Below are positions 1 through 64,000 of a DNA stretch of 64,000 nt, one piece after another. A program made the position numbers and the translations under genes. Position 1 is the first letter of the stretch; each line of letters opens with the position of its first letter. The notes below the pieces were generated by a model that was not told where the DNA came from, did not search any database, and saw only the letters and a program-made list of their open reading frames with translations. The stretch covers positions 186,001 to 250,000 of the forward strand of contig NZ_JAGGJF010000001.1 of assembly GCF_030466405.1 (NCBI RefSeq), given 5' to 3'. The DNA comes from Pseudidiomarina terrestris. GTDB taxonomy: Bacteria; Pseudomonadota; Gammaproteobacteria; Enterobacterales; Alteromonadaceae.

Positions 1-860
1 GCGCGCAGACGGTCACGGCGCAGTGTGAAAAAGTGCGCTATCGGGTCGACATCAATACCCTCAAAGAAGTCGACGACACCCAGTTGGGACTTAACGAAAT
101 CGGCCTGATTGATCTCAGTGCACTCAAGCCTTTGGTGTTTGATAGCTATCAAAACAATCGCGCCACGGGCGCCTTTATTCTGATCGATAAGCTCTCTAAC
201 GCCACCGTCGCTGCGGGCCTGGTCACCCAGCCGTTAAGTGACGCCGAAGAGTCAGTCGAGCAACAACGCACCGGTCCGGTGGTGTGGCAAGAGACCAGCG
301 TCACCCAAGCCCAACGCGCAGCGCTGAAGCAACAAAAGCCAGTAGTGCTCTGGTTTACGGGTCTGTCGGGTGCAGGGAAATCGGCGATTGCCAATGCTGT
401 GGAAGAGCGCTTGCACGCGTTGCAAAAACATACCTATTTATTAGATGGTGACAACGTTCGTCACGGTCTGAACGAAGGGCTGACCTTCAGTGAGGCGGAT
501 CGAATTGAAAATATCCGCCGTATTGGTGAAGTCGCAAAACTCATGACGGACGCAGGTTTGATTGTGCTAACGGCATTCATCTCGCCGTTACGGGCAAACC
601 GTGAATTCGTGCGCTCGCGATTAGAGGACGGCGAATTTGTCGAGATTTTCGTCGACACACCATTAGCTGTGTGTGAGCAGCGTGACCCGAAAGGCCTCTA
701 TCAAAAAGCCCGTGCGGGCCAAATCGCCAACTTCACAGGCATCAGTTCGCCCTACGAGGTACCGCAGGCGCCCGAGCTTCGGCTCGACACCTCGGCCTTA
801 ACCATTGAACAAGCCACTGACCGCGTCATCGCCTACCTTACCGACCACAACTACTTGTAG
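1..860 (+). CDS. cysNC: Bifunctional sulfate adenylyltransferase subunit 1 / APS kinase (CysNC), 3' part
   Basis: The reading frame is open from the window edge, so this is the 3' end of a longer gene. The first ~65 visible residues match the C-terminal beta-barrel end of CysN (ATP sulfurylase GTPase subunit). After a linker comes a complete APS kinase domain: P-loop GLSGAGKS about 110 codons after the GTG at 33, then the [11 protein letters not shown] motif and a [10 protein letters not shown] segment. Together they activate sulfate in the cytoplasm, first to APS and then to PAPS, for assimilation or sulfation. CysD and the GTPase domain would lie upstream, outside the window. The CysN-CysC fusion is a known architecture. 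The GTG at 33 is internal, not a true start. Confidence 0.93.
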
Positions 861-872
861 GGTTGAAAATAA

Positions 873-1262
873 ATGCATACGCCAAAGGAAGTACGACAAG
901 CTATCATCGCTATATGGCTGACCATTTTCATTTCAGCTGTTATCGAGTTAGCGAACTACTGGACCGGCAATATCTCAGTCAATGATTTCGTTACTTTGGC
1001 TCTATTTTTCTGCATTCTCGGCCTATTCCCGTACAAAATTGCGAAAGGGAGTAACCGCGCCCGATGGGTTTACTGCACACTCGCCGTTCTTTCGGTCACC
1101 TTAAGTTTAGGAGGCGTTTTTGAAAGCACGACGACGATCGATTGGATTGGAACAGTTGTTATTATCCCGCTTGATATTTTCACGGTCATAAAACTATTCC
1201 AGGCGGACGCTTCAAACTGGTTTGAAAGCCACAGCAAGGCTCAGCCTAGTCAAAGCGTGTAG
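873..1262 (+). CDS. Small four-helix membrane protein, unknown function (copy 1)
   Basis: A 129-residue protein with four predicted membrane segments (about residues 10-29, 38-57, 65-84 and 91-109) and short polar ends. I recognise no named family. It starts 12 bp after cysNC, so it may be co-transcribed with it. The motif KGSNRARWVY followed by a hydrophobic stretch, then KLFQ..ASNWFE, recurs as RGSNTARWIY ... RLFQ.SSVDWFE in the truncated copy at 8145-8387, so the two are paralogues. It converges on a second small membrane protein gene at 1322-1600, whose paralogue likewise sits next to the truncated copy. No function can be assigned. Confidence 0.75.
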   Translation: MHTPKEVRQAIIAIWLTIFISAVIELANYWTGNISVNDFVTLALFFCILGLFPYKIAKGSNRARWVYCTLAVLSVTLSLGGVFESTTTIDWIGTVVIIPLDIFTVIKLFQADASNWFESHSKAQPSQSV

Positions 1263-1281
1263 TTAGAACACGAGAACGCCT

Positions 1282-1311
1282 GGGGAACCTGAAAAACAAG
1301 GTGTAATCCCC
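1282..1311. terminator. Possible bidirectional terminator between convergent genes
   Basis: An interrupted inverted repeat (GGGG, ACCT / AGGT, CCCC) lies between the stop codons of two convergent genes. The stem is imperfect and there is no clear T-tract, so the call is weak. Confidence 0.3.
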
Positions 1312-1321
1312 CTTATCCACA

Positions 1322-1600
1322 TCACTTCTTCAACAGCGTCCCACGTATCAGGTATTGCAGCACCGCAATCGCCAGAATCACCCCAGCAATTAAGTTCAGT
1401 ATATAACGCACGAGCTCGAACATGGGTTGCATAGTGTCGGCAGTTATCACACCAGCCGAATCTCTCGCGGGCGTCAGTAAGAGCTCAAAGATAAATCCTA
1501 CACCCCATAGCGCCAGGGCTAGTAAGATGCCAGCAACCAAGGCTTGCGCTGGTGGCTTTTTAATTGTTCGATTGATGAAGTTCGTGCTTTGTCCTCTCAT
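1322..1600 (-). CDS. Small two-helix membrane protein, unknown function (copy 1)
   Basis: A 92-residue protein with two hydrophobic segments (about residues 18-40 and 68-88) joined by a conserved loop containing GVITADTMQPMFELVR. It is clearly paralogous to the 92-residue protein at 7664-7942 (GVITADTLQPMVELVR, ending LQYLVRGVLLKR against LQYLIRGTLLKK here). Its ATG overlaps the stop of the upstream HTH gene by 4 bp (1597-1600), indicating translational coupling. The family is unknown to me; the coupling suggests the regulator and membrane protein act together. Confidence 0.75.
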   Translation of the reverse strand: MRGQSTNFINRTIKKPPAQALVAGILLALALWGVGFIFELLLTPARDSAGVITADTMQPMFELVRYILNLIAGVILAIAVLQYLIRGTLLKK

Positions 1601-2142
1601 ACTGCGCCATACCCGTTGACGTCAGTTTCGCGATTCAGCTTCGATGCCGCGAAGGCAGCCTCGCGAAGCGCATCATTTTTAATGACTGTTCCGGCTTCTT
1701 CTAGCACGTCTATGACGGTCACCAGCCGGAAAATTTGGGTATTTCCGACGCAAGTCATGGCATGTACACCGAGTGTCTTGTCCCGGAGAATGCTCTGGAT
1801 TCGCTGACGAGAAACATCATAGAATTTCGCGATATCTGTTGGTCCGACGTAGTCAGGCTTAGCTTCCAGTATTCGTGCGCCAGGAAGCGCTGCTAACACT
1901 TGCTGTTTCGCATTCATGAGCGCATCAAGCGCAGCATTATCCTCGCGACTAAACTCGAGTAGCACCTCGCCTTTACGACCATGGCTTACCAACGCGTCAT
2001 CACAACCTGCTTCGAATAAACGATCGTCGATTTGGTCTCGATTCAACTGACATTCAGAAACGTCAAAGCGCAAGCTAAACTCATAATTCTTCATGTTTGC
2101 GGTCTCTATATCCTTAGAAGGATGCTTTTTCCGATTGGTCAT
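1597..2142 (-). CDS. Helix-turn-helix DNA-binding protein
   Basis: A 181-residue soluble protein. The N-terminal ~100 residues are an unrecognised alpha/beta region. Around residues 115-135, the stretch YVGPTDIAKFYDVSRQRIQS is a typical MerR/excisionase-like helix-turn-helix, followed by a wing-like segment ending in IDVLEEAG. The first ATG is preferred because AAGGAA precedes it at good spacing; an internal ATG at 2094 has a poorer site. A perfect 16-bp palindrome lies 21 bp upstream of the start (2164-2179), a plausible autoregulatory operator. It forms an operon with the membrane protein at 1322-1600. Confidence 0.7.
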   Translation of the reverse strand: MTNRKKHPSKDIETANMKNYEFSLRFDVSECQLNRDQIDDRLFEAGCDDALVSHGRKGEVLLEFSREDNAALDALMNAKQQVLAALPGARILEAKPDYVGPTDIAKFYDVSRQRIQSILRDKTLGVHAMTCVGNTQIFRLVTVIDVLEEAGTVIKNDALREAAFAASKLNRETDVNGYGAV

Positions 2143-2163
2143 AAGATAGTTCCTTCATTATCA

Positions 2164-2179
2164 GTTGTCAATTGACAAC
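2164..2179. promoter_or_regulatory. Perfect 16-bp palindrome, candidate operator
   Basis: GTTGTCAATTGACAAC is a perfect dyad with no loop. It sits in the 170-bp gap between the HTH gene (leftward) and the SDR gene (rightward), close to the HTH start. The position suits an autoregulatory site, but binding is inferred only. Confidence 0.5.
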
Positions 2180-2312
2180 CCTCCGCAACCTGAAGCGCTA
2201 GCAATTCATCAAAGATCATAATGCAGACCTGTAATCCCCTTGATCTGAAGCGAGTCGCCCAAAGGTAATAGGCAGTACGCAAATTCACCGAACGAGAGAA
2301 GCGAGGTTCTGG

Positions 2313-2927
2313 ATGCGAGTAGCAGTGGTAGGAGCCAATGGGAAAATAGGTCAGCAGCTGGTCGAGCTGCTAAAAGGTGATACGGCGCACGAGGCTGTGG
2401 CGCTGGTGCGCAAGGAAGAGCAGCAACAGCAGTGGCAGGAAAAAGGCGTGGAAGCACGTCTGGCTGATTTAGAGGAACCGGTGGCGCAGCTGGCCGATGC
2501 TTTAGCAGGCGTTGACGCCGTGGCGTTTACGGCAGGTTCAGGCGGTGGCAGCGGCGACGATAAGACCTTACTGGTCGATCTCGACGGTGCAGTGAAAACC
2601 ATGGAAGCCGCGCAAGCCAATAGCATCAAGCGCTTTGTGATGGTCAGCGCTTGGCAGGCCAACAACCGCGAGAACTGGGCAGACGAGCTTAAGCCCTACT
2701 ACGCCGCCAAGCATTACGCCGATCGCGAGCTGATGCGCAGTGACTTAGAGTGGACCATCGTCCGACCGGGCGCGCTCACCGATGACAAAGGCAGCGGACG
2801 CGTCGACATTGGCGAGCATCTGCCCGCCGGCAAGATCCCGCGCGAAGACGTGGCGCACGTTTTACTGGGCTGTCTGACCACCGCCGGCATGGTGGGCAAA
2901 GCGTTTGATGTGATGTCTGCGGATTAA
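2313..2927 (+). CDS. Atypical SDR / NAD(P)-binding oxidoreductase
   Basis: A 204-residue Rossmann protein of the atypical short-chain dehydrogenase family (YwnB/NmrA-like). The N-terminal VVGANGKIG gives the GxxGxxG dinucleotide-binding loop (residues 7-13); FVMVSAW then YYAAK (a YxxxK arrangement) and TIVRPG follow the extended-SDR pattern. Substrate unknown. The start is ATG 2313 with GAGG upstream. The last 58 bp of the gene (2870-2927) recur almost exactly at 4899-4956, and a REP-like palindrome follows the stop, so its 3' end marks a recombination junction. Confidence 0.85.
   Translation: MRVAVVGANGKIGQQLVELLKGDTAHEAVALVRKEEQQQQWQEKGVEARLADLEEPVAQLADALAGVDAVAFTAGSGGGSGDDKTLLVDLDGAVKTMEAAQANSIKRFVMVSAWQANNRENWADELKPYYAAKHYADRELMRSDLEWTIVRPGALTDDKGSGRVDIGEHLPAGKIPREDVAHVLLGCLTTAGMVGKAFDVMSAD
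2870..2927 (+). repeat. 58-bp direct repeat, left copy (3' end of SDR gene)
   Basis: The final 58 bp of the SDR gene including its stop match 4899-4956 with two mismatches. The pair flanks a 1.97-kb segment carrying an HTH gene and a lipoprotein gene, which resembles an insertion that duplicated its target. Confidence 0.9.
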
Positions 2928-2963
2928 AAATGGTACCGATGCCTGCTAAGCAGGTGTTCCCCT

Positions 2964-2993
2964 GGTAGCCCGTAGTTCTACTACGGGTCTAAC
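2964..2993 (+). repeat. REP-like palindrome, copy a
   Basis: CCCGTAG-TTCTA-CTACGGG hairpin (2969-2987) preceded by GGTAG and followed by TCTAACTC. It lies just after the SDR gene and matches elements at 30.2, 33.0, 33.08, 38.3 and 13.0 kb. It may also act as a terminator. Confidence 0.85.
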
Positions 2994-3029
2994 TCAAACC
3001 CACCGCAATACACCGACAAAAGGAGAAAA

Positions 3030-3398
3030 CTAACGTGCAAGTGGATACTCTTTAATCAGGCTTTCAGCCGGAATATTTAGTTTTGTATGTAACCGGCGGA
3101 TCATACTGATGCTTAATTTCCGTTTACGGCTCATCACTTCGCTAACACGACTGCGGTAACCGATAATCTCCACAAGATCAATATCCCTTAAACCGAGTTG
3201 ATCCATACGGAAACGAATAGCTTCAATAGGATCAGGAGTTTCGATAGGAAATTCAGCTTCCTCAAATGCTGCGACCAAAGTTGTCAAAACATCAAGCTCA
3301 TCGCCCTCTGGGGTGTTCGGTTCAGCGTCCCATAGCTCATCGATGCGCTGGAGCGCAGCACGATGATCTGCAATAGTTTTGATTGGCTTAACGTGCAT
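3030..3398 (-). CDS. HigA-like HTH regulator / orphan antitoxin
   Basis: The ATG at 3398 gives a 122-residue protein beginning MHVKPIKTIADH, preceded by AGAGGT. The C-terminal half holds a lambda-repressor-type HTH (FRMDQLGLRDIDLVEIIGYRSR, then SVSEVMSRKRKLS-like helices), and the N-terminus (IKT..DH..AL.RI..LWDA...TPEGDELDVL..LV..FE) is the signature of HigA antitoxins. HigA normally follows a HigB toxin gene, but directly upstream is an unrelated lipoprotein gene and I find no HigB remnant. It is probably an orphan antitoxin or a stand-alone regulator within the cassette bounded by the 58-bp repeats. Confidence 0.8.
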   Translation of the reverse strand: MHVKPIKTIADHRAALQRIDELWDAEPNTPEGDELDVLTTLVAAFEEAEFPIETPDPIEAIRFRMDQLGLRDIDLVEIIGYRSRVSEVMSRKRKLSISMIRRLHTKLNIPAESLIKEYPLAR

Positions 3399-3452
3399 AA
3401 ACACCTCTATATAGTCGTTGCTTAGCACCAAGCCGTTTTAATAATATTTCAG

Positions 3453-4784
3453 TTACGGATAAGTTCGTGGACATACGACTTGGCCATAAGGCAATACCTT
3501 CGTCGAGCCAGACGAATAAACACAAACAGTTCGCCCACTACCACTCTTCCGTGTATCGACAAGTGTTTGGCTGGTATCTAGTGAGTTTAACGGGTTAGAC
3601 TGGTACTCATAAAGCGGTTCATTGTTACCTTGAAAGTAAGTCGGCTGTTGAACTTGTGGAGCTTGATAAGTTGGCGTGTAACTAGACGATTGCCGCATGG
3701 CGTTGCCACCTTGTTCGAGCCCTTTCGCGAAAGCTAAAAACGCATCTGACCATGAGAAAGCATTGGCTTTGCGTTGTTGCAGTTGCTGTAAGTATTGTTG
3801 TCGAGATCGCTCATCCTTCTGAGCAGTCAACGCTGTTTTGCGTTTAATCGAAGATTCATACTTCGCAAGCTCACCTCCATCTTTGCATATTTCGAAATAT
3901 CTATCGTTATCAATCGCCGCAATTGGATTACTCGATGTGCCACAAATACGTTGACGGTACTTAGCAATCTTCTCTTGGGACGCTTTTACAATAGGCACAA
4001 TATCACGTTCGCTGCGCTCGAATGCTTTGATATAATTTTCAAAAAAAACTGCAAACTGGGGCGGTACCTTAACCTCTTTGTTGGTCACCACTTCGAATGC
4101 ACGATTACCACCTTCCCAAAAGTGTATTTGATAAAAACCTACTGCTTTATCCTTTTGTTGAATGTAGTAAAACCTCTGAGCGTCTGAATGATAGCTACTC
4201 TCAATTACCGCAAAATAAGATAGCCCACCTTCGTTTAGTATATACATAACGGCTGATGAATCCGTTCGCCTCACTTTTGCGACCTCACTTCCATCTACTA
4301 AGATCACGTCTCCCATCACTGCATTAAAATCAACCGTTGAGGGTGCGTTATTTACTTGTACAATGCGCCCCGCGAAGCTTACTTCTTCCTGCAACTTCGC
4401 TTTTGTGAAAAAATAACTGCCGTCGGAATAGTCAATGAAATAGTAAATATCTGCAGGCATATCTTTAGATTCAATTTGAAGAAGTAATGACTCGGACCAA
4501 TTTTCTCCCGAAATGAATAAACGCCCTAAGCCTTGTGCGTAACCGTCTTTACAAGCACCATCCCAGTAGATGCTCTCAATTCGTTCCTCTTCTGTTTCAG
4601 GCGCCTTGATTTGACATTGTTCGGTTAAATTTTGCGGCTGGAACCAAGATATTTCATTTCTTTCTTGGCTGTTATCCTGATATACAGCCAACGTGCGACT
4701 TAGCTCATCAGATGTCACCGTTCGCACAGATGCACAACCCGATACTAAAGCTGAAATAAATATGACACACAGAACGTTTTTCAT
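3453..4784 (-). CDS. Large lipoprotein with MORN-like motif, unknown function
   Basis: A 443-residue predicted lipoprotein: signal peptide with lipobox LVSGC, lipidated Cys at residue 17. Around residues 74-90 the stretch WDGACKDGYAQGLGRL resembles one MORN repeat, as found in cell-surface accessory proteins. The middle is beta-rich, residues ~310-345 are a charged Gln/Arg-rich probable coiled coil, and the C-terminus is Ser/Thr/Tyr-rich with three Cys. The start is supported by AGGAGGGG 11 bp upstream. It occupies most of the segment between the 58-bp repeats and has lower GC than the flanking cys region, consistent with acquisition. No function can be assigned. Confidence 0.7.
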   Translation of the reverse strand: MKNVLCVIFISALVSGCASVRTVTSDELSRTLAVYQDNSQERNEISWFQPQNLTEQCQIKAPETEEERIESIYWDGACKDGYAQGLGRLFISGENWSESLLLQIESKDMPADIYYFIDYSDGSYFFTKAKLQEEVSFAGRIVQVNNAPSTVDFNAVMGDVILVDGSEVAKVRRTDSSAVMYILNEGGLSYFAVIESSYHSDAQRFYYIQQKDKAVGFYQIHFWEGGNRAFEVVTNKEVKVPPQFAVFFENYIKAFERSERDIVPIVKASQEKIAKYRQRICGTSSNPIAAIDNDRYFEICKDGGELAKYESSIKRKTALTAQKDERSRQQYLQQLQQRKANAFSWSDAFLAFAKGLEQGGNAMRQSSSYTPTYQAPQVQQPTYFQGNNEPLYEYQSNPLNSLDTSQTLVDTRKSGSGRTVCVYSSGSTKVLPYGQVVCPRTYP

Positions 4785-4898
4785 GGATCCCTCTCACCCC
4801 TCCTAATAATTACAATTACCTTACACGCATATTACAATGTTGCCAATTAACTAACGGTATTTTTCAAGATAGTAGACATTTCGATTGGGTTCGGTGGA

Positions 4899-4956
4899 CT
4901 GTCTGACCACCGACGGCATGGTGGGCAAAGCGTTTGATGTGATGTCTGCTGATTAA
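4899..4956 (+). pseudogene. 58-bp remnant of the SDR gene 3' end (right repeat copy)
   Basis: Matches 2870-2927 with two mismatches, including the in-frame stop, but no SDR coding sequence precedes it. It is immediately followed by a hairpin (4955-4979). Confidence 0.9.
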
Positions 4957-4979
4957 GCCCGTAGCAAAACTACGGGCTT
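4955..4979. terminator. Hairpin terminator downstream of the DUF2846-like lipoprotein
   Basis: AAGCCCGTAG-CAAAA-CTACGGGCTT, a perfect 10-bp stem, lies 17 bp beyond the leftward lipoprotein gene's stop. Its stem resembles the REP-like palindromes but the loop differs. It could end transcription in both directions. Confidence 0.55.
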
Positions 4980-4996
4980 CGGGCTAAGGGCTACAG

Positions 4997-5455
4997 TTAG
5001 CCGCAAGTACCAGGTTTAGCCAGATCGAGGTCGGCGATAGCTTTTTTCGCGACTTCAGGATCGACGACTTCGAGGTTGGCGCCGCCAACGAACACGCCCA
5101 TCTTAATGTACTGGCGAACAAAGTAGTTTTTGCCGCCTTCGGTTTCGAGCACAAGATCATTTGGCGAAAATTCAGACTCAGTGGATAAGGTGTGCTGACG
5201 ATCGCCCTCTACGTCCAGGTGGAAAAAGATATTGGGCGCTGTTTCGCCAATACACTTCTCATTCAGCCACACCGACTTCTTCAGCGCACCGCCAAAACTG
5301 CTATCACGGTAAATATATAACCCTGCATTGTTACCCGTCGGCGCATCGAAGGCTTTCGCTGCGGCTGAGTTCTCCGCACTCTCTAAAGGTACGGACGCAC
5401 ATCCAGAAAGAGTAAGAGCCACAATTCCCAACGCGCTTAGAAACTTTAAGTTCAT
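4997..5455 (-). CDS. DUF2846-type lipoprotein
   Basis: A 152-residue lipoprotein with signal peptide and lipobox LTLSGC (Cys at residue 19). The mature part contains GLYIYRDSSFGGA, VWLNEKCIGET, YFVRQY and a terminal Cys-Gly, matching the DUF2846 pattern seen in small periplasmic lipoproteins of gammaproteobacteria. Function unknown. The first ~50 bp of coding sequence are duplicated at 8415-8463 as a scar. The gene stands alone, reading away from the transporter remnant at 5556. Confidence 0.75.
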   Translation of the reverse strand: MNLKFLSALGIVALTLSGCASVPLESAENSAAAKAFDAPTGNNAGLYIYRDSSFGGALKKSVWLNEKCIGETAPNIFFHLDVEGDRQHTLSTESEFSPNDLVLETEGGKNYFVRQYIKMGVFVGGANLEVVDPEVAKKAIADLDLAKPGTCG

Positions 5456-5555
5456 GAAGTATCCCTATTATTAATTGTTGTATTTAGGTTTTATTGCGGG
5501 ATGATTTTATTGGATTTTTTCGTTTGAAACCAGAAGTTTGTAGAGTGAAAACTGA

Positions 5556-5846
5556 TCCACTGAGGGTGCGGCCATCGTGTTCCCGATTGCCATAGGTATT
5601 GCCGAGAGTCTGGGCGTGAACATCATGCCCTTTGTGATGGCAGTGGCCTTTGGCGCCTCAGCAAGCTTTATCAGCCCCTTCGGCTTTCAGACCAAACTGA
5701 TGGTGATGAACGGGGGCAACTACCGGTTTGGCGACTTTACCCGAATTGGCGTGCTGGTGGTGATTGTTTATTGCGTGACTGCGCTGTGGCTGATCCCGCG
5801 GCTGTTTTCCCTGGTGATACGTTTTATGCTGCTACCGGCAATGTAA
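5556..5846 (+). pseudogene. 3' remnant of an SLC13-type (sodium/sulfate symporter) permease gene
   Basis: An in-frame stretch open from 5556, with GTG at 5577, encodes ~90 residues matching the C-terminus of SLC13/DASS-type permeases: FPIAIGIAESLGVN, then AFGASASFISPFGFQTKLMVM, then two final membrane helices. Full-length members have 450-600 residues, so most of the gene is missing. Such permeases often sit beside cysD/cysN, which suggests the piece came from a sulfate-assimilation locus like the one at the left edge. No ribosome-binding site is evident; probably non-functional. Confidence 0.75.
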
Positions 5847-5911
5847 AAATGGCCCCTCATTGGATAAATTTTGCTCCGTCGGTATCAAAAAACTCAACAA
5901 CCAGATAATGC

Positions 5912-6421
5912 TCATCTTCGCACATTCAAAACGAATTCCGCACAAACGCGCTGATGCCACGTCTCAGTGAAATTATCTCGAAGCGTAACTTTCCGACTCG
6001 CGTTAGCCAAACGGTAGACCTGTTCAAGAGATACCAAATGATCACGCCAACCGTATTCAATAGCTAAGCGCATAGGGTGCCGATCTGGGCTGGACAAGAA
6101 CCATACTTCCGCACCAAGTAGCAGGCTTGCTTGTGTTAAAAGGTGACGTTCACCGTCGTCAACGTCGGCGATCCCCGAATACTGCATCGAGGCAAGCAAT
6201 ATTTGTTCATCCCCAGGCGAGTATATCTTCATCTTTTCCCGCAACAACATCTCATCAATAGTGAACTTAGGGTCTCTATTCTGTGCGCCCGTTTGAGTTT
6301 CAATAATACACATGTCAACGGTCGCTAAGTTCAAGCATCCCATCATCTCGTTCAATATCGACACTCGATGAGCCTCAATGATCACATTTGTATCCACTAA
6401 AATCAGATCGTCCCTGTTCAT
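5912..6421 (-). CDS. PIN-domain protein, probable toxin-like ribonuclease
   Basis: A 169-residue protein starting with the PIN signature LILVDTNVIIE (Asp10). Further acidic residues follow in family positions: Glu41 (IIETQ), the cluster IADVDDGERHLL (Asp86-Glu91) and SSPDRHP (Asp113). PIN domains are Mg-dependent RNases and often serve as toxins. It lies 17 bp downstream of an Xre-ImmA gene on the same strand, so the two probably form one transcript in which the upstream protein controls the PIN protein. Assignment to a toxin-antitoxin system is inferred from gene pairing. Confidence 0.75.
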   Translation of the reverse strand: MNRDDLILVDTNVIIEAHRVSILNEMMGCLNLATVDMCIIETQTGAQNRDPKFTIDEMLLREKMKIYSPGDEQILLASMQYSGIADVDDGERHLLTQASLLLGAEVWFLSSPDRHPMRLAIEYGWRDHLVSLEQVYRLANASRKVTLRDNFTETWHQRVCAEFVLNVRR

Positions 6422-6438
6422 CCCTCTTCCTTCCCCGA

Positions 6439-7545
6439 TTAGATATCAAACGGTACGGCCATATCATGCTGCTCGAAGGCGCACCGCAAGGCATCAATCG
6501 AGATGCCTAAAATGCTGGCAACACGGCGTACAGAAATCAGGCCATGCTGAATTCCCTCTGACAAAACGGACAAATATGACTCACTCAAAAGCTTATGAGG
6601 CTTCAAGTTCTCAGTGTCACCATTGCCCGGAGCACGGTCTTGTTCAAGCATCCGCTTCGCTTCGGTGGTTGTCAAACGCTCTAAAGCCACGAGGCGCCAC
6701 ACCAACGCCTCGACGGATACCTCGAAATCATTAGCAACTGGCATCAATGATTCGATTGACAATGCCTCAGGCAAGACAGCAAGAAGCTCCTGCGCAGGCA
6801 TTAATAGTGCCCCAGCAAATGCATCAGCGAGTTGTTCAATACGCGAACGCTTGCCTCCAGCATTCATTTGCACACGATCGATATGGTTAGGCTTCATTGT
6901 GCGCCAAGTCAGACAATGAAAGAGTTCATGAGCTTTATCAAAATTACGCCGGCCACGAACCTGATTCGCGTTGATGACAGCCAACAACGCTTCATCGGAG
7001 ACCATGGCAGCACCCGAAATATGAGCTGGCAAATCCAGATAAATACAATCAACATGCATGGCATCGAAAAGCTTATGGAGAACTTGACCCGGGCGATCAC
7101 CTAGCTTGAATTCTGCTCCAATTTTTTCAGCCGCATTCTGTGCATCCTCATAAGAGTTGCGCTCCCCCAAAGGTAAAGACGAAATCGCTACTGGCGTGAT
7201 ATTTAGCTTGCGCCGCAAGGTCGTCATCAAATTTAAAATCCGTCGTCCGCGTTCTTCAAAATCAACAAAAGCGGCACCCTCGTTGTCAGTGCGCCAACTA
7301 AATTCAACATCTATTGCTGGCTCGAACGCGTCAAGAAAGGCCATGGGTTGCACTTGCAATGCTTGTGCAAAACGCGTCAATTCGTCGGGTTTAACCAGAC
7401 GCTCGCCACGCTCAATGTCAGATAGCGTTTGCCGCTGATTAAATTCCATGAGTTCACTCAGCGCTTGCTGTTTGAGGCCAAGACGCTTACGAAAATAGGT
7501 AATGCGTTGCGCAATCAGGTGTTGCTGTTCGGTTTGACGTTCCAT
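6439..7545 (-). CDS. Xre-type regulator fused to ImmA/IrrE metallopeptidase
   Basis: A 368-residue protein. Residues ~10-65 form a Cro/CI-type HTH (YFRKRLGLKQQALSELMEF, then RQTLSDIERGERLVKP). Residues ~130-290 are a COG2856 ImmA/IrrE zinc-peptidase domain with HELFH (206-210) and a downstream Glu in EQLADAFAGALLMP. The C-terminal ~80 residues include a second HTH-like segment (VRRVASILGISIDALR). Such proteins control mobile elements or partner PIN-type toxins by repressor cleavage. The PIN gene follows at 17 bp. The clear HTH and intact metal motif suggest an active regulator-protease. Confidence 0.85.
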   Translation of the reverse strand: MERQTEQQHLIAQRITYFRKRLGLKQQALSELMEFNQRQTLSDIERGERLVKPDELTRFAQALQVQPMAFLDAFEPAIDVEFSWRTDNEGAAFVDFEERGRRILNLMTTLRRKLNITPVAISSLPLGERNSYEDAQNAAEKIGAEFKLGDRPGQVLHKLFDAMHVDCIYLDLPAHISGAAMVSDEALLAVINANQVRGRRNFDKAHELFHCLTWRTMKPNHIDRVQMNAGGKRSRIEQLADAFAGALLMPAQELLAVLPEALSIESLMPVANDFEVSVEALVWRLVALERLTTTEAKRMLEQDRAPGNGDTENLKPHKLLSESYLSVLSEGIQHGLISVRRVASILGISIDALRCAFEQHDMAVPFDI

Positions 7546-7663
7546 GTTAGCTAGCTCGCGTGAAATTTAGCTATAGTTTATCTTGCATTTACATTTATGC
7601 AAGGTTTTTCGGATCCCTCTGGCAGCATATTTGACGGTATCAGCGGTACTTGGATCCGGAACT

Positions 7664-7942
7664 TCATCGCTTCAATAAAACCCCACGCACTAAATACTGC
7701 AGCACCGAAGCCAGTAGTATAAAGCCGGCGAAAATATTCAGCAGACCTCGTACAAGTTCAACCATGGGCTGCAGTGTGTCGGCAGTGATCACGCCTGGCG
7801 CAGCCTCGTCGGGAGTAACGAAGAGCTGAAAGAAGAATCCTGCGGTCCATATGGCAATTGCCAACAGGACACCCGAGACCAGCGCTTCGGCTGGAGGCTT
7901 GTTCATCATCTGCGTCAAAAGGTTGTTGTTGTGACGTGCCAT
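7664..7942 (-). CDS. Small two-helix membrane protein, unknown function (copy 2)
   Basis: Starting at the ATG at 7942 (strong GGGGGAG 10 bp upstream) the protein has 92 residues, exactly the length of the paralogue at 1322-1600. Two membrane segments flank the conserved loop GVITADTLQPMVELVR, and the C-terminus LQYLVRGVLLKR is shared. Unlike copy 1 there is no HTH gene upstream; the truncated partner membrane gene (8145-8387) lies divergent beside it. Function unknown. Confidence 0.75.
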   Translation of the reverse strand: MARHNNNLLTQMMNKPPAEALVSGVLLAIAIWTAGFFFQLFVTPDEAAPGVITADTLQPMVELVRGLLNIFAGFILLASVLQYLVRGVLLKR

Positions 7943-8144
7943 TCGATAATTCTCCCCCTTAAACAAAAAAGCGGTACCCGCCAAAAATCTGCCATATGAC
8001 TACAAAAAATACACGTGGTTCCTTTCTCCACCCAAGGAACCCACTCCTCGACCATCGGCCCAACCTCCCATTGCACCCAACTTATTTGACATTATCAAAA
8101 CATAATATTAAAACTGTGTTCAACATTAAAAGGAGGCAAGCGGC

Positions 8145-8387
8145 GTGCTTTATGCTCTCTACTGCCTTTTGCCCTATCACATCGGTCGTGGTAGCAATAC
8201 AGCGCGATGGATTTACACGGTATTGTCCGCGTTGGGCTTAGTCTTGTTTCTAGGGCTGGGCTTCGCCGATATGCCACCGCCAGATGCGATTGCCTCTATT
8301 ATCGTAACCCCAATCACAATATTCGCGATCGTGCGGCTGTTTCAGGAGAGTTCGGTGGATTGGTTTGAAGCACAGGGGACGAATTGA
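8145..8387 (+). pseudogene. 5'-truncated copy of the four-helix membrane protein
   Basis: Encodes 80 residues from a GTG; residues 5-78 align with residues ~48-121 of the 129-residue protein at 873-1262 (GRGSNTARWIY, DAIASIIVTPITIFAIVRLFQ, DWFEAQG). The first ~45 residues of the paralogue, including the first membrane helix, are missing, and the upstream 150 bp show no trace of them. AGGAGG lies 8 bp before the GTG, so a shortened protein might still be made. Confidence 0.7.
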
Positions 8388-8388
8388 T

Positions 8389-8523
8389 ATGCGTAATTTA
8401 ATAGATTTCTTCAGCGCACACCCAGAAAGAGTAAGAGCCACAATTCCCAACGCGCTTAGAAACCAGAAGTTTGAAATGGGGGAGAATGACAAAATCTTAC
8501 TCCGCAAAAGAAGATTGCTTTAA
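8389..8523 (+). CDS. 44-codon chimeric small ORF, doubtful
   Basis: An ATG one base after the preceding stop opens a 44-residue frame (MRNLIDFFSAHPERVRATIP...). It spans the duplicated lipoprotein scar at 8415-8463 read in antisense, so its middle is recycled DNA. There is no good ribosome-binding site; it may be only a chance frame. Confidence 0.25.
   Translation: MRNLIDFFSAHPERVRATIPNALRNQKFEMGENDKILLRKRRLL
8415..8473 (-). repeat. Duplicated 5' scrap of the DUF2846-like lipoprotein gene
   Basis: 8415-8463 equals 5396-5444 with one mismatch, and 8459-8473 equals 5526-5540. The joint is at GAAAC, a 5-bp sequence present on both sides of an 86-bp interval in the other copy; that interval includes the start codon. 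The scrap therefore lacks an initiation site. Confidence 0.85.
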
Positions 8524-8704
8524 GTTTCAGTAAGTAAGCAAGCACTCACCGTACAGACCTTGTTAAATAAAGGGTCGCAAACCCAAAAAAATCAACAGAG
8601 CCGAGGTCTGACCGGTTTGTTTTTGATTGTACTCTGCCCAACTCGGTGGAAGAATGAGCATGCAAGTCACCTCAAGTAGAGGGCGCTTGGTTGTACAACG
8701 TTGA
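8524..8704. other. Intergenic region with no recognisable feature
   Basis: AT-rich DNA upstream of the riboswitch. It presumably carries the promoter for the pilus operon, but I cannot place -35 and -10 boxes with confidence. Confidence 0.5.
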
Positions 8705-8800
8705 GTTGATAAAAGGCAAAATCATCGAAAGGTGATGACGCAAAGTTACCTGTCTAAAGGCTGCTATGCAAAAGCCCATGATCGAGGAACCACCACACAA
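8705..8800 (+). ncRNA. c-di-GMP-I riboswitch (GEMM-I aptamer)
   Basis: The core elements of GEMM-I appear in order: GGCAAA (8715-8720), a 6-bp stem ATCATC/GGTGAT closed by a GAAA tetraloop (8721-8736), the diagnostic GACGCAAAG (8737-8745), then a second hairpin holding a TCTAA...ATGA tetraloop-receptor-like pair, and GAGGAACC (8784-8791). Established GEMM-I aptamers bind cyclic di-GMP. It ends ~130 bp before the pilin ATG at 8932. AAAAGCC in the aptamer (8770-8776) is complementary to GGCTTTT at 8835-8841, a possible expression-platform switch. It probably couples Csu-type pilus synthesis to c-di-GMP. Confidence 0.85.
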
Positions 8801-8931
8801 TGTTTAAGCGAGATATCTACGTTTTTATAGCTGTGGCTTTTCGGAAGACATTCTACTAGTTGAATACTTCTTCTCAAGGTTGTTCTTTATGCGTATTACT
8901 GCGCTCACAGTTGTTTTTGTGGAGAACACAT

Positions 8932-9390
8932 ATGAAAAAGCTAATCTTAACCTCTCTTATCGCTACTGGTGTAATGTCTGCAGCGCACGCAGCAACGGAA
9001 ACGTCCACGTTTCAAGTGACCGCTGAAGTTGCCGCAAGCTGTCAAATTACCACCAACTCATTAGCCTTTGGTTCATTTGACCCATCTGTAGGAACAACAG
9101 GTTCTGCGAGCCTCGACGTTGCTTGTACGTCCGGCTCAACAGGTACGGTCACCCTGGAATCAGGAAATATGTGGGCGATGTCAGACGGTACCAACTCGCT
9201 GAACTATGCTTTGTATACCGATGCAAGTCATACCTCGGTGTGGAACAACGTAACAGCATCGCAATCAGTGACGGGCGCGGGTCTTGCGACTCCGAGCACC
9301 TTCACCGTTTACGGTAAAATCGACGCACAACCGGCAGCAACTGTCTCTGCTGGCTACGCCGATACTGTTACGGTCACAGTAACTTACTAA
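8932..9390 (+). CDS. Csu-type major pilin, spore coat U domain
   Basis: The ATG at 8932, preceded by GGAG, gives a 152-residue precursor with a signal peptide ending AHA-A. The mature protein is an SCPU-domain pilin: a Cys pair (SCQITT and VACTSG), an Ig-like fold and the terminal strand YADTVTVTVTY that serves in donor-strand exchange. SCPU proteins form the shaft of archaic chaperone-usher (Csu) pili used in surface attachment. It is the first gene of the operon, behind a GEMM-I riboswitch. Its 3' end contains a 14-bp tandem duplication (9381-9407), and a strong hairpin follows at 9446. Confidence 0.9.
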   Translation: MKKLILTSLIATGVMSAAHAATETSTFQVTAEVAASCQITTNSLAFGSFDPSVGTTGSASLDVACTSGSTGTVTLESGNMWAMSDGTNSLNYALYTDASHTSVWNNVTASQSVTGAGLATPSTFTVYGKIDAQPAATVSAGYADTVTVTVTY

Positions 9391-9407
9391 AAGCAACTTA
9401 CTAAAAG
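9381..9407 (+). repeat. 14-bp tandem duplication at the pilin stop codon
   Basis: AACTTACTAAAAG occurs twice (9381-9393 and 9395-9407). The first copy carries the pilin stop; the second copy carries an extra TAA-containing run before the chaperone ATG. Confidence 0.85.
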
Positions 9408-9410
9408 AAA

Positions 9411-10172
9411 ATGAGCCTTTTAAATCTGACAAAAGGCCGTGAAAAGCAGGCTAGCAACTCTAGCCTGCCTTTTTATCAACGGTTCAAAATTTCTATTTTC
9501 ATCACCCTGCTTACCCTGGTCGGCTGCTCTGCAGTTCAGGCAAACACCTTGGGCGTCTCACCCGTGCGTGTGGAGCTGTCAGCAGCAACACCGCTGGCAT
9601 CCATTACGGTGACCAACTCAAGTGATCAGGCCAAAACGATTCAGCTGAGTCTTTTCGAATGGCGTCAGCAGGGCCAGGAAACCAGCTTAACCGCAACCAA
9701 AGAACTGATTGCGGCACCGCCCATTGCCGAAATCCCACCCCACCAGACACAAATTGTGCGGGTTGGCCTGCGGGCGCAGCCTGATGCGCAAACGGAAAAG
9801 TCGTACCGGCTGATGATCAGGGAACTACCGCCACAAGACAATGTTGGCATCGCGATTACCTTACGCATTTCTATTCCGGTGTTTGTAGCCCCCGAACAAG
9901 CTGCCGAACATCAGTTGCAGTGGCGGCTTGAAACGCGTGATAACGCGACCTTTCTGGTCGCCCAAAATACTGGCACCGCGCACGCGAAAATTAACGAACT
10001 TGAAGTAGAGCAACCCGTGCTTGCTCAGTCCGCACCAACCGGCAATATCTATGTATTGCCCGGCAGCTACTATGAATGGCAGCTGCAAGACAGTGTCAGT
10101 CAGTACCCAGAAATTGTCGTTCAAGCAAGGATTCATGACGATAGAGTTTCGACCACGCTATCGACGCAGTAA
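9411..10172 (+). CDS. Periplasmic pilus chaperone (PapD/CsuC-like)
   Basis: A 253-residue protein with a signal peptide (hydrophobic residues ~28-45) and two Ig-like domains. LGVSPVRVELS, FEWRQQ, PPIAEIPPHQTQIVRVGLR and KSYRLMIRELPP are chaperone hallmarks; the family-typical Arg/Lys anchor the subunit C-terminus. It delivers pilin subunits to the usher. The ATG at 9411 has a weak ribosome-binding site, and the N-terminal ~20 codons include an intrinsic terminator hairpin (9446-9468). No other ATG, GTG or TTG lies between the hairpin and the signal peptide, so 9411 is kept. Confidence 0.88.
   Translation: MSLLNLTKGREKQASNSSLPFYQRFKISIFITLLTLVGCSAVQANTLGVSPVRVELSAATPLASITVTNSSDQAKTIQLSLFEWRQQGQETSLTATKELIAAPPIAEIPPHQTQIVRVGLRAQPDAQTEKSYRLMIRELPPQDNVGIAITLRISIPVFVAPEQAAEHQLQWRLETRDNATFLVAQNTGTAHAKINELEVEQPVLAQSAPTGNIYVLPGSYYEWQLQDSVSQYPEIVVQARIHDDRVSTTLSTQ
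9446..9474 (+). terminator. Strong intrinsic terminator/attenuator inside the chaperone 5' region
   Basis: GCAGGCTAG-CAACT-CTAGCCTGC, a perfect 9-bp stem, is followed by CTTTTT. It lies 56 bp after the pilin stop, within the first codons of the chaperone. It should reduce read-through into chaperone and usher, so pilin mRNA exceeds assembly-gene mRNA. Confidence 0.8.
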
Positions 10173-12503
10173 ATGATGTTGTCCGTCGCCCGTACCTTAG
10201 CCTTGCTGCTGACGCTTGCCGTTGCTGCCCTGTTCGGCGCTGCGCCGCAAGCGCAGGAATCTACCGCTGTGGAAGAACTCTGGGTCGATGTTACGCTGAA
10301 CCGGCAACAGGGCTTTGGCACTGTATTGGCGCTGGTCCGCGAGGGCGACGTATTGCTTGCGGCAGGTGACCTGAAGCGCTGGCGGGTGGAGTTACCCGAG
10401 CAAGCGACTCTGCAGCACTACGGCGAAAGTTATTACTCACTTAAGCAACTGAATACCGAGTACAACCTCAATCGTTCGCTCATGCGCTTAAGTTTGGAGC
10501 TCCCTCCCGAGCTTTTCAGCGAAAGTAAGCTGCAAGGCTACCAGCGGCCGCCCATCGAGTTATCGCCCTCGGCGCCGGGCGCCTACTTCAATTACGATGT
10601 CACAGCGACCCATGACACCTTCATGACCAGCGCCGCCGGGTTTCTCGAGCTAGGGCTGTTCAACGCGTGGGGAAGTTTGAACCAGACCTCAGTGCATAGG
10701 TACAACAGCGATGCCGCGGACACTGAATCATTGCGACTGAACACCGTCTGGCGTAGCGATTTCCCCGAGCGGATGAACTCCTTGTACATCGGTGATTTCG
10801 TTACCCGTTCGGCCGGCTGGAGTCGTGATGTGCGTCTGGCCGGGATCAAATGGGAAACGAATTTTGCCACCCAGCCGGAAATGATCAAAGTCCCGACGCT
10901 TGCCTTTACAGGCCTGGCAACCGAACCTTCGACGGTCGATCTCTATATCAATGACGCCCTGCGCTTTCGTCAGCGGGTGCCCACCGGCCCCTTTGCCATC
11001 GACGAGCTGCCGTCAATTACCGGGTACGGCGATGTGCAATTGGTAGTTACGGATCTGCTGGGCCGGCAACGTGCGATCTCGCAGAGCTACTTTACCGCCC
11101 GCCGTGCATTGCGGGCGGGGCTGCACGACTATTCCTACGCCCTGGGTACCGTTCGCCAGGACTATGGCCTGAACAGCGGCGACTACAGCAACTGGCTGGC
11201 CGATATCCACCACCGCTACGGTGTCAGCAATGACTTCACTGCTGAGGTGACGGCGCGACTGAGCGATGATTACCAACAACTCGGCGTCAGTGGCATTCAG
11301 GCCTTACCATGGCAGAATTCCATGACCTTCGCCCTGGTCGGCAACCATCATAGCCAAGGCAAAGGGCAACTGCTGCAACTGGGGCTGCAACATCAACGTC
11401 GTCAGTTTAACTTCGGTGTCGACGCGCAAAAAGCTTTTGCGGACTTTCGCATCAGTCCGCGGATTCAGCAGCAGCCACTGCCGTATCCCAAGTTGCAGCT
11501 GAGGTCTTACCTAAGCGTGTCGGGTACGCCTTTGGGCAACTTACGCCTGGCCTACACCCGTCAGCAGCGCGACGATGAAAACCTGGCCTTTATGAACGCC
11601 GGACTCACCAAGCACCTGCCGGGGCTGGGCCACTTATCCCTGCATGGACTCAAGTTTTTCAAAGGTGAGCAAGACTTTCAGCTCTCGCTAGCGCTGAACA
11701 TTCCTTTCGGCAAAGGCGCAAACTTCAGCACCGGCGCAACCCATTACACCGAGCGCGATACTGCGTTTATGCAAGTGCAACGGCAAACTCCGGTGGGGCA
11801 CGGCGTGGGTTATCGGCTGCGCCAGGGCTTTTTCGATCGGCCGCGCAGCCAGGCTGACTTAAAATTCAATAGCTCGGTGGGCAGCTTTGCCGCCAACTAT
11901 TCGCGCACTGACAATTTACAGGCGTATCGCGCCACAGCCAGGGGCTCACTGAGTTACGTCGGCGGCTACCTGTCGTTAGGTCAGCCGGTGCGTGACAGCT
12001 TTGGCCTGGTGCATGTGCCGGGCACCGAAAACGTGCGGGTTTACGCCGAAAACCAGCATATTGCCACCACAGATGAGGAAGGCTTTGCCTTTATTCCACG
12101 CTTGCGCGCCTACCAGCGCAACCGCATACGCCTTGATGCGACAGACTTTCCCCTCAGTACCACGGTGGCTACCTTACAGCGCGAAATCGCACCGTATCAC
12201 CGCAGCGGCGTCGTGATCACCTTCCCCATCGCCAGCTCTGCCAGCGTGATGCTGAACCTTGTCAACGCGGAAGGTGCTTTTATTCCCGTTGGCGCCAAAG
12301 CCTACCTTGCCGGGCAGGATGACCCCGTACCGGTGGGGTATGAAGGCTTACTCTACCTGACCGATAGCCAGGGCAAGCAGCAGGTTGAAGTGCATTACCA
12401 GCAAAATGGCGAAATGCAGCAATGCCTGCTTGAATTTGAGGTACCGCAAGATGGCACCAGCCTGCACGATTTAGGAAAGCGCACATGCGACGCCTCGGTG
12501 TAA
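10173..12503 (+). CDS. Outer-membrane pilus usher (FimD/CsuD-like)
   Basis: A 776-residue usher with signal peptide (residues 1-28, AQA cleavage region), an N-terminal chaperone-binding domain (VDVTLNRQQGFGTVLALVREG...), a long beta-barrel with plug, and C-terminal domains (GLVHVPGTENVRVYAENQ, RNRIRLDATDFPLSTTV, REIAPYHRSGVVITFPI). It forms the assembly pore for the pilus. The length is typical of archaic Csu ushers. It begins immediately after the chaperone stop, and its 3' end overlaps the next gene by 19 bp. Confidence 0.93.
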   Translation: MMLSVARTLALLLTLAVAALFGAAPQAQESTAVEELWVDVTLNRQQGFGTVLALVREGDVLLAAGDLKRWRVELPEQATLQHYGESYYSLKQLNTEYNLNRSLMRLSLELPPELFSESKLQGYQRPPIELSPSAPGAYFNYDVTATHDTFMTSAAGFLELGLFNAWGSLNQTSVHRYNSDAADTESLRLNTVWRSDFPERMNSLYIGDFVTRSAGWSRDVRLAGIKWETNFATQPEMIKVPTLAFTGLATEPSTVDLYINDALRFRQRVPTGPFAIDELPSITGYGDVQLVVTDLLGRQRAISQSYFTARRALRAGLHDYSYALGTVRQDYGLNSGDYSNWLADIHHRYGVSNDFTAEVTARLSDDYQQLGVSGIQALPWQNSMTFALVGNHHSQGKGQLLQLGLQHQRRQFNFGVDAQKAFADFRISPRIQQQPLPYPKLQLRSYLSVSGTPLGNLRLAYTRQQRDDENLAFMNAGLTKHLPGLGHLSLHGLKFFKGEQDFQLSLALNIPFGKGANFSTGATHYTERDTAFMQVQRQTPVGHGVGYRLRQGFFDRPRSQADLKFNSSVGSFAANYSRTDNLQAYRATARGSLSYVGGYLSLGQPVRDSFGLVHVPGTENVRVYAENQHIATTDEEGFAFIPRLRAYQRNRIRLDATDFPLSTTVATLQREIAPYHRSGVVITFPIASSASVMLNLVNAEGAFIPVGAKAYLAGQDDPVPVGYEGLLYLTDSQGKQQVEVHYQQNGEMQQCLLEFEVPQDGTSLHDLGKRTCDASV

Positions 12504-12931
12504 AGCAATTGGTCTACGCCACGGCTCTGGCACTGTGGCTAGGTAACTCCAGCGCTTTGGCGAGCTGCCTGGTGTCGGCGCAAGGCGTCAGTTTTGGCAG
12601 CCACGATAGTTTGGCCAGTGCGCCCACCGAGAGCACCGGCGTCGTTGAGGTCAGTTGTGACACCCAAACCAGTTATAGCATTTTACTGAGCGCTGGCTCT
12701 GGCACTTATAGCGAACGCAAAATGTTCAACGCTGAACATGCACTTAGCTACAACCTGTATACCGCCCCCACGTATTCGTTTATCTGGGGGGATGGTTCCG
12801 GCGCGACCGCCACGGTCAGCGGCACGACCTCGACCACTCAATTGCATGACATCTATGGACGTGTGCCAGCTGGGCAGGAGGTCGCCGTGGGTGTTTACAG
12901 CGACACGATTATGGTGACTATTGAGTTTTGA
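12485..12931 (+). CDS. Second SCPU-domain pilus subunit, possible tip adhesin
   Basis: A 148-residue secreted protein with a signal peptide and an SCPU domain: paired Cys (ASCLVSAQGVSFG and VEVSCDTQ), LSYNLYTAPTYSFIWGDG, HDIYGRVPAGQEVAVGVYSDTIMVTIEF. The last strand is the polymerisation strand. In Csu-type operons the final SCPU protein is usually the tip adhesin (CsuE-like), but those are two-domain proteins of ~300 or more residues; this one has a single domain and could be a minor subunit. It overlaps the usher gene by 19 bp. Confidence 0.82.
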   Translation: MRRLGVKQLVYATALALWLGNSSALASCLVSAQGVSFGSHDSLASAPTESTGVVEVSCDTQTSYSILLSAGSGTYSERKMFNAEHALSYNLYTAPTYSFIWGDGSGATATVSGTTSTTQLHDIYGRVPAGQEVAVGVYSDTIMVTIEF

Positions 12932-12959
12932 AAACTACCTTTCCCCATAACAGAACAAA

Positions 12960-12993
12960 AAAAGCGGCACCTGCGCCAGCAGATACCGCTTTT
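12960..12993. terminator. Bidirectional terminator between pilus operon and capsule run
   Basis: AAAAGCGG ... CCGCTTTT inverted repeat (8-bp stem, 18-nt loop with an inner CTG/CAG pair), with A- and T-runs outside. It separates convergent transcription units. Confidence 0.65.
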
Positions 12994-13025
12994 CATAAGC
13001 GAACATTGAACCGAGTTGCGAGTCT

Positions 13026-13049
13026 GCCCCGCAGCAGAACTGCGGGCTA
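13026..13049 (-). repeat. REP-like palindrome, copy c
   Basis: Read leftward, TAG-CCCGCAG-TTCTG-CTGCGGG. The TAG is the stop codon of the aminotransferase gene, so the element begins exactly at the gene end. Confidence 0.75.
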
Positions 13050-14222
13050 CTTCGATGCGAGCGCCAGCACTTCGCGTACGACGGCGCAGGTTTTCTCAAT
13101 TTCGGCAGAGGTCAACGTCGGGTGCACCAAAAACATCAACGATGTCTCACCAAGCTCGCGGGCGACAGGCAATGGCTCTGATGGTCGCCAACCGGTGTCA
13201 TCGAAAGCTTTCTCTAAATACACTTCAGAGCAAGAGCCTTGGAAGCAAGGCACGCCGCGATCAACGATTTCAGAAACGATACGGTCGCGTGTCCAGCCTT
13301 CCACCAAATGCTGAGGCTCAACAAAGCAGTAGTGCTTATAACATGCATGCTCCATGTGCGAAGGCACAGCTGGTGTACGTACCACAGAAAACTCAGAGCA
13401 AGCTTTGGTAATAGCTGCTGTATTGCGCTGACGTGCAGCCGTCCAGTCATTCATGCGGCGCAGTTGAATGCGCCCAATTGCGGCTTGCATTTCCATCATG
13501 CGCCAGTTGGTGCCGAAGCTTTCATGCAGCCAGCGAAAGCCTGGTGGATGTTCGCGCTCGTATACGGCTTCATAACTTTTTCCGTGATCTTTAAATGACC
13601 ACATTTTGCGCCACAGGGCTTCGTCGTTGGTGGTGACCATGCCGCCCTCGCCGCCGGTGGTCATGATTTTGTCTTGGCAAAAGGACCATGCGCCGATGTG
13701 GCCAATGCTCCCCACTGCGCGTCCTTTGTAGCGTGCGCCATGGGCTTGGGCGCAATCTTCAATGACAAACAAACCGTGCTTGTCGGCCAAGGCCATAATG
13801 GCGTCCATTTCGGCAGGACGTCCAGCCAAATGCACCACGATAATGGCTTTGGTGCGCGGAGTGATGACCGGCTCGATGGTGTGCGCTTCGATGTTCTGCG
13901 AGTCACGATCGATGTCGGCAAAGACTGGCGTAGCGCCTGCGTTCACCACCGTTGAAATCGATGCAATAAAGGTACGTGGAGTTACGATAACTTTATCCCC
14001 CTCACCCACGCCCAACGCTTTCAATGCGACATCCAGCGCTAAAGTACCGTTGCCGAGTGCGACAGCATATGACGCATCAGCCCATGCAGCGAACTCCTTT
14101 TCAAACTCGCGGCATTCGGTGCCTGTCCAATAATTTACTTTGTTCGACAGAATGATGTCGTGAACCGCCTTGGCTTCTTCTTCTGTGAATGATGGCCAGA
14201 GTGAGAATGGAGTGTTTAACAT
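13047..14222 (-). CDS. pglE: DegT/DnrJ/EryC1-family aminotransferase (PglE-like)
   Basis: A 391-residue PLP-dependent sugar aminotransferase. GNGTLALDVALKALGVG (cofactor phosphate binding), VIEDCAQAHGARYKG (Asp stacking on PLP) and SFCQDKIMTTGGEGGM (Schiff-base Lys) are all present. With the adjoining acetyltransferase and phosphoglycosyltransferase it matches the Pgl module that makes UDP-di-N-acetylbacillosamine from UDP-GlcNAc. The 4,6-dehydratase (PglF) needed to make its substrate is not in the window. It is the last gene of the 25-kb leftward run, 15 bp after the acetyltransferase. The exact sugar is inferred. Confidence 0.82.
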   Translation of the reverse strand: MLNTPFSLWPSFTEEEAKAVHDIILSNKVNYWTGTECREFEKEFAAWADASYAVALGNGTLALDVALKALGVGEGDKVIVTPRTFIASISTVVNAGATPVFADIDRDSQNIEAHTIEPVITPRTKAIIVVHLAGRPAEMDAIMALADKHGLFVIEDCAQAHGARYKGRAVGSIGHIGAWSFCQDKIMTTGGEGGMVTTNDEALWRKMWSFKDHGKSYEAVYEREHPPGFRWLHESFGTNWRMMEMQAAIGRIQLRRMNDWTAARQRNTAAITKACSEFSVVRTPAVPSHMEHACYKHYCFVEPQHLVEGWTRDRIVSEIVDRGVPCFQGSCSEVYLEKAFDDTGWRPSEPLPVARELGETSLMFLVHPTLTSAEIEKTCAVVREVLALASK

Positions 14223-14237
14223 AAAACGAATAATTTC

Positions 14238-14858
14238 CTATCGCTTGATGAGAGCTGCGGGTGAGCCGACAATGGTCTGCTTATCGCCTACGTTGCGAAT
14301 GACAACTGAACCAGCACCAACAGTAACGTCGTCGCCTATTTTAACTAACTGAATAACCGAACTACCCATGCCGATCCAGCTGAAGCATCCAACGCGAACC
14401 CCGCCAGCAAGCGTGGCATTTGGACAAATATGTGAGTAATCACCAACTAAGCAGTCATGCTCAACCACGGCACCTGAGTTGACGATAACTCCCTCTCCGA
14501 TAACAACATCCGCATTGATAACCGCGTTGGGCATGACAATACTTCCCTTACCCAGTCTAACTGATGGACTGACCACTGCAGATGGGTGAACCAATGCAGA
14601 CGAAACACTCGCGAGTCGTTGTTGTATTGCAGCGCGCTTTTTGGCATTGCCAATTGCAACAATCGAGACGTCATAATTCGTCGTAGCATCCTGTGATGCA
14701 CTGGCAACATTTCCAAGTACGGGGTAGCCATAAAGCTCACCGATTTCTTTCCAACGATCGTCATAGAATGTAATAGTTTCACAACCAAGCGACCGCGCAA
14801 TATCGGCTATAACTTTTCCATGCCCACTTGCACCAATAATTGCGAGACGCTTAATCAT
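14238..14858 (-). CDS. pglD: Sugar O/N-acetyltransferase, NeuD/PglD family
   Basis: A 206-residue protein with an N-terminal Rossmann-like part (RLAIIGASGHGKVIADIARSLG) and a C-terminal left-handed beta-helix of hexapeptide repeats (VIGEGVIVNSGAVVEHDCLV; the His in EHDC is the family's catalytic base). PglD acetylates the 4-amino group of the UDP-sugar made by PglE using acetyl-CoA. Its ATG overlaps the stop of the phosphoglycosyltransferase gene by 4 bp, and PglE follows, matching the known enzymatic sequence. Confidence 0.87.
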   Translation of the reverse strand: MIKRLAIIGASGHGKVIADIARSLGCETITFYDDRWKEIGELYGYPVLGNVASASQDATTNYDVSIVAIGNAKKRAAIQQRLASVSSALVHPSAVVSPSVRLGKGSIVMPNAVINADVVIGEGVIVNSGAVVEHDCLVGDYSHICPNATLAGGVRVGCFSWIGMGSSVIQLVKIGDDVTVGAGSVVIRNVGDKQTIVGSPAALIKR

Positions 14859-15448
14859 TTCGATGACCCTTTAAACTTTTCAATGGTGACGTGACCCTCG
14901 GCAGAGATCCCCTCACGCTTAAAGACTTTTTTAACAGTCATGAACAAGATTTTGATGTCGAGCCAAAGCGAGCGATTATCAACGTACCATACATCCAGCT
15001 TAAACTTTTCTTCCCAACTAATTGTGTTTCGGCCATTCACCTGTGCCCAGCCAGTGACGCCGGGGCGCACCTCATGCCGGCGCGCTTGTTCAGTGCTATA
15101 AAGCTCGAGGTACTCCATCAACAAAGGTCGCGGACCGACAAGGCTCATATCGCCTTTCAAAACGTTCCAAAGCTCTGGTAACTCATCGAGGCTGGTGGCG
15201 CGGAGGAACGCACCTAATTTTGTAATGCGTTCCAAGTCCGATAACGAGTTACCATTTGCGTCAATGGAATCACGCATTGTCCTGAATTTAATCATGCGAA
15301 AAGGTTGTCCATTTAAACCAGGGCGAATTTGAGTAAAAAGTATCGGCGCTCCAAGCTTAAAACGAATAATGATACTTAACATCAATATTATCGGCGCTAA
15401 AAAGAGCGATCCAAATAACGCCACAAAAAAATCTAATACTCGCTTCAC
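14855..15448 (-). CDS. pglC: Initiating phosphoglycosyltransferase (PglC-type)
   Basis: A 197-residue monotopic sugar-phosphate transferase. An N-terminal re-entrant hydrophobic helix (FFVALFGSLFLAPIILML) precedes the core: IRPGLNGQPFRMIKFRTMRD, LDELPELWNVLKGDMSLVGPRP (the Asp-Glu catalytic dyad) and EVRPGVTGWAQVNGRN. It transfers phospho-sugar from a UDP donor to undecaprenyl phosphate, starting the repeat unit on the inner membrane. The short form without extra N-terminal helices is the PglC/WecP-like class. Overlaps of 4 bp on both sides show tight coupling. Confidence 0.92.
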   Translation of the reverse strand: MKRVLDFFVALFGSLFLAPIILMLSIIIRFKLGAPILFTQIRPGLNGQPFRMIKFRTMRDSIDANGNSLSDLERITKLGAFLRATSLDELPELWNVLKGDMSLVGPRPLLMEYLELYSTEQARRHEVRPGVTGWAQVNGRNTISWEEKFKLDVWYVDNRSLWLDIKILFMTVKKVFKREGISAEGHVTIEKFKGSSK

Positions 15449-16599
15449 TTTTTTATTAATTCCATAGCTTTAAGCATAGACTCATTAACTTTATTCACAT
15501 CGTACTTTTCACATGCTATTTCTCGAGAACGCTTTCCCATTTTTTCGATCAATTCAGGCTCCTTAATAAAGCGCTCCATCGCCAAAACCAATGCTTGCAC
15601 TGACTTAACAGCGACCAAAAATCCATTATCACCATTTACTACTGTTTCCCGGCAACCTGGAGCGTCTGTCGTTATAATAGGACGGCCGTTAGCCATCGCC
15701 TCGAGCACTGTTCTCGGGGTTCCTTCTCGGTAAGAGGGCAAAACATAAACTGAACAATCCTTCAATGCAGGGCGCACATCATCTAACTGGCCTAGATACT
15801 CAATCACTCCTTCATCTTGCCAAGCTGAAATTTCCTCAGCACGAATTGAATCCGGATTTTCGTCTACTGCACCAGCCAATCGAAACAGAATTCTTGAATT
15901 ATTTTCACGTACTTCGCGAGCGGCCCGTACGTACTCTCGGACGCCCTTGTCCCCTAAAAGTCGAGCTATTAGAAGAAAGCTAATTTGTTTTTTAGGTAAC
16001 GGTTCGTTTTTAAACTCTATAAGGTCAACTCCAGAACCATTGACCACCTTTGACGGAACTCGCTGAGGAATCAAGTTTAACTTTCGGAATAATCGCTCAT
16101 CATCTGGGTTTTGAAAGAACACTAGCTCTGCTTTACCTAACGCAACTCCATATAATTTGCGGACAACTTTTTGAACTAGCATACGCTTGCCCCGAGCGTC
16201 ACCCGTGAAGGCATAACCCAACCCCGTAATAAGTGCCACTCGGCGAGGGACCCCGGCCAGCCAAGCCGAAAGGGTGCCGTAAATCACTGGCTTGATAGTA
16301 TATGCCAGCGTCAGATCTGGGCGGACTTTGCGTATCAGTCGGATTAGCTTCGCTAAAGCCATTAAATCTTTGGAAGGATTAATTCGCGCTCGCTCGAAAG
16401 GGAGATCATGGCAGCTTACTCCCCACTCAGATAGCGAATTAACTATCTTTGCGTCTGACAAAAGCTCGGGGGCCGCTGCATGAACTTCCAAACCTGTGTC
16501 GCACAGTGCTTTTATAAGAGGTCCACGAAAATTAATTAATGAACGATTAAAGCCTGCAATAACTAAAACTCGATGTGGCGCTACTTTACTGTTAGACAT
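15445..16599 (-). CDS. Glycosyltransferase family 4 (PglA-like)
   Basis: A 384-residue GT-B enzyme. The acceptor domain starts VLVIAGFNRSLINFRGPL, and the C-terminal donor domain has SFLLIARLLGDKGVREYV and the E-x7-E motif EGTPRTVLE followed by AMANGRPIITTDAPGCRE. It resembles PglA, which adds the second sugar (GalNAc) to the lipid-linked bacillosamine, and its place next to the PglC-type gene supports an early step. Acceptor and donor are inferred. The gene stops within the start of pglC (4-bp overlap). Confidence 0.85.
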   Translation of the reverse strand: MSNSKVAPHRVLVIAGFNRSLINFRGPLIKALCDTGLEVHAAAPELLSDAKIVNSLSEWGVSCHDLPFERARINPSKDLMALAKLIRLIRKVRPDLTLAYTIKPVIYGTLSAWLAGVPRRVALITGLGYAFTGDARGKRMLVQKVVRKLYGVALGKAELVFFQNPDDERLFRKLNLIPQRVPSKVVNGSGVDLIEFKNEPLPKKQISFLLIARLLGDKGVREYVRAAREVRENNSRILFRLAGAVDENPDSIRAEEISAWQDEGVIEYLGQLDDVRPALKDCSVYVLPSYREGTPRTVLEAMANGRPIITTDAPGCRETVVNGDNGFLVAVKSVQALVLAMERFIKEPELIEKMGKRSREIACEKYDVNKVNESMLKAMELIKK

Positions 16600-16681
16600 C
16601 TTATGATTCGTTAATTTATAAAGGTTAAACGGTTTACCAGCCCAGCTCTTGATATTGAAACACGTTGCTCAAGCCGCATTT

Positions 16682-17926
16682 TTAAACATTTTTGACAAGT
16701 TTTTGACGCATCATTGGGTTTTGCTTCAAACCAATATTCCCTGTGTTCGGTTTCTGCGAAAGATACACTACACCAATCAAAATAACCCATATCGGAAGGC
16801 GACGAAGTACATCACCTCCGATGACGTACATGAGAATTGCGAACAAAGCACCCACCAGTAAAAAATCAGTTCTTACCAAGTAAAATATCTTAATGAATAA
16901 AGCAGATAGCAACAGTACCCCAACAATTCCCCCTTGCAAGAAAACTGTCAGCACACTATTGTGGGCGTCGGAAAATCCAGACGCATATGGTGCATGAGAG
17001 CCCGGGCCGTACCCTACCAGAAAACTCTGCAAGCCATGATAGAAACTATTTGAATAGAGCATCTCCCTAGCATTACCACCGTCATTTTCAGTAAAAAAAT
17101 TTGAGGTTAAAGACAAAATCTCATCTGCGTGCGTCGAAACTCCGATCATCAAGAGAATTGCAAAAAAGCCAAAACTGATCAAGTTATAATAGAGACTTCC
17201 TCTCCCCTTTGGCCTATATGAGATAAATAGCGCAACAGAGACCACCCCTCCGACAACGACTCCCATCATCGCCTTCGTCGAACCACTTTCTATTGCCATT
17301 CGAGCAAAGAGTAGGCCCATAAAAATGACAAAAGCCCTCACAATCGCCTTATTACTCCATCCAAAAAGGGCAAACATCACAAACGCCATAGCACAAGTAA
17401 TACTGGCAACTTGGTGCACATTCTCAACCAGTGGCGAAAAAAATTGATGATACCTAAGACTTAAGCCAAAAATGGATGGAGTAAATAAACTTAATAAGTA
17501 CAAAACTGCAAATATCCCTCCCCACATTAAAAAGAGATTACGAAAAAATTTTTGAGCCTCACCTTCTGGGAAAAGTTTTGAGTCAGACAACATCACGACT
17601 GTAAATAAAACAAATATATATGATGCGAAATCAAAAAGACCCGTCCCAGACCTACCACTAATGAAGTCAAAGACAAACGCGTTTACGAACAAGCCTAGCA
17701 TTGAGACAAAAAGAAAAGCGCACCAAAATAGGACGATAGGCTTTATCAATTTATTTACAGAGAGCTGCCCTCGGTTCAAAAAAAGATACAGTATTGCGCC
17801 AGCACAAATTAAAACCTCTCCAATTCCGATGAAGCTGAACCTCAATGAGGTGAAGGGTATGAACAAAAAGGCGATCAACAATATTTTTCTTACAAACCCA
17901 TGACTAATCATTCTTCTTGTTTCCAA
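16682..17926 (-). CDS. wzy: O-antigen/capsule polymerase-like membrane protein (Wzy candidate 1)
   Basis: A 414-residue protein with about ten membrane segments and one large periplasmic loop (~residues 255-330, including GGNAREMLYSNSFYHGLQSFLVGYGPGSH and DAHNSVL), the O-antigen ligase/polymerase (Wzy_C-like) arrangement. It would polymerise repeat units on the periplasmic face. It is AT-rich compared with the machinery genes. An alternative ATG lies five codons in. It overlaps the upstream glycosyltransferase gene by 23 bp. Ligase activity cannot be excluded from sequence alone. Confidence 0.8.
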   Translation of the reverse strand: METRRMISHGFVRKILLIAFLFIPFTSLRFSFIGIGEVLICAGAILYLFLNRGQLSVNKLIKPIVLFWCAFLFVSMLGLFVNAFVFDFISGRSGTGLFDFASYIFVLFTVVMLSDSKLFPEGEAQKFFRNLFLMWGGIFAVLYLLSLFTPSIFGLSLRYHQFFSPLVENVHQVASITCAMAFVMFALFGWSNKAIVRAFVIFMGLLFARMAIESGSTKAMMGVVVGGVVSVALFISYRPKGRGSLYYNLISFGFFAILLMIGVSTHADEILSLTSNFFTENDGGNAREMLYSNSFYHGLQSFLVGYGPGSHAPYASGFSDAHNSVLTVFLQGGIVGVLLLSALFIKIFYLVRTDFLLVGALFAILMYVIGGDVLRRLPIWVILIGVVYLSQKPNTGNIGLKQNPMMRQKLVKNV

Positions 17927-19259
17927 ATGGGGCTTGAATGCTAGACTCCAGTGCTTTTCTTAAATTGTACACGGTTCGCTCAAAGCTAAAGTCATTTACA
18001 GTGTTTTGGTATTCAAGATCTACAACGCCGGTTTTAAGTTTTTTGTCGATGAGATTCTCTAGCCATTCTACCAGTAAACTTAAACGATCAGGTTGCATTG
18101 TCTCGTAGCAAAATCCGGCTCCAACATCATCGATTACTTTCTTGATTTCGCTATCCGGAAGGTTACCGCTGACTATCCCCAAGACCGGTTTTCTTAGCAT
18201 AAAGAACTCAAAAACTTTTCCTGTTAAGATTCCCTGGTCCTCATTAGTATTCCAAGTAGCAACAACACAAAGATCTGATGCATTTTGAAGAGCTAAGGAT
18301 TCACTACGACTAACCACGCCATGATCAACTATTGAATTATCAAAACCCCATTGACAACAAAGCTCACGAAACAAACGACCTTCATGCCCGGCATAATGAA
18401 ACTCAATCGATTCGGCGGCGTAATGCTTTCTTTCTATAATAGTTTTAATGGATGAAAACAGTGGAGTGATGTCTCTCTTTCCACCGTACAATGAACCTGT
18501 GTAAATTATCTTAAATCTATTATTCTTTTCGAGATGAAGTTCCCCAATTAACGAACGATCATCTGGGTCGTACCCATTATTCAAAATAATACTATCTTTA
18601 CCGAGTCCCCAATTTTCATTTTGACCAAGGATCATATTTTTAACACCGTTTGAGGCGAATATGGCAAAGGATGACTGCTCTACTAAGTAACTCTGAATTC
18701 TTCGTTTTACACCAATTCCCTGACTTTTCCCGTAACTTAAGGGATCTCGAAAATCAAGGATTAAAGCGCCTGACATTCCCATACGCTTAAGCATCAAACC
18801 GCAAAAAGGTGACGCAAGACTAGGGTAGCTGGTAAAAATTGCATCAAACTTCTCATGCGACATATTACGTTTTACGTATCGCCGCACCTGTATCATCCAA
18901 TCAAAAGCTTTTAACAAAGTATAAAGGAATTGGGTGGCTTGTTTTACCTTGGAAAAAGTTCCTCCACTGGACGATTTGGATTTAACAGTCCCCACTGCTG
19001 ACTGACTACCTACAGCTTTAACTCTTGCCCTCAAGAATAATCGTCGAAATAATGAACTTTGGTCAATTATTTTCCAGCGCATCGATGCTAGAGAGGGAAA
19101 ATTTAAGCTTTCGTCACGAGATGACCATGGTGCAGGTGCTAAAGACAAAATTGTTAAATCATCACCGTATCTTTCTAGATATTTTGCGAACTTAGTAATA
19201 CGAACTGAACCTATCGCTTGTTCCGGATAAAATGCCGTTACTACAAATAATATTTTCAA
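17904..19259 (-). CDS. Glycosyltransferase, GT4-like
   Basis: A 451-residue GT-B protein. The N-terminal half starts MKILFVVTAFYPEQAIGSVR; the donor domain holds IIYTGSLYGGKRDITPL, ASDLCVVATWN and GKVFEFFMLRKPVLGIVSG, where an acidic motif replaces the more usual E-x7-E. A Ser/Lys-rich insert around residues 85-105 is unusual. Coupled by a 4-bp overlap to the ATP-grasp gene upstream. It acts in the cytoplasm on the lipid-linked repeat unit; the sugar is unknown. Confidence 0.8.
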   Translation of the reverse strand: MKILFVVTAFYPEQAIGSVRITKFAKYLERYGDDLTILSLAPAPWSSRDESLNFPSLASMRWKIIDQSSLFRRLFLRARVKAVGSQSAVGTVKSKSSSGGTFSKVKQATQFLYTLLKAFDWMIQVRRYVKRNMSHEKFDAIFTSYPSLASPFCGLMLKRMGMSGALILDFRDPLSYGKSQGIGVKRRIQSYLVEQSSFAIFASNGVKNMILGQNENWGLGKDSIILNNGYDPDDRSLIGELHLEKNNRFKIIYTGSLYGGKRDITPLFSSIKTIIERKHYAAESIEFHYAGHEGRLFRELCCQWGFDNSIVDHGVVSRSESLALQNASDLCVVATWNTNEDQGILTGKVFEFFMLRKPVLGIVSGNLPDSEIKKVIDDVGAGFCYETMQPDRLSLLVEWLENLIDKKLKTGVVDLEYQNTVNDFSFERTVYNLRKALESSIQAPFGNKKND

Positions 19260-20308
19260 TTTAAGGCCTTGTGAATCATTCTGAGAAGCACAGCTTCAGG
19301 CGCATTTAAAGGTATCTCTTGCCATCGACCTAGCCTGTCAAAATGGCCTCCAGACTGCGAAAGTGCGGCATGCGAGAAGCCATAGCTCGTTTCTAAAATA
19401 AGTGGCTGACCGGTCTTAGGATCACAGATCATATCGAAACCGGCACAATCCGAACGCATAGCGTCAGATGCTCGAAATGCCGTATTTATTAGATCTTGAG
19501 TAATGAACGTTCGATCATAAAATAAATCACCTCCTCCTGAGGCCCTGAAATCACCTTTTCGAACGCTTCGTCCAATAAAACTCAACTGATCACCAATCAC
19601 CACAACTTTAAGATCGTAATCAACCCCCGGGATAAACTCTTGAAGATATACGTATCCTCGCTCTCTTCCTCGTCCGGCGGCTAGCCTCCTTGAAAAAAGA
19701 AATTCAGGAGCCCTTTTTATTCGTGCCACAACATCTTTAAACGATCTAGACGATGAGACGTTCGACTTAATTTTGAAAAGTGCGCTGGGCTTACTGTTCA
19801 GTCCACGGCCAAACATCCGTTTCGCGTACGTCTTCAGATCGCCCTCGTTTTTTATAAGGATTACATTACTCGCACCTGAACCAGAGCGAAGCTTAGCAAC
19901 CACTGGAAAATCGCCAACTAAATTGATCCAGTTTTCAACCGCTAACATGCTGTACAAAGAATAATTTTTTGGCGACGGTAAGTTTAAGCCTTCCAAAAGT
20001 TGGGCTTGAAGCACTTTATCGTCAAAGTGCCAATTATCTGAATGGTCAGGAAAAACTCTACACCCTGACTCTTTTAAAGCAGCAAGTATCCCGGGCGCAA
20101 ATCTCATTTCATCGTTTGAGTAATGACTATAATGCCATAGCACCACGTCATGCTTACTGAGAGCGGCAAAAGAATCTAACTCTCTCCAATCAATCAGTTC
20201 ATGATTGATTTTATGGTCCCTACACACTTTAAGCCACTCATCACTCCATGAGCCACTATGATGACCATGAAAATCAGATTTAACAATTGCAACGGATAAA
20301 TCTTTCAC
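19256..20308 (-). CDS. ATP-grasp ligase of unknown substrate
   Basis: A 350-residue protein with a RimK-like ATP-grasp fold: preATP-grasp region (residues 1-110), the glycine-rich loop VAKLRSGSGASNVILIK, YVYLQEFIPGVDYDLKVVVIG, GDFRASGGGDLF, and a metal-binding end with DMICDPKTGQPLILETSYGFSH. ATP-grasp enzymes join a carboxylate to an amine. Nested between a glycosyltransferase and a CapA-like gene with 4-bp overlaps on both sides, it may amidate a uronic acid of the polysaccharide or build an amino-acid substituent. A Lys/Arg-rich insert (residues ~165-205) is unusual. Substrate is inference only. Confidence 0.75.
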   Translation of the reverse strand: MKDLSVAIVKSDFHGHHSGSWSDEWLKVCRDHKINHELIDWRELDSFAALSKHDVVLWHYSHYSNDEMRFAPGILAALKESGCRVFPDHSDNWHFDDKVLQAQLLEGLNLPSPKNYSLYSMLAVENWINLVGDFPVVAKLRSGSGASNVILIKNEGDLKTYAKRMFGRGLNSKPSALFKIKSNVSSSRSFKDVVARIKRAPEFLFSRRLAAGRGRERGYVYLQEFIPGVDYDLKVVVIGDQLSFIGRSVRKGDFRASGGGDLFYDRTFITQDLINTAFRASDAMRSDCAGFDMICDPKTGQPLILETSYGFSHAALSQSGGHFDRLGRWQEIPLNAPEAVLLRMIHKALN

Positions 20309-21414
20309 TGTTTTGCTCCCAACCTTGAAAGCTGGTTCACGAATTTTATTCGGTAGTTTTTAGCATTCCGTCGTGCTGCGAACATAATCCCTAGTGAATT
20401 AAAGTTCAAACGTTTTATGTACCACTTAAAATTTCTCATATTACGGCGGCTATCGATATATTCATTGATTTTATTGGTTCTCTCGACATCGTAATCTTTC
20501 GAACCAGCTTTTTTTAATGCATTCGAATAAGGACTCATATTAAAGTCAAAAACCTGATCACCGACAAGCATTTCTTTTTCAGCCAAATAAGTTGGCACGC
20601 ACATCCAATTAATGATGTTTCCTTCTTTTATTTCGACTGATGCTATAATCCCTGTCTTATTCGCCTCTGATAAAGTAATTAAGGGTTTAGATAAATCTCT
20701 TGGGGTGTAAACATCATCAAAAATAAAATTGCCCAGACTGTAAAATATGGGGGAATTTCTAACTAGCTCTGCTCCTTGGACAACATGAGGATGATGTCCG
20801 TAATAAATATAATCGAATTGCTCCGCGAGCCCTCGTGCAAACGCAACATCGTGTGAACTTGGTGTGTGAACATGTTCTTGGCCCGAATGAACTGCAAGAA
20901 TAGGTAGGTAGCCAGATTCGGTAGACTCTCTCATTGCTTCCACGACTTCGTCCACTTCAAGTAAATTCAGTGCTTGATGCGAATTCAGCCAGATGCGAGA
21001 AGGGTTAGTATTGTAAGAACAATAACCTAATAGAGCGATTTTCTCACCATCACTTTCAATTCTTATTTGCATCCCCTCAGTTCCAAACCAACTTATTCCA
21101 GCCTCATCAAGTAGCCTAATTGTCTGCTTATAAGCCTCAACCCCAAAATCGCCAATATGGTTGTTCGCTAAAGTAACATGTGTAACACCCAAGTATTTGA
21201 GAAGTTCGATATTACTCGGATGCGATTTTACATGGGCAGATTTCGAACCGGCTGGTTTTTCCTTATCTGCAAAGGGAGTTTCGAGATTTCCAACGATAAC
21301 ATCATGGCCCGAAAGATATTCGCGGACAACTTTCAATTGTTGCTCAATATTCGAGTTTTTATTTTTGCAATACCGTCCAAACAGAGCGATATCACCTAAC
21401 ATTGCTATTTTCAT
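20305..21414 (-). CDS. CapA-family metallophosphatase-like protein
   Basis: A 369-residue protein of the PGA_cap/CapA family: MLGDIALFGR, VGNLETPF, VTLANNHIGDFG, LAVHSGQEHVHTPS and YYGHHPHVVQGAE reproduce the metal ligands of calcineurin-like CapA proteins. There is no obvious signal peptide or membrane anchor, unlike Bacillus CapA. No CapB or CapC homologue is present, so poly-gamma-glutamate synthesis is unlikely. It is coupled to the ATP-grasp gene by a 4-bp overlap, suggesting both work on one substituent of the capsule. Confidence 0.85.
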   Translation of the reverse strand: MKIAMLGDIALFGRYCKNKNSNIEQQLKVVREYLSGHDVIVGNLETPFADKEKPAGSKSAHVKSHPSNIELLKYLGVTHVTLANNHIGDFGVEAYKQTIRLLDEAGISWFGTEGMQIRIESDGEKIALLGYCSYNTNPSRIWLNSHQALNLLEVDEVVEAMRESTESGYLPILAVHSGQEHVHTPSSHDVAFARGLAEQFDYIYYGHHPHVVQGAELVRNSPIFYSLGNFIFDDVYTPRDLSKPLITLSEANKTGIIASVEIKEGNIINWMCVPTYLAEKEMLVGDQVFDFNMSPYSNALKKAGSKDYDVERTNKINEYIDSRRNMRNFKWYIKRLNFNSLGIMFAARRNAKNYRIKFVNQLSRLGAKQ

Positions 21415-21444
21415 AACTTCAGCCCTCTGCTAAATCTTTAACCA

Positions 21445-22506
21445 TTATTGACAGAGCAGGTTTACGACTAGCTGAGCAGACTGACCAGTGCCATAAATTG
21501 GTTTGCAAACTTCAGGCTCAAAAGATTTATTAATAGACGAAGCTATTAAGTCAGGATCGGCGCCAACCAACCTGTTCCAGCCAGCCTCAACCAACTCAAC
21601 CCACTCCGTCTGATCTCGCATGATCACACACGGCTTGCCAAAGAAATACGCTTCCTTCTGCACACCTCCTGAATCGGTAGCAATCAATCGACAATTGGCT
21701 TCCAACCAGACCATCTCTAAGTAACCAACTGGATCAATTACCCATACATTTTGAGGGGTGTCGATACCATGCTCCACGATTTTTCTCAGAGTTCTGGGGT
21801 GCAAGGGTAAAATGATGGATTTACCACTAGCAGCAAGCCCCTGAAAAATATTTGTTAGGCGGTGAGGATCATCGGTGTTTTCTGCACGGTGTATAGTGCA
21901 TAATATGAAACCGTTGCCACTAATATCTAATTCCGCCGGTAGTTTTGGCTTGCGCGCTTTGTCCTTATAAAACAAAGACGCATCGTACATTACATCACCA
22001 ACCATCTTGATCTTGGCTTCAGAAAAACCCTCGCTAATAAGGTTTTTCCGGCCGGATGCTGATGGAACGAATAATATTTCAGCAATGTGGTCAGTAAGAA
22101 CCCGGTTGATCTCTTCCGGCATTCTGCGATTGAAGCTACGCAAACCAGCCTCTACATGTGCCACAGGAATATGTAACTTAGCCGCAGCCAGCGCGCCAGC
22201 AAGGGTGCTATCCGTATCACCATAGACTAAAACCCACTGAGGCCGTATTTCCATCATAAGGTCTTCAAGTTTTTCGATCATACGGCCGGTATTTTGACCA
22301 TGAGTGCCGCCGCCTACACCTAAGTTGTAATCCGGCTTTGGAATCTCAAGTTCACTAAAAAAAACCTCAGACATGTTCGCATCATAATGCTGACCAGTAT
22401 GTACTATGATTTCCCGCACATCTGGCCGATGTTCTTTAAAAGCCCTGGAGACTACAGCAGCTTTAATAAATTGAGGCCGTGCGCCTATGATCGTGAGAAC
22501 TTTCAT
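21445..22506 (-). CDS. wbpI: UDP-GlcNAc3NAcA 2-epimerase (WbpI-type)
   Basis: A 353-residue non-hydrolysing 2-epimerase. [72 protein letters not shown] and TDSGGVQKEAYFFG follow the WbpI/WlbD pattern rather than WecB. WbpI converts UDP-GlcNAc3NAcA to UDP-ManNAc3NAcA. The other enzymes of that route (WbpO/A-type dehydrogenase, WbpB, WbpE, WbpD) are all in the same run, which supports the substrate assignment. A second, WecB-like epimerase is at 52431. Confidence 0.85.
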   Translation of the reverse strand: MKVLTIIGARPQFIKAAVVSRAFKEHRPDVREIIVHTGQHYDANMSEVFFSELEIPKPDYNLGVGGGTHGQNTGRMIEKLEDLMMEIRPQWVLVYGDTDSTLAGALAAAKLHIPVAHVEAGLRSFNRRMPEEINRVLTDHIAEILFVPSASGRKNLISEGFSEAKIKMVGDVMYDASLFYKDKARKPKLPAELDISGNGFILCTIHRAENTDDPHRLTNIFQGLAASGKSIILPLHPRTLRKIVEHGIDTPQNVWVIDPVGYLEMVWLEANCRLIATDSGGVQKEAYFFGKPCVIMRDQTEWVELVEAGWNRLVGADPDLIASSINKSFEPEVCKPIYGTGQSAQLVVNLLCQ

Positions 22507-22572
22507 CTAAATGAGTCCTTGTTATATGCCTATATTTTTTTGAGAGCGGATATCTGAAAACGTTTGATATGA

Positions 22573-23868
22573 TCATGTGGATGCAATATTCAAGGTTTTA
22601 CGTATGAGCCAAAATTTGAGGGCGGCACTGATTGCGTAAGCTAGACTTGTGGCCGATGCAGCTCCAATCATGCCATAATCAGGAATAAGAGCTAGATTAC
22701 CAACGATGTTAATCGAAACAACCACAAGTGCCGCGTACATATTCCACTCAGGTTTTCCTGCCGCGGCGATACAATTGGATTGAATGCGCTCACCCGCACC
22801 AGCTATTATTCCCGGCAAAAGCCATATGAAAACCGGCCAGGATTCCTGAAACTCATGTCCAAATAGAGGGCTAATCAACCAATATAACGCGCCAGCCGCC
22901 ATTATTCCGACCATTGTGGTTACCCCTGCCACGAACCAAAAACCTCGGTTAGTTAGGGCTAATCTAGCCTCTGGTGCTTTATGCATTGCTGAAAGTCGTG
23001 GTAGTAGGACCGTGCTAGCAGCCTGAGAAAGCATCCAAAGTTTCTCTGCGATTTGCACAGCTATTACATATAAGCCTGTAGATGTCGGCGTCAAAAACAA
23101 ATTTACAAGAAAGATATCAGCACGGTAATTTACGAATGATAATATATTCGAGAGATGCGCTTTCCAGCCATAACTGAGCGTTTTTCTGCTATAACTTCCC
23201 AGAGAAAGTTTCTCAAACCGCTGATTATCAAACTTACTACTATCATTTCTCAGCAAAGTCAGCACCAGAGTCAACCCGGCTAACTGTCCAGCGATGTAAG
23301 CAACCATTGCTCCAACCACGCCAAAATCAAGAAGGTAAATTGTTATAATTACCCCGAAAAGATTAACGTAAGGAGGTATTAAAACCGTTAGGTTGAAAGC
23401 TTTAAAGTTTTCAAGTCCTTGAAGAATGGTATTCACATAGGCAACTAGTAAAGTCAATGGAAAACTTATTAAACCGAGATAAAGCAACGCTTTGGGAACA
23501 CCTGGAAATATAGACTCTCTCCAAAACGCAATTGTAACTAAACCCGCCCCGATCCCAACGACTGATATTACCAATGCAATATTCAAATTACCAGCTAGAG
23601 CGTGCCGTACCGAGAGTTCACCCCGGCTCACAAAATAGACTGTTGCGGGTCCAACTCCTAAGTTAAGAAAAGTTGCTAATAGTGTTGGTAATAGGATCGC
23701 CATCGCATAGAAGCCATTCCCCTCAGGGCCTAGCTCTCGAGCAATAAGGACAACCAGCATGAACTGTGCAAAAGCTGCTAGCAGTTGCCGGATCAGGGTC
23801 ATCCCGATGTTTCGTCTGATAGGGGACGAGGAAATACTTAATTTAACTCGTGCCAAGACGTTATTCAA
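22573..23868 (-). CDS. wzx: Polysaccharide repeat-unit flippase (Wzx candidate 1)
   Basis: A 431-residue protein with 12 or so predicted membrane helices, MATE/PST fold. The N-terminus (RNIGMTLIRQLLAAFAQFMLVVLIARELGPEGNGFYAMAIL-type) is typical of Wzx, with conserved LGVGPATVYFVSRGE and a repeated second half. It should flip undecaprenyl-diphospho-oligosaccharide across the inner membrane for Wzy. It overlaps the upstream glycosyltransferase by 4 bp. Confidence 0.88.
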   Translation of the reverse strand: MNNVLARVKLSISSSPIRRNIGMTLIRQLLAAFAQFMLVVLIARELGPEGNGFYAMAILLPTLLATFLNLGVGPATVYFVSRGELSVRHALAGNLNIALVISVVGIGAGLVTIAFWRESIFPGVPKALLYLGLISFPLTLLVAYVNTILQGLENFKAFNLTVLIPPYVNLFGVIITIYLLDFGVVGAMVAYIAGQLAGLTLVLTLLRNDSSKFDNQRFEKLSLGSYSRKTLSYGWKAHLSNILSFVNYRADIFLVNLFLTPTSTGLYVIAVQIAEKLWMLSQAASTVLLPRLSAMHKAPEARLALTNRGFWFVAGVTTMVGIMAAGALYWLISPLFGHEFQESWPVFIWLLPGIIAGAGERIQSNCIAAAGKPEWNMYAALVVVSINIVGNLALIPDYGMIGAASATSLAYAISAALKFWLIRKTLNIAST

Positions 23869-25046
23869 AAAGTATTCTCACCAAATTCAAGGAGGACTCG
23901 TTCATATTCTTTTGTTAACTGCTCTGCGACTGCTTGACCAGAGAATCGAAGCTTCGCTCTATTCGCAATTTCCGTGGAACTAAAGCCTTTTATATTACAT
24001 CCAACTTCCAGCATCCCTTTTGACAAAGCTTTAGGGTCATTAGGTGGCACCAAAATACCATCTCCATCACCAACAATACACTCAGGTCCGCCACATCGAG
24101 TGGCGACAACAGGCAAGCCCCCCATCAAAGCTTCTGCAGCAACAACTCCAAAGGTTTCGTAGTGGCTAGATATCACCATGACATCAGCTATTTGTAATAA
24201 CTCCGGTACTTTATCTGGTTCAACTAGGCCGAGAAATTTAATTTTTTGTTCCAAACTTAGGTTTTGTGCAAGCTTATTCAATTCAGAACGAATCGGCCCA
24301 TCCCCTGCGAACCAGAGTTCAGCTGCAAGCCCCGATTCTATAACTTGTTCAAACGCTTTTATGAGATCCTTCTGTCCTTTATTCTCTGTCATCAATGCCA
24401 AGTTTAAAAATATCAAAGGTCGAGCATCATTATCCGGCCTGCAACGGCTCCTAAACCTATCAGCCACAACGTTTGGTATCCATTTCCACGCTAGATCTAA
24501 ATTCGGTAACTTTTCGGAAAGAAGCTCTCCCAAAGCCGGACTGACCGAAATACAAAGTTGAGAGGCCTTCGCAGATCTTGACGCCAAACTCAGTTGCCAT
24601 TTCATATAGATATTACGAGCAAAAGCACTACTATGCTCAGTCAACACAACTGGAATTTGCCATTCATTCCCGATTCTGACCGCAGCAGCTCCTCCTAGTA
24701 TTAGAGAATGTGCGTGAATAACGTCAGGTTTACCATGTTCACGAACGTAATCTCGCATTAGCTTTCGCGCTGTCTTTGTAAATAGCCAATAGTTTCCATA
24801 AGGAACCTTGGGGATCGCTGCTAGAACTCTCTTTCTGTAAGTGAACAAATTGCTATCATTTTCGAAATAGGGATAAGTCTTCTCACTTCCGAACCTGAAC
24901 AATTCTTTTAGTGATTTCAATTGCGGCGAAATAACTCCTACTGTATGCCCATATCTAGATAATGCGAGGGCTTGGTCACGGAAAAAAACACCGCTTACAT
25001 CCCCTTCTCTTTTCGGATACCAAGAAGGCAAAAGAAGAATATGCAT
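23865..25046 (-). CDS. Glycosyltransferase family 4
   Basis: A 393-residue GT-B enzyme. The N-terminus is MHILLLPSWYPKREGDVSGVFFRDQ with DVIHAHSLILGG; the donor domain contains LNLALMTENKGQKDLI, WFAGDGPIRSEL, and the E-x7-E region HYETFGVVAAEALMGGLPVVATRCGGPECIVG. This is the standard retaining GT4 layout. It probably adds one residue of the capsule repeat unit; donor unknown. Six bp separate it from wbpE. Confidence 0.87.
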   Translation of the reverse strand: MHILLLPSWYPKREGDVSGVFFRDQALALSRYGHTVGVISPQLKSLKELFRFGSEKTYPYFENDSNLFTYRKRVLAAIPKVPYGNYWLFTKTARKLMRDYVREHGKPDVIHAHSLILGGAAAVRIGNEWQIPVVLTEHSSAFARNIYMKWQLSLASRSAKASQLCISVSPALGELLSEKLPNLDLAWKWIPNVVADRFRSRCRPDNDARPLIFLNLALMTENKGQKDLIKAFEQVIESGLAAELWFAGDGPIRSELNKLAQNLSLEQKIKFLGLVEPDKVPELLQIADVMVISSHYETFGVVAAEALMGGLPVVATRCGGPECIVGDGDGILVPPNDPKALSKGMLEVGCNIKGFSSTEIANRAKLRFSGQAVAEQLTKEYERVLLEFGENTF

Positions 25047-25052
25047 CTCGAT

Positions 25053-26134
25053 CTAAACTAACCTGAGCGCTTTTACAGTGGCAATCTGATTGGATTTTAA
25101 TAAATACGGATGCATGGGCAAACTCAATACTTTTTTTGCTATCGCATCGCCTGCAGGCAAAACCGCATTTAAATCCATAACGGCTGGTTGTTGGTTCAAG
25201 GGGATTGGGTAATGTACCGCACTAGGAATTCCTTCTTCTTTTAACTGCTGTTGAAGATATTCGCGGTTTTCAACTTCTATCGTATACTGTGCCCAGGCAC
25301 TAAAATTGTGAGCCTCTACGAAAGGAATTCGAAACCTCGCATCACTAACCAAGAGTTGATCATATTGTTCTGCAATCTCCTGACGCAATTTCATCTCCCT
25401 AGGAAATATCTCCAACTTAGGTAATAATATCGCGGCCTGAAAGGTATCCAAACGACTATTCACACCCACACGAATATGATGATAGCGACGATCCTGACCA
25501 TGCCTAGCGATCTGCCTCATTACTAAAGCTAATTCGTCATCGTTCGTAAAAATCGCCCCTCCATCACCATAACAACCTAAGGGCTTACTAGGGAAAAAAC
25601 TAGTACAAGCTATGGTACTCAAATTGCATGACTTACGACCTTTATAGGTCGCGCCGAAACTCTGAGCCGCATCTTCAATAACTGGGATACCGTGCTTATT
25701 TGCAATCTCATTGATAGCGTCAAAATCAGCACACTGTCCGTACAGGCTAACAGGAATAATGGCTTTTGTTCGGGGTGTTATCGCCGCTTCCAGTAGATTA
25801 GGATCAAGATTATAAGTTCTTGAATCGATATCGACATAAACGGGTTTTGCTCCCAACAGAGCGACGGTTTCTGCAGTTGCGATATAGGTGAACCCCGGAG
25901 TGATAACTTCGTCTCCGGGCCCTATTCCTAAGCTCATTTGCGCAATTTGCAGTGCATCAGTCCCATTAGCAACAGCAATACAATATTTTGCGCCCGTGTA
26001 CTCAGCTAGCCTCTCTTCAAGCTCTTGCACTTCTGGACCTAGAATATATTTTCCGTGTGCAAGGACGCGCTGAATTGCAGCATCAATTTTATCTTTAATC
26101 AACGCTTGTTGAGCAGCTAAATCAATAAACTCCA

Positions 26135-26135
<1 letters not shown>
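25053..26135 (-). CDS. wbpE: UDP-GlcNAc(3-keto)A aminotransferase (WbpE-type)
   Basis: A 360-residue DegT-family PLP enzyme. GNGTDALQIAQMSLGIGPGD, VIEDAAQSFGATYKG and SFFPSKPLGCYGDGGA (catalytic Lys) match WbpE/WlbC closely. It transfers an amino group to C3 of the 3-keto UDP-GlcNAcA made by WbpB. The start codon shares one base with the stop of wbpD, and wbpB-wbpD-wbpE are consecutive, as in B-band O-antigen and Bordetella wlb clusters. Confidence 0.9.
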
Positions 26136-27702
<1,567 letters not shown>

Positions 27703-27753
27703 TTAATTACAAAGATTTAGACTGGAAGTGGACGGTTTGAGACCAAATAGTCA

Positions 27754-28842
27754 TTAAGAAATGTTTCTTACATACCAAGGCATGGCCTCGTATATACCTT
27801 CTAAGATTCGATGAGTAGGAACAAAGCCGAGCTGTTCTGTCGCCTTTGAAATATCAGCTTGAGAGTGACGAACATCGCCAGGACGAAAGTCTCGATATAC
27901 TGCCTTATCGCTGTAGTCAATCCTATTCTCCCGAAGTGCACTTCTAATTCCTTCCAATAACTCATTGAGTGTCGTGCGATCCCCTAAAGCCATATTATAG
28001 ACCTCATCCTTCGCTTCTAATTTCGCTGTCGCAGCAAGGACATTCAATTGAACTGCGTTCGCCACGTAGGAGAAATCACGACTGGTTTCGCCATCACCAT
28101 TTATAAATACTCCTTCACCTTTTATCATTGCTGCCGTCCACTTGGGAATAACAGCTGCATAGGCACCATGTGGATTTTGCCGAGGGCCGAACACATTAAA
28201 ATACCTTAAACCAATGGTTTTAAATCCATAAACGCGCGCAAATACATTGGCATATAACTCGTTGACATACTTAGTAACGGCATATGGTGAAAGCGGATTA
28301 CCAATATTTTCTTCAACTTTTGGCAATGCTGGGTGGTCACCATACGTAGAGCTACTTGCTGCATAAGTAAAACTATCAACGTCTGCATCTTTCGCAGCAA
28401 CTAACATATTCAAGAAGCCATCAATGTTGCTCTTGTTAGTATTTATCGGGTCATCAATAGACCGCGGTACTGAACCTAAAGCAGCTTGATGAAGAACAAA
28501 ATTGACATAACCCTCAGACGAGTGCTCTAGAACTACTTTACAGGTTTCTAGGTCACAAATATCGCCTTCGACGAACTCGAAGCGCTGCCACTGTTCCGAG
28601 CTCACGCTCTCTTTCACCTCGTCCAAATTACGCTTAAAACCAGTAGAAAAATTATCAAGTCCGACAATATACTGATTCAACTTTAGCAGTGCCTCAAGCA
28701 AATTCGAGCCGATAAAGCCTGCAACACCGGTAATGAGCCATACCTTCGGTTCAGTTAAGAGTTGTTGTTTTACTTCATCATATTTGGTCATGCGATTTTT
28801 TCTGGTTGCCATTTCAGCATTATTTTGCTTTCTGCTAATCAT
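27754..28842 (-). CDS. wbpP: UDP-GlcNAc/GlcNAcA 4-epimerase (WbpP/TviC-type)
   Basis: A 362-residue extended [24 protein letters not shown]-type NAD loop (starting at residue ~38), a Ser-Ser-Thr-Tyr catalytic region ([16 protein letters not shown]) and [12 protein letters not shown] (YxxxK), ending in [12 protein letters not shown]. In Vi-antigen synthesis TviC interconverts UDP-GlcNAcA and UDP-GalNAcA. Family members start at MTKYDE..., which would be the ATG at 28791; 28842 is also possible because it is coupled to the upstream stop. Neither has a strong ribosome-binding site. Confidence 0.88.
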
Positions 28843-28851
28843 TTGATGTCA

Positions 28852-30126
28852 TTACAGGCGGATATCGGCTGTGCCATTGGGTAAAATATATTTTAGATCG
28901 TAAACAACATATTCTGGTTTGGTCACTTCTTTTAACCCACTTACACCCATCTGCTTGAACTGATTATGGGCAACAGCGATGACCACCCCGTCATAAACGC
29001 CTTTCTCTAGCTGAGCGGCAGTTGTAACACCGTATTCATGCTGCGCTTCTTCAGTATCAACCCATGGGTCATATACATCCACATCTATACCGTATTCTCT
29101 TAATTCATAGATAATATCGACCACTTTGGTGTTACGGATATCAGGGCAATTCTCTTTAAAGGTTAGCCCCATAATCAAAACGCGTGCGCCTTTTACCGTA
29201 ATGCCTTTCTGCAGCAATGCTTTAACGAACTCTGACGCGACATAGCGGCTCATGTTGTCGTTAATTCGACGCCCAGCCAGAATCATTTCCGGATGGTAAC
29301 CAATGGATTCCGCTTTATGTGTCAGGTAGTAGGGATCAACGCCTATGCAGTGACCGCCAACAAGTCCCGGGCGAAACGGTAAGAAGTTCCATTTAGTTCC
29401 AGCTGCTTTTAGCACAGCCTCTGTATCGATATTCATTCGATTGAAAATCATCGCTAATTCGTTGATTAGCGCAATATTCACATCGCGCTGGGTGTTTTCG
29501 ATGACTTTTGCTGCTTCAGCTACTTTAATGCTTGGTGCTTTGTGGGTGCCCGCGGTAATAATTGATGCGTACAAGCTATCTACAAAATCTGCGATTTCAG
29601 GTGTTGAGCCCGAGGTCACCTTAAGAATAGTTGTCACCCGGTGTTCTTTGTCACCTGGGTTAATGCGCTCCGGACTATAACCTGCGTAGAAATCTTCATT
29701 GAATTTCAGCCCTGAGACTCTCTCAAGTATAGGTACACAATCGTCCTCTGTCGCACCTGGGTAGACTGTCGACTCATAGATAACGATATCGTCTTTTTTA
29801 AGCGTTTTACCAATAGTTTCTGAAGCTTTGATAAGCGGCGTCAGATCAGGCTGCTTAAATTTGTTGATCGGCGTTGGTACGGTAACGATGTAAATGTTTG
29901 CCTGTTCTAAGTCTGACGCATCGGCGCTGTAGCTAAGCTGTGTTGCTTGTTTGAGCTCTTCGGGTTCGACTTCGAGGGTGTGGTCATAGCCTTCATTAAG
30001 CTCATTGACGCGTTTTTGATTGATATCAAACCCAACAGTAGGGTACTTCTTGCCGAATTCAACAGCTAAAGGCAAGCCGACGTAACCGAGACCGATTACG
30101 GCTATTTTAATGTTATTCAGATCCAT
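28852..30126 (-). CDS. wbpO: UDP-N-acetylhexosamine 6-dehydrogenase (WbpO/TviB-type)
   Basis: A 424-residue nucleotide-sugar dehydrogenase. [19 protein letters not shown] (NAD), [39 protein letters not shown], and [16 protein letters not shown] with the catalytic Cys. It oxidises UDP-GlcNAc (TviB) or UDP-GalNAc (WbpO) at C6. Its product feeds WbpP on one side and WbpB on the other, so it heads the sugar-synthesis half of the run. The 171-bp leader upstream holds a hairpin, an ops-like site and a REP-like element. Confidence 0.92.
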
Positions 30127-30172
30127 GAAGGTAGTATCCAGGTTGGAGATTTACGACGTAGAATTTGGTTTA

Positions 30173-30208
30173 TACAGCGCCTTGTTGGAGGTTTTGGTTG
30201 GCGCTGTA
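30173..30208. promoter_or_regulatory. Leader hairpin before wbpO
   Basis: TACAGCGCC ... GGCGCTGTA, a perfect 9-bp stem with an 18-nt loop, 47 bp upstream of the wbpO start. No T-tract follows on either strand, so it may be a pause, processing or attenuation site rather than a terminator. Confidence 0.5.
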
Positions 30209-30235
30209 TGAAAGTTTGGTTGTTTATTTTTACAT

Positions 30236-30245
30236 TGCTACCGCG
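30236..30245 (-). promoter_or_regulatory. ops-like sequence in the wzc-wbpO gap
   Basis: Read leftward, CGCGGTAGC followed by AATG matches the ops core GGCGGTAGC at 8 of 9 positions. It lies downstream of wzc and upstream of the hairpin and wbpO. It may be a second RfaH loading site, but the tail differs from consensus. Confidence 0.35.
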
Positions 30246-30252
30246 GAAGGTT

Positions 30253-30278
30253 GGGCCCGTACTAGAAGTACGGGCTAC
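30253..30278 (-). repeat. REP-like palindrome, copy d
   Basis: Leftward GGTAGCCCGTAC-TTCTA-GTACGGG followed by CCCAACC; compensatory change at the loop-proximal base pair relative to other copies keeps the stem intact. It sits 20 bp after the wzc stop. Confidence 0.85.
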
Positions 30279-30297
30279 CATTAGGCCGGGTTACAAA

Positions 30298-32529
30298 TCA
30301 TGCATTATCAGATTTGTAGCTGTAGCCGTAGTGATAGCCATAGCCATAACCGTAGTAACCACCGGCACGGCGCTCAACACCGTTCAGAATCACACCGCGC
30401 ACGGTCACCCCGTTCTGATCAAAACGTTTAACAGTTGCGGCTACTTCTTTCGCTGGGGTTTCGCCGAAACGTGCGACAAGCAGTGTCGTTCCCGCATAAC
30501 GCCCCACAATCGAGGCGTCGGTGACGGCCAGAATAGGTGGCGTATCAATCAGCACGTAATCGTAGTACTCGTTAACTTTATCCAGCATTTTTTCCATGCG
30601 CGGATGCATCAATAGCTCTGATGGATTCGGTGCTGCGGTACCACGCGCGACAAAATGCAGGTTGTTGATTTGAGTCTTATGAATAATGGTCGAGAGGTTA
30701 TTTTTATCAACCTCGCCGCCGTCTTGGGTTTTCTGCACGCTCGCTAAGAAATCCGACAAGCCGTAGTTATTCTCGACACCAAACTGAAAGTGCAGATAGC
30801 CGCGGCGGATATCGCCGTCAATCACCAGCACTTTTTGTCCGGCCTGCGCCAGTACTGCCGCTAAGTTAGCGGTGACAAAGCTCTTACCCACACCAGGAGC
30901 AGGCCCTGAAATCATAATGACCTTGTTCTGCGCTTCTAACATGGCAAAATGCAAGCTGGTGCGTAGGCCGCGTAGCGCTTCAATCGCTAAATCGGCAGGG
31001 TCTTCCAGTGCCAAAAACGGTAAGTCACGTTTCACCGACTCTTTGGCGGTCAGTTTACCCAGCTTAAAGTTCAAATCTTTCTGTACCGGCGACAGCGGAA
31101 TGGATGCGTACACGTTTACGCCAATCTCTTCCAGCTGCTCCGCCGACTCCACCCCACGGTTAAGCGCTGCCATTAAAAACACATAGCCAACGCTCACCAT
31201 ACCGCCGAGCATGGTCGCTAACACCACAATCAGGCTCTTCTTCGGTGCCACCGGCGTTGGATTCGTCACAGCTTCGTCAAGAATACGCACGTTGCCCACG
31301 GTACCGGCTTTGAGTACGTTCAGCTCCTGCATACGGTTAAGTAGCTGCACGTAGATTTCCTGTGACACTTCCACGTCCCGAGCTAAGCGCAGCACTTCCT
31401 GCTGGGTTTCCGGCAGATCGCCGACCTGCTCGTTGATTTGCTCTTGCTCTTGTTGCAGCTGTGCTTTTTGCTCAAGCAGTGACTGATAGGTCGGATGCTC
31501 ACGCGTATACAAACGCGACAGTTCTTTTTCTTTTAACTCAAGTTCGTTCAGACGCTTTTCGATTTCAACCACGCGCTCCAGCAGGCTGGCGGTTTCGATG
31601 GAAAGATCCACTGACTGGCTTTGCAGGCGATAGGTGTTTAACTTGTTTTCTGCCGCAGTCAGGTTTGCTCTGACGGTCGGGATCTCACGTTCAATGAACT
31701 GTAAGCTGTTCTCTGCTTCCGCGGCGTTGCGGCGGATATTCTGTAACATGTATTCCTGGGCAACAGCATCGAGTACTGTCTCAGCATATTCACGGTCTGT
31801 GTGCTGAAAACTGACACTAAGAATACCTGTTTGCTTGCCCCGTTCGTTCACCGACAGACCGCCTTGCACCGACTTGATCACTCCCAAACGGCTGGCCTTG
31901 CGTAAAATAAACGTATCCGTATCTGTCAGCACCACATCGTTAATCATTAGCTCAAAGCCATCAAGCACCGCCAGCTGGCCGACTTTACCGGCAATCAGCA
32001 AATCACCGTCTTCATTACGTACGTCGTAGCCAAGACCGTTCTCCGCAAACTCCAGCTGCAACGGCTGCCCTTCATAACCACGCGGTACCATAAACTGGGT
32101 GATGCTGACTTCGTCTTGTCCTGGCGAACGACGGGCCAGCCATTCGCCGATGATCGGCATATAATCCGGCGTCACGTGATTGGTCAGCTTCAGCTGGTCA
32201 ACCACCGCACCCACCACCATGCGCGATTTCATGATTTCGATTTCCGTCGCCGCCTGGCTTTCGCTGGTGAACATCTCACCAAACTCACCACCTAAAGCTG
32301 GCAGGCCGCTCGATTTCTCTTCTACCTGCAACAAGGCATCGGCCTGATAGACCGGCGTGCTCAGCATTGCGTACAGCACGCCGAACACCATAAACACGAA
32401 GGTCACGCCGATGATCAACCAGCGGCGATCGATCAGCATGCCAAAAAGACGACCGAGATCAATCTCGTCGTCGCCGCGCCGTTGTGCGACTAAGTCGGGT
32501 TTATTCGTGTTCACAGTCTTGTTTTCCAT
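30298..32529 (-). CDS. wzc: Capsule polysaccharide co-polymerase and tyrosine autokinase (Wzc/Etk)
   Basis: A 743-residue BY-kinase. Membrane helices at ~36-56 and ~433-455 flank a periplasmic Wzz domain with coiled coil (~270-400). The cytoplasmic kinase has Walker A SGPAPGVGKS (541-550), Walker A' LVIDGDIRRG (568-576), Walker B YVLIDTPP (658-665), and a Tyr-rich tail (~12 Tyr/Gly alternating residues) for cluster phosphorylation. It controls chain length and export with Wza, and is dephosphorylated by Wzb. It overlaps wzb by 19 bp. Confidence 0.95.
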   Translation of the reverse strand: MENKTVNTNKPDLVAQRRGDDEIDLGRLFGMLIDRRWLIIGVTFVFMVFGVLYAMLSTPVYQADALLQVEEKSSGLPALGGEFGEMFTSESQAATEIEIMKSRMVVGAVVDQLKLTNHVTPDYMPIIGEWLARRSPGQDEVSITQFMVPRGYEGQPLQLEFAENGLGYDVRNEDGDLLIAGKVGQLAVLDGFELMINDVVLTDTDTFILRKASRLGVIKSVQGGLSVNERGKQTGILSVSFQHTDREYAETVLDAVAQEYMLQNIRRNAAEAENSLQFIEREIPTVRANLTAAENKLNTYRLQSQSVDLSIETASLLERVVEIEKRLNELELKEKELSRLYTREHPTYQSLLEQKAQLQQEQEQINEQVGDLPETQQEVLRLARDVEVSQEIYVQLLNRMQELNVLKAGTVGNVRILDEAVTNPTPVAPKKSLIVVLATMLGGMVSVGYVFLMAALNRGVESAEQLEEIGVNVYASIPLSPVQKDLNFKLGKLTAKESVKRDLPFLALEDPADLAIEALRGLRTSLHFAMLEAQNKVIMISGPAPGVGKSFVTANLAAVLAQAGQKVLVIDGDIRRGYLHFQFGVENNYGLSDFLASVQKTQDGGEVDKNNLSTIIHKTQINNLHFVARGTAAPNPSELLMHPRMEKMLDKVNEYYDYVLIDTPPILAVTDASIVGRYAGTTLLVARFGETPAKEVAATVKRFDQNGVTVRGVILNGVERRAGGYYGYGYGYHYGYSYKSDNA

Positions 32530-32981
32530 TCGTTACAGCTCTTCTCGATAAGTTCAAAAACGTGTTGATAGACATCGTCGCTACGACGATAAGGATCGGG
32601 AATTTCTTTGCCTTTGCCAGTTCCGCCCTGGGCGTCGAGCCAATGCCCCAGCAGCATGGTTTTGGCGTGGGCTTCGGGGTAGCGCTTGGCAATATGGCTG
32701 CGGTGCTCGTTTTCCATCACCAGAATGAGGTCGTAGTTACTGATGAGCTCGCGGGTCAGTTGCTGGGCTTCGTGGACGTCGAACTGGTGGCCGTTTTTAG
32801 CGGCGATGTCGCGCGCTTTGGCGTCCATGTCCCAGCCTTTGCGATCGCCTTCTTTTTCGACCATGGCGGTGATGCCGGCGCTGTCGATCTGTTTATCGGG
32901 CAGCGTCTGTTGCAATATAAATTTTGCAGTGGGGCTGCGGCAGATGTTGCCGAGGCAGACCACGAGTATACGGTTAAACAT
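32511..32981 (-). CDS. wzb: Low-molecular-weight protein tyrosine phosphatase (Wzb/Etp)
   Basis: A 156-residue phosphatase with the active-site loop VVCLGNICRS (Cys9, Arg15; CX5R) and the acid loop IPDPYRRSDDVY carrying the general-acid Asp. It dephosphorylates the Tyr tail of Wzc; cycling is needed for capsule assembly. The order wza-wzb-wzc is retained, although a 191-bp gap with two REP-like elements separates wza from wzb. Confidence 0.93.
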   Translation of the reverse strand: MFNRILVVCLGNICRSPTAKFILQQTLPDKQIDSAGITAMVEKEGDRKGWDMDAKARDIAAKNGHQFDVHEAQQLTRELISNYDLILVMENEHRSHIAKRYPEAHAKTMLLGHWLDAQGGTGKGKEIPDPYRRSDDVYQHVFELIEKSCNEWKTRL

Positions 32982-32992
32982 GGCTTCCTAAC

Positions 32993-33030
32993 TTGTAGCC
33001 CGTAGTTCTACTACGGGTTTAATTCTAACG
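32993..33030 (+). repeat. REP-like palindrome, copy e
   Basis: TGTAGCCCGTAG-TTCTA-CTACGGG then TTTAATTCTAACGTGTCGC. The tail matches copy g (TTGAACTTAAACGTCTCGC), showing the conserved unit extends beyond the hairpin. It forms an inverted pair with copy f. Confidence 0.85.
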
Positions 33031-33073
33031 TGTCGCGATGGTTGTTTTAGCACACACCGAGGTAACGGGTGGT

Positions 33074-33101
33074 TGGACCCGTAATAGAATTACGGGCTAC
33101 C
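33074..33101 (-). repeat. REP-like palindrome, copy f
   Basis: Leftward GGGTAGCCCGTAA-TTCTA-TTACGGG then TCCAACC. It faces copy e across ~55 bp, giving a BIME-like double element between wza and wzb. Confidence 0.85.
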
Positions 33102-33172
33102 CAATCACGAGCAGGGAGCGAAGCGACCGTACGAACAGCGCAGCGTACGAATAACGAATAACGCTCTTGCCT

Positions 33173-34330
33173 TTAATTCGAAATCTCGTCGCTAAAGCGT
33201 CCTACACTGTATAGGCCTGTCACAGACGGAAGTAATTGGCTAATCACACGGTTCCAACGGCTGATTGGCGCAGCGGTCACGTATACGATGTCACGCTGCT
33301 GCAGCTCGAACTGCTCGGCCATGACCAGGGCGACTGCGTTTTCGGCGTTGAGCTGATACACCTTGGCGATTTTGCCGGAATCAGCTTCTGCACCACGGAT
33401 CACGAAAATACCTGACACATCAGCACTAAGCTCTTGCCAGCCACCAGCATCAGCTAAAGCTTCTGCAAGCGTGATGCCCGACTGACCAATCATGTACGAC
33501 TTCGGCTCACGTACCTCGCCTAATACGAAAATCTTGTTATCATCGTTACGCGCCACATGCACCACATCATTGGTTTGCAGCAGAATGTTCTGGTCGGTAT
33601 TGCCGGACTGATACAGCTCGCGCAGATTAAAGTCTAATTTGCGATCGCCACGGGTTAAGGTGACCCGGTTCCAGTTGGCGGCTTCACTTAAACCACCGGC
33701 TGCGTTGACCGCTTCAATCAAGGTCATCGGCACGTTGGTCACAGGCACTGTGCCTGGCTGGTTCACTGCACCTGTTACGTACACGCGCTGGCTGCGAAAG
33801 GCTGCGACCGTCACGTCCACCTGTGGGCTTTCGATGTATTTGGCCAGACGGCGGGTGATCATGTCACGGATTTCAGTGACCTTCATGCCAGCGACTTCGA
33901 CTTCGCCAATGTACGGGTAGAAAATAGTACCGTCGTTGTGCACCCAGTTACCGGCTTCTTCGGCGCTACGCATCGAGCCTGCGGGAATCGTCAGTTCCGG
34001 GTGGTTCCACACGGTAATATTGAGGATATCGCCACGACCTACGGTGTAGTCGTAGTTGCTGCGCGCTTGCTCTAGGGCACTGTTAAATGCCGGCTTAGAT
34101 GGCTTTTGCGCTAATTCCGACAGCAACATCGGTGAGATCTGATACAAATCCACCAGTTTCATCAGCTCGGCTTCGCTAAATTCCTGCTCGTAGGCATTGC
34201 GGTTATCGTCGCTAAACAAGCCGCCGCTGCTGTCATCAGGAATATGCCCGCCCGGCGCTAACGAACAGCCGCCTAGCAATAAGGTGAGGAGTGTGACTGC
34301 CATTACTTGTGGTTTTAATATGCTTGTCAT
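33173..34330 (-). CDS. wza: Outer-membrane polysaccharide export lipoprotein (Wza/GfcE)
   Basis: From the ATG at 34330 (AAGGA upstream; longer frames overlap the preceding gene needlessly) the protein has 385 residues. Signal peptide with lipobox LLLGGC (Cys22), a poly-export domain (YTVGRGDILNITVWNHPEL), two SLBB-type domains (VYVTGAVNQPGTVPVTNVPMT and IFVLGEVREPKSYMIG) and a C-terminal amphipathic helix (ISRWNRVISQLLPSVTGLY) that forms the outer-membrane pore. It exports capsule with Wzc. Confidence 0.94.
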   Translation of the reverse strand: MTSILKPQVMAVTLLTLLLGGCSLAPGGHIPDDSSGGLFSDDNRNAYEQEFSEAELMKLVDLYQISPMLLSELAQKPSKPAFNSALEQARSNYDYTVGRGDILNITVWNHPELTIPAGSMRSAEEAGNWVHNDGTIFYPYIGEVEVAGMKVTEIRDMITRRLAKYIESPQVDVTVAAFRSQRVYVTGAVNQPGTVPVTNVPMTLIEAVNAAGGLSEAANWNRVTLTRGDRKLDFNLRELYQSGNTDQNILLQTNDVVHVARNDDNKIFVLGEVREPKSYMIGQSGITLAEALADAGGWQELSADVSGIFVIRGAEADSGKIAKVYQLNAENAVALVMAEQFELQQRDIVYVTAAPISRWNRVISQLLPSVTGLYSVGRFSDEISN

Positions 34331-34379
34331 GGTGCGTTCCTTGGTACTTATCTGGGTGCGTTCGTTAAGAACAGGCCCA

Positions 34380-36575
34380 TTAGTTTTGCCCAGCTGCGAA
34401 GCCGCGAGCTTCGGTGGTTTCATACAGGTGAATGCTTCGGTTCAACATTTGGCCGCCATCACGGGTGATGGGGTTCCAGGCGACGGTGCCGCGTGCCCTG
34501 GTATTGCGCACGAAGAACAGGTCAAATGGAATGCTGATGTAAAAGCCCTTGGTAAAACCGCCCTCGCCGTACTCCTCGCGAGAAACGTTGGTAAATGCGG
34601 CGTACGCGCCTGCGCGCACACCGGAATCAAATTGGTGCGACACGTCGAACTGCACGCCTTCATCGCCGGCTAAGAAACGCCCGGCCTGCACTTTGATAAG
34701 GCTGTTCGGCAGCAATTGCGGCTGCCAGTAGACGCTGGCATGGCCGGTCAGTACGTCGTAATCTTCGAAGGAAAAGCTGTTGCCTGGATCGCGTTGTTGT
34801 ACGTAGTTCAGATCCAGGCCAAAGGCGACGCGTGAATTCAGTGGCCGATACAAGATCTCGCCGCCCACGCCGCCGAACATGCGCTCCAGATAGCCTCCGT
34901 ACAAGGCGTAGTACCAGTTGGTAGCGGCTTGATCAATATAGCTAAGCTGCGCGTTCTGCAGCCACAAATCCTGATTGTCGGCGTATTCGCGAATGCGCGT
35001 GCGTACCCGTGGCAATGGATTTTCCAGGTCGTCGACCAGGAAGTTGAACTTGTCGTAGTTGTTGATGATGTTCAGACCCACTGTGCCGTTCAGCTTCAGG
35101 TTACGCGAAAAGTGATAGCTGCCATTGCCCATCACTGCCAGCTGGTAGATGTAAAAGTCTTCGGCGCCACCAAAGGCCTGGCTGATGTGGGGGGTGATGC
35201 TGTAGGCGAACTTGCTGGCCGTGGCCGTTGTGTTGTCTGTACCTGTTGCGCGGCTGTCGCGGGTGACGTGGCTGATGGTGATGGCATCGTCTTCTTCGCG
35301 GAAAAAGCGTTCGCCGCGTGCCGCCGATTTGTAATACGGTGCATTGACGTTGTACTGCAGCAGGTCAACGCCGTCGTTGGTTTCGGCAATCGCGTAACGC
35401 TGGATATCTTCTGGCAGTTCGTTGCTCAAAATGCGCGCGGCTTTTTTCACGGCTTCTTCGCGGTCACGATAGCGAGTTTGTTCTGCGTAGAAAGTGACAT
35501 CCTTGCGCTCGTCGTTGAGCTGCACTTCTTTCACGCGGAAACCAGTCTCATTCAGCAAGTCCTGACTGAGCTTCTGAATATCCACATCATTGAAATTCTC
35601 TGCGCTACTGTATTTGGCGTCGCGTATCGGGGCTTCCGTTTTCACCTGATAGGCAGTTGCCAGATTGTAGCGGAAACTAAAGCCAAAGGTCATGGTGTTG
35701 CCACGCTGATAGCCGAGCTTCAGATTCAGGAAATCATTGATGGCGTATTCGGCGCCGAAGTTCCAGAAGCTGTCTTGCACGATCACGCGCGGGTTTTCTG
35801 GATCAATGGGGTTCGGCTGCCGTTCATTCTGGTAATCGTTGGGATCGTACTCGGCTTTTAGGCGCAGGCCATCAAGTGGTGTACGCCACTCGATGCCGCC
35901 GAAGGTTGCCGCCGGGCCTTTGAACATCTTGTCCCATTCTACATCGCCGCCTCCCGGTGAGCCTCTGCGCGGGCGTACGCAGAAGTCGTCGGCGATCTCG
36001 CAAAATGGGTTATAAGAGTTGTCGCGCTGACCTAAGTAGCCAAAGCCTAAGCCGAGGTGGAAGTCGAAGGTACCCAGGTGCTCGGTGCTGAGCGCTTTAC
36101 TGGCAACGAAGTATTCGCCGCCGAACAAGCCGGTACCGCCGAGGTCTTGAAAGCCAACGGCCACTTCGGGTAGGTACCTGGACTCTTCATAGAGCCGGAA
36201 TTTAAGGTCGAAGCCTTTGTCTTTCAGGGTTTGGTCGCCACTAAAGTCTTCGTCATCACTGTAAAACGAGTAACGTAAGTCGGTGTAACGCGCGGTGGCT
36301 TCCAGCCAGTCAAACACTTGCAAGGTGATGCTGGTACGGCGATAGTCGTCGGTGTCGCTGTAGCCGATGGTGATGTGGCCTTCGCTGTTCATCCGCGCTG
36401 TGCGTGTTTGCAGTAAGCCAACGCCGCCGAAATCGCTGCTGGTGTAAGGATCAGGCTCGTGTTCTTTGGCTACTGCGACATTGGTTGTGGCATCGAAGCT
36501 GGTGGCAAGCAGCGTTAGCAGGGCGCTGGCGAGCAGCGTGCGCTTGTGCGTGCGCTTGTGCGTGAGCGCCTTCAT
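34380..36575 (-). CDS. gfcD: YjbH/GfcD-family outer-membrane protein
   Basis: A 731-residue protein of the YjbH family: signal peptide, then SSDFGGVGLLQTRTARMNSEGHITIGYSDTDDYRR, the beginning of a beta-barrel (DWLEATARYTDLRYS, DLKFRLYEESRYLPEVAVGFQDLGGTG), a mid-region soluble part (residues ~315-400, FRVKEVQLNDERKDVTFYAEQ), and a second barrel-like half ending FDLFFVRNTRARG. In group 4 capsule operons GfcD helps secretion. It overlaps the GfcBC gene by 4 bp and is followed by wza after 49 bp. Confidence 0.92.
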   Translation of the reverse strand: MKALTHKRTHKRTLLASALLTLLATSFDATTNVAVAKEHEPDPYTSSDFGGVGLLQTRTARMNSEGHITIGYSDTDDYRRTSITLQVFDWLEATARYTDLRYSFYSDDEDFSGDQTLKDKGFDLKFRLYEESRYLPEVAVGFQDLGGTGLFGGEYFVASKALSTEHLGTFDFHLGLGFGYLGQRDNSYNPFCEIADDFCVRPRRGSPGGGDVEWDKMFKGPAATFGGIEWRTPLDGLRLKAEYDPNDYQNERQPNPIDPENPRVIVQDSFWNFGAEYAINDFLNLKLGYQRGNTMTFGFSFRYNLATAYQVKTEAPIRDAKYSSAENFNDVDIQKLSQDLLNETGFRVKEVQLNDERKDVTFYAEQTRYRDREEAVKKAARILSNELPEDIQRYAIAETNDGVDLLQYNVNAPYYKSAARGERFFREEDDAITISHVTRDSRATGTDNTTATASKFAYSITPHISQAFGGAEDFYIYQLAVMGNGSYHFSRNLKLNGTVGLNIINNYDKFNFLVDDLENPLPRVRTRIREYADNQDLWLQNAQLSYIDQAATNWYYALYGGYLERMFGGVGGEILYRPLNSRVAFGLDLNYVQQRDPGNSFSFEDYDVLTGHASVYWQPQLLPNSLIKVQAGRFLAGDEGVQFDVSHQFDSGVRAGAYAAFTNVSREEYGEGGFTKGFYISIPFDLFFVRNTRARGTVAWNPITRDGGQMLNRSIHLYETTEARGFAAGQN

Positions 36576-37981
36576 TGCTGCGCTCCTTGCTGGATTTGTG
36601 CTTGCTGGGCCTGGGCTTGTGCTTGTGCGGCGTAGTTCCAGTGTTGCAGGAACATCGCCAGTTGACTGTTCACTGTGCCAAAACCTGGTGGTAACTCATC
36701 TGCAGCAATGCTGTGCAGCACGATGCCCGGTTGGCCGTCGCTAAGTTCTTGTCCTTTTGGCAGCTGCCTGATGTCGCCGTTAGGCTGAATCAGCCAGCGT
36801 TCGGTCTTTACCGCATCTAGATTGCCGACACCAACCTGCTCGCTCGTAGCTGCGGCAAGCGTCACTTCGTATTCGTTGTCAGCATCGTGCGTATTGAGCA
36901 TTGGATTTTGTTCCAGGGTCACCCGCATTTGCGCCGGGTCAATGCCATGCACGTAGCTTGCGCGCAGCGGCCACTGCTGAAATTGTTCGATGAGTTGTTC
37001 TGCCGCGTTCGCGTAGTTTGAGTTGCCATCATGGCGGTAAATCTCCGCCAGCATTCTCAGTTGTTTGAGCATACCGGCGTGACGCTTGGCAAAACGCTCG
37101 TCGAGCTTCTGGCTATGAATGCGCAGGCCCGGCCAGTAGCTATCCGGATAAAACTGTTGCGGCACGGCTTCCACAAATTGGCGCAAGCGCGGTGCTTTGC
37201 CGTTGTTGAGCGTTTGTACTGGAAGTTTAAACCGGGTGATCTTTGGCTCGCCGCGCGGTGCGTTCGGCTGCGCCAGGTTGACCATCTCGAGCTCGACGTA
37301 GCCATGCGCTGGCGTTAACCATTGCCGACTGCTGATAATGTACTTCTCGTCCAGGCTTAGGCGGTAGCTGTTGCTAAAGCGATAGCTCGCCTGCTCTTCA
37401 CCTGCGACATATTCCGTCGCAACACCCTCTTCACCGAGATCACGGCCGTTGCGCTTTATGCTCGAGCTTAGCTGCAAGGTAACGATTTCGTATTCGGGAT
37501 GGTGCGGATTGAAGTTGGCGACGGGACGTTGAATCTGAATGCTGCGTTGCCAGGAGCCCGCGCAAGTGTCTTGTTGGTTTTGCTGTTCGGCTTGATGTAG
37601 ATAGCAGGCTAGAGGATCGTCGGCGAGGTTGGTGGTATGCAGCCGATTTTCACCGACCAAGCGACTCGTTCGAATCGCCCTTCCTTGCCACAAGGTCAAT
37701 GCCTCGTTACCAGCAGAGTACCAATATTGCCCGTGCGTGCCGGTCGCGGCGAGCGCCAAAAAGGTGCGCGGGCCGTCGGCGAACTGCACGTAGGTCGCAG
37801 GATACGGAAAGCGTTGGAGCGTTTCCAGATCCGGTGCTTCAGGAGTATCCGCAAATAAAAACTGCAACGACTCGGTCGCTGCAGTTGTTTGCGAACTTTC
37901 CTGTGAACTAAAGACTGAACAGCCGGACAGCCCGATAAGGGCTGTGGCTATCACAAGGCCACGCATGGCTGTGATGGTCAC
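36572..37981 (-). CDS. Fused GfcB-GfcC (YjbF-YjbG) capsule lipoprotein
   Basis: A 469-residue lipoprotein (lipobox IGLSGC, Cys21). Residues ~40-220 match the GfcB/YjbF lipoprotein (RFPYPATYVQFADGPRTFLALAATG, DEKYIISSRQWLTPAHGYVELE); residues ~235-450 match GfcC/YjbG (RGEPKITRFKLPVQTLNNGKAPR, ASYVHGIDPAQMRVTLEQNP, ERWLIQPNGDIRQLPKGQ). In E. coli these are two adjacent genes; here they are one frame, though the junction is made of short linker. The C-terminus is Gln/Ala low-complexity. Stop overlaps the gfcD start. Confidence 0.85.
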   Translation of the reverse strand: MTITAMRGLVIATALIGLSGCSVFSSQESSQTTAATESLQFLFADTPEAPDLETLQRFPYPATYVQFADGPRTFLALAATGTHGQYWYSAGNEALTLWQGRAIRTSRLVGENRLHTTNLADDPLACYLHQAEQQNQQDTCAGSWQRSIQIQRPVANFNPHHPEYEIVTLQLSSSIKRNGRDLGEEGVATEYVAGEEQASYRFSNSYRLSLDEKYIISSRQWLTPAHGYVELEMVNLAQPNAPRGEPKITRFKLPVQTLNNGKAPRLRQFVEAVPQQFYPDSYWPGLRIHSQKLDERFAKRHAGMLKQLRMLAEIYRHDGNSNYANAAEQLIEQFQQWPLRASYVHGIDPAQMRVTLEQNPMLNTHDADNEYEVTLAAATSEQVGVGNLDAVKTERWLIQPNGDIRQLPKGQELSDGQPGIVLHSIAADELPPGFGTVNSQLAMFLQHWNYAAQAQAQAQQAQIQQGAQQ

Positions 37982-37993
37982 TCAGTGCTAATT

Positions 37994-38269
37994 TTAGTTG
38001 TCTGAAAAAGTTACTGTTGTTGCTGAGCCGTCGTCATCGCTTGCGACAACAACAACGACCATACCGATAGCTGCTGCTGCGGCTACGGCTGCTGCGTAAG
38101 TCATTTGCACGCCACCTACACTAACCATTTTGGTAGCTGGAGTTGCATCTTGCATAACTGGCTTAGGCGCAGGCTTTGGCTCTGGCTTCGGCTCAGGATT
38201 AGCTACTGCAGAAGCGCTGAACGCCAATGCTGCGGCTGCTGCGATAGTTGTTAATAATTTCATGGTCAA
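37994..38269 (-). CDS. GfcA/YjbE-like small secreted protein
   Basis: A 91-residue protein with signal peptide (AFSASAVA-N), a Pro-Lys-Glu repeat (PEPKPEPKPAPKP), then a hydrophobic Ala/Val-rich helix (TYAAAVAAAAAIGMVVVVVAS) and an acidic end. YjbE/YmcD-type first genes of group 4 capsule operons are similarly small, Ala/Thr-rich and secreted, so assignment is by position and composition rather than alignment. AAGGAG precedes the ATG at 7 bp. The ops-bearing leader lies upstream. Confidence 0.65.
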   Translation of the reverse strand: MTMKLLTTIAAAAALAFSASAVANPEPKPEPKPAPKPVMQDATPATKMVSVGGVQMTYAAAVAAAAAIGMVVVVVASDDDGSATTVTFSDN

Positions 38270-38282
38270 CTCCTTGTTTACT

Positions 38283-38325
38283 ATAGCCCGCAGCTCTACT
38301 GCGGGTTGAACTTAAACGTCTCGCC
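38283..38325 (+). repeat. REP-like palindrome, copy g
   Basis: TAGCCCGCAG-CTCTA-CTGCGGG with the longer tail TTGAACTTAAACGTCTCGC shared with copy e. It sits in the capsule leader just before the first gene. Confidence 0.85.
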
Positions 38326-38390
38326 CAAACTTGCTTTTGCACTGCTAACTTCAGGCGATACTGTTATTTTTTCCGTTGCTGTAACTTTAG

Positions 38391-38402
38391 CCTGTTACCG
38401 CC
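38391..38402 (-). promoter_or_regulatory. Degenerate second ops-like site in the capsule leader
   Basis: Leftward GGCGGTAACAGG resembles the ops element but differs at the eighth base. It lies 27 bp downstream of the good ops site. Confidence 0.35.
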
Positions 38403-38428
38403 CCACGGGTCAAATTTTAATCTCTAGA

Positions 38429-38440
38429 CACGCTACCGCC
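38429..38440 (-). promoter_or_regulatory. ops element (RfaH recruitment site)
   Basis: Leftward GGCGGTAGCGTG is an exact ops/JUMPstart core, preceded by AACCCTAAG as in JUMPstart sequences. It lies ~160 bp before the first capsule gene and ~100 bp downstream of the rfaH stop. RfaH loads on RNA polymerase paused at ops and suppresses termination over long operons. Confidence 0.9.
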
Positions 38441-38466
38441 CTTAGGGTTCCCGCTCCTAAATGCGC

Positions 38467-38522
38467 CCCACTGCGGTGGGATAACTAATTTTCCATGCGC
38501 GATTATCCCACTTCCTGGTGGG
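38467..38522. promoter_or_regulatory. Overlapping GTGGG hairpins downstream of rfaH
   Basis: Three pairings compete: CCCAC-TGCG-GTGGG (38467-38480), GTGGGATAA with TTATCCCAC (38476-38484 with 38503-38511), and CCCAC-TTCCTG-GTGGG (38507-38522). They could end rfaH transcription or attenuate read-through into the capsule operon. Confidence 0.5.
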
Positions 38523-38531
38523 AGTTTACAA
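38502..38531 (-). promoter_or_regulatory. Candidate sigma-70 promoter for the capsule operon
   Basis: Leftward TTGTAA, 18-bp spacer, GATAAT, placed between the rfaH stop and the ops element, so transcripts starting here would carry ops ~65 nt from their 5' end. It overlaps one of the hairpins. Confidence 0.45.
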
Positions 38532-38538
38532 CGTTTTA

Positions 38539-39054
38539 TTAACGTTCAATGCTTTTCAGGTCGAATTCTGCACGAACTTGCTTGTGCAAGAAATCGACCA
38601 GGACAATACACCGGGAAGGTCCGTCAAGCTTCACGATTTCGGCGATTAAGCCGCTGAAGGGACCGTCAAGGATCTGTACTTTGTCACCCACCTGCGGTAC
38701 CGCGTGTCGCTGTAACTCCTTCACTTCACGGGAATCTTCGTCTAGTGATAACAAATCGCTTACAAGCTGACTTGAGATTTGTGCGGGCGAATCTCCGAAC
38801 TGTAACAGCTTTGAGACTCCGAAGGTACTACGAATCTTATGAAAGTTTTGTGCGTAATCGGAGAACTTTACGAAAATATAACCAGGAAAGAGAGGCTCGC
38901 GTACCGCCACGCGCTTACCGCGCCGGATCCGCTCCAGCATAATCATCGGCAAAGCAGCATCAATCCCTTGATTTTCAAGGTTCGCCTGGGCGCGCAGCTC
39001 TTGTTTCGGCTTCGTTTGCGCCACATACCAAATTTCGCGCGTACCTTCTGACAT
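38539..39054 (-). CDS. rfaH: Transcription antiterminator RfaH
   Basis: From the ATG at 39054 (AGGGA upstream) the protein has 171 residues. The NGN domain is clear: REIWYVAQTKPKQELRAQANLENQGI, LMIMLER-like IRRGKRVAVREPLFPGYIFVKF, and IRSTFGVSKLLQFGDSPAQI; the C-terminal ~55 residues contain a KOW-like stretch (VGDKVQILDGPFSGLIAEIVKLDG). A NusG paralogue specialised for operons with ops. The adjacent leader has an exact ops site, so the link is strong. Confidence 0.93.
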   Translation of the reverse strand: MSEGTREIWYVAQTKPKQELRAQANLENQGIDAALPMIMLERIRRGKRVAVREPLFPGYIFVKFSDYAQNFHKIRSTFGVSKLLQFGDSPAQISSQLVSDLLSLDEDSREVKELQRHAVPQVGDKVQILDGPFSGLIAEIVKLDGPSRCIVLVDFLHKQVRAEFDLKSIER

Positions 39055-39112
39055 TCTTGTCCCTGAATCCCCCACACTTCAATGCGCAACATTGTACACC
39101 CTCCCCCACCTC

Positions 39113-39210
39113 TAAGAAAGGGCAGCCCTCCCAATTTTCCCACCCCCTTCGAAGAAAGGGCAGCCCTTCCTTTTTCTACCCCTCGTTTTTAGGAAGGGCT
39201 GCCCTCTTTA
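39113..39210. repeat. Three GGGC(A/T)GCCC repeats in the rfaH-methyltransferase gap
   Basis: GGGCAGCCC at 39120-39128 and 39158-39166 and GGGCTGCCC at 39196-39204, each with flanking AAGAAA or TTCCTT. They belong to the cluster that extends through the next two genes. Confidence 0.85.
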
Positions 39211-39267
39211 CAGTTATGTTTGTTATGTGTTGATATTAAGATAAGTATAAACATGGTGGAGTACGTT

Positions 39268-40092
39268 GTGGGAAAGAGCTATCAGGAGCATTTTGAACAG
39301 CGCGGTTCGGCCTATGACAAAGCGATGTTGCGCTTTCCGAAGGCGCGCCAGCAGGAGTTTGAGCAAGTCATTGCGGCGGCGCAAATCACTGCAGGCATGA
39401 CGGTCGTCGATGTGCCAGCTGGCGGCGCCTACTTGCGTGAGTTCTTGCCCGCGGATGTCAATTACCAGGCGCACGAGCCCTGCGCCAGCTTCACCAACCA
39501 CGGCATTGCGCCGCCACCAACAGGGGCTGCCCCTACTGGATCGGGTACCCCTAAACAAGAAAGGGCTGCCCTTGCTGAAAACGATGCGCTCCCACAGGGA
39601 GGGCTGCCCTTGCTTCCTTTGCCGTGGCGGGATGGGGAGGTGGATGCGGCGGTGAGTTTGGCGGGGGTGCATCATCTGGATGACAAGGTGCCGCTGTTTA
39701 GGGAGCTGAAGCGGGTGCTGAAGTCCGGCGGGCGGCTGGCGTTATCTGATGTTGCCAAGGGCTCGAAGGTTGCGAAATTTCTGGATGGTTATGTTGGCGA
39801 TAACAACAGTACCGGCCATGAAGGGCTCTTCCTTGACCGCGACACCTTAAGCGAGCTGGAGCAGGCGGGCTTTGCCATCGAGCAGCGCCACCAGAATGAC
39901 TTCCACTGGATATTCCCGGATCGATATAGCATGGCGGCGTTTTGCCATGAGCTGTTTGACCTGCAAAAATCCACCATTGCAGACACCCAACGCGCGATCG
40001 AAAACGAACTCGGCGTCACCGAGTACCCAGATGGGCGCGTCGGCATGCACTGGTCCTTGATGACCATTGCCGCGGTGGCCCGCCATGAGTAA
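39268..40092 (+). CDS. SAM-dependent methyltransferase with repeat-derived insertion
   Basis: A 274-residue class I methyltransferase from the GTG at 39268 (GTGGAG six bp before; longer starts lack a site). Motif I is altered to VVDVPAGGAYLREFL, and motif IV/post-IV are LPLPWRDGEVDAAVSLAGVHHLDD, with LKRVLKSGGRLALSDVAKGSK. Between motif I and IV, residues ~82-114 (39511-39610) are Pro/Ala/Gly-rich and coded by three GGGCTGCCC repeats, an in-frame insertion. Substrate unknown. Its stop overlaps the start of the ATP-grasp gene (ATGAGTAA), so the two are coupled. Confidence 0.82.
   Translation: MGKSYQEHFEQRGSAYDKAMLRFPKARQQEFEQVIAAAQITAGMTVVDVPAGGAYLREFLPADVNYQAHEPCASFTNHGIAPPPTGAAPTGSGTPKQERAALAENDALPQGGLPLLPLPWRDGEVDAAVSLAGVHHLDDKVPLFRELKRVLKSGGRLALSDVAKGSKVAKFLDGYVGDNNSTGHEGLFLDRDTLSELEQAGFAIEQRHQNDFHWIFPDRYSMAAFCHELFDLQKSTIADTQRAIENELGVTEYPDGRVGMHWSLMTIAAVARHE
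39511..39610 (+). repeat. In-frame GGGCTGCCC repeat insertion in the methyltransferase gene
   Basis: Copies at 39524-39532, 39563-39571 and 39601-39609. The first two are read in one frame (Ala-Ala) and the third in another (Gly-Leu-Pro), so spacing is not codon-locked to the repeat. Confidence 0.8.
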
Positions 40093-42013
40093 CCCCAGCA
40101 ACCCAAAGAATCCATGGCTCGAAGCCGGTCCGTTCCGTTACGTGCCGGGCTACATCAATGGCCGGCGCCAGCCCTGTATGATCGTAGCCGTCAAACCGAC
40201 ACCGCAGCTTATAAAAGCCCTCAGCTCCGAGAACGCTGAGCTGAGCAACAGACTCGACAGCTTTTTCAACTGGTGGAACGAGCGGCTCTACGCAACAGCA
40301 ACCGCAAAAACAACCCAGCCCGGCGCCGACTGGTCCAGTCTTGCCAACCATTTGGCGACGGGTACCACGCAAGTGCTTCGTTATTTAGGGCTGCCCTTGC
40401 TGGATGAGGTGCAGGTGGCGACGCCGCGGGCGGCTGACGAGGCATCGCAGCAATGGACCTCCATCACTCTGCCGCTGCCCCACTGTGAGCCGGGACTCGT
40501 GCTCGACGCCTGGCAACTGCTTGTGCAGGTGCTCAGCCAGACACTACAAACAAAAAAGCTGCCAGAGCCGCTGCTCCGCAAACAGCTGGATAAGTTAACA
40601 GAGGAAAAGCAGCACAGTATTAGCCCGTTGATGCTGAAGGCCGCCTACGATCTGGACCTGCCCGTCACACCGTTAAAAGGCATCATGACGCAATTTGGCC
40701 ATGGCCGCCAAAGCGCTTGGCTGGAGCACACTTTCACCGAGAATTCTGCAAATTTGTCCGTGCGCATCGCCCGCAATAAATCTGACACCGCCATTCGCCT
40801 GCGCCAGATGTGCCTGCCCGTCGCCCCTCATCATGAAGTCGCGAATGTGAATGAGGCATTGCAGGCCGCGCAGGCGCTCGGTTATCCGGTGGTGGTGAAG
40901 CCGGTGGCCCTGGATGGCGGGGTCGGTGTGGCCGCGAACCTCGCCAATCAGCAAGAGGTTCGCGCTGCATATGCCATCGCCCAGAAGCAATCGCCGCGAG
41001 TCCTTATCGAAAAGCATGTCGCTGGCCGCGATTATCGGCTCACGGTGCTCGATGGCGAGATGATTTGGGCGGTCGAGCGCATTCCCGCTGGCGTGGTTGG
41101 CGATGGGCAGCACAGCATTGAGCAGCTAATTGCCAAAGAAAATCTTACCGACCAGCGTCGTCCTGGCCTGCAGCAAACCCTAAAGCCCCTTGCGATCAAC
41201 AGCGAGGCGCGCCAACTGCTGCAATCCTCCAACCTACAACCGCAAAGCGTGCCCGCCAAGGGTCAGTTCGTTGCGCTAAGACGCACCGCCAATGTCGCCA
41301 ATGGCGGACGGCCAAAAGTCGTGACCGAGCAGGTGCATCCGGACAACGCCGCGCTCGCCATAAGAGCAACTCAGGCACTGCGGCTTGATTTGACCGGCGT
41401 CGATCTGATCATTCCCGATATTTCCCGCTCGTGGCGCGAGCCGGGTAATCATGGTGTGGTCTGCGAAATTAACGCACAGCCGGATCTGGGCTCAACCACG
41501 GCGGCGCATCTCTATCCAATGGTGCTCAAAAAGCGAGTGAAAGGCAGTGGTCGCATTCCGATCATCGCGCTGCTCGGCGCGCCCAGCGACGAGCTGACCA
41601 CACAAGTTGTGGCGGCATTGCAGGCACAAGGACTCCAATCTATAGGCTGGAGCGGTCATAACCGCGCGGGCATTAACGACGTCACCCTTAGCACCAATGG
41701 CAAGACCTTTGCGCACAGCATGATGCTGCTCACTGATCAGAGTGTCGATGCGCTGGTGCTGAATGTTTACGATGATGAGCTGCTAAAACGGGGGCTGCCC
41801 ACCGACAAGATCGACTGGCTCGTGCTGGCTGGCAGCAAGCTGACCAGCCCGCAACTGCTGCAACCGCTAACCAGCATGATGCTCGGCGCCACCAGGAATC
41901 TAGCGCTGCTAAAAGAGTCAAACCTACAACCGCAAGGCCTCGAGCAAGCCCTGCCCACGCACCTGAAACTGCAAACCCTCAGCACCGCAGAATTCCTCAG
42001 CACCCTCCCCTAG
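40085..42013 (+). CDS. Cyanophycin-synthetase-like ATP-grasp protein with degenerate Mur-ligase part
   Basis: Starting at the ATG at 40085 the protein has 642 residues. The N-terminal ~200 residues resemble the CphA N-domain. The ATP-grasp domain (residues ~250-500) is well kept: GYPVVVKPVALDGGVGVAANL, VLIEKHVAGRDYRLTVLDG, AVERIPAGVVGDGQHSI, and VVCEINAQPDLGSTT. The following Mur-ligase-like part is only ~145 residues, and the P-loop expected after IPIIA reads LLGAPSDELTT instead of TGTNGKTT. CphA1 proteins have ~870 residues and two active sites; this one resembles the shorter CphA2-like layout with one. It probably ligates an unknown carboxylate and amine. Coupled to a methyltransferase. 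Confidence 0.82.
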   Translation: MSNPSNPKNPWLEAGPFRYVPGYINGRRQPCMIVAVKPTPQLIKALSSENAELSNRLDSFFNWWNERLYATATAKTTQPGADWSSLANHLATGTTQVLRYLGLPLLDEVQVATPRAADEASQQWTSITLPLPHCEPGLVLDAWQLLVQVLSQTLQTKKLPEPLLRKQLDKLTEEKQHSISPLMLKAAYDLDLPVTPLKGIMTQFGHGRQSAWLEHTFTENSANLSVRIARNKSDTAIRLRQMCLPVAPHHEVANVNEALQAAQALGYPVVVKPVALDGGVGVAANLANQQEVRAAYAIAQKQSPRVLIEKHVAGRDYRLTVLDGEMIWAVERIPAGVVGDGQHSIEQLIAKENLTDQRRPGLQQTLKPLAINSEARQLLQSSNLQPQSVPAKGQFVALRRTANVANGGRPKVVTEQVHPDNAALAIRATQALRLDLTGVDLIIPDISRSWREPGNHGVVCEINAQPDLGSTTAAHLYPMVLKKRVKGSGRIPIIALLGAPSDELTTQVVAALQAQGLQSIGWSGHNRAGINDVTLSTNGKTFAHSMMLLTDQSVDALVLNVYDDELLKRGLPTDKIDWLVLAGSKLTSPQLLQPLTSMMLGATRNLALLKESNLQPQGLEQALPTHLKLQTLSTAEFLSTLP

Positions 42014-42031
42014 CGAGCAAACTCGAAGGAA

Positions 42032-42150
42032 GGGCTGCCCTTCCTTCTCAACGCTCGCCGAAAGTGTAAGGGCTGCCCTTCCTTCTCAACGCTCGCCGAA
42101 AGTGTAAGGGCTGCCCTTTCTGGAGGGCTGCCCTTTCTGGAGGGCTGCCC
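42032..42150. repeat. Tandem array of GGGCTGCCC units
   Basis: Five copies of GGGCTGCCC at 42032, 42070, 42108, 42125 and 42142. The first three are spaced by an exact 38-bp period, the last three by 17 bp. The array fills the space between convergent genes and ends four bases before the Wzi stop codon. Confidence 0.9.
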
Positions 42151-42154
42151 TTTC

Positions 42155-43558
42155 TTACCAGCGGAGTTCGTAGGAGGCGATGAGGTTGCCGAATTCGTCT
42201 TTGCGGCCGGATTCGTAGGTGTCTTGCCAGGCTTGTACGCCGAGTTCGAGCAAGCCGGGGCCGATGGGGTAGAACACGGCGGCTTCGAACTGCTGGATGC
42301 GGGCGATGCCGGGGCGAAACTCAGGTAGGAGTTCAAAGCGTGCGGCGCGGCCGAAGTTGTTGTGGTCACGGCGGATGCGAGTGTCCTGAATACGGAAGTC
42401 CCAGCCCAGGCCGCTGTTGCGGAACGAGGCGTAGCCCAAGGTGGTCAGGCTGCGCAGGTCGCTGCGATCGTGTTCGGCGTAAAAACGCGATAGCTGTTCC
42501 GGTTCGGCGAAGCTCCAGTCGAGACCGACCATGTGGCCATTGCCACGCACGTCGTCGGAATCCGTGGAGGTCGCATAGCGTGCGGGCACGCGATGCTCGC
42601 TAATGCTACCGTAGAAATTAAACTGATACGGCAAGCTCAACCGCGCATCGAACACCAAACTCTCCGCGTCATCAGAAGCAGAAGCAGAACCAGAAGCAGA
42701 ACCAAAGCCAGAAGCGCCACCAGACCCGGCCCCATCCAGCGATGACCGGGTAAAATGCAGGCCCAGCTCTAAGCGTTCATGGGCACGCCAACCAAGTCGC
42801 GCCCCGAAAGCTTCTTCCCGCGACCACAATGACAGCGAAGGGTCCACCAGAAACTTCTCTTCGCTCTCGCCATAAAACGCCGTAAAACTCAGCGCAGAAA
42901 AACGAGAAGCCGCCGATGGCGCATAAACTGTGCGCAAACTGCGTAGTGGCAAGGTACTCACCGTGTGCAAACCATCTTGCGCTGAGCCTGGCGACCACCA
43001 GGTGTGCAGCTGATCCACGCTAAACATCCAGTCGCCGACCATGCCCGCGGCATAACTGCCTTGCCAGGAAAGGTTGTCGGTGCGCACCCGTGGATTCAAA
43101 CTCAGGGAGCTGTCGCGATAGGTGGTGCGCAGCCGGCCGGCTACGGACGAACCAATGCGCTCGTGGCTCAGGGCGACGGAAGCTTTGCCTTCCATCGGCC
43201 GCTGATAACTCGGCTGGGCGCCAGTGTCGGTCACACCGGCAACGCGTAACGAAGTATAGGCACTGCCTTTGTGATAATTCAGCAACGCCATCAATTTGTA
43301 GTAGGCAACTTGCTGTAGCTCAGTTAAAACCGCAGGGTCTAAGGCTTCCAGGTCCGCCAATAAGGGCCGCCACAGCACCGGAAAGGTGGTCACAGGGGCA
43401 CGCAACAGTCCCGCATCCGCAAGTACCTGTAATGAATGACGCACATGCAGTTCCTCGGCATCCAGCCAGGGCGTCGCCGAGACACTGACAGGCCCCGTCA
43501 GCGCAAAAATTGCAACAATGACCGCCGCACCACGCTGCCAGATTCCACTACCGCGCAC
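42155..43558 (-). CDS. wzi: Outer-membrane capsule assembly protein Wzi
   Basis: A 467-residue beta-barrel protein, GTG start abutting the stop of the preceding gene. Signal peptide (AIFALTGPVSVSA-TP), an N-terminal helical bundle (DAEELHVRHSLQVLADAGLLRAPVTTFPVLW), and barrel motifs VGDWMFSVDQLHTWWSPG, MVGLDWSFAEPEQLSRFYAEH and FRIQDTRIRRDHNNFG. Wzi anchors or organises capsule at the cell surface. Residues ~280-303 form a Gly/Ser/Ala-rich loop coded by hexanucleotide repeats (42674-42718), a possible variable region. Last gene of the ugd-wecA-export operon. Confidence 0.9.
   Translation of the reverse strand: MRGSGIWQRGAAVIVAIFALTGPVSVSATPWLDAEELHVRHSLQVLADAGLLRAPVTTFPVLWRPLLADLEALDPAVLTELQQVAYYKLMALLNYHKGSAYTSLRVAGVTDTGAQPSYQRPMEGKASVALSHERIGSSVAGRLRTTYRDSSLSLNPRVRTDNLSWQGSYAAGMVGDWMFSVDQLHTWWSPGSAQDGLHTVSTLPLRSLRTVYAPSAASRFSALSFTAFYGESEEKFLVDPSLSLWSREEAFGARLGWRAHERLELGLHFTRSSLDGAGSGGASGFGSASGSASASDDAESLVFDARLSLPYQFNFYGSISEHRVPARYATSTDSDDVRGNGHMVGLDWSFAEPEQLSRFYAEHDRSDLRSLTTLGYASFRNSGLGWDFRIQDTRIRRDHNNFGRAARFELLPEFRPGIARIQQFEAAVFYPIGPGLLELGVQAWQDTYESGRKDEFGNLIASYELRW
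42674..42718. repeat. Hexanucleotide repeat inside wzi
   Basis: About seven degenerate AGAAGC/AGAACC units on the plus strand encode the Ser-Ala-Ser-Gly loop of Wzi. Changes by whole units would keep frame. Confidence 0.8.
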
Positions 43559-44164
43559 TTATTTAAACTCCCGCTCATGGAACCACAGGTTAAACGCCCA
43601 CTTCTCGCCTTTGGTCACCGGCATGCCCGCGTGCAGGCTTTTCGGATGCACATCGGTCGAGCCGCGCACCACATTTTCGAAAAACAACAGGCGCCCGGGC
43701 TTGGGCTGCACGTTCAAATCCAGTTTCGGGAAGTAGGTCGAACCGCCGCCTTCCGGGGCGTTAATGTAGCCCAGCACCGTAACCAGGCGCTGGCCTCCGC
43801 GGGCGGTGCAACGTTTGCCTCGCTCGGTATTCATGTCGTACGCATCAAAGTGCGCCCGGTATTCTTCGGTCTCGCCGTAATGGATGACCTGAAAACTCTC
43901 CGCATTTTCCAGCGGCAGACCGACCTCATTGGCAATGCGCGAACCTAAATAAGTCACAATCATGTCATGGGTGTGGCCAATCCAGGCCAGCTGATTGGTC
44001 CGTGCTTTGCTCAATACGCCCTCTTTATCAGAGCTGACCTTGGCCCGGGCCATCTGCTTTACCGCAGCATTGACCAGGTGCTTACCTTCTGACTCGGTAA
44101 AAAAGTCATCCATGATATACACCGTCGGGTCTTTGCATAAAATGTGCGTGGTTGGGTTATCCAT
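43559..44164 (-). CDS. 2-oxoglutarate/Fe(II) dioxygenase, prolyl 4-hydroxylase-like
   Basis: A 201-residue protein with the iron-binding HxD (EYRAHFDAYD) and distal His (KSLHAGMPV), plus GQRLVTVLGYINAPEGGGSTYFP and the 2OG-binding Lys in VTKGEKWAFNLWFHE. This is the catalytic core of P4H-type hydroxylases. The target could be a prolyl residue in an export protein; Gly/Pro-rich substrates are not obvious nearby. It lies in an exopolysaccharide operon with zero spacing to both pgi and wzi, so some envelope role is likely. Confidence 0.85.
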   Translation of the reverse strand: MDNPTTHILCKDPTVYIMDDFFTESEGKHLVNAAVKQMARAKVSSDKEGVLSKARTNQLAWIGHTHDMIVTYLGSRIANEVGLPLENAESFQVIHYGETEEYRAHFDAYDMNTERGKRCTARGGQRLVTVLGYINAPEGGGSTYFPKLDLNVQPKPGRLLFFENVVRGSTDVHPKSLHAGMPVTKGEKWAFNLWFHEREFK

Positions 44165-45613
44165 TTACATCCTCTTGATAATGCTGTCGGTGCTGTCATC
44201 AAACGATTCGTCGCGCTGGCCGTCCAGTACCGCCAGCACTTCTTTGGCAACCTTCTTGCCATGTTCTACGCCGGGCTGGTCAAAGGAGTTAATGTCCCAA
44301 ATCACGCCCTGGGCGAAGACTTTGTGTTCGTAGGCTGCGAGTAAAGCGCCAAAACTTTGCGGGGTCAGCTCATCGACATACAGCAGATTCGACGGGTGCT
44401 TACCCGGGTAATGATCACCGTTGCCAAACCACATCAGCCGGCGATGCGCCAGACAGTTAGCGACCGACAGCCGTTGCTGACTGATCAGGCCTTCTTGTAC
44501 CGCGGCAGAAAACCCGGGGGCCTGGCGATGCAATACCGCCACAAAATCGGCGGCAAAGTCATCGTAGCCCTGATGTAAATGCTGAAAAAACGCATGCTGG
44601 CCATTCGGGCCAAAACCACCCCAGATGATAGGTCCTGTTGGGTAGTCGATCGGACTCCCATCGCGAGCCACCTGCTTACCGTTGGATTCCATATCCAGCT
44701 GCTGCAGATAGCTTGGCAGGTAGCGCAAGCGCCCGTCATAGGGCAGCACCGCGACATTATTCAGGCCACGCTCTTCGCGGTTGTAAACGCCATGCAAAGC
44801 CAGCAGCAAAGGAATATTTTCCAGCAGTGGCGCCGAGCCAAAGTGCTCATCCATAAAGCGCGCGCCGTCGAGCATTTTGGCAAACTGATTGGCACCGATG
44901 GTCAGTGCAATCGGCAAGCCAATGGCCGACCATAGGGAATAGCGACCGCCGACGGAATCAGCGAAGCTCAGTTGTTGGCTCGCCGGAATACCGAATTCGG
45001 TCATCGCCTGATTGTTGCTGGAAACACCAATCACGTGCTTCTCGAGCCACGCGGACTCTGCCAGTGCTGGCGCGATCCAGCGTTTCACTGTTTCCACATT
45101 CGCCAGCGTATCGATGGTGCCAAAGCTTTTTGAGGCGATAATAAATAAGGTGGTTTCAGGGTCGACGATCGGCAGGACCGCATACAGCTGGCCGCCGTCC
45201 ATCGAGCTGACAAAATGCACATCGAGCTTGTGCTCAACGTTATCGTCGGCAAATTCCCGTAAGGCAAAACTGCCCATCATGGGCCCGAGATCCGAGCCAC
45301 CAACGCCGATATTCACCACATCAGTAATAGGTTTACCAGTCGCACCCAGCCACTTGCCGCTACGCAGCAGACGTACCACTTCGGAGAAACGGTTGCGCCC
45401 GCCTCCTGCCGCCACCACCGAGTGCCGGCTGCGATTGAGCACGTGCGTAACCTTACGCCCTTCGCTGGGGTTGTCGTACTCACCGCGTAGCAGCAGTTTA
45501 CGTTGCTCGTCGAAGTTCGACGGCAAACGCTTCGCGGCATAGGCTTGCAACTCGTCAGCGCTCAGGCCCTGAAAGGTATTATCTAAATTTAGGTGCTCCG
45601 TTGTTACCTGCAT
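44165..45613 (-). CDS. pgi: Glucose-6-phosphate isomerase
   Basis: A 482-residue isomerase, shorter than the usual ~550-residue enterobacterial form. Signature GVGGSDLGPMMGSFAL, ASKSFGTIDTL (substrate phosphate), VGGRYSLWSAIGLPI, GGFGPNGQHAFFQHLHQG and the C-terminal catalytic Lys region WDINSFDQPGVEHGKKVA are all present. It supplies hexose phosphate at the branch between glycolysis and sugar-nucleotide synthesis. It lies between the SLBB export gene and the hydroxylase gene with no gap. Confidence 0.93.
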   Translation of the reverse strand: MQVTTEHLNLDNTFQGLSADELQAYAAKRLPSNFDEQRKLLLRGEYDNPSEGRKVTHVLNRSRHSVVAAGGGRNRFSEVVRLLRSGKWLGATGKPITDVVNIGVGGSDLGPMMGSFALREFADDNVEHKLDVHFVSSMDGGQLYAVLPIVDPETTLFIIASKSFGTIDTLANVETVKRWIAPALAESAWLEKHVIGVSSNNQAMTEFGIPASQQLSFADSVGGRYSLWSAIGLPIALTIGANQFAKMLDGARFMDEHFGSAPLLENIPLLLALHGVYNREERGLNNVAVLPYDGRLRYLPSYLQQLDMESNGKQVARDGSPIDYPTGPIIWGGFGPNGQHAFFQHLHQGYDDFAADFVAVLHRQAPGFSAAVQEGLISQQRLSVANCLAHRRLMWFGNGDHYPGKHPSNLLYVDELTPQSFGALLAAYEHKVFAQGVIWDINSFDQPGVEHGKKVAKEVLAVLDGQRDESFDDSTDSIIKRM

Positions 45614-45639
45614 TCGTCATCCATTTCTGTCGTCGTCGA

Positions 45640-48396
45640 TTACAAACCGCTCAGTGCGGCCAGCGCAACACCAACCTGATACATAATCTGCGTGGCGGTG
45701 GTCCAGACTTCGATGTTGTTCATGTACTGGGTGTCCATGGGCACTACGATGGTGTCGCCTGGCTCGATTTGCTGGTAGGAACCCGAGGCGAACCACGAGC
45801 GGCGCTCAGGCACAGTCACCCGACCGTTGGCCTTCACGATATAAATACGCTCGTCATCGGCTTTCTGACGCATGCCACCGGCGCGCTGGATATAGTCTTC
45901 CAGGGACACGCCCGGCTGATACTGATAGGAACTTGCCAGCTGCACTTCGCCAATAATAGAAACCGTATTCTGCACCGTCGGCACATGCAAACGATCGCCA
46001 TCTTTCAACTGCAGCGAGGAACCACCGTCGGCAATCACGCTCTTCAGATCAATGATCAGGCGCCCGACAGCGTCGATATTGGTGAGATCACGTAATAACT
46101 GATTCATCTCCGAATAAGCGACTTGTGCGCCCGTATCGGTGATCACGTTCGACGCAATTTCGCGGCGTAACTGCTGCGCCAGCTCGTCTAAGCGACGGCG
46201 TTCGGCATCGCGCAAATCGACGCGCGTGAAGATGGCACCGTCAATAAATGCGTATTCTGTCAGGCCACCCGCCCGTTCGAGCAACCCTTCTAAGGTCTCG
46301 CCGCGGCGAATGGTATAGGTCCCCGGGAAGCGCACTTCGCCTTCCAGGCGCACTTGCAAGGTGTTCTGCCACTGCGGAATCGACAGGATCTGAATCCGGT
46401 CCCGGCCTTTTAGCGGTACCTCTAACTCGTCCCGCAACACATGCGCCAGATTAAACGGACGATATTCAGCCGAAGCCTCACCATCCGCTATTACCGTACG
46501 CGTGATTTCAGCACGAGCTAAGTAAGCGGACTCTTTCAGCCCGCCGGCAGCAACAATGGCTTGTTGCGCATCGGCGTCAGCGACTAACGGATAAATGCCC
46601 GGATAACGCACTTCGCCGTCAATATAAACCAGCGGCAAGGTCCCCGTAGAGCTGTATTGATTGCGCAGCTGATACAAAATCGGCTGCAGCAAATTATGCC
46701 GGGAGAATTTCGCGTAGTAATCTTCCGAACGTTGCTCACGTTCATCGGTGATGGCAAACAATGAGCTCAACTGATCGTCAAGTTCCGCTGAGCGCTCAGG
46801 GGTGGTCTGCTCGAGCAATTGGTCAAAAGCTAAATCATCGGTGATCAGTTTTTGCAGGTATTGCTTACGATAAACGTCCAGCACCCGCTCACGCTCTTCA
46901 CGCGCCCGATCGCTTTCGGTTTTCAGCCAGGCACTTAGCTGGTTTTCTTCTGCCTGCGCGGCTTCATAGCGGCTAAACACCACCACCTGATCACGCGGCT
47001 CTAAGCTCAGGTTCTCTGCAGCGACGCCATTGATCGCAGCCGCAACATCAAATTGCAGGACCTTGATCATGCGCCGGTCATTGCTACGGCGCACCACAAT
47101 GCCATAGCTTAAATCGGTAATTGGCAACAATGCCCCTTCCACCGAAGGCAGTATGTCCTGCACCGTCAAATCGTCACGCCATTCGTACACGCCCGGACGC
47201 ACTGCCGCGCCAACCAGCATGACACTATCGACGGTATCTTCGGCAACGGACAACACTTTAATTGCATCACCACCTTGCAGCGGCTGGGTCACATCAGTGC
47301 GCGTCAAATCAATGGTCTGCACCCGCCGCGAACCGTCGCTAATACGTTGTAGCTGCACCGATTTACGGTAGGCCGTCGGCAGCAGGCCACCGGCATAACT
47401 CAACGCATCCGCCAAGGTCTCTCCGGGTAGCATTTCATAGATGGCCGGACGCAATACTTCACCGGCAATGCTGACCATATCGCCGCGCGTTGGAATGAAC
47501 ACCACATCACCGGCCTGCAAGCGGAGGTCATTGGAGGCATCGCCTTCGGTCAGTAACTTATAAAGGTCGAAAGTGACGACGGTTTTACCATTGCGCTTGA
47601 GCTGCACGTTACGCAGCGAGGCAATATCACTGACACCACCGGAAACAAACAGCGCTTGGCTCATGGTGGTCAGCGAACTCACGGTGTAGGCGCCAGGTTT
47701 GTAGGCTTCACCCACCACAAAGATCTGCATGCTACGCAGCTCACCCATGGACACTGCCGCTTCCATACCGATCATGCGCTCACGCACTGTGCTTTGGATT
47801 AAGGCTTTGGCTTCGTCGTAGCGAAGTCCGGCGACGGTAATAGGGCCCAGGTTCTCAATAACAATCCGGCCTTCATTATCGATGGCAGCTTCGATACTGC
47901 GGTTTTCTTTGCCGTAAAGCTGGACGCGTAAGGTATCACCCACGCCCAGTAGATAGTTTGAAGGCACCGGTGCATTGGCCATAGGCGCAAAGGTGCTCGG
48001 CTCGCCCTGAAACAGGTTGTAGCCAAACGGCTGCAATTCTTTATCGTCTTCGGCTAAACGCTCGGCCAGTTCACCTGGGCTGAGTTCGTTTAATGGACGG
48101 GTGTCGACCGTTTCACGCTCAGCCATGGCGCTGCTACGCTCACCGGTGGTGGCCGTTGGCGCAGGCTGGGCCTTAGAACTTTTCATCATGGCTTCGATGT
48201 CACTTAAGTTGACACCAAACTGCCGCGCAATGGCTTCTTGCTGCGCCCGAGGAAGTTTCTGGATCTGTTGGATTTGCTGTGGTGTAAGGCTAGATAGGTC
48301 TTGTGCCTGAGCGCGCGGAGCAGTTGTCACTGCAGCTGCGAAAAGTAGACACGCCAGCCCGGCTGCCGTTAGCGTTGTTTGCAACCATGCTTTCAC
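45640..48396 (-). CDS. Large outer-membrane polysaccharide export protein with six SLBB domains
   Basis: A 918-residue secreted protein. Signal peptide (residues 1-31, ARA/AQA), a Gln-rich region like LTPQQIQQIQKLPRAQQEA, a poly-export domain (NYLLGVGDTLRVQLYGKENRS) and SLBB units at VVGEAYKPGAYTV, IAGEVLRPAIYEM, LVGAAVRPGVYEW, IDGEVRYPGIYPL, LEGEVRFPGTYTI and IIGEVQLASSYQY. A charged coiled-coil (residues ~475-560) interrupts them. The C-terminus ends in a short amphipathic stretch. Far larger than Wza (~380 residues), it is an OPX protein of the second polysaccharide system. Confidence 0.88.
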   Translation of the reverse strand: MKAWLQTTLTAAGLACLLFAAAVTTAPRAQAQDLSSLTPQQIQQIQKLPRAQQEAIARQFGVNLSDIEAMMKSSKAQPAPTATTGERSSAMAERETVDTRPLNELSPGELAERLAEDDKELQPFGYNLFQGEPSTFAPMANAPVPSNYLLGVGDTLRVQLYGKENRSIEAAIDNEGRIVIENLGPITVAGLRYDEAKALIQSTVRERMIGMEAAVSMGELRSMQIFVVGEAYKPGAYTVSSLTTMSQALFVSGGVSDIASLRNVQLKRNGKTVVTFDLYKLLTEGDASNDLRLQAGDVVFIPTRGDMVSIAGEVLRPAIYEMLPGETLADALSYAGGLLPTAYRKSVQLQRISDGSRRVQTIDLTRTDVTQPLQGGDAIKVLSVAEDTVDSVMLVGAAVRPGVYEWRDDLTVQDILPSVEGALLPITDLSYGIVVRRSNDRRMIKVLQFDVAAAINGVAAENLSLEPRDQVVVFSRYEAAQAEENQLSAWLKTESDRAREERERVLDVYRKQYLQKLITDDLAFDQLLEQTTPERSAELDDQLSSLFAITDEREQRSEDYYAKFSRHNLLQPILYQLRNQYSSTGTLPLVYIDGEVRYPGIYPLVADADAQQAIVAAGGLKESAYLARAEITRTVIADGEASAEYRPFNLAHVLRDELEVPLKGRDRIQILSIPQWQNTLQVRLEGEVRFPGTYTIRRGETLEGLLERAGGLTEYAFIDGAIFTRVDLRDAERRRLDELAQQLRREIASNVITDTGAQVAYSEMNQLLRDLTNIDAVGRLIIDLKSVIADGGSSLQLKDGDRLHVPTVQNTVSIIGEVQLASSYQYQPGVSLEDYIQRAGGMRQKADDERIYIVKANGRVTVPERRSWFASGSYQQIEPGDTIVVPMDTQYMNNIEVWTTATQIMYQVGVALAALSGL

Positions 48397-48418
48397 GCCG
48401 TCTTCCCCTGTTATTGTT

Positions 48419-49522
48419 TTATTGTGTTGACTCTACATCGCGTTGTTGACGAACCCAAGAAACAATTCGCCAGATATTTTTCAGCATCAGCAGGTAGAGT
48501 ACAAAAATTGCTAAGAAAATGCTAAGAACAATTACTTCGGGAACGTTAAACCATTCAAAGGTCAGACCCAAAGCCAGTTTGAAGCTGGCGATGCCACTGA
48601 TCAGCGCCAGTGTTTGGCGCTGCGTGAAACCAGCGCGCATGAAGATGTGGTGCAGGTGCTCGCGGTCAGGTTTAAACGGCGACTGGCCCTTTTTCACGCG
48701 GCGCGCCATAATGGCGAACATGTCCATCAGGGGCACAGCTATCAACCAGAGCACGGCCACGGGACGCACGGCAATGATATCTGGCGAAACTTCGAACCAG
48801 CTTTCCAGAATGCGTTCCGGATGGGTCAACATCACCAGCATCCATACCGCGGTAAAACCGACCAGCATCGAGCCCGAATCGCCCATAAAAATTTTTCGCA
48901 CCGGGCGGAAGTGCACCCCGACATTGCGAATCAGGTAAGGGATCAGCGCGCCAAATAAAATGGTCGCCACCAACAACGGCAGCTGCTGATTATGCATCAG
49001 CGCCAGCAGGCCGATGCCAGCAAAAGCAACCATAGCCAGTGCACCAAGCAAGCCGTCGATGCCATCAATCATATTGTAAGCATTCATTGCAGCGACGATA
49101 CAAAGCAGGGTAAAGGGCATGGAAAGCACGCCAAGTTCGATAACGCCGGTGCCAAACAGATTGCCTAACTGGGTGATTTGCACGTCAGCGCCAAATACCA
49201 CAACCGCGGCCGCCAGCATTTGTGCGATGAAGCGCACCCCGGCATCGATGTCGTAGCGATCATCGAGCGCGCCAATCAATACCATAAAGCTTGAAGAAAC
49301 GAGGAACAGCCGGATATCGACTTCCAGCGGCAGGATGGCCATCATCATGATCACCATAGTGCCATACAGGGCAAGCCCGCCCACCAACGGCACCGCACCT
49401 ACGTGTTGCTTACGCTCACATGGATGATCGACAAGCGCAGTGCGCCAGGCCATGGGGATGAGAAGGTTACATAACACGCTCGACAATACGGTCGCGGATA
49501 TGAGCACCATCCAGATATTCAT
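48419..49522 (-). CDS. wecA: Undecaprenyl-phosphate GlcNAc-1-phosphate transferase (WecA)
   Basis: A 367-residue polytopic enzyme with about eleven helices. Family motifs are VPLVGGLALYG, IGALDDRYDID, AMNAYNMIDGIDGLLG, IFMGDSGSMLVGF and DREHLHHIFMRAGF (His-rich loop). It starts repeat-unit synthesis by loading GlcNAc-1-P on undecaprenyl phosphate, the alternative to the PglC-type enzyme in the other locus. Two initiating enzymes of different classes in one window fit two separate polysaccharides. Confidence 0.93.
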   Translation of the reverse strand: MNIWMVLISATVLSSVLCNLLIPMAWRTALVDHPCERKQHVGAVPLVGGLALYGTMVIMMMAILPLEVDIRLFLVSSSFMVLIGALDDRYDIDAGVRFIAQMLAAAVVVFGADVQITQLGNLFGTGVIELGVLSMPFTLLCIVAAMNAYNMIDGIDGLLGALAMVAFAGIGLLALMHNQQLPLLVATILFGALIPYLIRNVGVHFRPVRKIFMGDSGSMLVGFTAVWMLVMLTHPERILESWFEVSPDIIAVRPVAVLWLIAVPLMDMFAIMARRVKKGQSPFKPDREHLHHIFMRAGFTQRQTLALISGIASFKLALGLTFEWFNVPEVIVLSIFLAIFVLYLLMLKNIWRIVSWVRQQRDVESTQ

Positions 49523-49540
49523 GAAATCGGTTGTCCCTGC

Positions 49541-50707
49541 TTAATCATTATTAAAAATATCTCGGGTATACACTTTGGGCTGGACATCACTAAGCTCGTC
49601 CGCCATACGATTACTTACTATTATATCCGAGATCTGTTTAAATTCTTGTAAATTTTTTATCACACGGCAGTTGTAGAAGACGTTTTCCGCCAGTTCTGGT
49701 TCAAAAACAACCAACTCAATTCCTTTTGCCTGCAAACGCTTCATAATTCCTTGTATTGCCGACGAGCGGAAGTTATCCGAGCCTGCCTTCATGACTAAGC
49801 GATACACACCTACACACTTTGGCTGCTGCTCCGCTATGGCATTCGCGATAAAATCTTTGCGCGTGCGATTGGCATCTACGATAGCGCCAATCATGACCTG
49901 GGGCACGTTATCATAATTCGCCAATAACTGCCGTGTGTCCTTGGGCAAACAGTAACCGCCATAACCAAAACTCGGATTGTTGTAGTGGTTGCCGATACGC
50001 GGATCTAAACACACCCCATCAATGATTTGGCGGGAATCGAGCTGATGATGCGCTGCATAAGTATCCAGTTCGTTAAAAAACGCGACCCGCATCGCCAAAT
50101 ACGTATTGGCGAACAACTTTATCGCTTCAGCCTCTGTCGGTTCAGTATATTGCACAGGAATGTCTGCTTTCAGTGCGCCTTCCTGTAAAAGTTTTGCAAA
50201 GGTCTCGGCGCGCGCTGATTGTTCACCCACGATGATGCGGGATGGGTACAAATTATCGCGTAAGGCTTGCCCTTCCCGCAAAAACTCTGGCGCAAAAAAT
50301 AGTCGGTCAGTGCCTAACTCTTCGCGCATTTTTGCGACATACCCGACCGGGATAGTGGAACGAATAACGATGTGACAGTCGTTGTTGTAGTGCAGTACTT
50401 GTTGAAGTACTTGATCGACTGAACTGGTATTGAAGTAGTTGGTTTCCGGGTCGTAATCCGTCGGCGTCGCAATCAGCACCCAGTCGGCCTTAGCAAAGGC
50501 TGCTGCGGCGTCAGTGGTTGCTGTTAACTGCAGCTGTTTATGCTGAAGATAGTCTTCAATGTCAGCATCCTTGATGGGGCTTTCCTTGTTCTGCAGCAGC
50601 GCAACCTTCTCCGCGACGATATCGACCGCAGTCACCTGATGGTGCTGAGCGAGCAGTACGGCATTCGACAGGCCCACATAGCCAGTACCGACAACGACGA
50701 TTTCCAT
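49541..50707 (-). CDS. ugd: UDP-glucose 6-dehydrogenase
   Basis: A 388-residue enzyme of the short Ugd type: [87 protein letters not shown] and the catalytic Cys in [12 protein letters not shown]. It makes UDP-glucuronic acid. First gene of the leftward operon, divergent from the wecG-like gene 154 bp away. Confidence 0.94.
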
Positions 50708-50816
50708 GTTCCTTCCTAGCTTCAGTCTAGCTTCATTAAGATGCAGGGCAGTTTAAACTAACCCTCGCGGTGCTGTCATCCTTATACCCGAGCAACATTG
50801 CAGTTTTTTGTCACCT

Positions 50817-50839
50817 GTGTAAGATCCTGACATCTTCAC
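50817..50839. promoter_or_regulatory. Dyad in the divergent ugd-wecG promoter region
   Basis: GTG-T-AAGAT-CCTGAC-ATCTT-CAC is an interrupted inverted repeat 23 bp before the rightward start. It could be an operator or a short hairpin; low confidence. Confidence 0.3.
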
Positions 50840-50861
50840 TTTATGAACCTTTACACAGAGC

Positions 50862-51590
50862 ATGTCACAACAACAACCTAAGCAATTATCTGTGGACGTC
50901 GGTGGCCTATCTATCATGCCGTTCTCCTCGATGTCTGAGGCGCTGGACCAGGTGATTTCAGAACAACAGGTCAAGCCTGGATTTGGGGTGTCCGTCAACA
51001 GTGAAATTGTCATGCTTGCCCGCCGCGACCCGGCGCTAATGGCGCATATTAATAAAGCCCAGCTGCGCTTTGCCGATGGTATTGGGGTGGTCAAAACCAT
51101 TGCCAGCAAAGGCGTGCCCAACACTCGCCTGCCCGGCTGTGAGTTCTGGGAGGCACTCATGTTGCGCGCCGGTGCCGCGAACGCGCCGGTGATGTTGATT
51201 GGTGCCAAACCCGAAGTCAATAAGGCGGCAGTGGCCAAGCTTCAGGCACAAGGCGTGAATGTGGTCTGCGGCATCGATGGCTACTTTTCAGATGAACGCG
51301 TGCTCCGTGATGCCCTCGCTGAGCATCAGCCCAAAATTGTCACCGTTGCCATGGGTGCCCCTAAACAAGAGCAGCTTATTGTGCGTTTACGCGAGTTTTA
51401 CCCTGATGCCTTTTATTTGGGTGTCGGCGGAACTTATGATGTCTACACCGGGCATGTAAAACGCGCTCCGAAACTGTTCTGCGACTTACATTTAGAATGG
51501 TTTTACCGGCTTTGCGCACAACCCACTCGAATTGGCCGGCAATGGTCCTTGGCAAAGTACCTGGCCTTACACGTAACGCGACAACTTTAG
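50862..51590 (+). CDS. WecG/TagA/CpsF-family glycosyltransferase
   Basis: A 242-residue GT26 enzyme. VSVNSEIVMLARRDPALM, ADGIGVVKTIASKGVPNTRLPGCEFWE, MLIGAKPEVNKAA, VAMGAPKQEQ and GVGGTYDVYTGHVKRAPK are all typical. Members use UDP-ManNAc or UDP-ManNAcA to extend lipid-linked GlcNAc; with WecA and WecB in this locus that chemistry is plausible. First gene of the four-gene rightward operon. Confidence 0.9.
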   Translation: MSQQQPKQLSVDVGGLSIMPFSSMSEALDQVISEQQVKPGFGVSVNSEIVMLARRDPALMAHINKAQLRFADGIGVVKTIASKGVPNTRLPGCEFWEALMLRAGAANAPVMLIGAKPEVNKAAVAKLQAQGVNVVCGIDGYFSDERVLRDALAEHQPKIVTVAMGAPKQEQLIVRLREFYPDAFYLGVGGTYDVYTGHVKRAPKLFCDLHLEWFYRLCAQPTRIGRQWSLAKYLALHVTRQL

Positions 51591-51600
51591 GCAGTTTTCT

Positions 51601-52434
51601 ATGTTGATATCTGTTTACATGCCCACGCACAATCGCGGCCCCTTGTTACGTCGTGCCATCGACTCCGTGTTAGCACAAACCCATCAGGACCTTGAGTTGT
51701 TGGTGGTCGATGATGGCTCAAAGGATGGCACCTGGGCGGTCTTGCAGGAGTACATGGCTGCCGACCCTCGTGTCCGTGCTTTTCGTCATGACAAGCCACA
51801 AGGTGCTTGCGTAGCCCGCAATCGCGCGATTCATGAAGCACGGGGTAAATTTGTAACGGGTCTGGACGATGATGATACCTTCGTGCCGGAGCGCTTAGCC
51901 TTGTTGTTGCAACACTACGATAGTCAGTACGCCTTTATTTGCTCGGGTTATTTCTGGGTGACCCAGAAACGCGCGAAGCCAACCATGTGCAACGATAAAG
52001 TCATTACCCTGGATGCCCAGCTTGATGCCAACCACGCGACCAATCAGGTGTTTGTCGAACGCGAACGGATGCTCGCCATTGGTGGCTTTGATGAAGAACT
52101 GGTCGCCTTGCAAGACTACGACTGCTTTACGCGCCTCATAAAAGCCTACGGCCCGGCCTTTCGACTGGGACAGCCGCTGCAAAATATTTTTGTTGAGCAC
52201 GGTGGGCAGCGCATCTCATCGCAGCGCAAAAGTCGCTTGGGTTTTGCTCGCTTCATGCAAAAGCACGGCGCCGATATGCAGCGCCGGCAGCTGATTAATC
52301 ATGCCTTTTGGCTGAAAATGCGCTTGCAAGAGCCTTTTTCTGTTGCCGAACTGCTAACATCCTTGACTGCAGGCCATCTTAAGATGAAGCTTGGTCATCT
52401 GTACCGTTACGGATTAAAACTAAAATCGTCATGA
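51601..52434 (+). CDS. Glycosyltransferase family 2
   Basis: A 277-residue GT-A enzyme: [37 protein letters not shown] at the N-terminus, then [23 protein letters not shown] (the DxD-like metal site) and [19 protein letters not shown]. It acts in the cytoplasm on the growing repeat unit; donor and acceptor cannot be told. Ten bp follow the wecG-like gene and its stop overlaps the epimerase start by 4 bp. Confidence 0.9.
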
Positions 52435-53570
52435 CAAAGAAACTGTTAGTGGTGTTTGGCACCCGTCCTGAAGCAATCAAAATGGCGCCGCTGGTGAAAG
52501 CGCTGCAGCAGGTGAACGAGTGGGACACCCGTGTCTGCGTAACGGCTCAACACCGCGAAATGCTGGATCAGGTGTTACGTTTATTTGATATCACGCCCGA
52601 TTACGACCTCAATCTCATGCAGCCCAAACAGTCGCTGAACACCTTGGCGGCGCGAGTGTTAACAGAGATTGAGCCGGTCTTGAAAGACTTCGCGCCTGAT
52701 GTCGTTTTCGTTCATGGCGATACCCTGACCACCTTAACCACGGGCCTGGCTGCTTATTTTCAACAGATCCCAGTGGCCCATGTTGAAGCAGGTTTGCGTA
52801 CCGGAAACATTTACTCGCCCTGGCCAGAAGAGGCCAACCGCAAACTTGTTGGCGGAATTACCCGCTGGCACTTCGCGCCGACACCCTCGTCTGAGCAGAA
52901 CCTATTGCGTGAGAACGTCGATGCCGGGCATATCTTTGTTACCGGTAACACTGTTATTGATGCGCTGCTGCACGTTCGTGATGAACTGGAAGCCAATACC
53001 GAGCTGCAAACAGAATTTGCCAACACGTTTCATGATGTTTTAGGTCCTGTCGGTACCCCACTAATTTTGGTGACCGGCCATCGCCGGGAAAGTTTTGGCG
53101 CAGGCTTTGAGCGGATTTGCAAAGCGTTACGCGAACTTGCACAGCAGAACCCAGAGGTGAAAGTGGTGTACCCAGTGCACTTAAATCCGCATGTGCAAGA
53201 ACCGGTGAACAGGCTCCTTTCGGATATTCCCAACGTACATTTGATTGCCCCGCAGGACTACTTGCCCTTCGTTTACCTGATGAACCGCGCCACCATTATT
53301 CTGACCGACAGTGGCGGCATTCAGGAAGAAGCTCCGTCGCTGGGCAAACCTGTGTTAGTCATGCGCGATACCACTGAGCGTCCTGAGGCGGTGGCCGCCG
53401 GCACCGTGAAGTTGGTCGGCACTGATGCCGATGCGATTGTCAACGAGACCCAACGCTTGCTTGATGATAAGACCTATTATCAAACCATGAGTCAGGCCCA
53501 CAACCCTTATGGTGATGGCACCGCGTGTGCGCAAATTGTCGCGGTGCTGCAGCGCGAGTTAAGCCAGTGA
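52431..53570 (+). CDS. wecB: UDP-GlcNAc 2-epimerase (WecB-type)
   Basis: A 379-residue non-hydrolysing epimerase: [81 protein letters not shown] and [22 protein letters not shown]. It makes UDP-ManNAc, the donor expected for the adjacent GT26 enzyme. It differs in these motifs from the WbpI-type epimerase at 21445, so the two are not redundant copies. Confidence 0.93.
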
Positions 53571-54610
53571 TTTACGTGGTCGCCACTGCTATCAAGCATG
53601 GTAAAGGCGGCATTAGTACCGCCCTGACCAGTATTATTGAGGCGCTTGAGAGTCAAGGTGAGCGCTTCCGGGTGGTCGAATCCCATCAGGGCAGTGCGTC
53701 GCGCTGGCAAAGTTTTCGTAAGGCCCAACGCGCTCTGGCGCAGGCCACGGACGGTGATGTGGTGTGGTTACACGGCGCGCGGTGGCTATCCCTGTTACGT
53801 AAGTACTTACTTGCTCGTGGACCCAGAAGCCGCGGGGCCCGCACCATCTTGCATATTCACGGCATTGAAGCGATTCATTATCTGCAACACCCGATCGGTC
53901 GTTGGCTGATGCAGCGCCTGGTCAACCGTTATGATGGTCTGGTGGTGCTCACGCCCTGGTGGCGCTCGCAACTATTAAGTAAGCTCTCTTACCCTGCTGA
54001 GCGCATTCACATTATGCCAAATACGCTCGATCGGAGTTTGCTGGCACTTGCGCAGAGCGAACCGAAGCCCCCCATCGAGGCCAACACGACACCCATCCAT
54101 TTGCTTTGTATGACACGCCTGGAGGCTGGCAAAAATGTCGACGCCGCAATTGCGACATTGCGGTTTCTGCCGCCCCAGTACCACCTGACCATTGCCGGCG
54201 ACGGCGGTCAGCTCGAATCTTTGCGCCAGCAGGCGCGCGAGCTTGAACTCGGTGACCGTGTCGACTTTCTGGGCTGGGTGCCTTACGAAGACAAAAATCG
54301 ATTGCTAAGCCGTATGGATGTTTTTTTACTGCCTTCCGAACTGGACTCCTTCGGTATGGGCTTTTTAGAGGCCATGGCGGCAGGTCTACCGGTGGTGGGT
54401 GTTGCCTACGGTCCCATTGTTGATGTGGTGCCGACCGAGGCTGGCAAACTGGTGCCTACACCTTCACCTGAATTACTGGCTGACGCGGTGCAGCACGTCT
54501 TCGCCGAGCACCCACAGCGCTCGGCTTTCGCCCAGCGCTATGTGCTGGAAACCTATCAGGCAGAGCTCGCTGTCCAAAACTTTCTGGCGTTCTGTCAACG
54601 GCTGCGCTGA
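53567..54610 (+). CDS. Glycosyltransferase family 4
   Basis: The GTG at 53567 overlaps the epimerase stop (GTGA) and gives 347 residues beginning [20 protein letters not shown], the usual GT-B start; a longer frame upstream lies inside wecB. The donor domain contains [34 protein letters not shown] and the E-x7-E region [27 protein letters not shown]. Last gene of the rightward operon, converging on the pyruvyltransferase gene with 3 bp between stops. Confidence 0.88.
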
Positions 54611-54613
54611 CCC

Positions 54614-55762
54614 TTACGCTTTGCCCTGGTCTGGCAGCTGAGCAAATACTTCATTCCACATTTGCGTCACCGCCTCGCGCTGCCATTGCCCTTGCGCAAC
54701 GATCGTCGCCTGCAGCTGTTGGTGGAATTCGTTGTCGCTCATTAAGCGTTGAAGCGCCTGCAAGGCATCACTGTGACCATCAGCGATATCAATTAACTGC
54801 TCGGCACAGCCGTAATCAGCAAGCAACTCGTGGTACTTGTGGCTCCAGCCGGTTGCCAGCACAGGTACGCCCTGTGACAGCGCGCTGACCAGGCCGTGAA
54901 AACGTGAGCTGATGACACTGCGTGACTGACCAATAATCCACTTTATTTTCAGCGCATGGCCAGGATCTAATACCGGCACAGCAGTCGCCAACTGGGCCTG
55001 AATTTTGGCCGTGAGGCGACGATCAGCATCGGCTTCATGAATCAGAATAAACGGCTTCGCCTCAGCGTCCTGGGCAGCCCGAATCGCGGCGACCATGAAG
55101 TCAACGTAACGATCGCCGTCCTTTCGTTTTTCCAGCATTTTCGAGTTCGGAATGAAGCAGGTCTGATGCTGCTCACTGTCAAATTCTGCAGCGGGTAGCC
55201 CTTTGATTAAATTGGTAAAGTCCGGGCAGCGTTTAAGGTTAGACGTGTCCTTGCTCAGTTGCTGACAAAAACTCAGGGACTGATCATCGCGCGCATAAAC
55301 CAAATTGGCATGCTCAAGTACCGGTGCAAAGGCTTTCGCCGAGGCAGCTTCAGTAAAGGGCCCTAAGGCTTGCGGTAAAACGATCACGGGTATTCCCTGC
55401 TGACGAAGGCGAGCAGTGCTGCTGCCGAGCCGGTCCCAGGCGATCAAATGGCTCCATTGGTCGCCAAAGGCAAACCCGGACGCGTCCAGGATCAGATCCA
55501 GTTCATTTTCATTGAGAATACCGAACATGTGACGCAAACGCTGTGGCAGCCAGCTGACCGGTGCCAGTAAGTTCATACGTTTACGGATATACCGACTTTT
55601 TTGCCATAACCCGAAGGCCGCGCGCCGATCATAAGGACCCGTCGGTTCCACCACGAAACGTGCATCCACTCCGCGCTCAGCAAACTGCGCAATGATGGCG
55701 TGCAGCATTAACTCTGCACCTTTGTTGGCGAAACTAATCCCCTTTACTTCTACATTCAACAC
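54614..55762 (-). CDS. Polysaccharide pyruvyl transferase family protein
   Basis: A 382-residue protein of the PS_pyruv_trans family: N-terminal FANKGAELMLHAII, central DLILDASGFAFGDQW and IPVIVLPQALGPF, then IISSRFHGLVSALSQGVPVLATGWSHKY, the diagnostic motif. Members transfer pyruvate from PEP to form ketals on polysaccharides, or act as related glycosyl transferases. It overlaps the polymerase gene by 29 bp. Located at the downstream end of the leftward operon. Confidence 0.87.
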   Translation of the reverse strand: MLNVEVKGISFANKGAELMLHAIIAQFAERGVDARFVVEPTGPYDRRAAFGLWQKSRYIRKRMNLLAPVSWLPQRLRHMFGILNENELDLILDASGFAFGDQWSHLIAWDRLGSSTARLRQQGIPVIVLPQALGPFTEAASAKAFAPVLEHANLVYARDDQSLSFCQQLSKDTSNLKRCPDFTNLIKGLPAAEFDSEQHQTCFIPNSKMLEKRKDGDRYVDFMVAAIRAAQDAEAKPFILIHEADADRRLTAKIQAQLATAVPVLDPGHALKIKWIIGQSRSVISSRFHGLVSALSQGVPVLATGWSHKYHELLADYGCAEQLIDIADGHSDALQALQRLMSDNEFHQQLQATIVAQGQWQREAVTQMWNEVFAQLPDQGKA

Positions 55763-57002
55763 GTAACGCTCCTAATTCTAATCGGTAGATAACCACTGCG
55801 TACAAAACTGCAATCAAACCACTGGGCTGGCCACTGACAAAGGCATGACCAGCAAATATGCCGTGGCCAATATACAAGCCACTGGCAATCAATAAGCCTA
55901 AATGTTCGACAGTTGGACGGCGCACCATTAACGCCGCCGTGAGCACTAACAGCAACAGATGGCTAAGAAACACATACACGGCAAAGGGGACTCCATACCC
56001 GCCGCGTAGATCGTACCATTCCTGCTCGATCGCTTTATAGGTTTCCGTACCCGTGGTGTTGTTATGGGTGACGTAGTAATCCCGGCCACTGCCGGTATAA
56101 AACGAATAACTGCCACCGGTCAGCTGTGCCTTATCCGGATAATGCTCTAACTGGCCTTCCGCAGCTTGGATCAGACGTTCACGCGGATTGGCCCCCTTTA
56201 ACAGTGCCTGTACCTGAGTGAGCTGATACGCGAGCGACTCATGATTGGTCTGCAGCCAGTTCGCACCAGCAATACCTGCCACCACTAACAGAGGTAAAAT
56301 AATCCACCGCGCGCGCCGGAATAAAAAGGTAAAAATAACCACCAGCAGAACCGCGCCGGCCCAACCTGCTTTGGTGCCCAGCAGCAGCAGTCCCGCGCAA
56401 CAAAGTACGATCTTGCTCAGCCGCCACCAGGTAAACTCCTGGTGCAGCAATACAAACATGATGCTCAGGCTAATAAGCGCCGCCAGGCCAATGTCGTTGC
56501 CGCCGACATAGAACGATTTTATCCCGAAAACACCGGCTTCGTAACTAGGTATTCCAAGTCCGGTAACATAAGAGAACAGCATGAACACACCGAAGACCCA
56601 GCCATAATAGGCTACGCCTCGAAGTAACAGCTGATCGTGGGCGCCATAGCGCTCCAGCGCCGCGAGCGTCAGAATCACCACGGTAAAGGGATACAGCCAG
56701 CGGGTCAGCTGGGTAAACTCCGCGATAAAGCGGATATCGCCCACCGGGTAGCTATTGATCACCAAAATGGCTGCCCAGGCCAAAATCATCAGTTGCACCA
56801 GCCAGCTCAATATCCCGCTGCGGGTGTACACGATGATAAGGCCCAGCAGTAATACCGCAGTTCGATACAGCAAACTGACGCGCAAGGCGTCCAGCCCCAG
56901 AAAGCTAAACATGCCATACAGGGTGTCGAGCCAAATCACCGGATACACCAGTAATACCAGTGCCAGTTTGCCGAATTGCTCAGCGCTCAACTGCAGTTTC
57001 AT
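55734..57002 (-). CDS. O-antigen/exopolysaccharide polymerase-like protein (Wzy candidate 2)
   Basis: A 422-residue membrane protein with 10-12 helices and a periplasmic loop (residues ~270-335) with NPRERLIQAAEGQLEHYPDKAQLTGG and GSGRDYYVTHNNTTGTETYKAIEQEWYDLRGGYG, then a final helix pair. The layout matches Wzy-type polymerases, which diverge strongly in sequence. It overlaps the Wzz-like gene by 4 bp. It probably polymerises the second polysaccharide. Confidence 0.78.
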   Translation of the reverse strand: MKLQLSAEQFGKLALVLLVYPVIWLDTLYGMFSFLGLDALRVSLLYRTAVLLLGLIIVYTRSGILSWLVQLMILAWAAILVINSYPVGDIRFIAEFTQLTRWLYPFTVVILTLAALERYGAHDQLLLRGVAYYGWVFGVFMLFSYVTGLGIPSYEAGVFGIKSFYVGGNDIGLAALISLSIMFVLLHQEFTWWRLSKIVLCCAGLLLLGTKAGWAGAVLLVVIFTFLFRRARWIILPLLVVAGIAGANWLQTNHESLAYQLTQVQALLKGANPRERLIQAAEGQLEHYPDKAQLTGGSYSFYTGSGRDYYVTHNNTTGTETYKAIEQEWYDLRGGYGVPFAVYVFLSHLLLLVLTAALMVRRPTVEHLGLLIASGLYIGHGIFAGHAFVSGQPSGLIAVLYAVVIYRLELGALRVECRSKGD

Positions 57003-57805
57003 GGCGCCAGCTCCTGCACGTCAGATGGTCTGCGGCGGAGCAGGTAATGGTGTAACACCGTCACGCCAAGTGCCATCCACAAAAACACCACGGCCAGCAT
57101 CACGTGAATACGTTGTGGAGACACCGGATTGGGACTTGCGGTGATGTCACTGACCGGTTGGATAAAGGCAAAGTTTTCGGCCTTGAGCAATGCTGCGCGG
57201 GTTTCCAGAACTTCGCGTTGCAGGTACAGCCGCTGGCGATAGTCACTATCTTTGACCCGGCTTAACAAGGCGGCATTGGCCTCAAGTTGCACCGCAATCT
57301 CCTGCCGCCGCTCTGTCCGTAAGCGCTGTTCAACTAGCGCCATGATGGCACCCAGTTGCTGCATCGCCGTTTCCGGGCTTGCCGCGGACCAATGAAACGA
57401 GTGAAAGCGGTCATTCTGATATCGGTAGTAATGCAAATGGCGACGGACCTGGTAGTAGTCATCGGTCTCAGGCTCATGGAATAACTGCTCCGCCACCAAC
57501 CGTGCAAACTGTTCGCTGTAAAGCCAGCGGGCGATTCGGATCTCTGGCTCTACGGTTAACGGCTTCGCGCGCGCGGCTGAATTCTCCTGTAACACCAGAT
57601 CATCTGTGCGCCGCAGCAAGCCAAGGTTAAACACCTCTGGGTTTATCACAAATATAGTCTCAGCCTGATACCACTTTGGATGCATTTTAAAGTAGACCAG
57701 GCCTAACGCTAGCCCCGCGACAAGGTAAAGGATGGCAAGCCACCAATAGCGCCTTAACCAGCTAAAATAAGCGCTAAAGGAATGACTACGGGTTGCTGCG
57801 GACAT
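56999..57805 (-). CDS. Wzz-like chain-length determinant, second of a pair
   Basis: A 268-residue protein with an N-terminal helix (WLRRYWWLAILYLVAGLALGLVYF), a periplasmic domain with coiled-coil segments, and the Pro-rich PNPVSPQRI motif before the C-terminal helix (VMLAVVFLWMALGVTVLHHYLL). This is the PCP family layout without a kinase domain. It overlaps the preceding Wzz-like gene by 20 bp; the two proteins may form one hetero-oligomer. Confidence 0.82.
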   Translation of the reverse strand: MSAATRSHSFSAYFSWLRRYWWLAILYLVAGLALGLVYFKMHPKWYQAETIFVINPEVFNLGLLRRTDDLVLQENSAARAKPLTVEPEIRIARWLYSEQFARLVAEQLFHEPETDDYYQVRRHLHYYRYQNDRFHSFHWSAASPETAMQQLGAIMALVEQRLRTERRQEIAVQLEANAALLSRVKDSDYRQRLYLQREVLETRAALLKAENFAFIQPVSDITASPNPVSPQRIHVMLAVVFLWMALGVTVLHHYLLRRRPSDVQELAP

Positions 57806-58625
57806 AGCTGCGCAAGAGGGTTACGACAACCATTGTAAAAAGCCCAAACAGGACACCGATGAGCGACCATACCAAGGCACTGAAACCGGCCGGCTGATGG
57901 GGCGGTATTGCCGGATCAATGGTCTCAAACACGTAGTCATCGTTAACTTCAACCAGCATCGCTCGGTTGTACTGCTCCTGTAGCAAGCGGTACAACGACT
58001 CACGCACATCGGCCTGTTGGATTTCTTCAGCTTTGGCATTGAGGTAAGTAATTTGCTGGTTCACGCGATCGCGTTCGCGCTCACGCATATGCACATTGAT
58101 ATCTTTGACCAGTGCCCTTAACCAGGCTGCGGCCAGCTCTCTGTCAGGATGGGTCAGGCGCAGCGTGACGATGCCCTTCGAGCGATCATACTCCGTGACC
58201 AGGCGTTTACGCATCTCATTATAACCACGCCAGACCTGATTTAGCTCTGCCGCGGTGGCATCCTGATCTAACAAATGCGGCATCATATTGTGACGTTCGA
58301 TGAAGCCATAAAGGAAGTTGCGTGACTTTATAACTTCAACGGCCATTTGCGTATCGTTGATCTTACCGCCACCCAGCTCAAACCCGGCAAGGCCTGCCAG
58401 ACCCGCAAGTCCCGCCGACATATCGGCCAAACCGCCGCCGCGCTCTTCACTGGGCGCAAGAATCGTCTTGGCCTCATACTCCACTCCACTCAGCCACTTG
58501 CCGGAGGCAAATAGCAACGCCATGACCAATGGTACTGCAAACCACCACCAGCGCAGAGTACGCCAACTTTGTACGAATGCTGAAGTTGAGAAAATTACCA
58601 GTAAATTCTGATTAGACGTCGTCAT
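57786..58625 (-). CDS. Wzz-like chain-length determinant, first of a pair
   Basis: A 279-residue PCP protein: helix at residues ~23-46 (LRWWWFAVPLVMALLFASGKWL), a Gly/Leu-rich stretch ADMSAGLAGLAGLAGFELGGG typical of this branch, a coiled coil (residues ~160-220, RERERDRVNQQITYLNAKAEEI) and a C-terminal helix after IPPHQPAGFSALVW. No kinase domain. It overlaps the nitroreductase-domain gene by 14 bp. Confidence 0.84.
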   Translation of the reverse strand: MTTSNQNLLVIFSTSAFVQSWRTLRWWWFAVPLVMALLFASGKWLSGVEYEAKTILAPSEERGGGLADMSAGLAGLAGLAGFELGGGKINDTQMAVEVIKSRNFLYGFIERHNMMPHLLDQDATAAELNQVWRGYNEMRKRLVTEYDRSKGIVTLRLTHPDRELAAAWLRALVKDINVHMRERERDRVNQQITYLNAKAEEIQQADVRESLYRLLQEQYNRAMLVEVNDDYVFETIDPAIPPHQPAGFSALVWSLIGVLFGLFTMVVVTLLRSYVRSNP

Positions 58626-59703
58626 GATCTATAAAGCGTCCTAAAATGTTGCTCGATTTTTTCGCCGAGAAGGGTATCCCCCCCTCTGGATCTGCATAAC
58701 CAAATGCCAGTAACATGACAGGTCGTTGATGAGCCGTCAAATTTAGCTCTCGTGCAAGCAAACGTTCACGAAATTCGATATCTGGCCAGTTGATTGGGCA
58801 GGTCGCAATGTCCATGGTTTCAAAGGCCAGCATCAACTGCATCGCAGCCAATGAGCCGTCGATATAAATACAATGGCGGTCACGCTCCATCGGGTAGGCT
58901 TTTAGGTCACCGACCACCACAATGAGATTCCTGATCTGCTCGGCAAAGCCAACGGTACCGCCGGCCATGTTTGCCACTTTTGCCGCCCGCTTGGGATCTT
59001 GAATCACGTAGAACTCATAAGGCTGCCGATTACATGCCGACGGCGCTAACGTCGCCATTTCGAACGCTTGATGAATGCGATCCGTGGGGACTTTCTCTGG
59101 CTTAAACCATCGCACTGAGCGGCGGCGCTGAAATAATAATTGCAGCTGCTCCGCACTTATCCCGCTCTCTGGCAATTCTCGATGAGGATAAGGCACGGAA
59201 TTGGTGCGCTCCATGGCGACATCCAACGAGGTATGCAGGTCATGCCAAATCGCTCGAGCTTTGGCGATTTTAGGGGTATCTTTCACAATTGAAAAGTACT
59301 CGTCTAGAACGTCATGCGCCCATTGCAGTTCGCTGGGGTCAAGGCTCTTGGCATTCGCTGCGTCGCGAAAGCAATTCACCGTCTCGCCAATATAATCAGC
59401 AGCGAAGCTCGCCCGGCGCGGACGCATGATCAGGCCTTTTTCCAGGCGATGGGTGTTGCGTCGCAACAAGGCACATGTCGCCTCTATAGCTTTTAATGAA
59501 CGCCAGTAAGCAATACGACCGCGCAGCACCGACTGTTGTTCACGGCCAAATTCACGACTAAACAGTAAATAGTACACTGCCGAGGTAAATCGTGTGCTGG
59601 CAAACAACCGAATAAAATGCTTATCAAAAGCAGCACCTTGCTCGCGCAGCCAGTGTACGAATTTAACGGGGATAATTTTCTTGGCGATCGCTCTAAGACT
59701 CAT
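58612..59703 (-). CDS. Nitroreductase-family protein with extra N-terminal domain
   Basis: A 363-residue protein. The C-terminal ~180 residues are a nitroreductase fold: RRRSVRWFKPEKVPTDRIHQAFEMATLAPSACNRQPYEF (FMN binding), GGTVGFAEQIRNLIVVV, and GSLAAMQLMLAFETMDIATCPINWP. The N-terminal ~180 residues are helical and unassigned (LRREGAAFDKHFIR-type, RRNTHRLEKGLIMRPRRASFAADYI). Similar proteins sit next to pyruvyltransferases in exopolysaccharide loci, but the reaction is not known to me. Confidence 0.8.
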   Translation of the reverse strand: MSLRAIAKKIIPVKFVHWLREQGAAFDKHFIRLFASTRFTSAVYYLLFSREFGREQQSVLRGRIAYWRSLKAIEATCALLRRNTHRLEKGLIMRPRRASFAADYIGETVNCFRDAANAKSLDPSELQWAHDVLDEYFSIVKDTPKIAKARAIWHDLHTSLDVAMERTNSVPYPHRELPESGISAEQLQLLFQRRRSVRWFKPEKVPTDRIHQAFEMATLAPSACNRQPYEFYVIQDPKRAAKVANMAGGTVGFAEQIRNLIVVVGDLKAYPMERDRHCIYIDGSLAAMQLMLAFETMDIATCPINWPDIEFRERLLARELNLTAHQRPVMLLAFGYADPEGGIPFSAKKSSNILGRFIDHDDV

Positions 59704-59778
59704 TTCCAGGTTCTTTTGCCTTTTTCTGCTGATGAGGTAAGTTTATCAAAGTAACGCAACAAGTTATGAATCAATTAC

Positions 59779-61107
59779 TTATTTTTTGCCGTCACGCCAG
59801 TGTTGCTGCCAGTCACCCAATAGTTGCCAGTACCGGCGTCCGAGTGTAAAAGGCAACGTCAGTGAGTGAGTCATAATCATCGCCAATGGCCGCGTCGAGG
59901 CGCTCAGCCAAAACGCAAAATAAGCAGCTCCGGCGTAAGAGATAAGCGTCGCTATGGCTGCGCCCTGCCCCTGATAAACCGGTATCAATAGCCAGTTGGC
60001 CGCAATGTTTACTACCGCCCCAAGCCCATGACTGACCAGGCTAAACACCAGCAGCCGCTCGGCAATCAGCCACTTACTGGCCAAGGCGCGCATAAAGACA
60101 AACAAACTTGCCCAAATATGAATCATCAAAATCGGCGCCGCGGACCGATAGGCATCGCCAAATAACCAGGGCACAACGGGATCAGCGAGCAAGGTGACGG
60201 CCAGCGCCACAATTAGGGCCGTAACCAGCAGACCATCACAGAGTTGCTGCAGACGTCGCTGGTAAATGGCCGGGCTTTCCTGCTTGAGCTTAATCAAGCC
60301 GGCAAAAAATGAGGTTGCGATCGCTACTGCAAAGAAATACCACACTTCGGATAGCTTCACGGCGACCGCATAAATCCCGACTTCGCTTTTGTCAACCATG
60401 TTACCCAGCATGACCTGATCGATTTTCAGGTAAAGCACCGCGGCAATGCCGGATAGCACCAGCCAGAAGGCTTGTTTGAATAGCTGCCAGCCGTAATCCC
60501 AATTCACCGCGTGCCAGCGAAAGCCATTGGCTTTTTGTTGGTAAAGCACGATATAACCCACACCCCAGGCCAGGTACTCCAATGCGAAAACACATGCGAC
60601 CGGTAATAAAGACGGGGATAGTGCCACGGCAGCTAGTTTCGCCAAGCCGGCGATGAGAATGATCGCGGTGCGCATTTTTACGATATGACGCGCGCTGACC
60701 TGAGCCTGAAAATAAAATTCGACCACTTGAAAGGACTGCAAAATCGCGGCGCTACCGATCACGACCAGGCTAATGCGTTCTACCAGCACCATCGAGCTCA
60801 TAAACGCCCAAAGGAATAGCCCTAGAACGCCCACCACGGCACCAATACTTCGATAAGCTGCCGCTGTACTCATAATCTCAGTTTCGCGTTCAGGCGCCTC
60901 TACCAGCTCGCGCATGATTAGCGCATTCATTCCCAGCGCGGTAAGCGGTAACACCAGGGCGACCAAAGCTAAGACATAATTGAGTTGACCAAAGAGTTCT
61001 GGACCTAACGAACGCGCAAGCACAAGGGCAACAAGCAGGTTCATCGCCATACCAATGACTTTCTCGCTCATTAACCAGCTGGAATTTTGAAGTGCGGCAC
61101 GAATCAT
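59779..61107 (-). CDS. Polysaccharide flippase (Wzx candidate 2)
   Basis: A 442-residue MATE-like membrane protein with ~12 helices. The N-terminus (NSSWLMSEKVIGMAMNLLVALVLARSLGPELFGQLNYVLAL) and KIDQVMLGNMVDKSEVGIYAVAVKLSEVWYF are typical of Wzx/RfbX flippases. First gene of the leftward Wzx-nitroreductase-Wzz-Wzz-Wzy-pyruvyltransferase operon; it is followed by the nitroreductase gene after 75 bp. Confidence 0.9.
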   Translation of the reverse strand: MIRAALQNSSWLMSEKVIGMAMNLLVALVLARSLGPELFGQLNYVLALVALVLPLTALGMNALIMRELVEAPERETEIMSTAAAYRSIGAVVGVLGLFLWAFMSSMVLVERISLVVIGSAAILQSFQVVEFYFQAQVSARHIVKMRTAIILIAGLAKLAAVALSPSLLPVACVFALEYLAWGVGYIVLYQQKANGFRWHAVNWDYGWQLFKQAFWLVLSGIAAVLYLKIDQVMLGNMVDKSEVGIYAVAVKLSEVWYFFAVAIATSFFAGLIKLKQESPAIYQRRLQQLCDGLLVTALIVALAVTLLADPVVPWLFGDAYRSAAPILMIHIWASLFVFMRALASKWLIAERLLVFSLVSHGLGAVVNIAANWLLIPVYQGQGAAIATLISYAGAAYFAFWLSASTRPLAMIMTHSLTLPFTLGRRYWQLLGDWQQHWRDGKK

Positions 61108-61154
61108 GGTCGCTGTTGTGTCCTTACTATCCGTGAGTTGCGAGTGGGCAAAAA

Positions 61155-61178
61155 AAAACGCTCCCGAAGGAGCGTTTT
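61155..61178. terminator. Intrinsic terminator of the secreted-protein gene
   Basis: AAAACGCTCC-CGAA-GGAGCGTTTT, a 10-bp perfect stem, followed leftward by a run of nine A on the plus strand (U-tract in the leftward RNA). It ends the gene at 61221 and insulates the flippase operon. Confidence 0.92.
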
Positions 61179-61220
61179 ATCTTAACGATTTTCGATGTTA
61201 ATACTAGTCGAAACTAGCTA

Positions 61221-62975
61221 TTAATCGATGATGTCGTTACCACGGATTACGTCAAGGTCTGTGCGTACTGAGTCATTCTGTACCCAACCACGGTCAGAAC
61301 CGTTAACGTTGTATGCAGAGTAAACAGATACGTTAGTTGGATAGTCAGCAACGTTGATAGTCAACGAGAATTTGCCGCTGCCAGCTAATGCACCGTCGTT
61401 AAACAGCGCTTCACGGATTTCACCAGCGATTGGAGTTACACCTGGGTTCGCAAGAGCGTTCAGAGTGTAAGGACCATACATGGTGCCATCTTCAGCCATA
61501 ACGTCAACCCAGATAATACGATCTACATCGTTGTTATTTGGAGCTGGGCCATCAGTGTCGTTAGGACCAGGGACAGTCGCATCATCAAAACCTGGGTCAC
61601 GCGACTCGTTGGTTACGTAGATGATTTGGCTGATTGGTGTTACTTCACCAGATGCTGACTGAGCACTGTAAGGCATGTAAGGAATAGTCGTTACAGAGCC
61701 GTTCACTGTCCATTCACCAGCATACACTGCACCAAGCTCAGTCTCACCTTCGAACGGACTAGAACTCAACACGCCATCTTCAGGGAAGTCGACGTCGTCA
61801 GTCGTGCCTGCGTCAGTGTACTGTGCAGTTGTGTGTTCCCAGTTCACCGTAGCAGAAAGTGAAAACTCACCGTCTTGCTTAGGATTCTGGAAAGAGTTAG
61901 CAGTAGCTGCCAAATCGAACACTAGGTTGACTGGAACGTCAGCATTATCACAACGGAAGTTCAATGCGCTTGCATTGTGGCTGATGTAAGTACAGTTGTT
62001 CGGGTTACCAAAGTCGAAGAACGCTTCGATACCGCCTGGGTTGGCACTGTCAATCCAGCCGAACATGTTGTCGCCAGAAAGAGTGAACACGATTTTTTCA
62101 GCTGGATCCTGGTCTACCTGAACAACGAAATCCCACGCCGAAGCGTTATCATCAGCTGGGCTACCAGCATCAGGGTTGTCAGTAGTTACTACCCAGAATT
62201 CGCCATCATCAGTCGAGTAGTTGTTACCGTGAGAGGCACCGTTAACACGGAATAAACGACGGTATTCCCAAACATCCAACTCACCGCTGTATTCTTGTTC
62301 AACGCGCAGTTCGAACTGTGGACCCATTTTGAACAACTGAGTGTTGTCGACCATAGGTGAAGTTACAGTGTCAAACGGCCATGGGTTGGTGTTCGTTGGC
62401 CATGGCTGATTATCCAGACGTGAGAAGGTGTCAAACATAACACCAGACTGAGCAACAACTACAGGTGCATCAAAGTTGAAGCGACCGAAGTCTAACTCGA
62501 TACCGTAAGTGGTGTCGTTAGAAGCAGTAGTTTCATCACCGAAGATGTTCGTTACACGGTAGATAAGAACGGTGTTGTTATCGTCGTCAGCAGTCTGAGC
62601 TACGAAATCAAGAGTCATACCCTTGTTCACGTCTTCCAGGTCGCCATCGTCGTTGTAACTGCCTGCAGGAGGCATAATCACACCGTTGCCCGCGAAGTTG
62701 CCTTCATCAAACTGCTCACCGAAACCAACTGTTAGCTGATCCGGGTGGCCATCGATGTATGCACCGTCTTCGAAGCGGAGGTAAACGTAATCACCCTCTT
62801 TGTATTCGTCGTTCAGGGTCAATACGATATTTTTCGACAAGATTTCATCCATGGTAGACATGAATTCATTTGTCGCATAAGTAGTGTCTGTGAGAGAGAC
62901 GTCTGCAGCCATCGCTCCCGTGCTAGCGCCGGCAATTGCCAAAGCTACTAGCGAACGTTTAAACATGTTTGTCAT
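61221..62975 (-). CDS. Large secreted acidic protein, unknown function
   Basis: From the ATG at 62975 (GGAG seven bp upstream) the precursor has 584 residues; the frame extends further but lacks a site. Signal peptide ending in GAMA-A. The mature protein is rich in Asp, Asn, Thr and Gly, has a very low Lys/Arg content and only two Cys (NNCTYIS and FRCDN), and looks beta-rich, ending in DLDVIRGNDIID. It resembles abundant surface or extracellular proteins of marine bacteria; S-layer-like use is a guess. Located just downstream of a secretin gene and followed by a strong terminator. Confidence 0.72.
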   Translation of the reverse strand: MTNMFKRSLVALAIAGASTGAMAADVSLTDTTYATNEFMSTMDEILSKNIVLTLNDEYKEGDYVYLRFEDGAYIDGHPDQLTVGFGEQFDEGNFAGNGVIMPPAGSYNDDGDLEDVNKGMTLDFVAQTADDDNNTVLIYRVTNIFGDETTASNDTTYGIELDFGRFNFDAPVVVAQSGVMFDTFSRLDNQPWPTNTNPWPFDTVTSPMVDNTQLFKMGPQFELRVEQEYSGELDVWEYRRLFRVNGASHGNNYSTDDGEFWVVTTDNPDAGSPADDNASAWDFVVQVDQDPAEKIVFTLSGDNMFGWIDSANPGGIEAFFDFGNPNNCTYISHNASALNFRCDNADVPVNLVFDLAATANSFQNPKQDGEFSLSATVNWEHTTAQYTDAGTTDDVDFPEDGVLSSSPFEGETELGAVYAGEWTVNGSVTTIPYMPYSAQSASGEVTPISQIIYVTNESRDPGFDDATVPGPNDTDGPAPNNNDVDRIIWVDVMAEDGTMYGPYTLNALANPGVTPIAGEIREALFNDGALAGSGKFSLTINVADYPTNVSVYSAYNVNGSDRGWVQNDSVRTDLDVIRGNDIID

Positions 62976-63044
62976 GATGTTCTCCAATTTCATGAAATAA
63001 GAGCTTCCAGCTAATAAACAAGCTTTCACTCCTGTAGTTATCAA

Positions 63045-63280
63045 ATTGACCTCACCAAATGAGGTCCCTTCGATTTTTTTCGAACTTTCAGTCTTTTAAG
63101 AGTCGCAGGTCCGGTAACGAGGTGATTAATCACGTTACAGAACACTCTATTCAAGATGAGAGTCCAAAATACTTCGTTGACTCTTTACCGAGTCCCCTAA
63201 TTGCTTTGCCGTTGAGGTTGTTAATTATGGTTTTTCTATACATCCATATGCTCAACATTTTTGCAAAGTTGCTAGCAAGA
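63045..63280. other. Gap between secretin and secreted-protein genes, with hairpin
   Basis: The hairpin GACCTCA-CCAAA-TGAGGTC (63048-63066) lies near the secreted-protein leader. It may terminate the secretin transcript. Otherwise AT-rich, with no gene that I can support. Confidence 0.5.
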
Positions 63281-64000
63281 TTAGTCGTTAACCGAGATAG
63301 TTGTCAAGCCATCCGCAATGGTTTTTCTTATTTCTTCCCACTGTTCCGTACGTTCAATGATGCGTGGGGTAATGAAAATCACCAACTCGGTTTTTTCATT
63401 CGATTCTTTCTCAGATTTAAATAAATTACCGAGTAATGGAATATCCCCCAGTAATGGCACTTTACTGTCACCACTGGAGTTATTTTCCGAGATTAAGCCA
63501 CCTAATAGTATCGTCTGTCCGCTTTGCGCAATGACCTCGGTTTGGATTGCGCGCTCGAAGATACTTGGATTCCCGGCAACCGAAGGTCCGGTCGGTGAAG
63601 TGTTTGAAATCGTTTGATTAATTTGCAGTACCACCAAGCCTTGTGCATTGATGGTCGGAGTGACGGTAAGCTGCACACCGGTTTTACGGTATTCAACCGA
63701 CTGCGTCTGGCTTTCCAGATTCGGTGTAAAGGTGGTCGAACCCACTGTTGGAATGTCATTACCGACATTGATCGAGGCCGCAACACCATCGCGGACCACC
63801 AAAGTTGGATTCGAGATCACATTGACTAAATTCGAGCTTTGCTGCAGGTTGGCAATGAATCTGTCGAAGCCATCGACCCAGCTTAAGCGTAAACCGCCGA
63901 TATCTTGAGCCCCTAAAGTACCAAGAGTACCGCCACTAAAATTACCGTTGCGGAAGGCAAATTCAAAGCCTTGCGCGAATTCATCGGTCAGGGTCACCTC
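63281..64000 (-). CDS. gspD: GspD/type II secretion-like secretin, C-terminal part (partial)
   Basis: The frame remains open at the right edge, so only the C-terminal ~240 residues are seen. The secretin core is clear: VDGFDRFIANLQQSSNLVNVISNPTLVVRDG, INVGNDIPTVGS, VEYRKTGVQLTVTPTIN, QTISNTSPTGPSVAGNPSIFERAIQTEVIAQSGQTILLGGLI, and VPLLGDIPLLGNLFKSEKESNEKTELVIFITPRII. The wording favours GspD over PilQ, but PilQ/MshL cannot be fully excluded without the N-domains. It forms the outer-membrane pore of a secretion system. Confidence 0.88.
   Translation of the reverse strand, partial: EVTLTDEFAQGFEFAFRNGNFSGGTLGTLGAQDIGGLRLSWVDGFDRFIANLQQSSNLVNVISNPTLVVRDGVAASINVGNDIPTVGSTTFTPNLESQTQSVEYRKTGVQLTVTPTINAQGLVVLQINQTISNTSPTGPSVAGNPSIFERAIQTEVIAQSGQTILLGGLISENNSSGDSKVPLLGDIPLLGNLFKSEKESNEKTELVIFITPRIIERTEQWEEIRKTIADGLTTISVND

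Follow-up and report, generated by a model that had tools for sequence, protein, structure and literature searches.

The P1 stem is the key element of the translational switch Vc2, the c-di-GMP-I riboswitch (RF01051) of Vibrio cholerae, according to the accessible part of PMC9262584. In the same partial account, P1 of the pilM aptamer of Geobacter metallireducens forms only with ligand. GEMM-Ib riboswitches of Geobacter, which respond to cGAMP, belong to the same superfamily, and some of them precede pilus assembly genes, as the available portion of PMC6456294 describes. A G20A mutant has been crystallised in complex with cGAMP (available part of PMC6274999). At the locus described here, an aptamer of the c-di-GMP-I class almost certainly lies, judging from sequence comparison, at 8705-8797 in the 5' leader preceding the four genes of a Csu-type operon in Pseudidiomarina terrestris. 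Positions are those of the window, the whole stretch of 64,000 nucleotides that was analysed.

The initial annotation had assigned this segment to GEMM-I and proposed scoring it with the Rfam covariance model. The sole match in the whole window that reaches the gathering threshold (cmscan) is RF01051 at these positions on the + strand, with 69.0 bits, well past the cut-off of 35, an E value of 1.9e-11 and model positions 1-87, which is the full length. The core elements that had been named, GGCAAA (8715-8720), a GAAA-capped stem, GACGCAAAG and a second hairpin, are present and align to the RF01051 consensus. In the cmscan alignment, G8715 and C8793 stand at the positions that we take to be equivalent to G20 and C92 of Vc2, the residues that contact the ligand; for G20, PMC6274999 also describes this. 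Vc2 likewise has the full-length match, the GAAA-capped stem, GACGCAAAG and these two residues. The window aptamer is an ordinary member of the c-di-GMP-I class.

The aptamer ends 134 nt before the ATG (8932) of the next gene on the + strand, which encodes an SCPU pilin, and genes for a PapD_N chaperone, an Usher/PapC_C usher and a second SCPU protein follow in this order. The Pfam matches give the Csu-type domain set on one strand in the expected order, a succession that we take to denote a Csu-type (archaic chaperone-usher) operon. The placement ahead of such an operon, as originally claimed, is borne out: the SCPU pilin is directly downstream, and the arrangement is conserved in related leaders. 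The features are as follows.

8705-8797, + strand: c-di-GMP-I (GEMM-I) riboswitch aptamer, RF01051
8921-8928, + strand: Shine-Dalgarno region, GGAGAACA, partner of the anti-Shine-Dalgarno stretch described below; the Shine-Dalgarno of the pilin gene reads GGAGAAC (8921-8927)
8932-9390, + strand: SCPU pilin of 152 aa, candidate Csu-type major pilin (Pfam PF05229, E 1.1e-23)
9411-10172, + strand: periplasmic pilus chaperone (PapD_N, E 1.7e-18)
10173-12503, + strand: outer-membrane usher (Usher, E 4.8e-38; PapC_C, E 4.6e-09)
12485-12931, + strand: second SCPU protein, possible tip subunit (SCPU, E 1.4e-30)

No promoter match was found on the + strand in 8400-9450. Upstream of the candidate helix P0 described below, a hairpin CAAGT..GCTTG is predicted at 8663-8689; by eye, genome G007 could form a similar one in other letters, and the transcript may start further upstream. 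The neighbourhood also contains genes of other kinds. Right after the pilus operon, 13047-16599 on the - strand carries genes of a glycan biosynthesis type: a DegT aminotransferase and a PglD-like acetyltransferase by Pfam, and a sugar transferase and a glycosyltransferase recognised by eye only. On the other side, 6439-7545 (- strand) encodes a protein with HTH and Peptidase_M78 (IrrE-like) domains, next to a gene for 169 aa with no Pfam match (5912-6421); this couple (5912-7545, - strand) looks like a regulator or a toxin-antitoxin-type pair.

The riboswitch class is common among relatives, with RF01051 matches in 21 of the 26 genomes of the genus (24 matches in total) and in 258 of the 395 genomes of the family sample. 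Judged by the downstream reading frame, 20 of the 24 genus matches precede type IV pilA, whose start was located in all 20. Two precede a Csu pilin, in this genome and in G007, one a secreted-looking protein (L004), and one lies near a contig end (L024). This genome (2.63 Mb in 14 contigs) thus has two copies, one before type IV pilA and one before the Csu pilin. The former (L002, G000:C6:372475-372586, 51.3 bits) lies in a different leader, before pilA and a PilB-like gene. At L004 (genome G019) and L078 (G288), a c-di-GMP-I match precedes a similar small protein with the motif YDxxGVGFVGKGD and, by eye, a signal-peptide-like start; this protein is a third kind of target besides pilA and the Csu pilin.

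The usher profile matched in 3 of the 26 genomes of the genus and the pilin profile in 9 of the 395 of the family. At 6 of these 9 loci, cmscan places the aptamer ahead of the pilin: those of this genome (G000), G007, G144, G203, G257 and G268, at 134-175 nt from the ATG. It was not found by cmscan at the pilin loci of G019, G042 and G235, of which G019 is not judgeable, because the match sits behind the usher and the contig stops short of the likely operon start. In genus g11, which we infer to be Idiomarina, 5 of 17 genomes have RF01051 matches, and the pilus copies account for 4 of those 5. A scan of the genome collection with the usher returned a single locus, in Pseudidiomarina halophila, on the same contig as that of G007. 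A Csu-like pilin occurs in 22 of the 369 genomes of the class sample, and among the 21 besides this one the aptamer was found upstream in one, G681, from another family, with 80.3 bits (29 of the 43 listed pilin matches scanned, with every one of the 21 genomes represented). None of the 3 other genomes searched in the family of G681 has a pilin match. In the order sample, the pilin occurs in 22 of 295 genomes, 21 besides this one, and the aptamer in none of the 20 pilin loci scanned, the G854 locus being left out. The class and order counts are lower bounds, because the scan reached only about 1.5 kb to each side of a match; where the matched gene encodes a later subunit, a more distant aptamer would escape it.

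The window pilin shares 71% identity with its counterpart in G144 and 33-38% with the pilins of the remaining three g11 genomes, and the genes flanking the operon differ between the window and G007. These features fit a joint transfer of the operon and its riboswitch. Across the six Csu leaders, the aptamers score 63.9-74.5 bits, and five pairs in the aptamer stems have changes on both sides (RNAalifold, six-leader alignment). Conservation in five related leaders and one distant leader adds to the covariance-model score in upholding the GEMM-I assignment, and both the scores and the two-sided changes make it very improbable that the aptamer is a functionless relic or a mere passenger of the operon.

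An A at position 20 is the hallmark of cGAMP-type GEMM-Ib aptamers, and G20 is expected for c-di-GMP; the window has G, at 8715. By a simple pattern, the letter at this position among 59 riboswitch loci is G in 55, A in one (G144) and another letter in three (L004, L039, L078), where the pattern is probably out of register, L078 having G by eye. The Csu-leader aptamer of G144 (L077) has A at the G20 equivalent, in AAGAGCAAA, and the cmscan row agrees. As this genome encodes 39 GGDEF domains, c-di-GMP is very likely made in the cell.

We aligned the six related leaders (window, G007, G144, G257, G268 and G203) from the 5' flank to the start codon. They are not six independent witnesses, because they represent only two lineages. 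A pairing of the 5' flank with a conserved stretch of the leader, enclosing the aptamer, emerged unprompted from RNAalifold. We call this candidate helix P0. Adjoining it, with two bases in common, is a stretch complementary to GAGAACA (8922-8928) in the Shine-Dalgarno region.

8696-8705, + strand: 5' strand of P0, candidate long-range helix, CAACGTTGAG (RNAalifold and shuffles)
8873-8882, + strand: 3' strand of P0, CTCAAGGTTG, 9 of 10 pairs with 8696-8705 (RNAalifold and shuffles)
8881-8887, + strand: anti-Shine-Dalgarno stretch, TGTTCTT

P0 pairs in 93.4% of cells over 11 column pairs, against 34-56% for slid versions. The best 10-column helix between the 5' flank and the leader pairs in 54 of 60 cells, a value that none of 1000 column shuffles (largest 49) and none of 1000 shuffles of three-column blocks (largest 52) attained. 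Covariation in P0 is thin. A double change is present in one pair only, where G203 and G268 have U-A instead of C-G, and at one position three leaders have G.G and the remaining three A-U; the covariation score was matched by 115 of 500 shuffles and the percentage paired by 39 of 500. The duplex energies of single sequences are mostly unexceptional, with between 12 and 242 of 300 shuffles doing equally well, depending on the species and the kind of shuffle (209 and 203 of 300 in G681). Support for P0 comes from the alignment test, and the single-sequence duplex test is not significant in most species. The anti-Shine-Dalgarno stretch pairs with the Shine-Dalgarno region in 90.5% of cells in the six leaders, against at most 71% when slid; its pairs have no double changes and no excess over shuffles in these leaders.

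These helices suggest two alternative folds of the leader. In the first, P0 would wrap the aptamer and leave the ribosome site partly free. In the second, 8881-8887 would lie on the Shine-Dalgarno at 8922-8928 and hide that site. The 5' strand of P0 overlaps the 5' strand of a possible P1 (8699-8708), so that P0 would occupy a strand able to form the P1 stem of the aptamer. Binding of c-di-GMP would favour the hidden state, because the aptamer would be stabilised and P0 disfavoured, and less pilin would be translated. That control acts at translation initiation of the first pilin is fairly likely, and we lean somewhat to the OFF direction, in which c-di-GMP hides the ribosome site. The statement as a whole, a translational riboswitch in the Csu leader through which c-di-GMP lowers pilin translation, is put forward tentatively, given the cost of P1 described below and the combined uncertainty of its parts.

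Calculations on RNA 8640-8960 agree with such a competition. In the free fold, P0 is at -82.2 and the anti-Shine-Dalgarno helix at -80.4 kcal/mol; with the aptamer locked, the anti-Shine-Dalgarno helix is at -78.7 and P0 at -76.6 kcal/mol. Enforcing P1 as drawn by hand (8699-8708 with 8794-8802) gave -73.2 kcal/mol, 5.5 kcal/mol above the locked fold without P1, and a Shine-Dalgarno exposure of 0.46, which is not low. At this cost and exposure, P1 as drawn is unsupported by the fold calculation. The effect of locking was then followed in 36 combinations of RNA ends and temperature per leader, counting changes of more than 0.1 in Shine-Dalgarno exposure. Exposure was lowered v raised in 24 v 2 combinations for the window, 5 v 10 for G007, 13 v 2 for G144, 2 v 0 for G257, 36 v 0 for G268 and 30 v 0 for G203. 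As a control, the segment from the aptamer to the Shine-Dalgarno was shuffled 100 times per leader at one setting. A drop as large was seen in 2 shuffles for the window, 24 for G007, 4 for G144, 30 for G257, 3 for G268 and 14 for G203, so that G007 and G257 are unremarkable by this measure.

The same riboswitch with the opposite sign, in which c-di-GMP would expose the ribosome site and turn the pilus on, is a possible reading, though one we consider less than probable. c-di-GMP generally favours attachment, and this sign would be expected if adhesion follows high c-di-GMP. With the 5' end set 25 nt before the aptamer, the unpaired fraction of the Shine-Dalgarno rose on locking from 0.07 to 0.47 in the window, from 0.37 to 0.55 in G007 and from 0.23 to 0.35 in G144, and it fell in G257, G268 and G203; G007 also has more raised than lowered combinations. 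However, mean exposure drops on locking in five of the six leaders, and the shuffle control is low for three of them. These results lean, weakly and not robustly, to c-di-GMP hiding the ribosome site. The direction implied at the outset, that the biofilm signal promotes the pili, finds no support in the folding, whose tendency towards repression is not decisive.

Control of transcription elongation, for example by Rho or by a weak terminator within the 134 nt of leader, would be compatible with either sign and seems unlikely. The leader is long enough to make it conceivable, and the Cd1 and pilM riboswitches of the aptamer superfamily act on transcription (accessible part of PMC9262584). Nevertheless, a consensus scan of the + strand from 8400 to 9450 detected no intrinsic terminator, and the complementarity of the anti-Shine-Dalgarno stretch is retained in relatives.

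The switch proposed in the initial annotation, between AAAAGCC (8770-8776) in the aptamer and GGCTTTT (8835-8841) 59 nt further on, has complementarity at 7 of 7 positions in the window, as had been noted, but the pairing is not conserved: it falls to 4 of 7 in G007, 5 of 7 in G144 and at most 2 of 7 in G203, G257 and G268. Over the six leaders it reaches 45% of cells, inside the 26-48% range of slid versions, and GGCTTTT is retained in G007 and G144 despite changes in its supposed partner. We did not keep it, and as the switch it is hardly credible. Another pairing, of GAGGAACCACC in the aptamer with GGTTGTTCTT in the leader, appeared when 8705-8950 was folded by itself to minimum energy and was dropped, as with 25 nt of 5' flank its TGTTC part pairs with the aptamer at a probability of 0.02.

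Taken together, these results suggest that an attachment signal probably controls a pilus through the pilus's own mRNA. The known c-di-GMP control of fimbriae is exerted via proteins, and here the signal would act directly on the pilus mRNA. With two pilus systems under one class of RNA sensor in a 2.6-Mb genome, this bacterium is a compact test case for how two modes of adhesion are ordered. Whether control is positive or, as may be the case, repressive would matter for understanding when Csu-type pili come into use. In literature listings and the openings of abstracts, no riboswitch was found in connection with pili of the Csu or chaperone-usher kind, and the novelty seems, as far as this literature goes, to lie in the target and perhaps in the enclosing helix. 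The fuller claim, a first riboswitch-controlled chaperone-usher pilus carried as an intergenus cassette, with an aptamer-enclosing helix, repression at high c-di-GMP and, in G144, a ligand shifted towards cGAMP, is speculative and unlikely to hold in every part.

Klebsiella type 3 fimbriae are chaperone-usher fimbriae, and their regulator MrkH likewise places fimbriae under c-di-GMP; MrkH, however, is a protein activator, whereas the window has an RNA sensor. The type IV pilA riboswitches of the genus share the aptamer class with the Csu leader but serve a different pilus system, and in their 20 leaders RNAalifold pairs the P1 region and shows no helix resembling P0. The pilM riboswitch is a transcriptional ON switch that works via a terminator, in contrast to the window leader, which has none by scan and serves a pilus of the chaperone-usher kind. 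Compared with Vc2, the window riboswitch differs in its target, a chaperone-usher pilus operon, and in its 134-nt leader with a candidate helix enclosing the aptamer.
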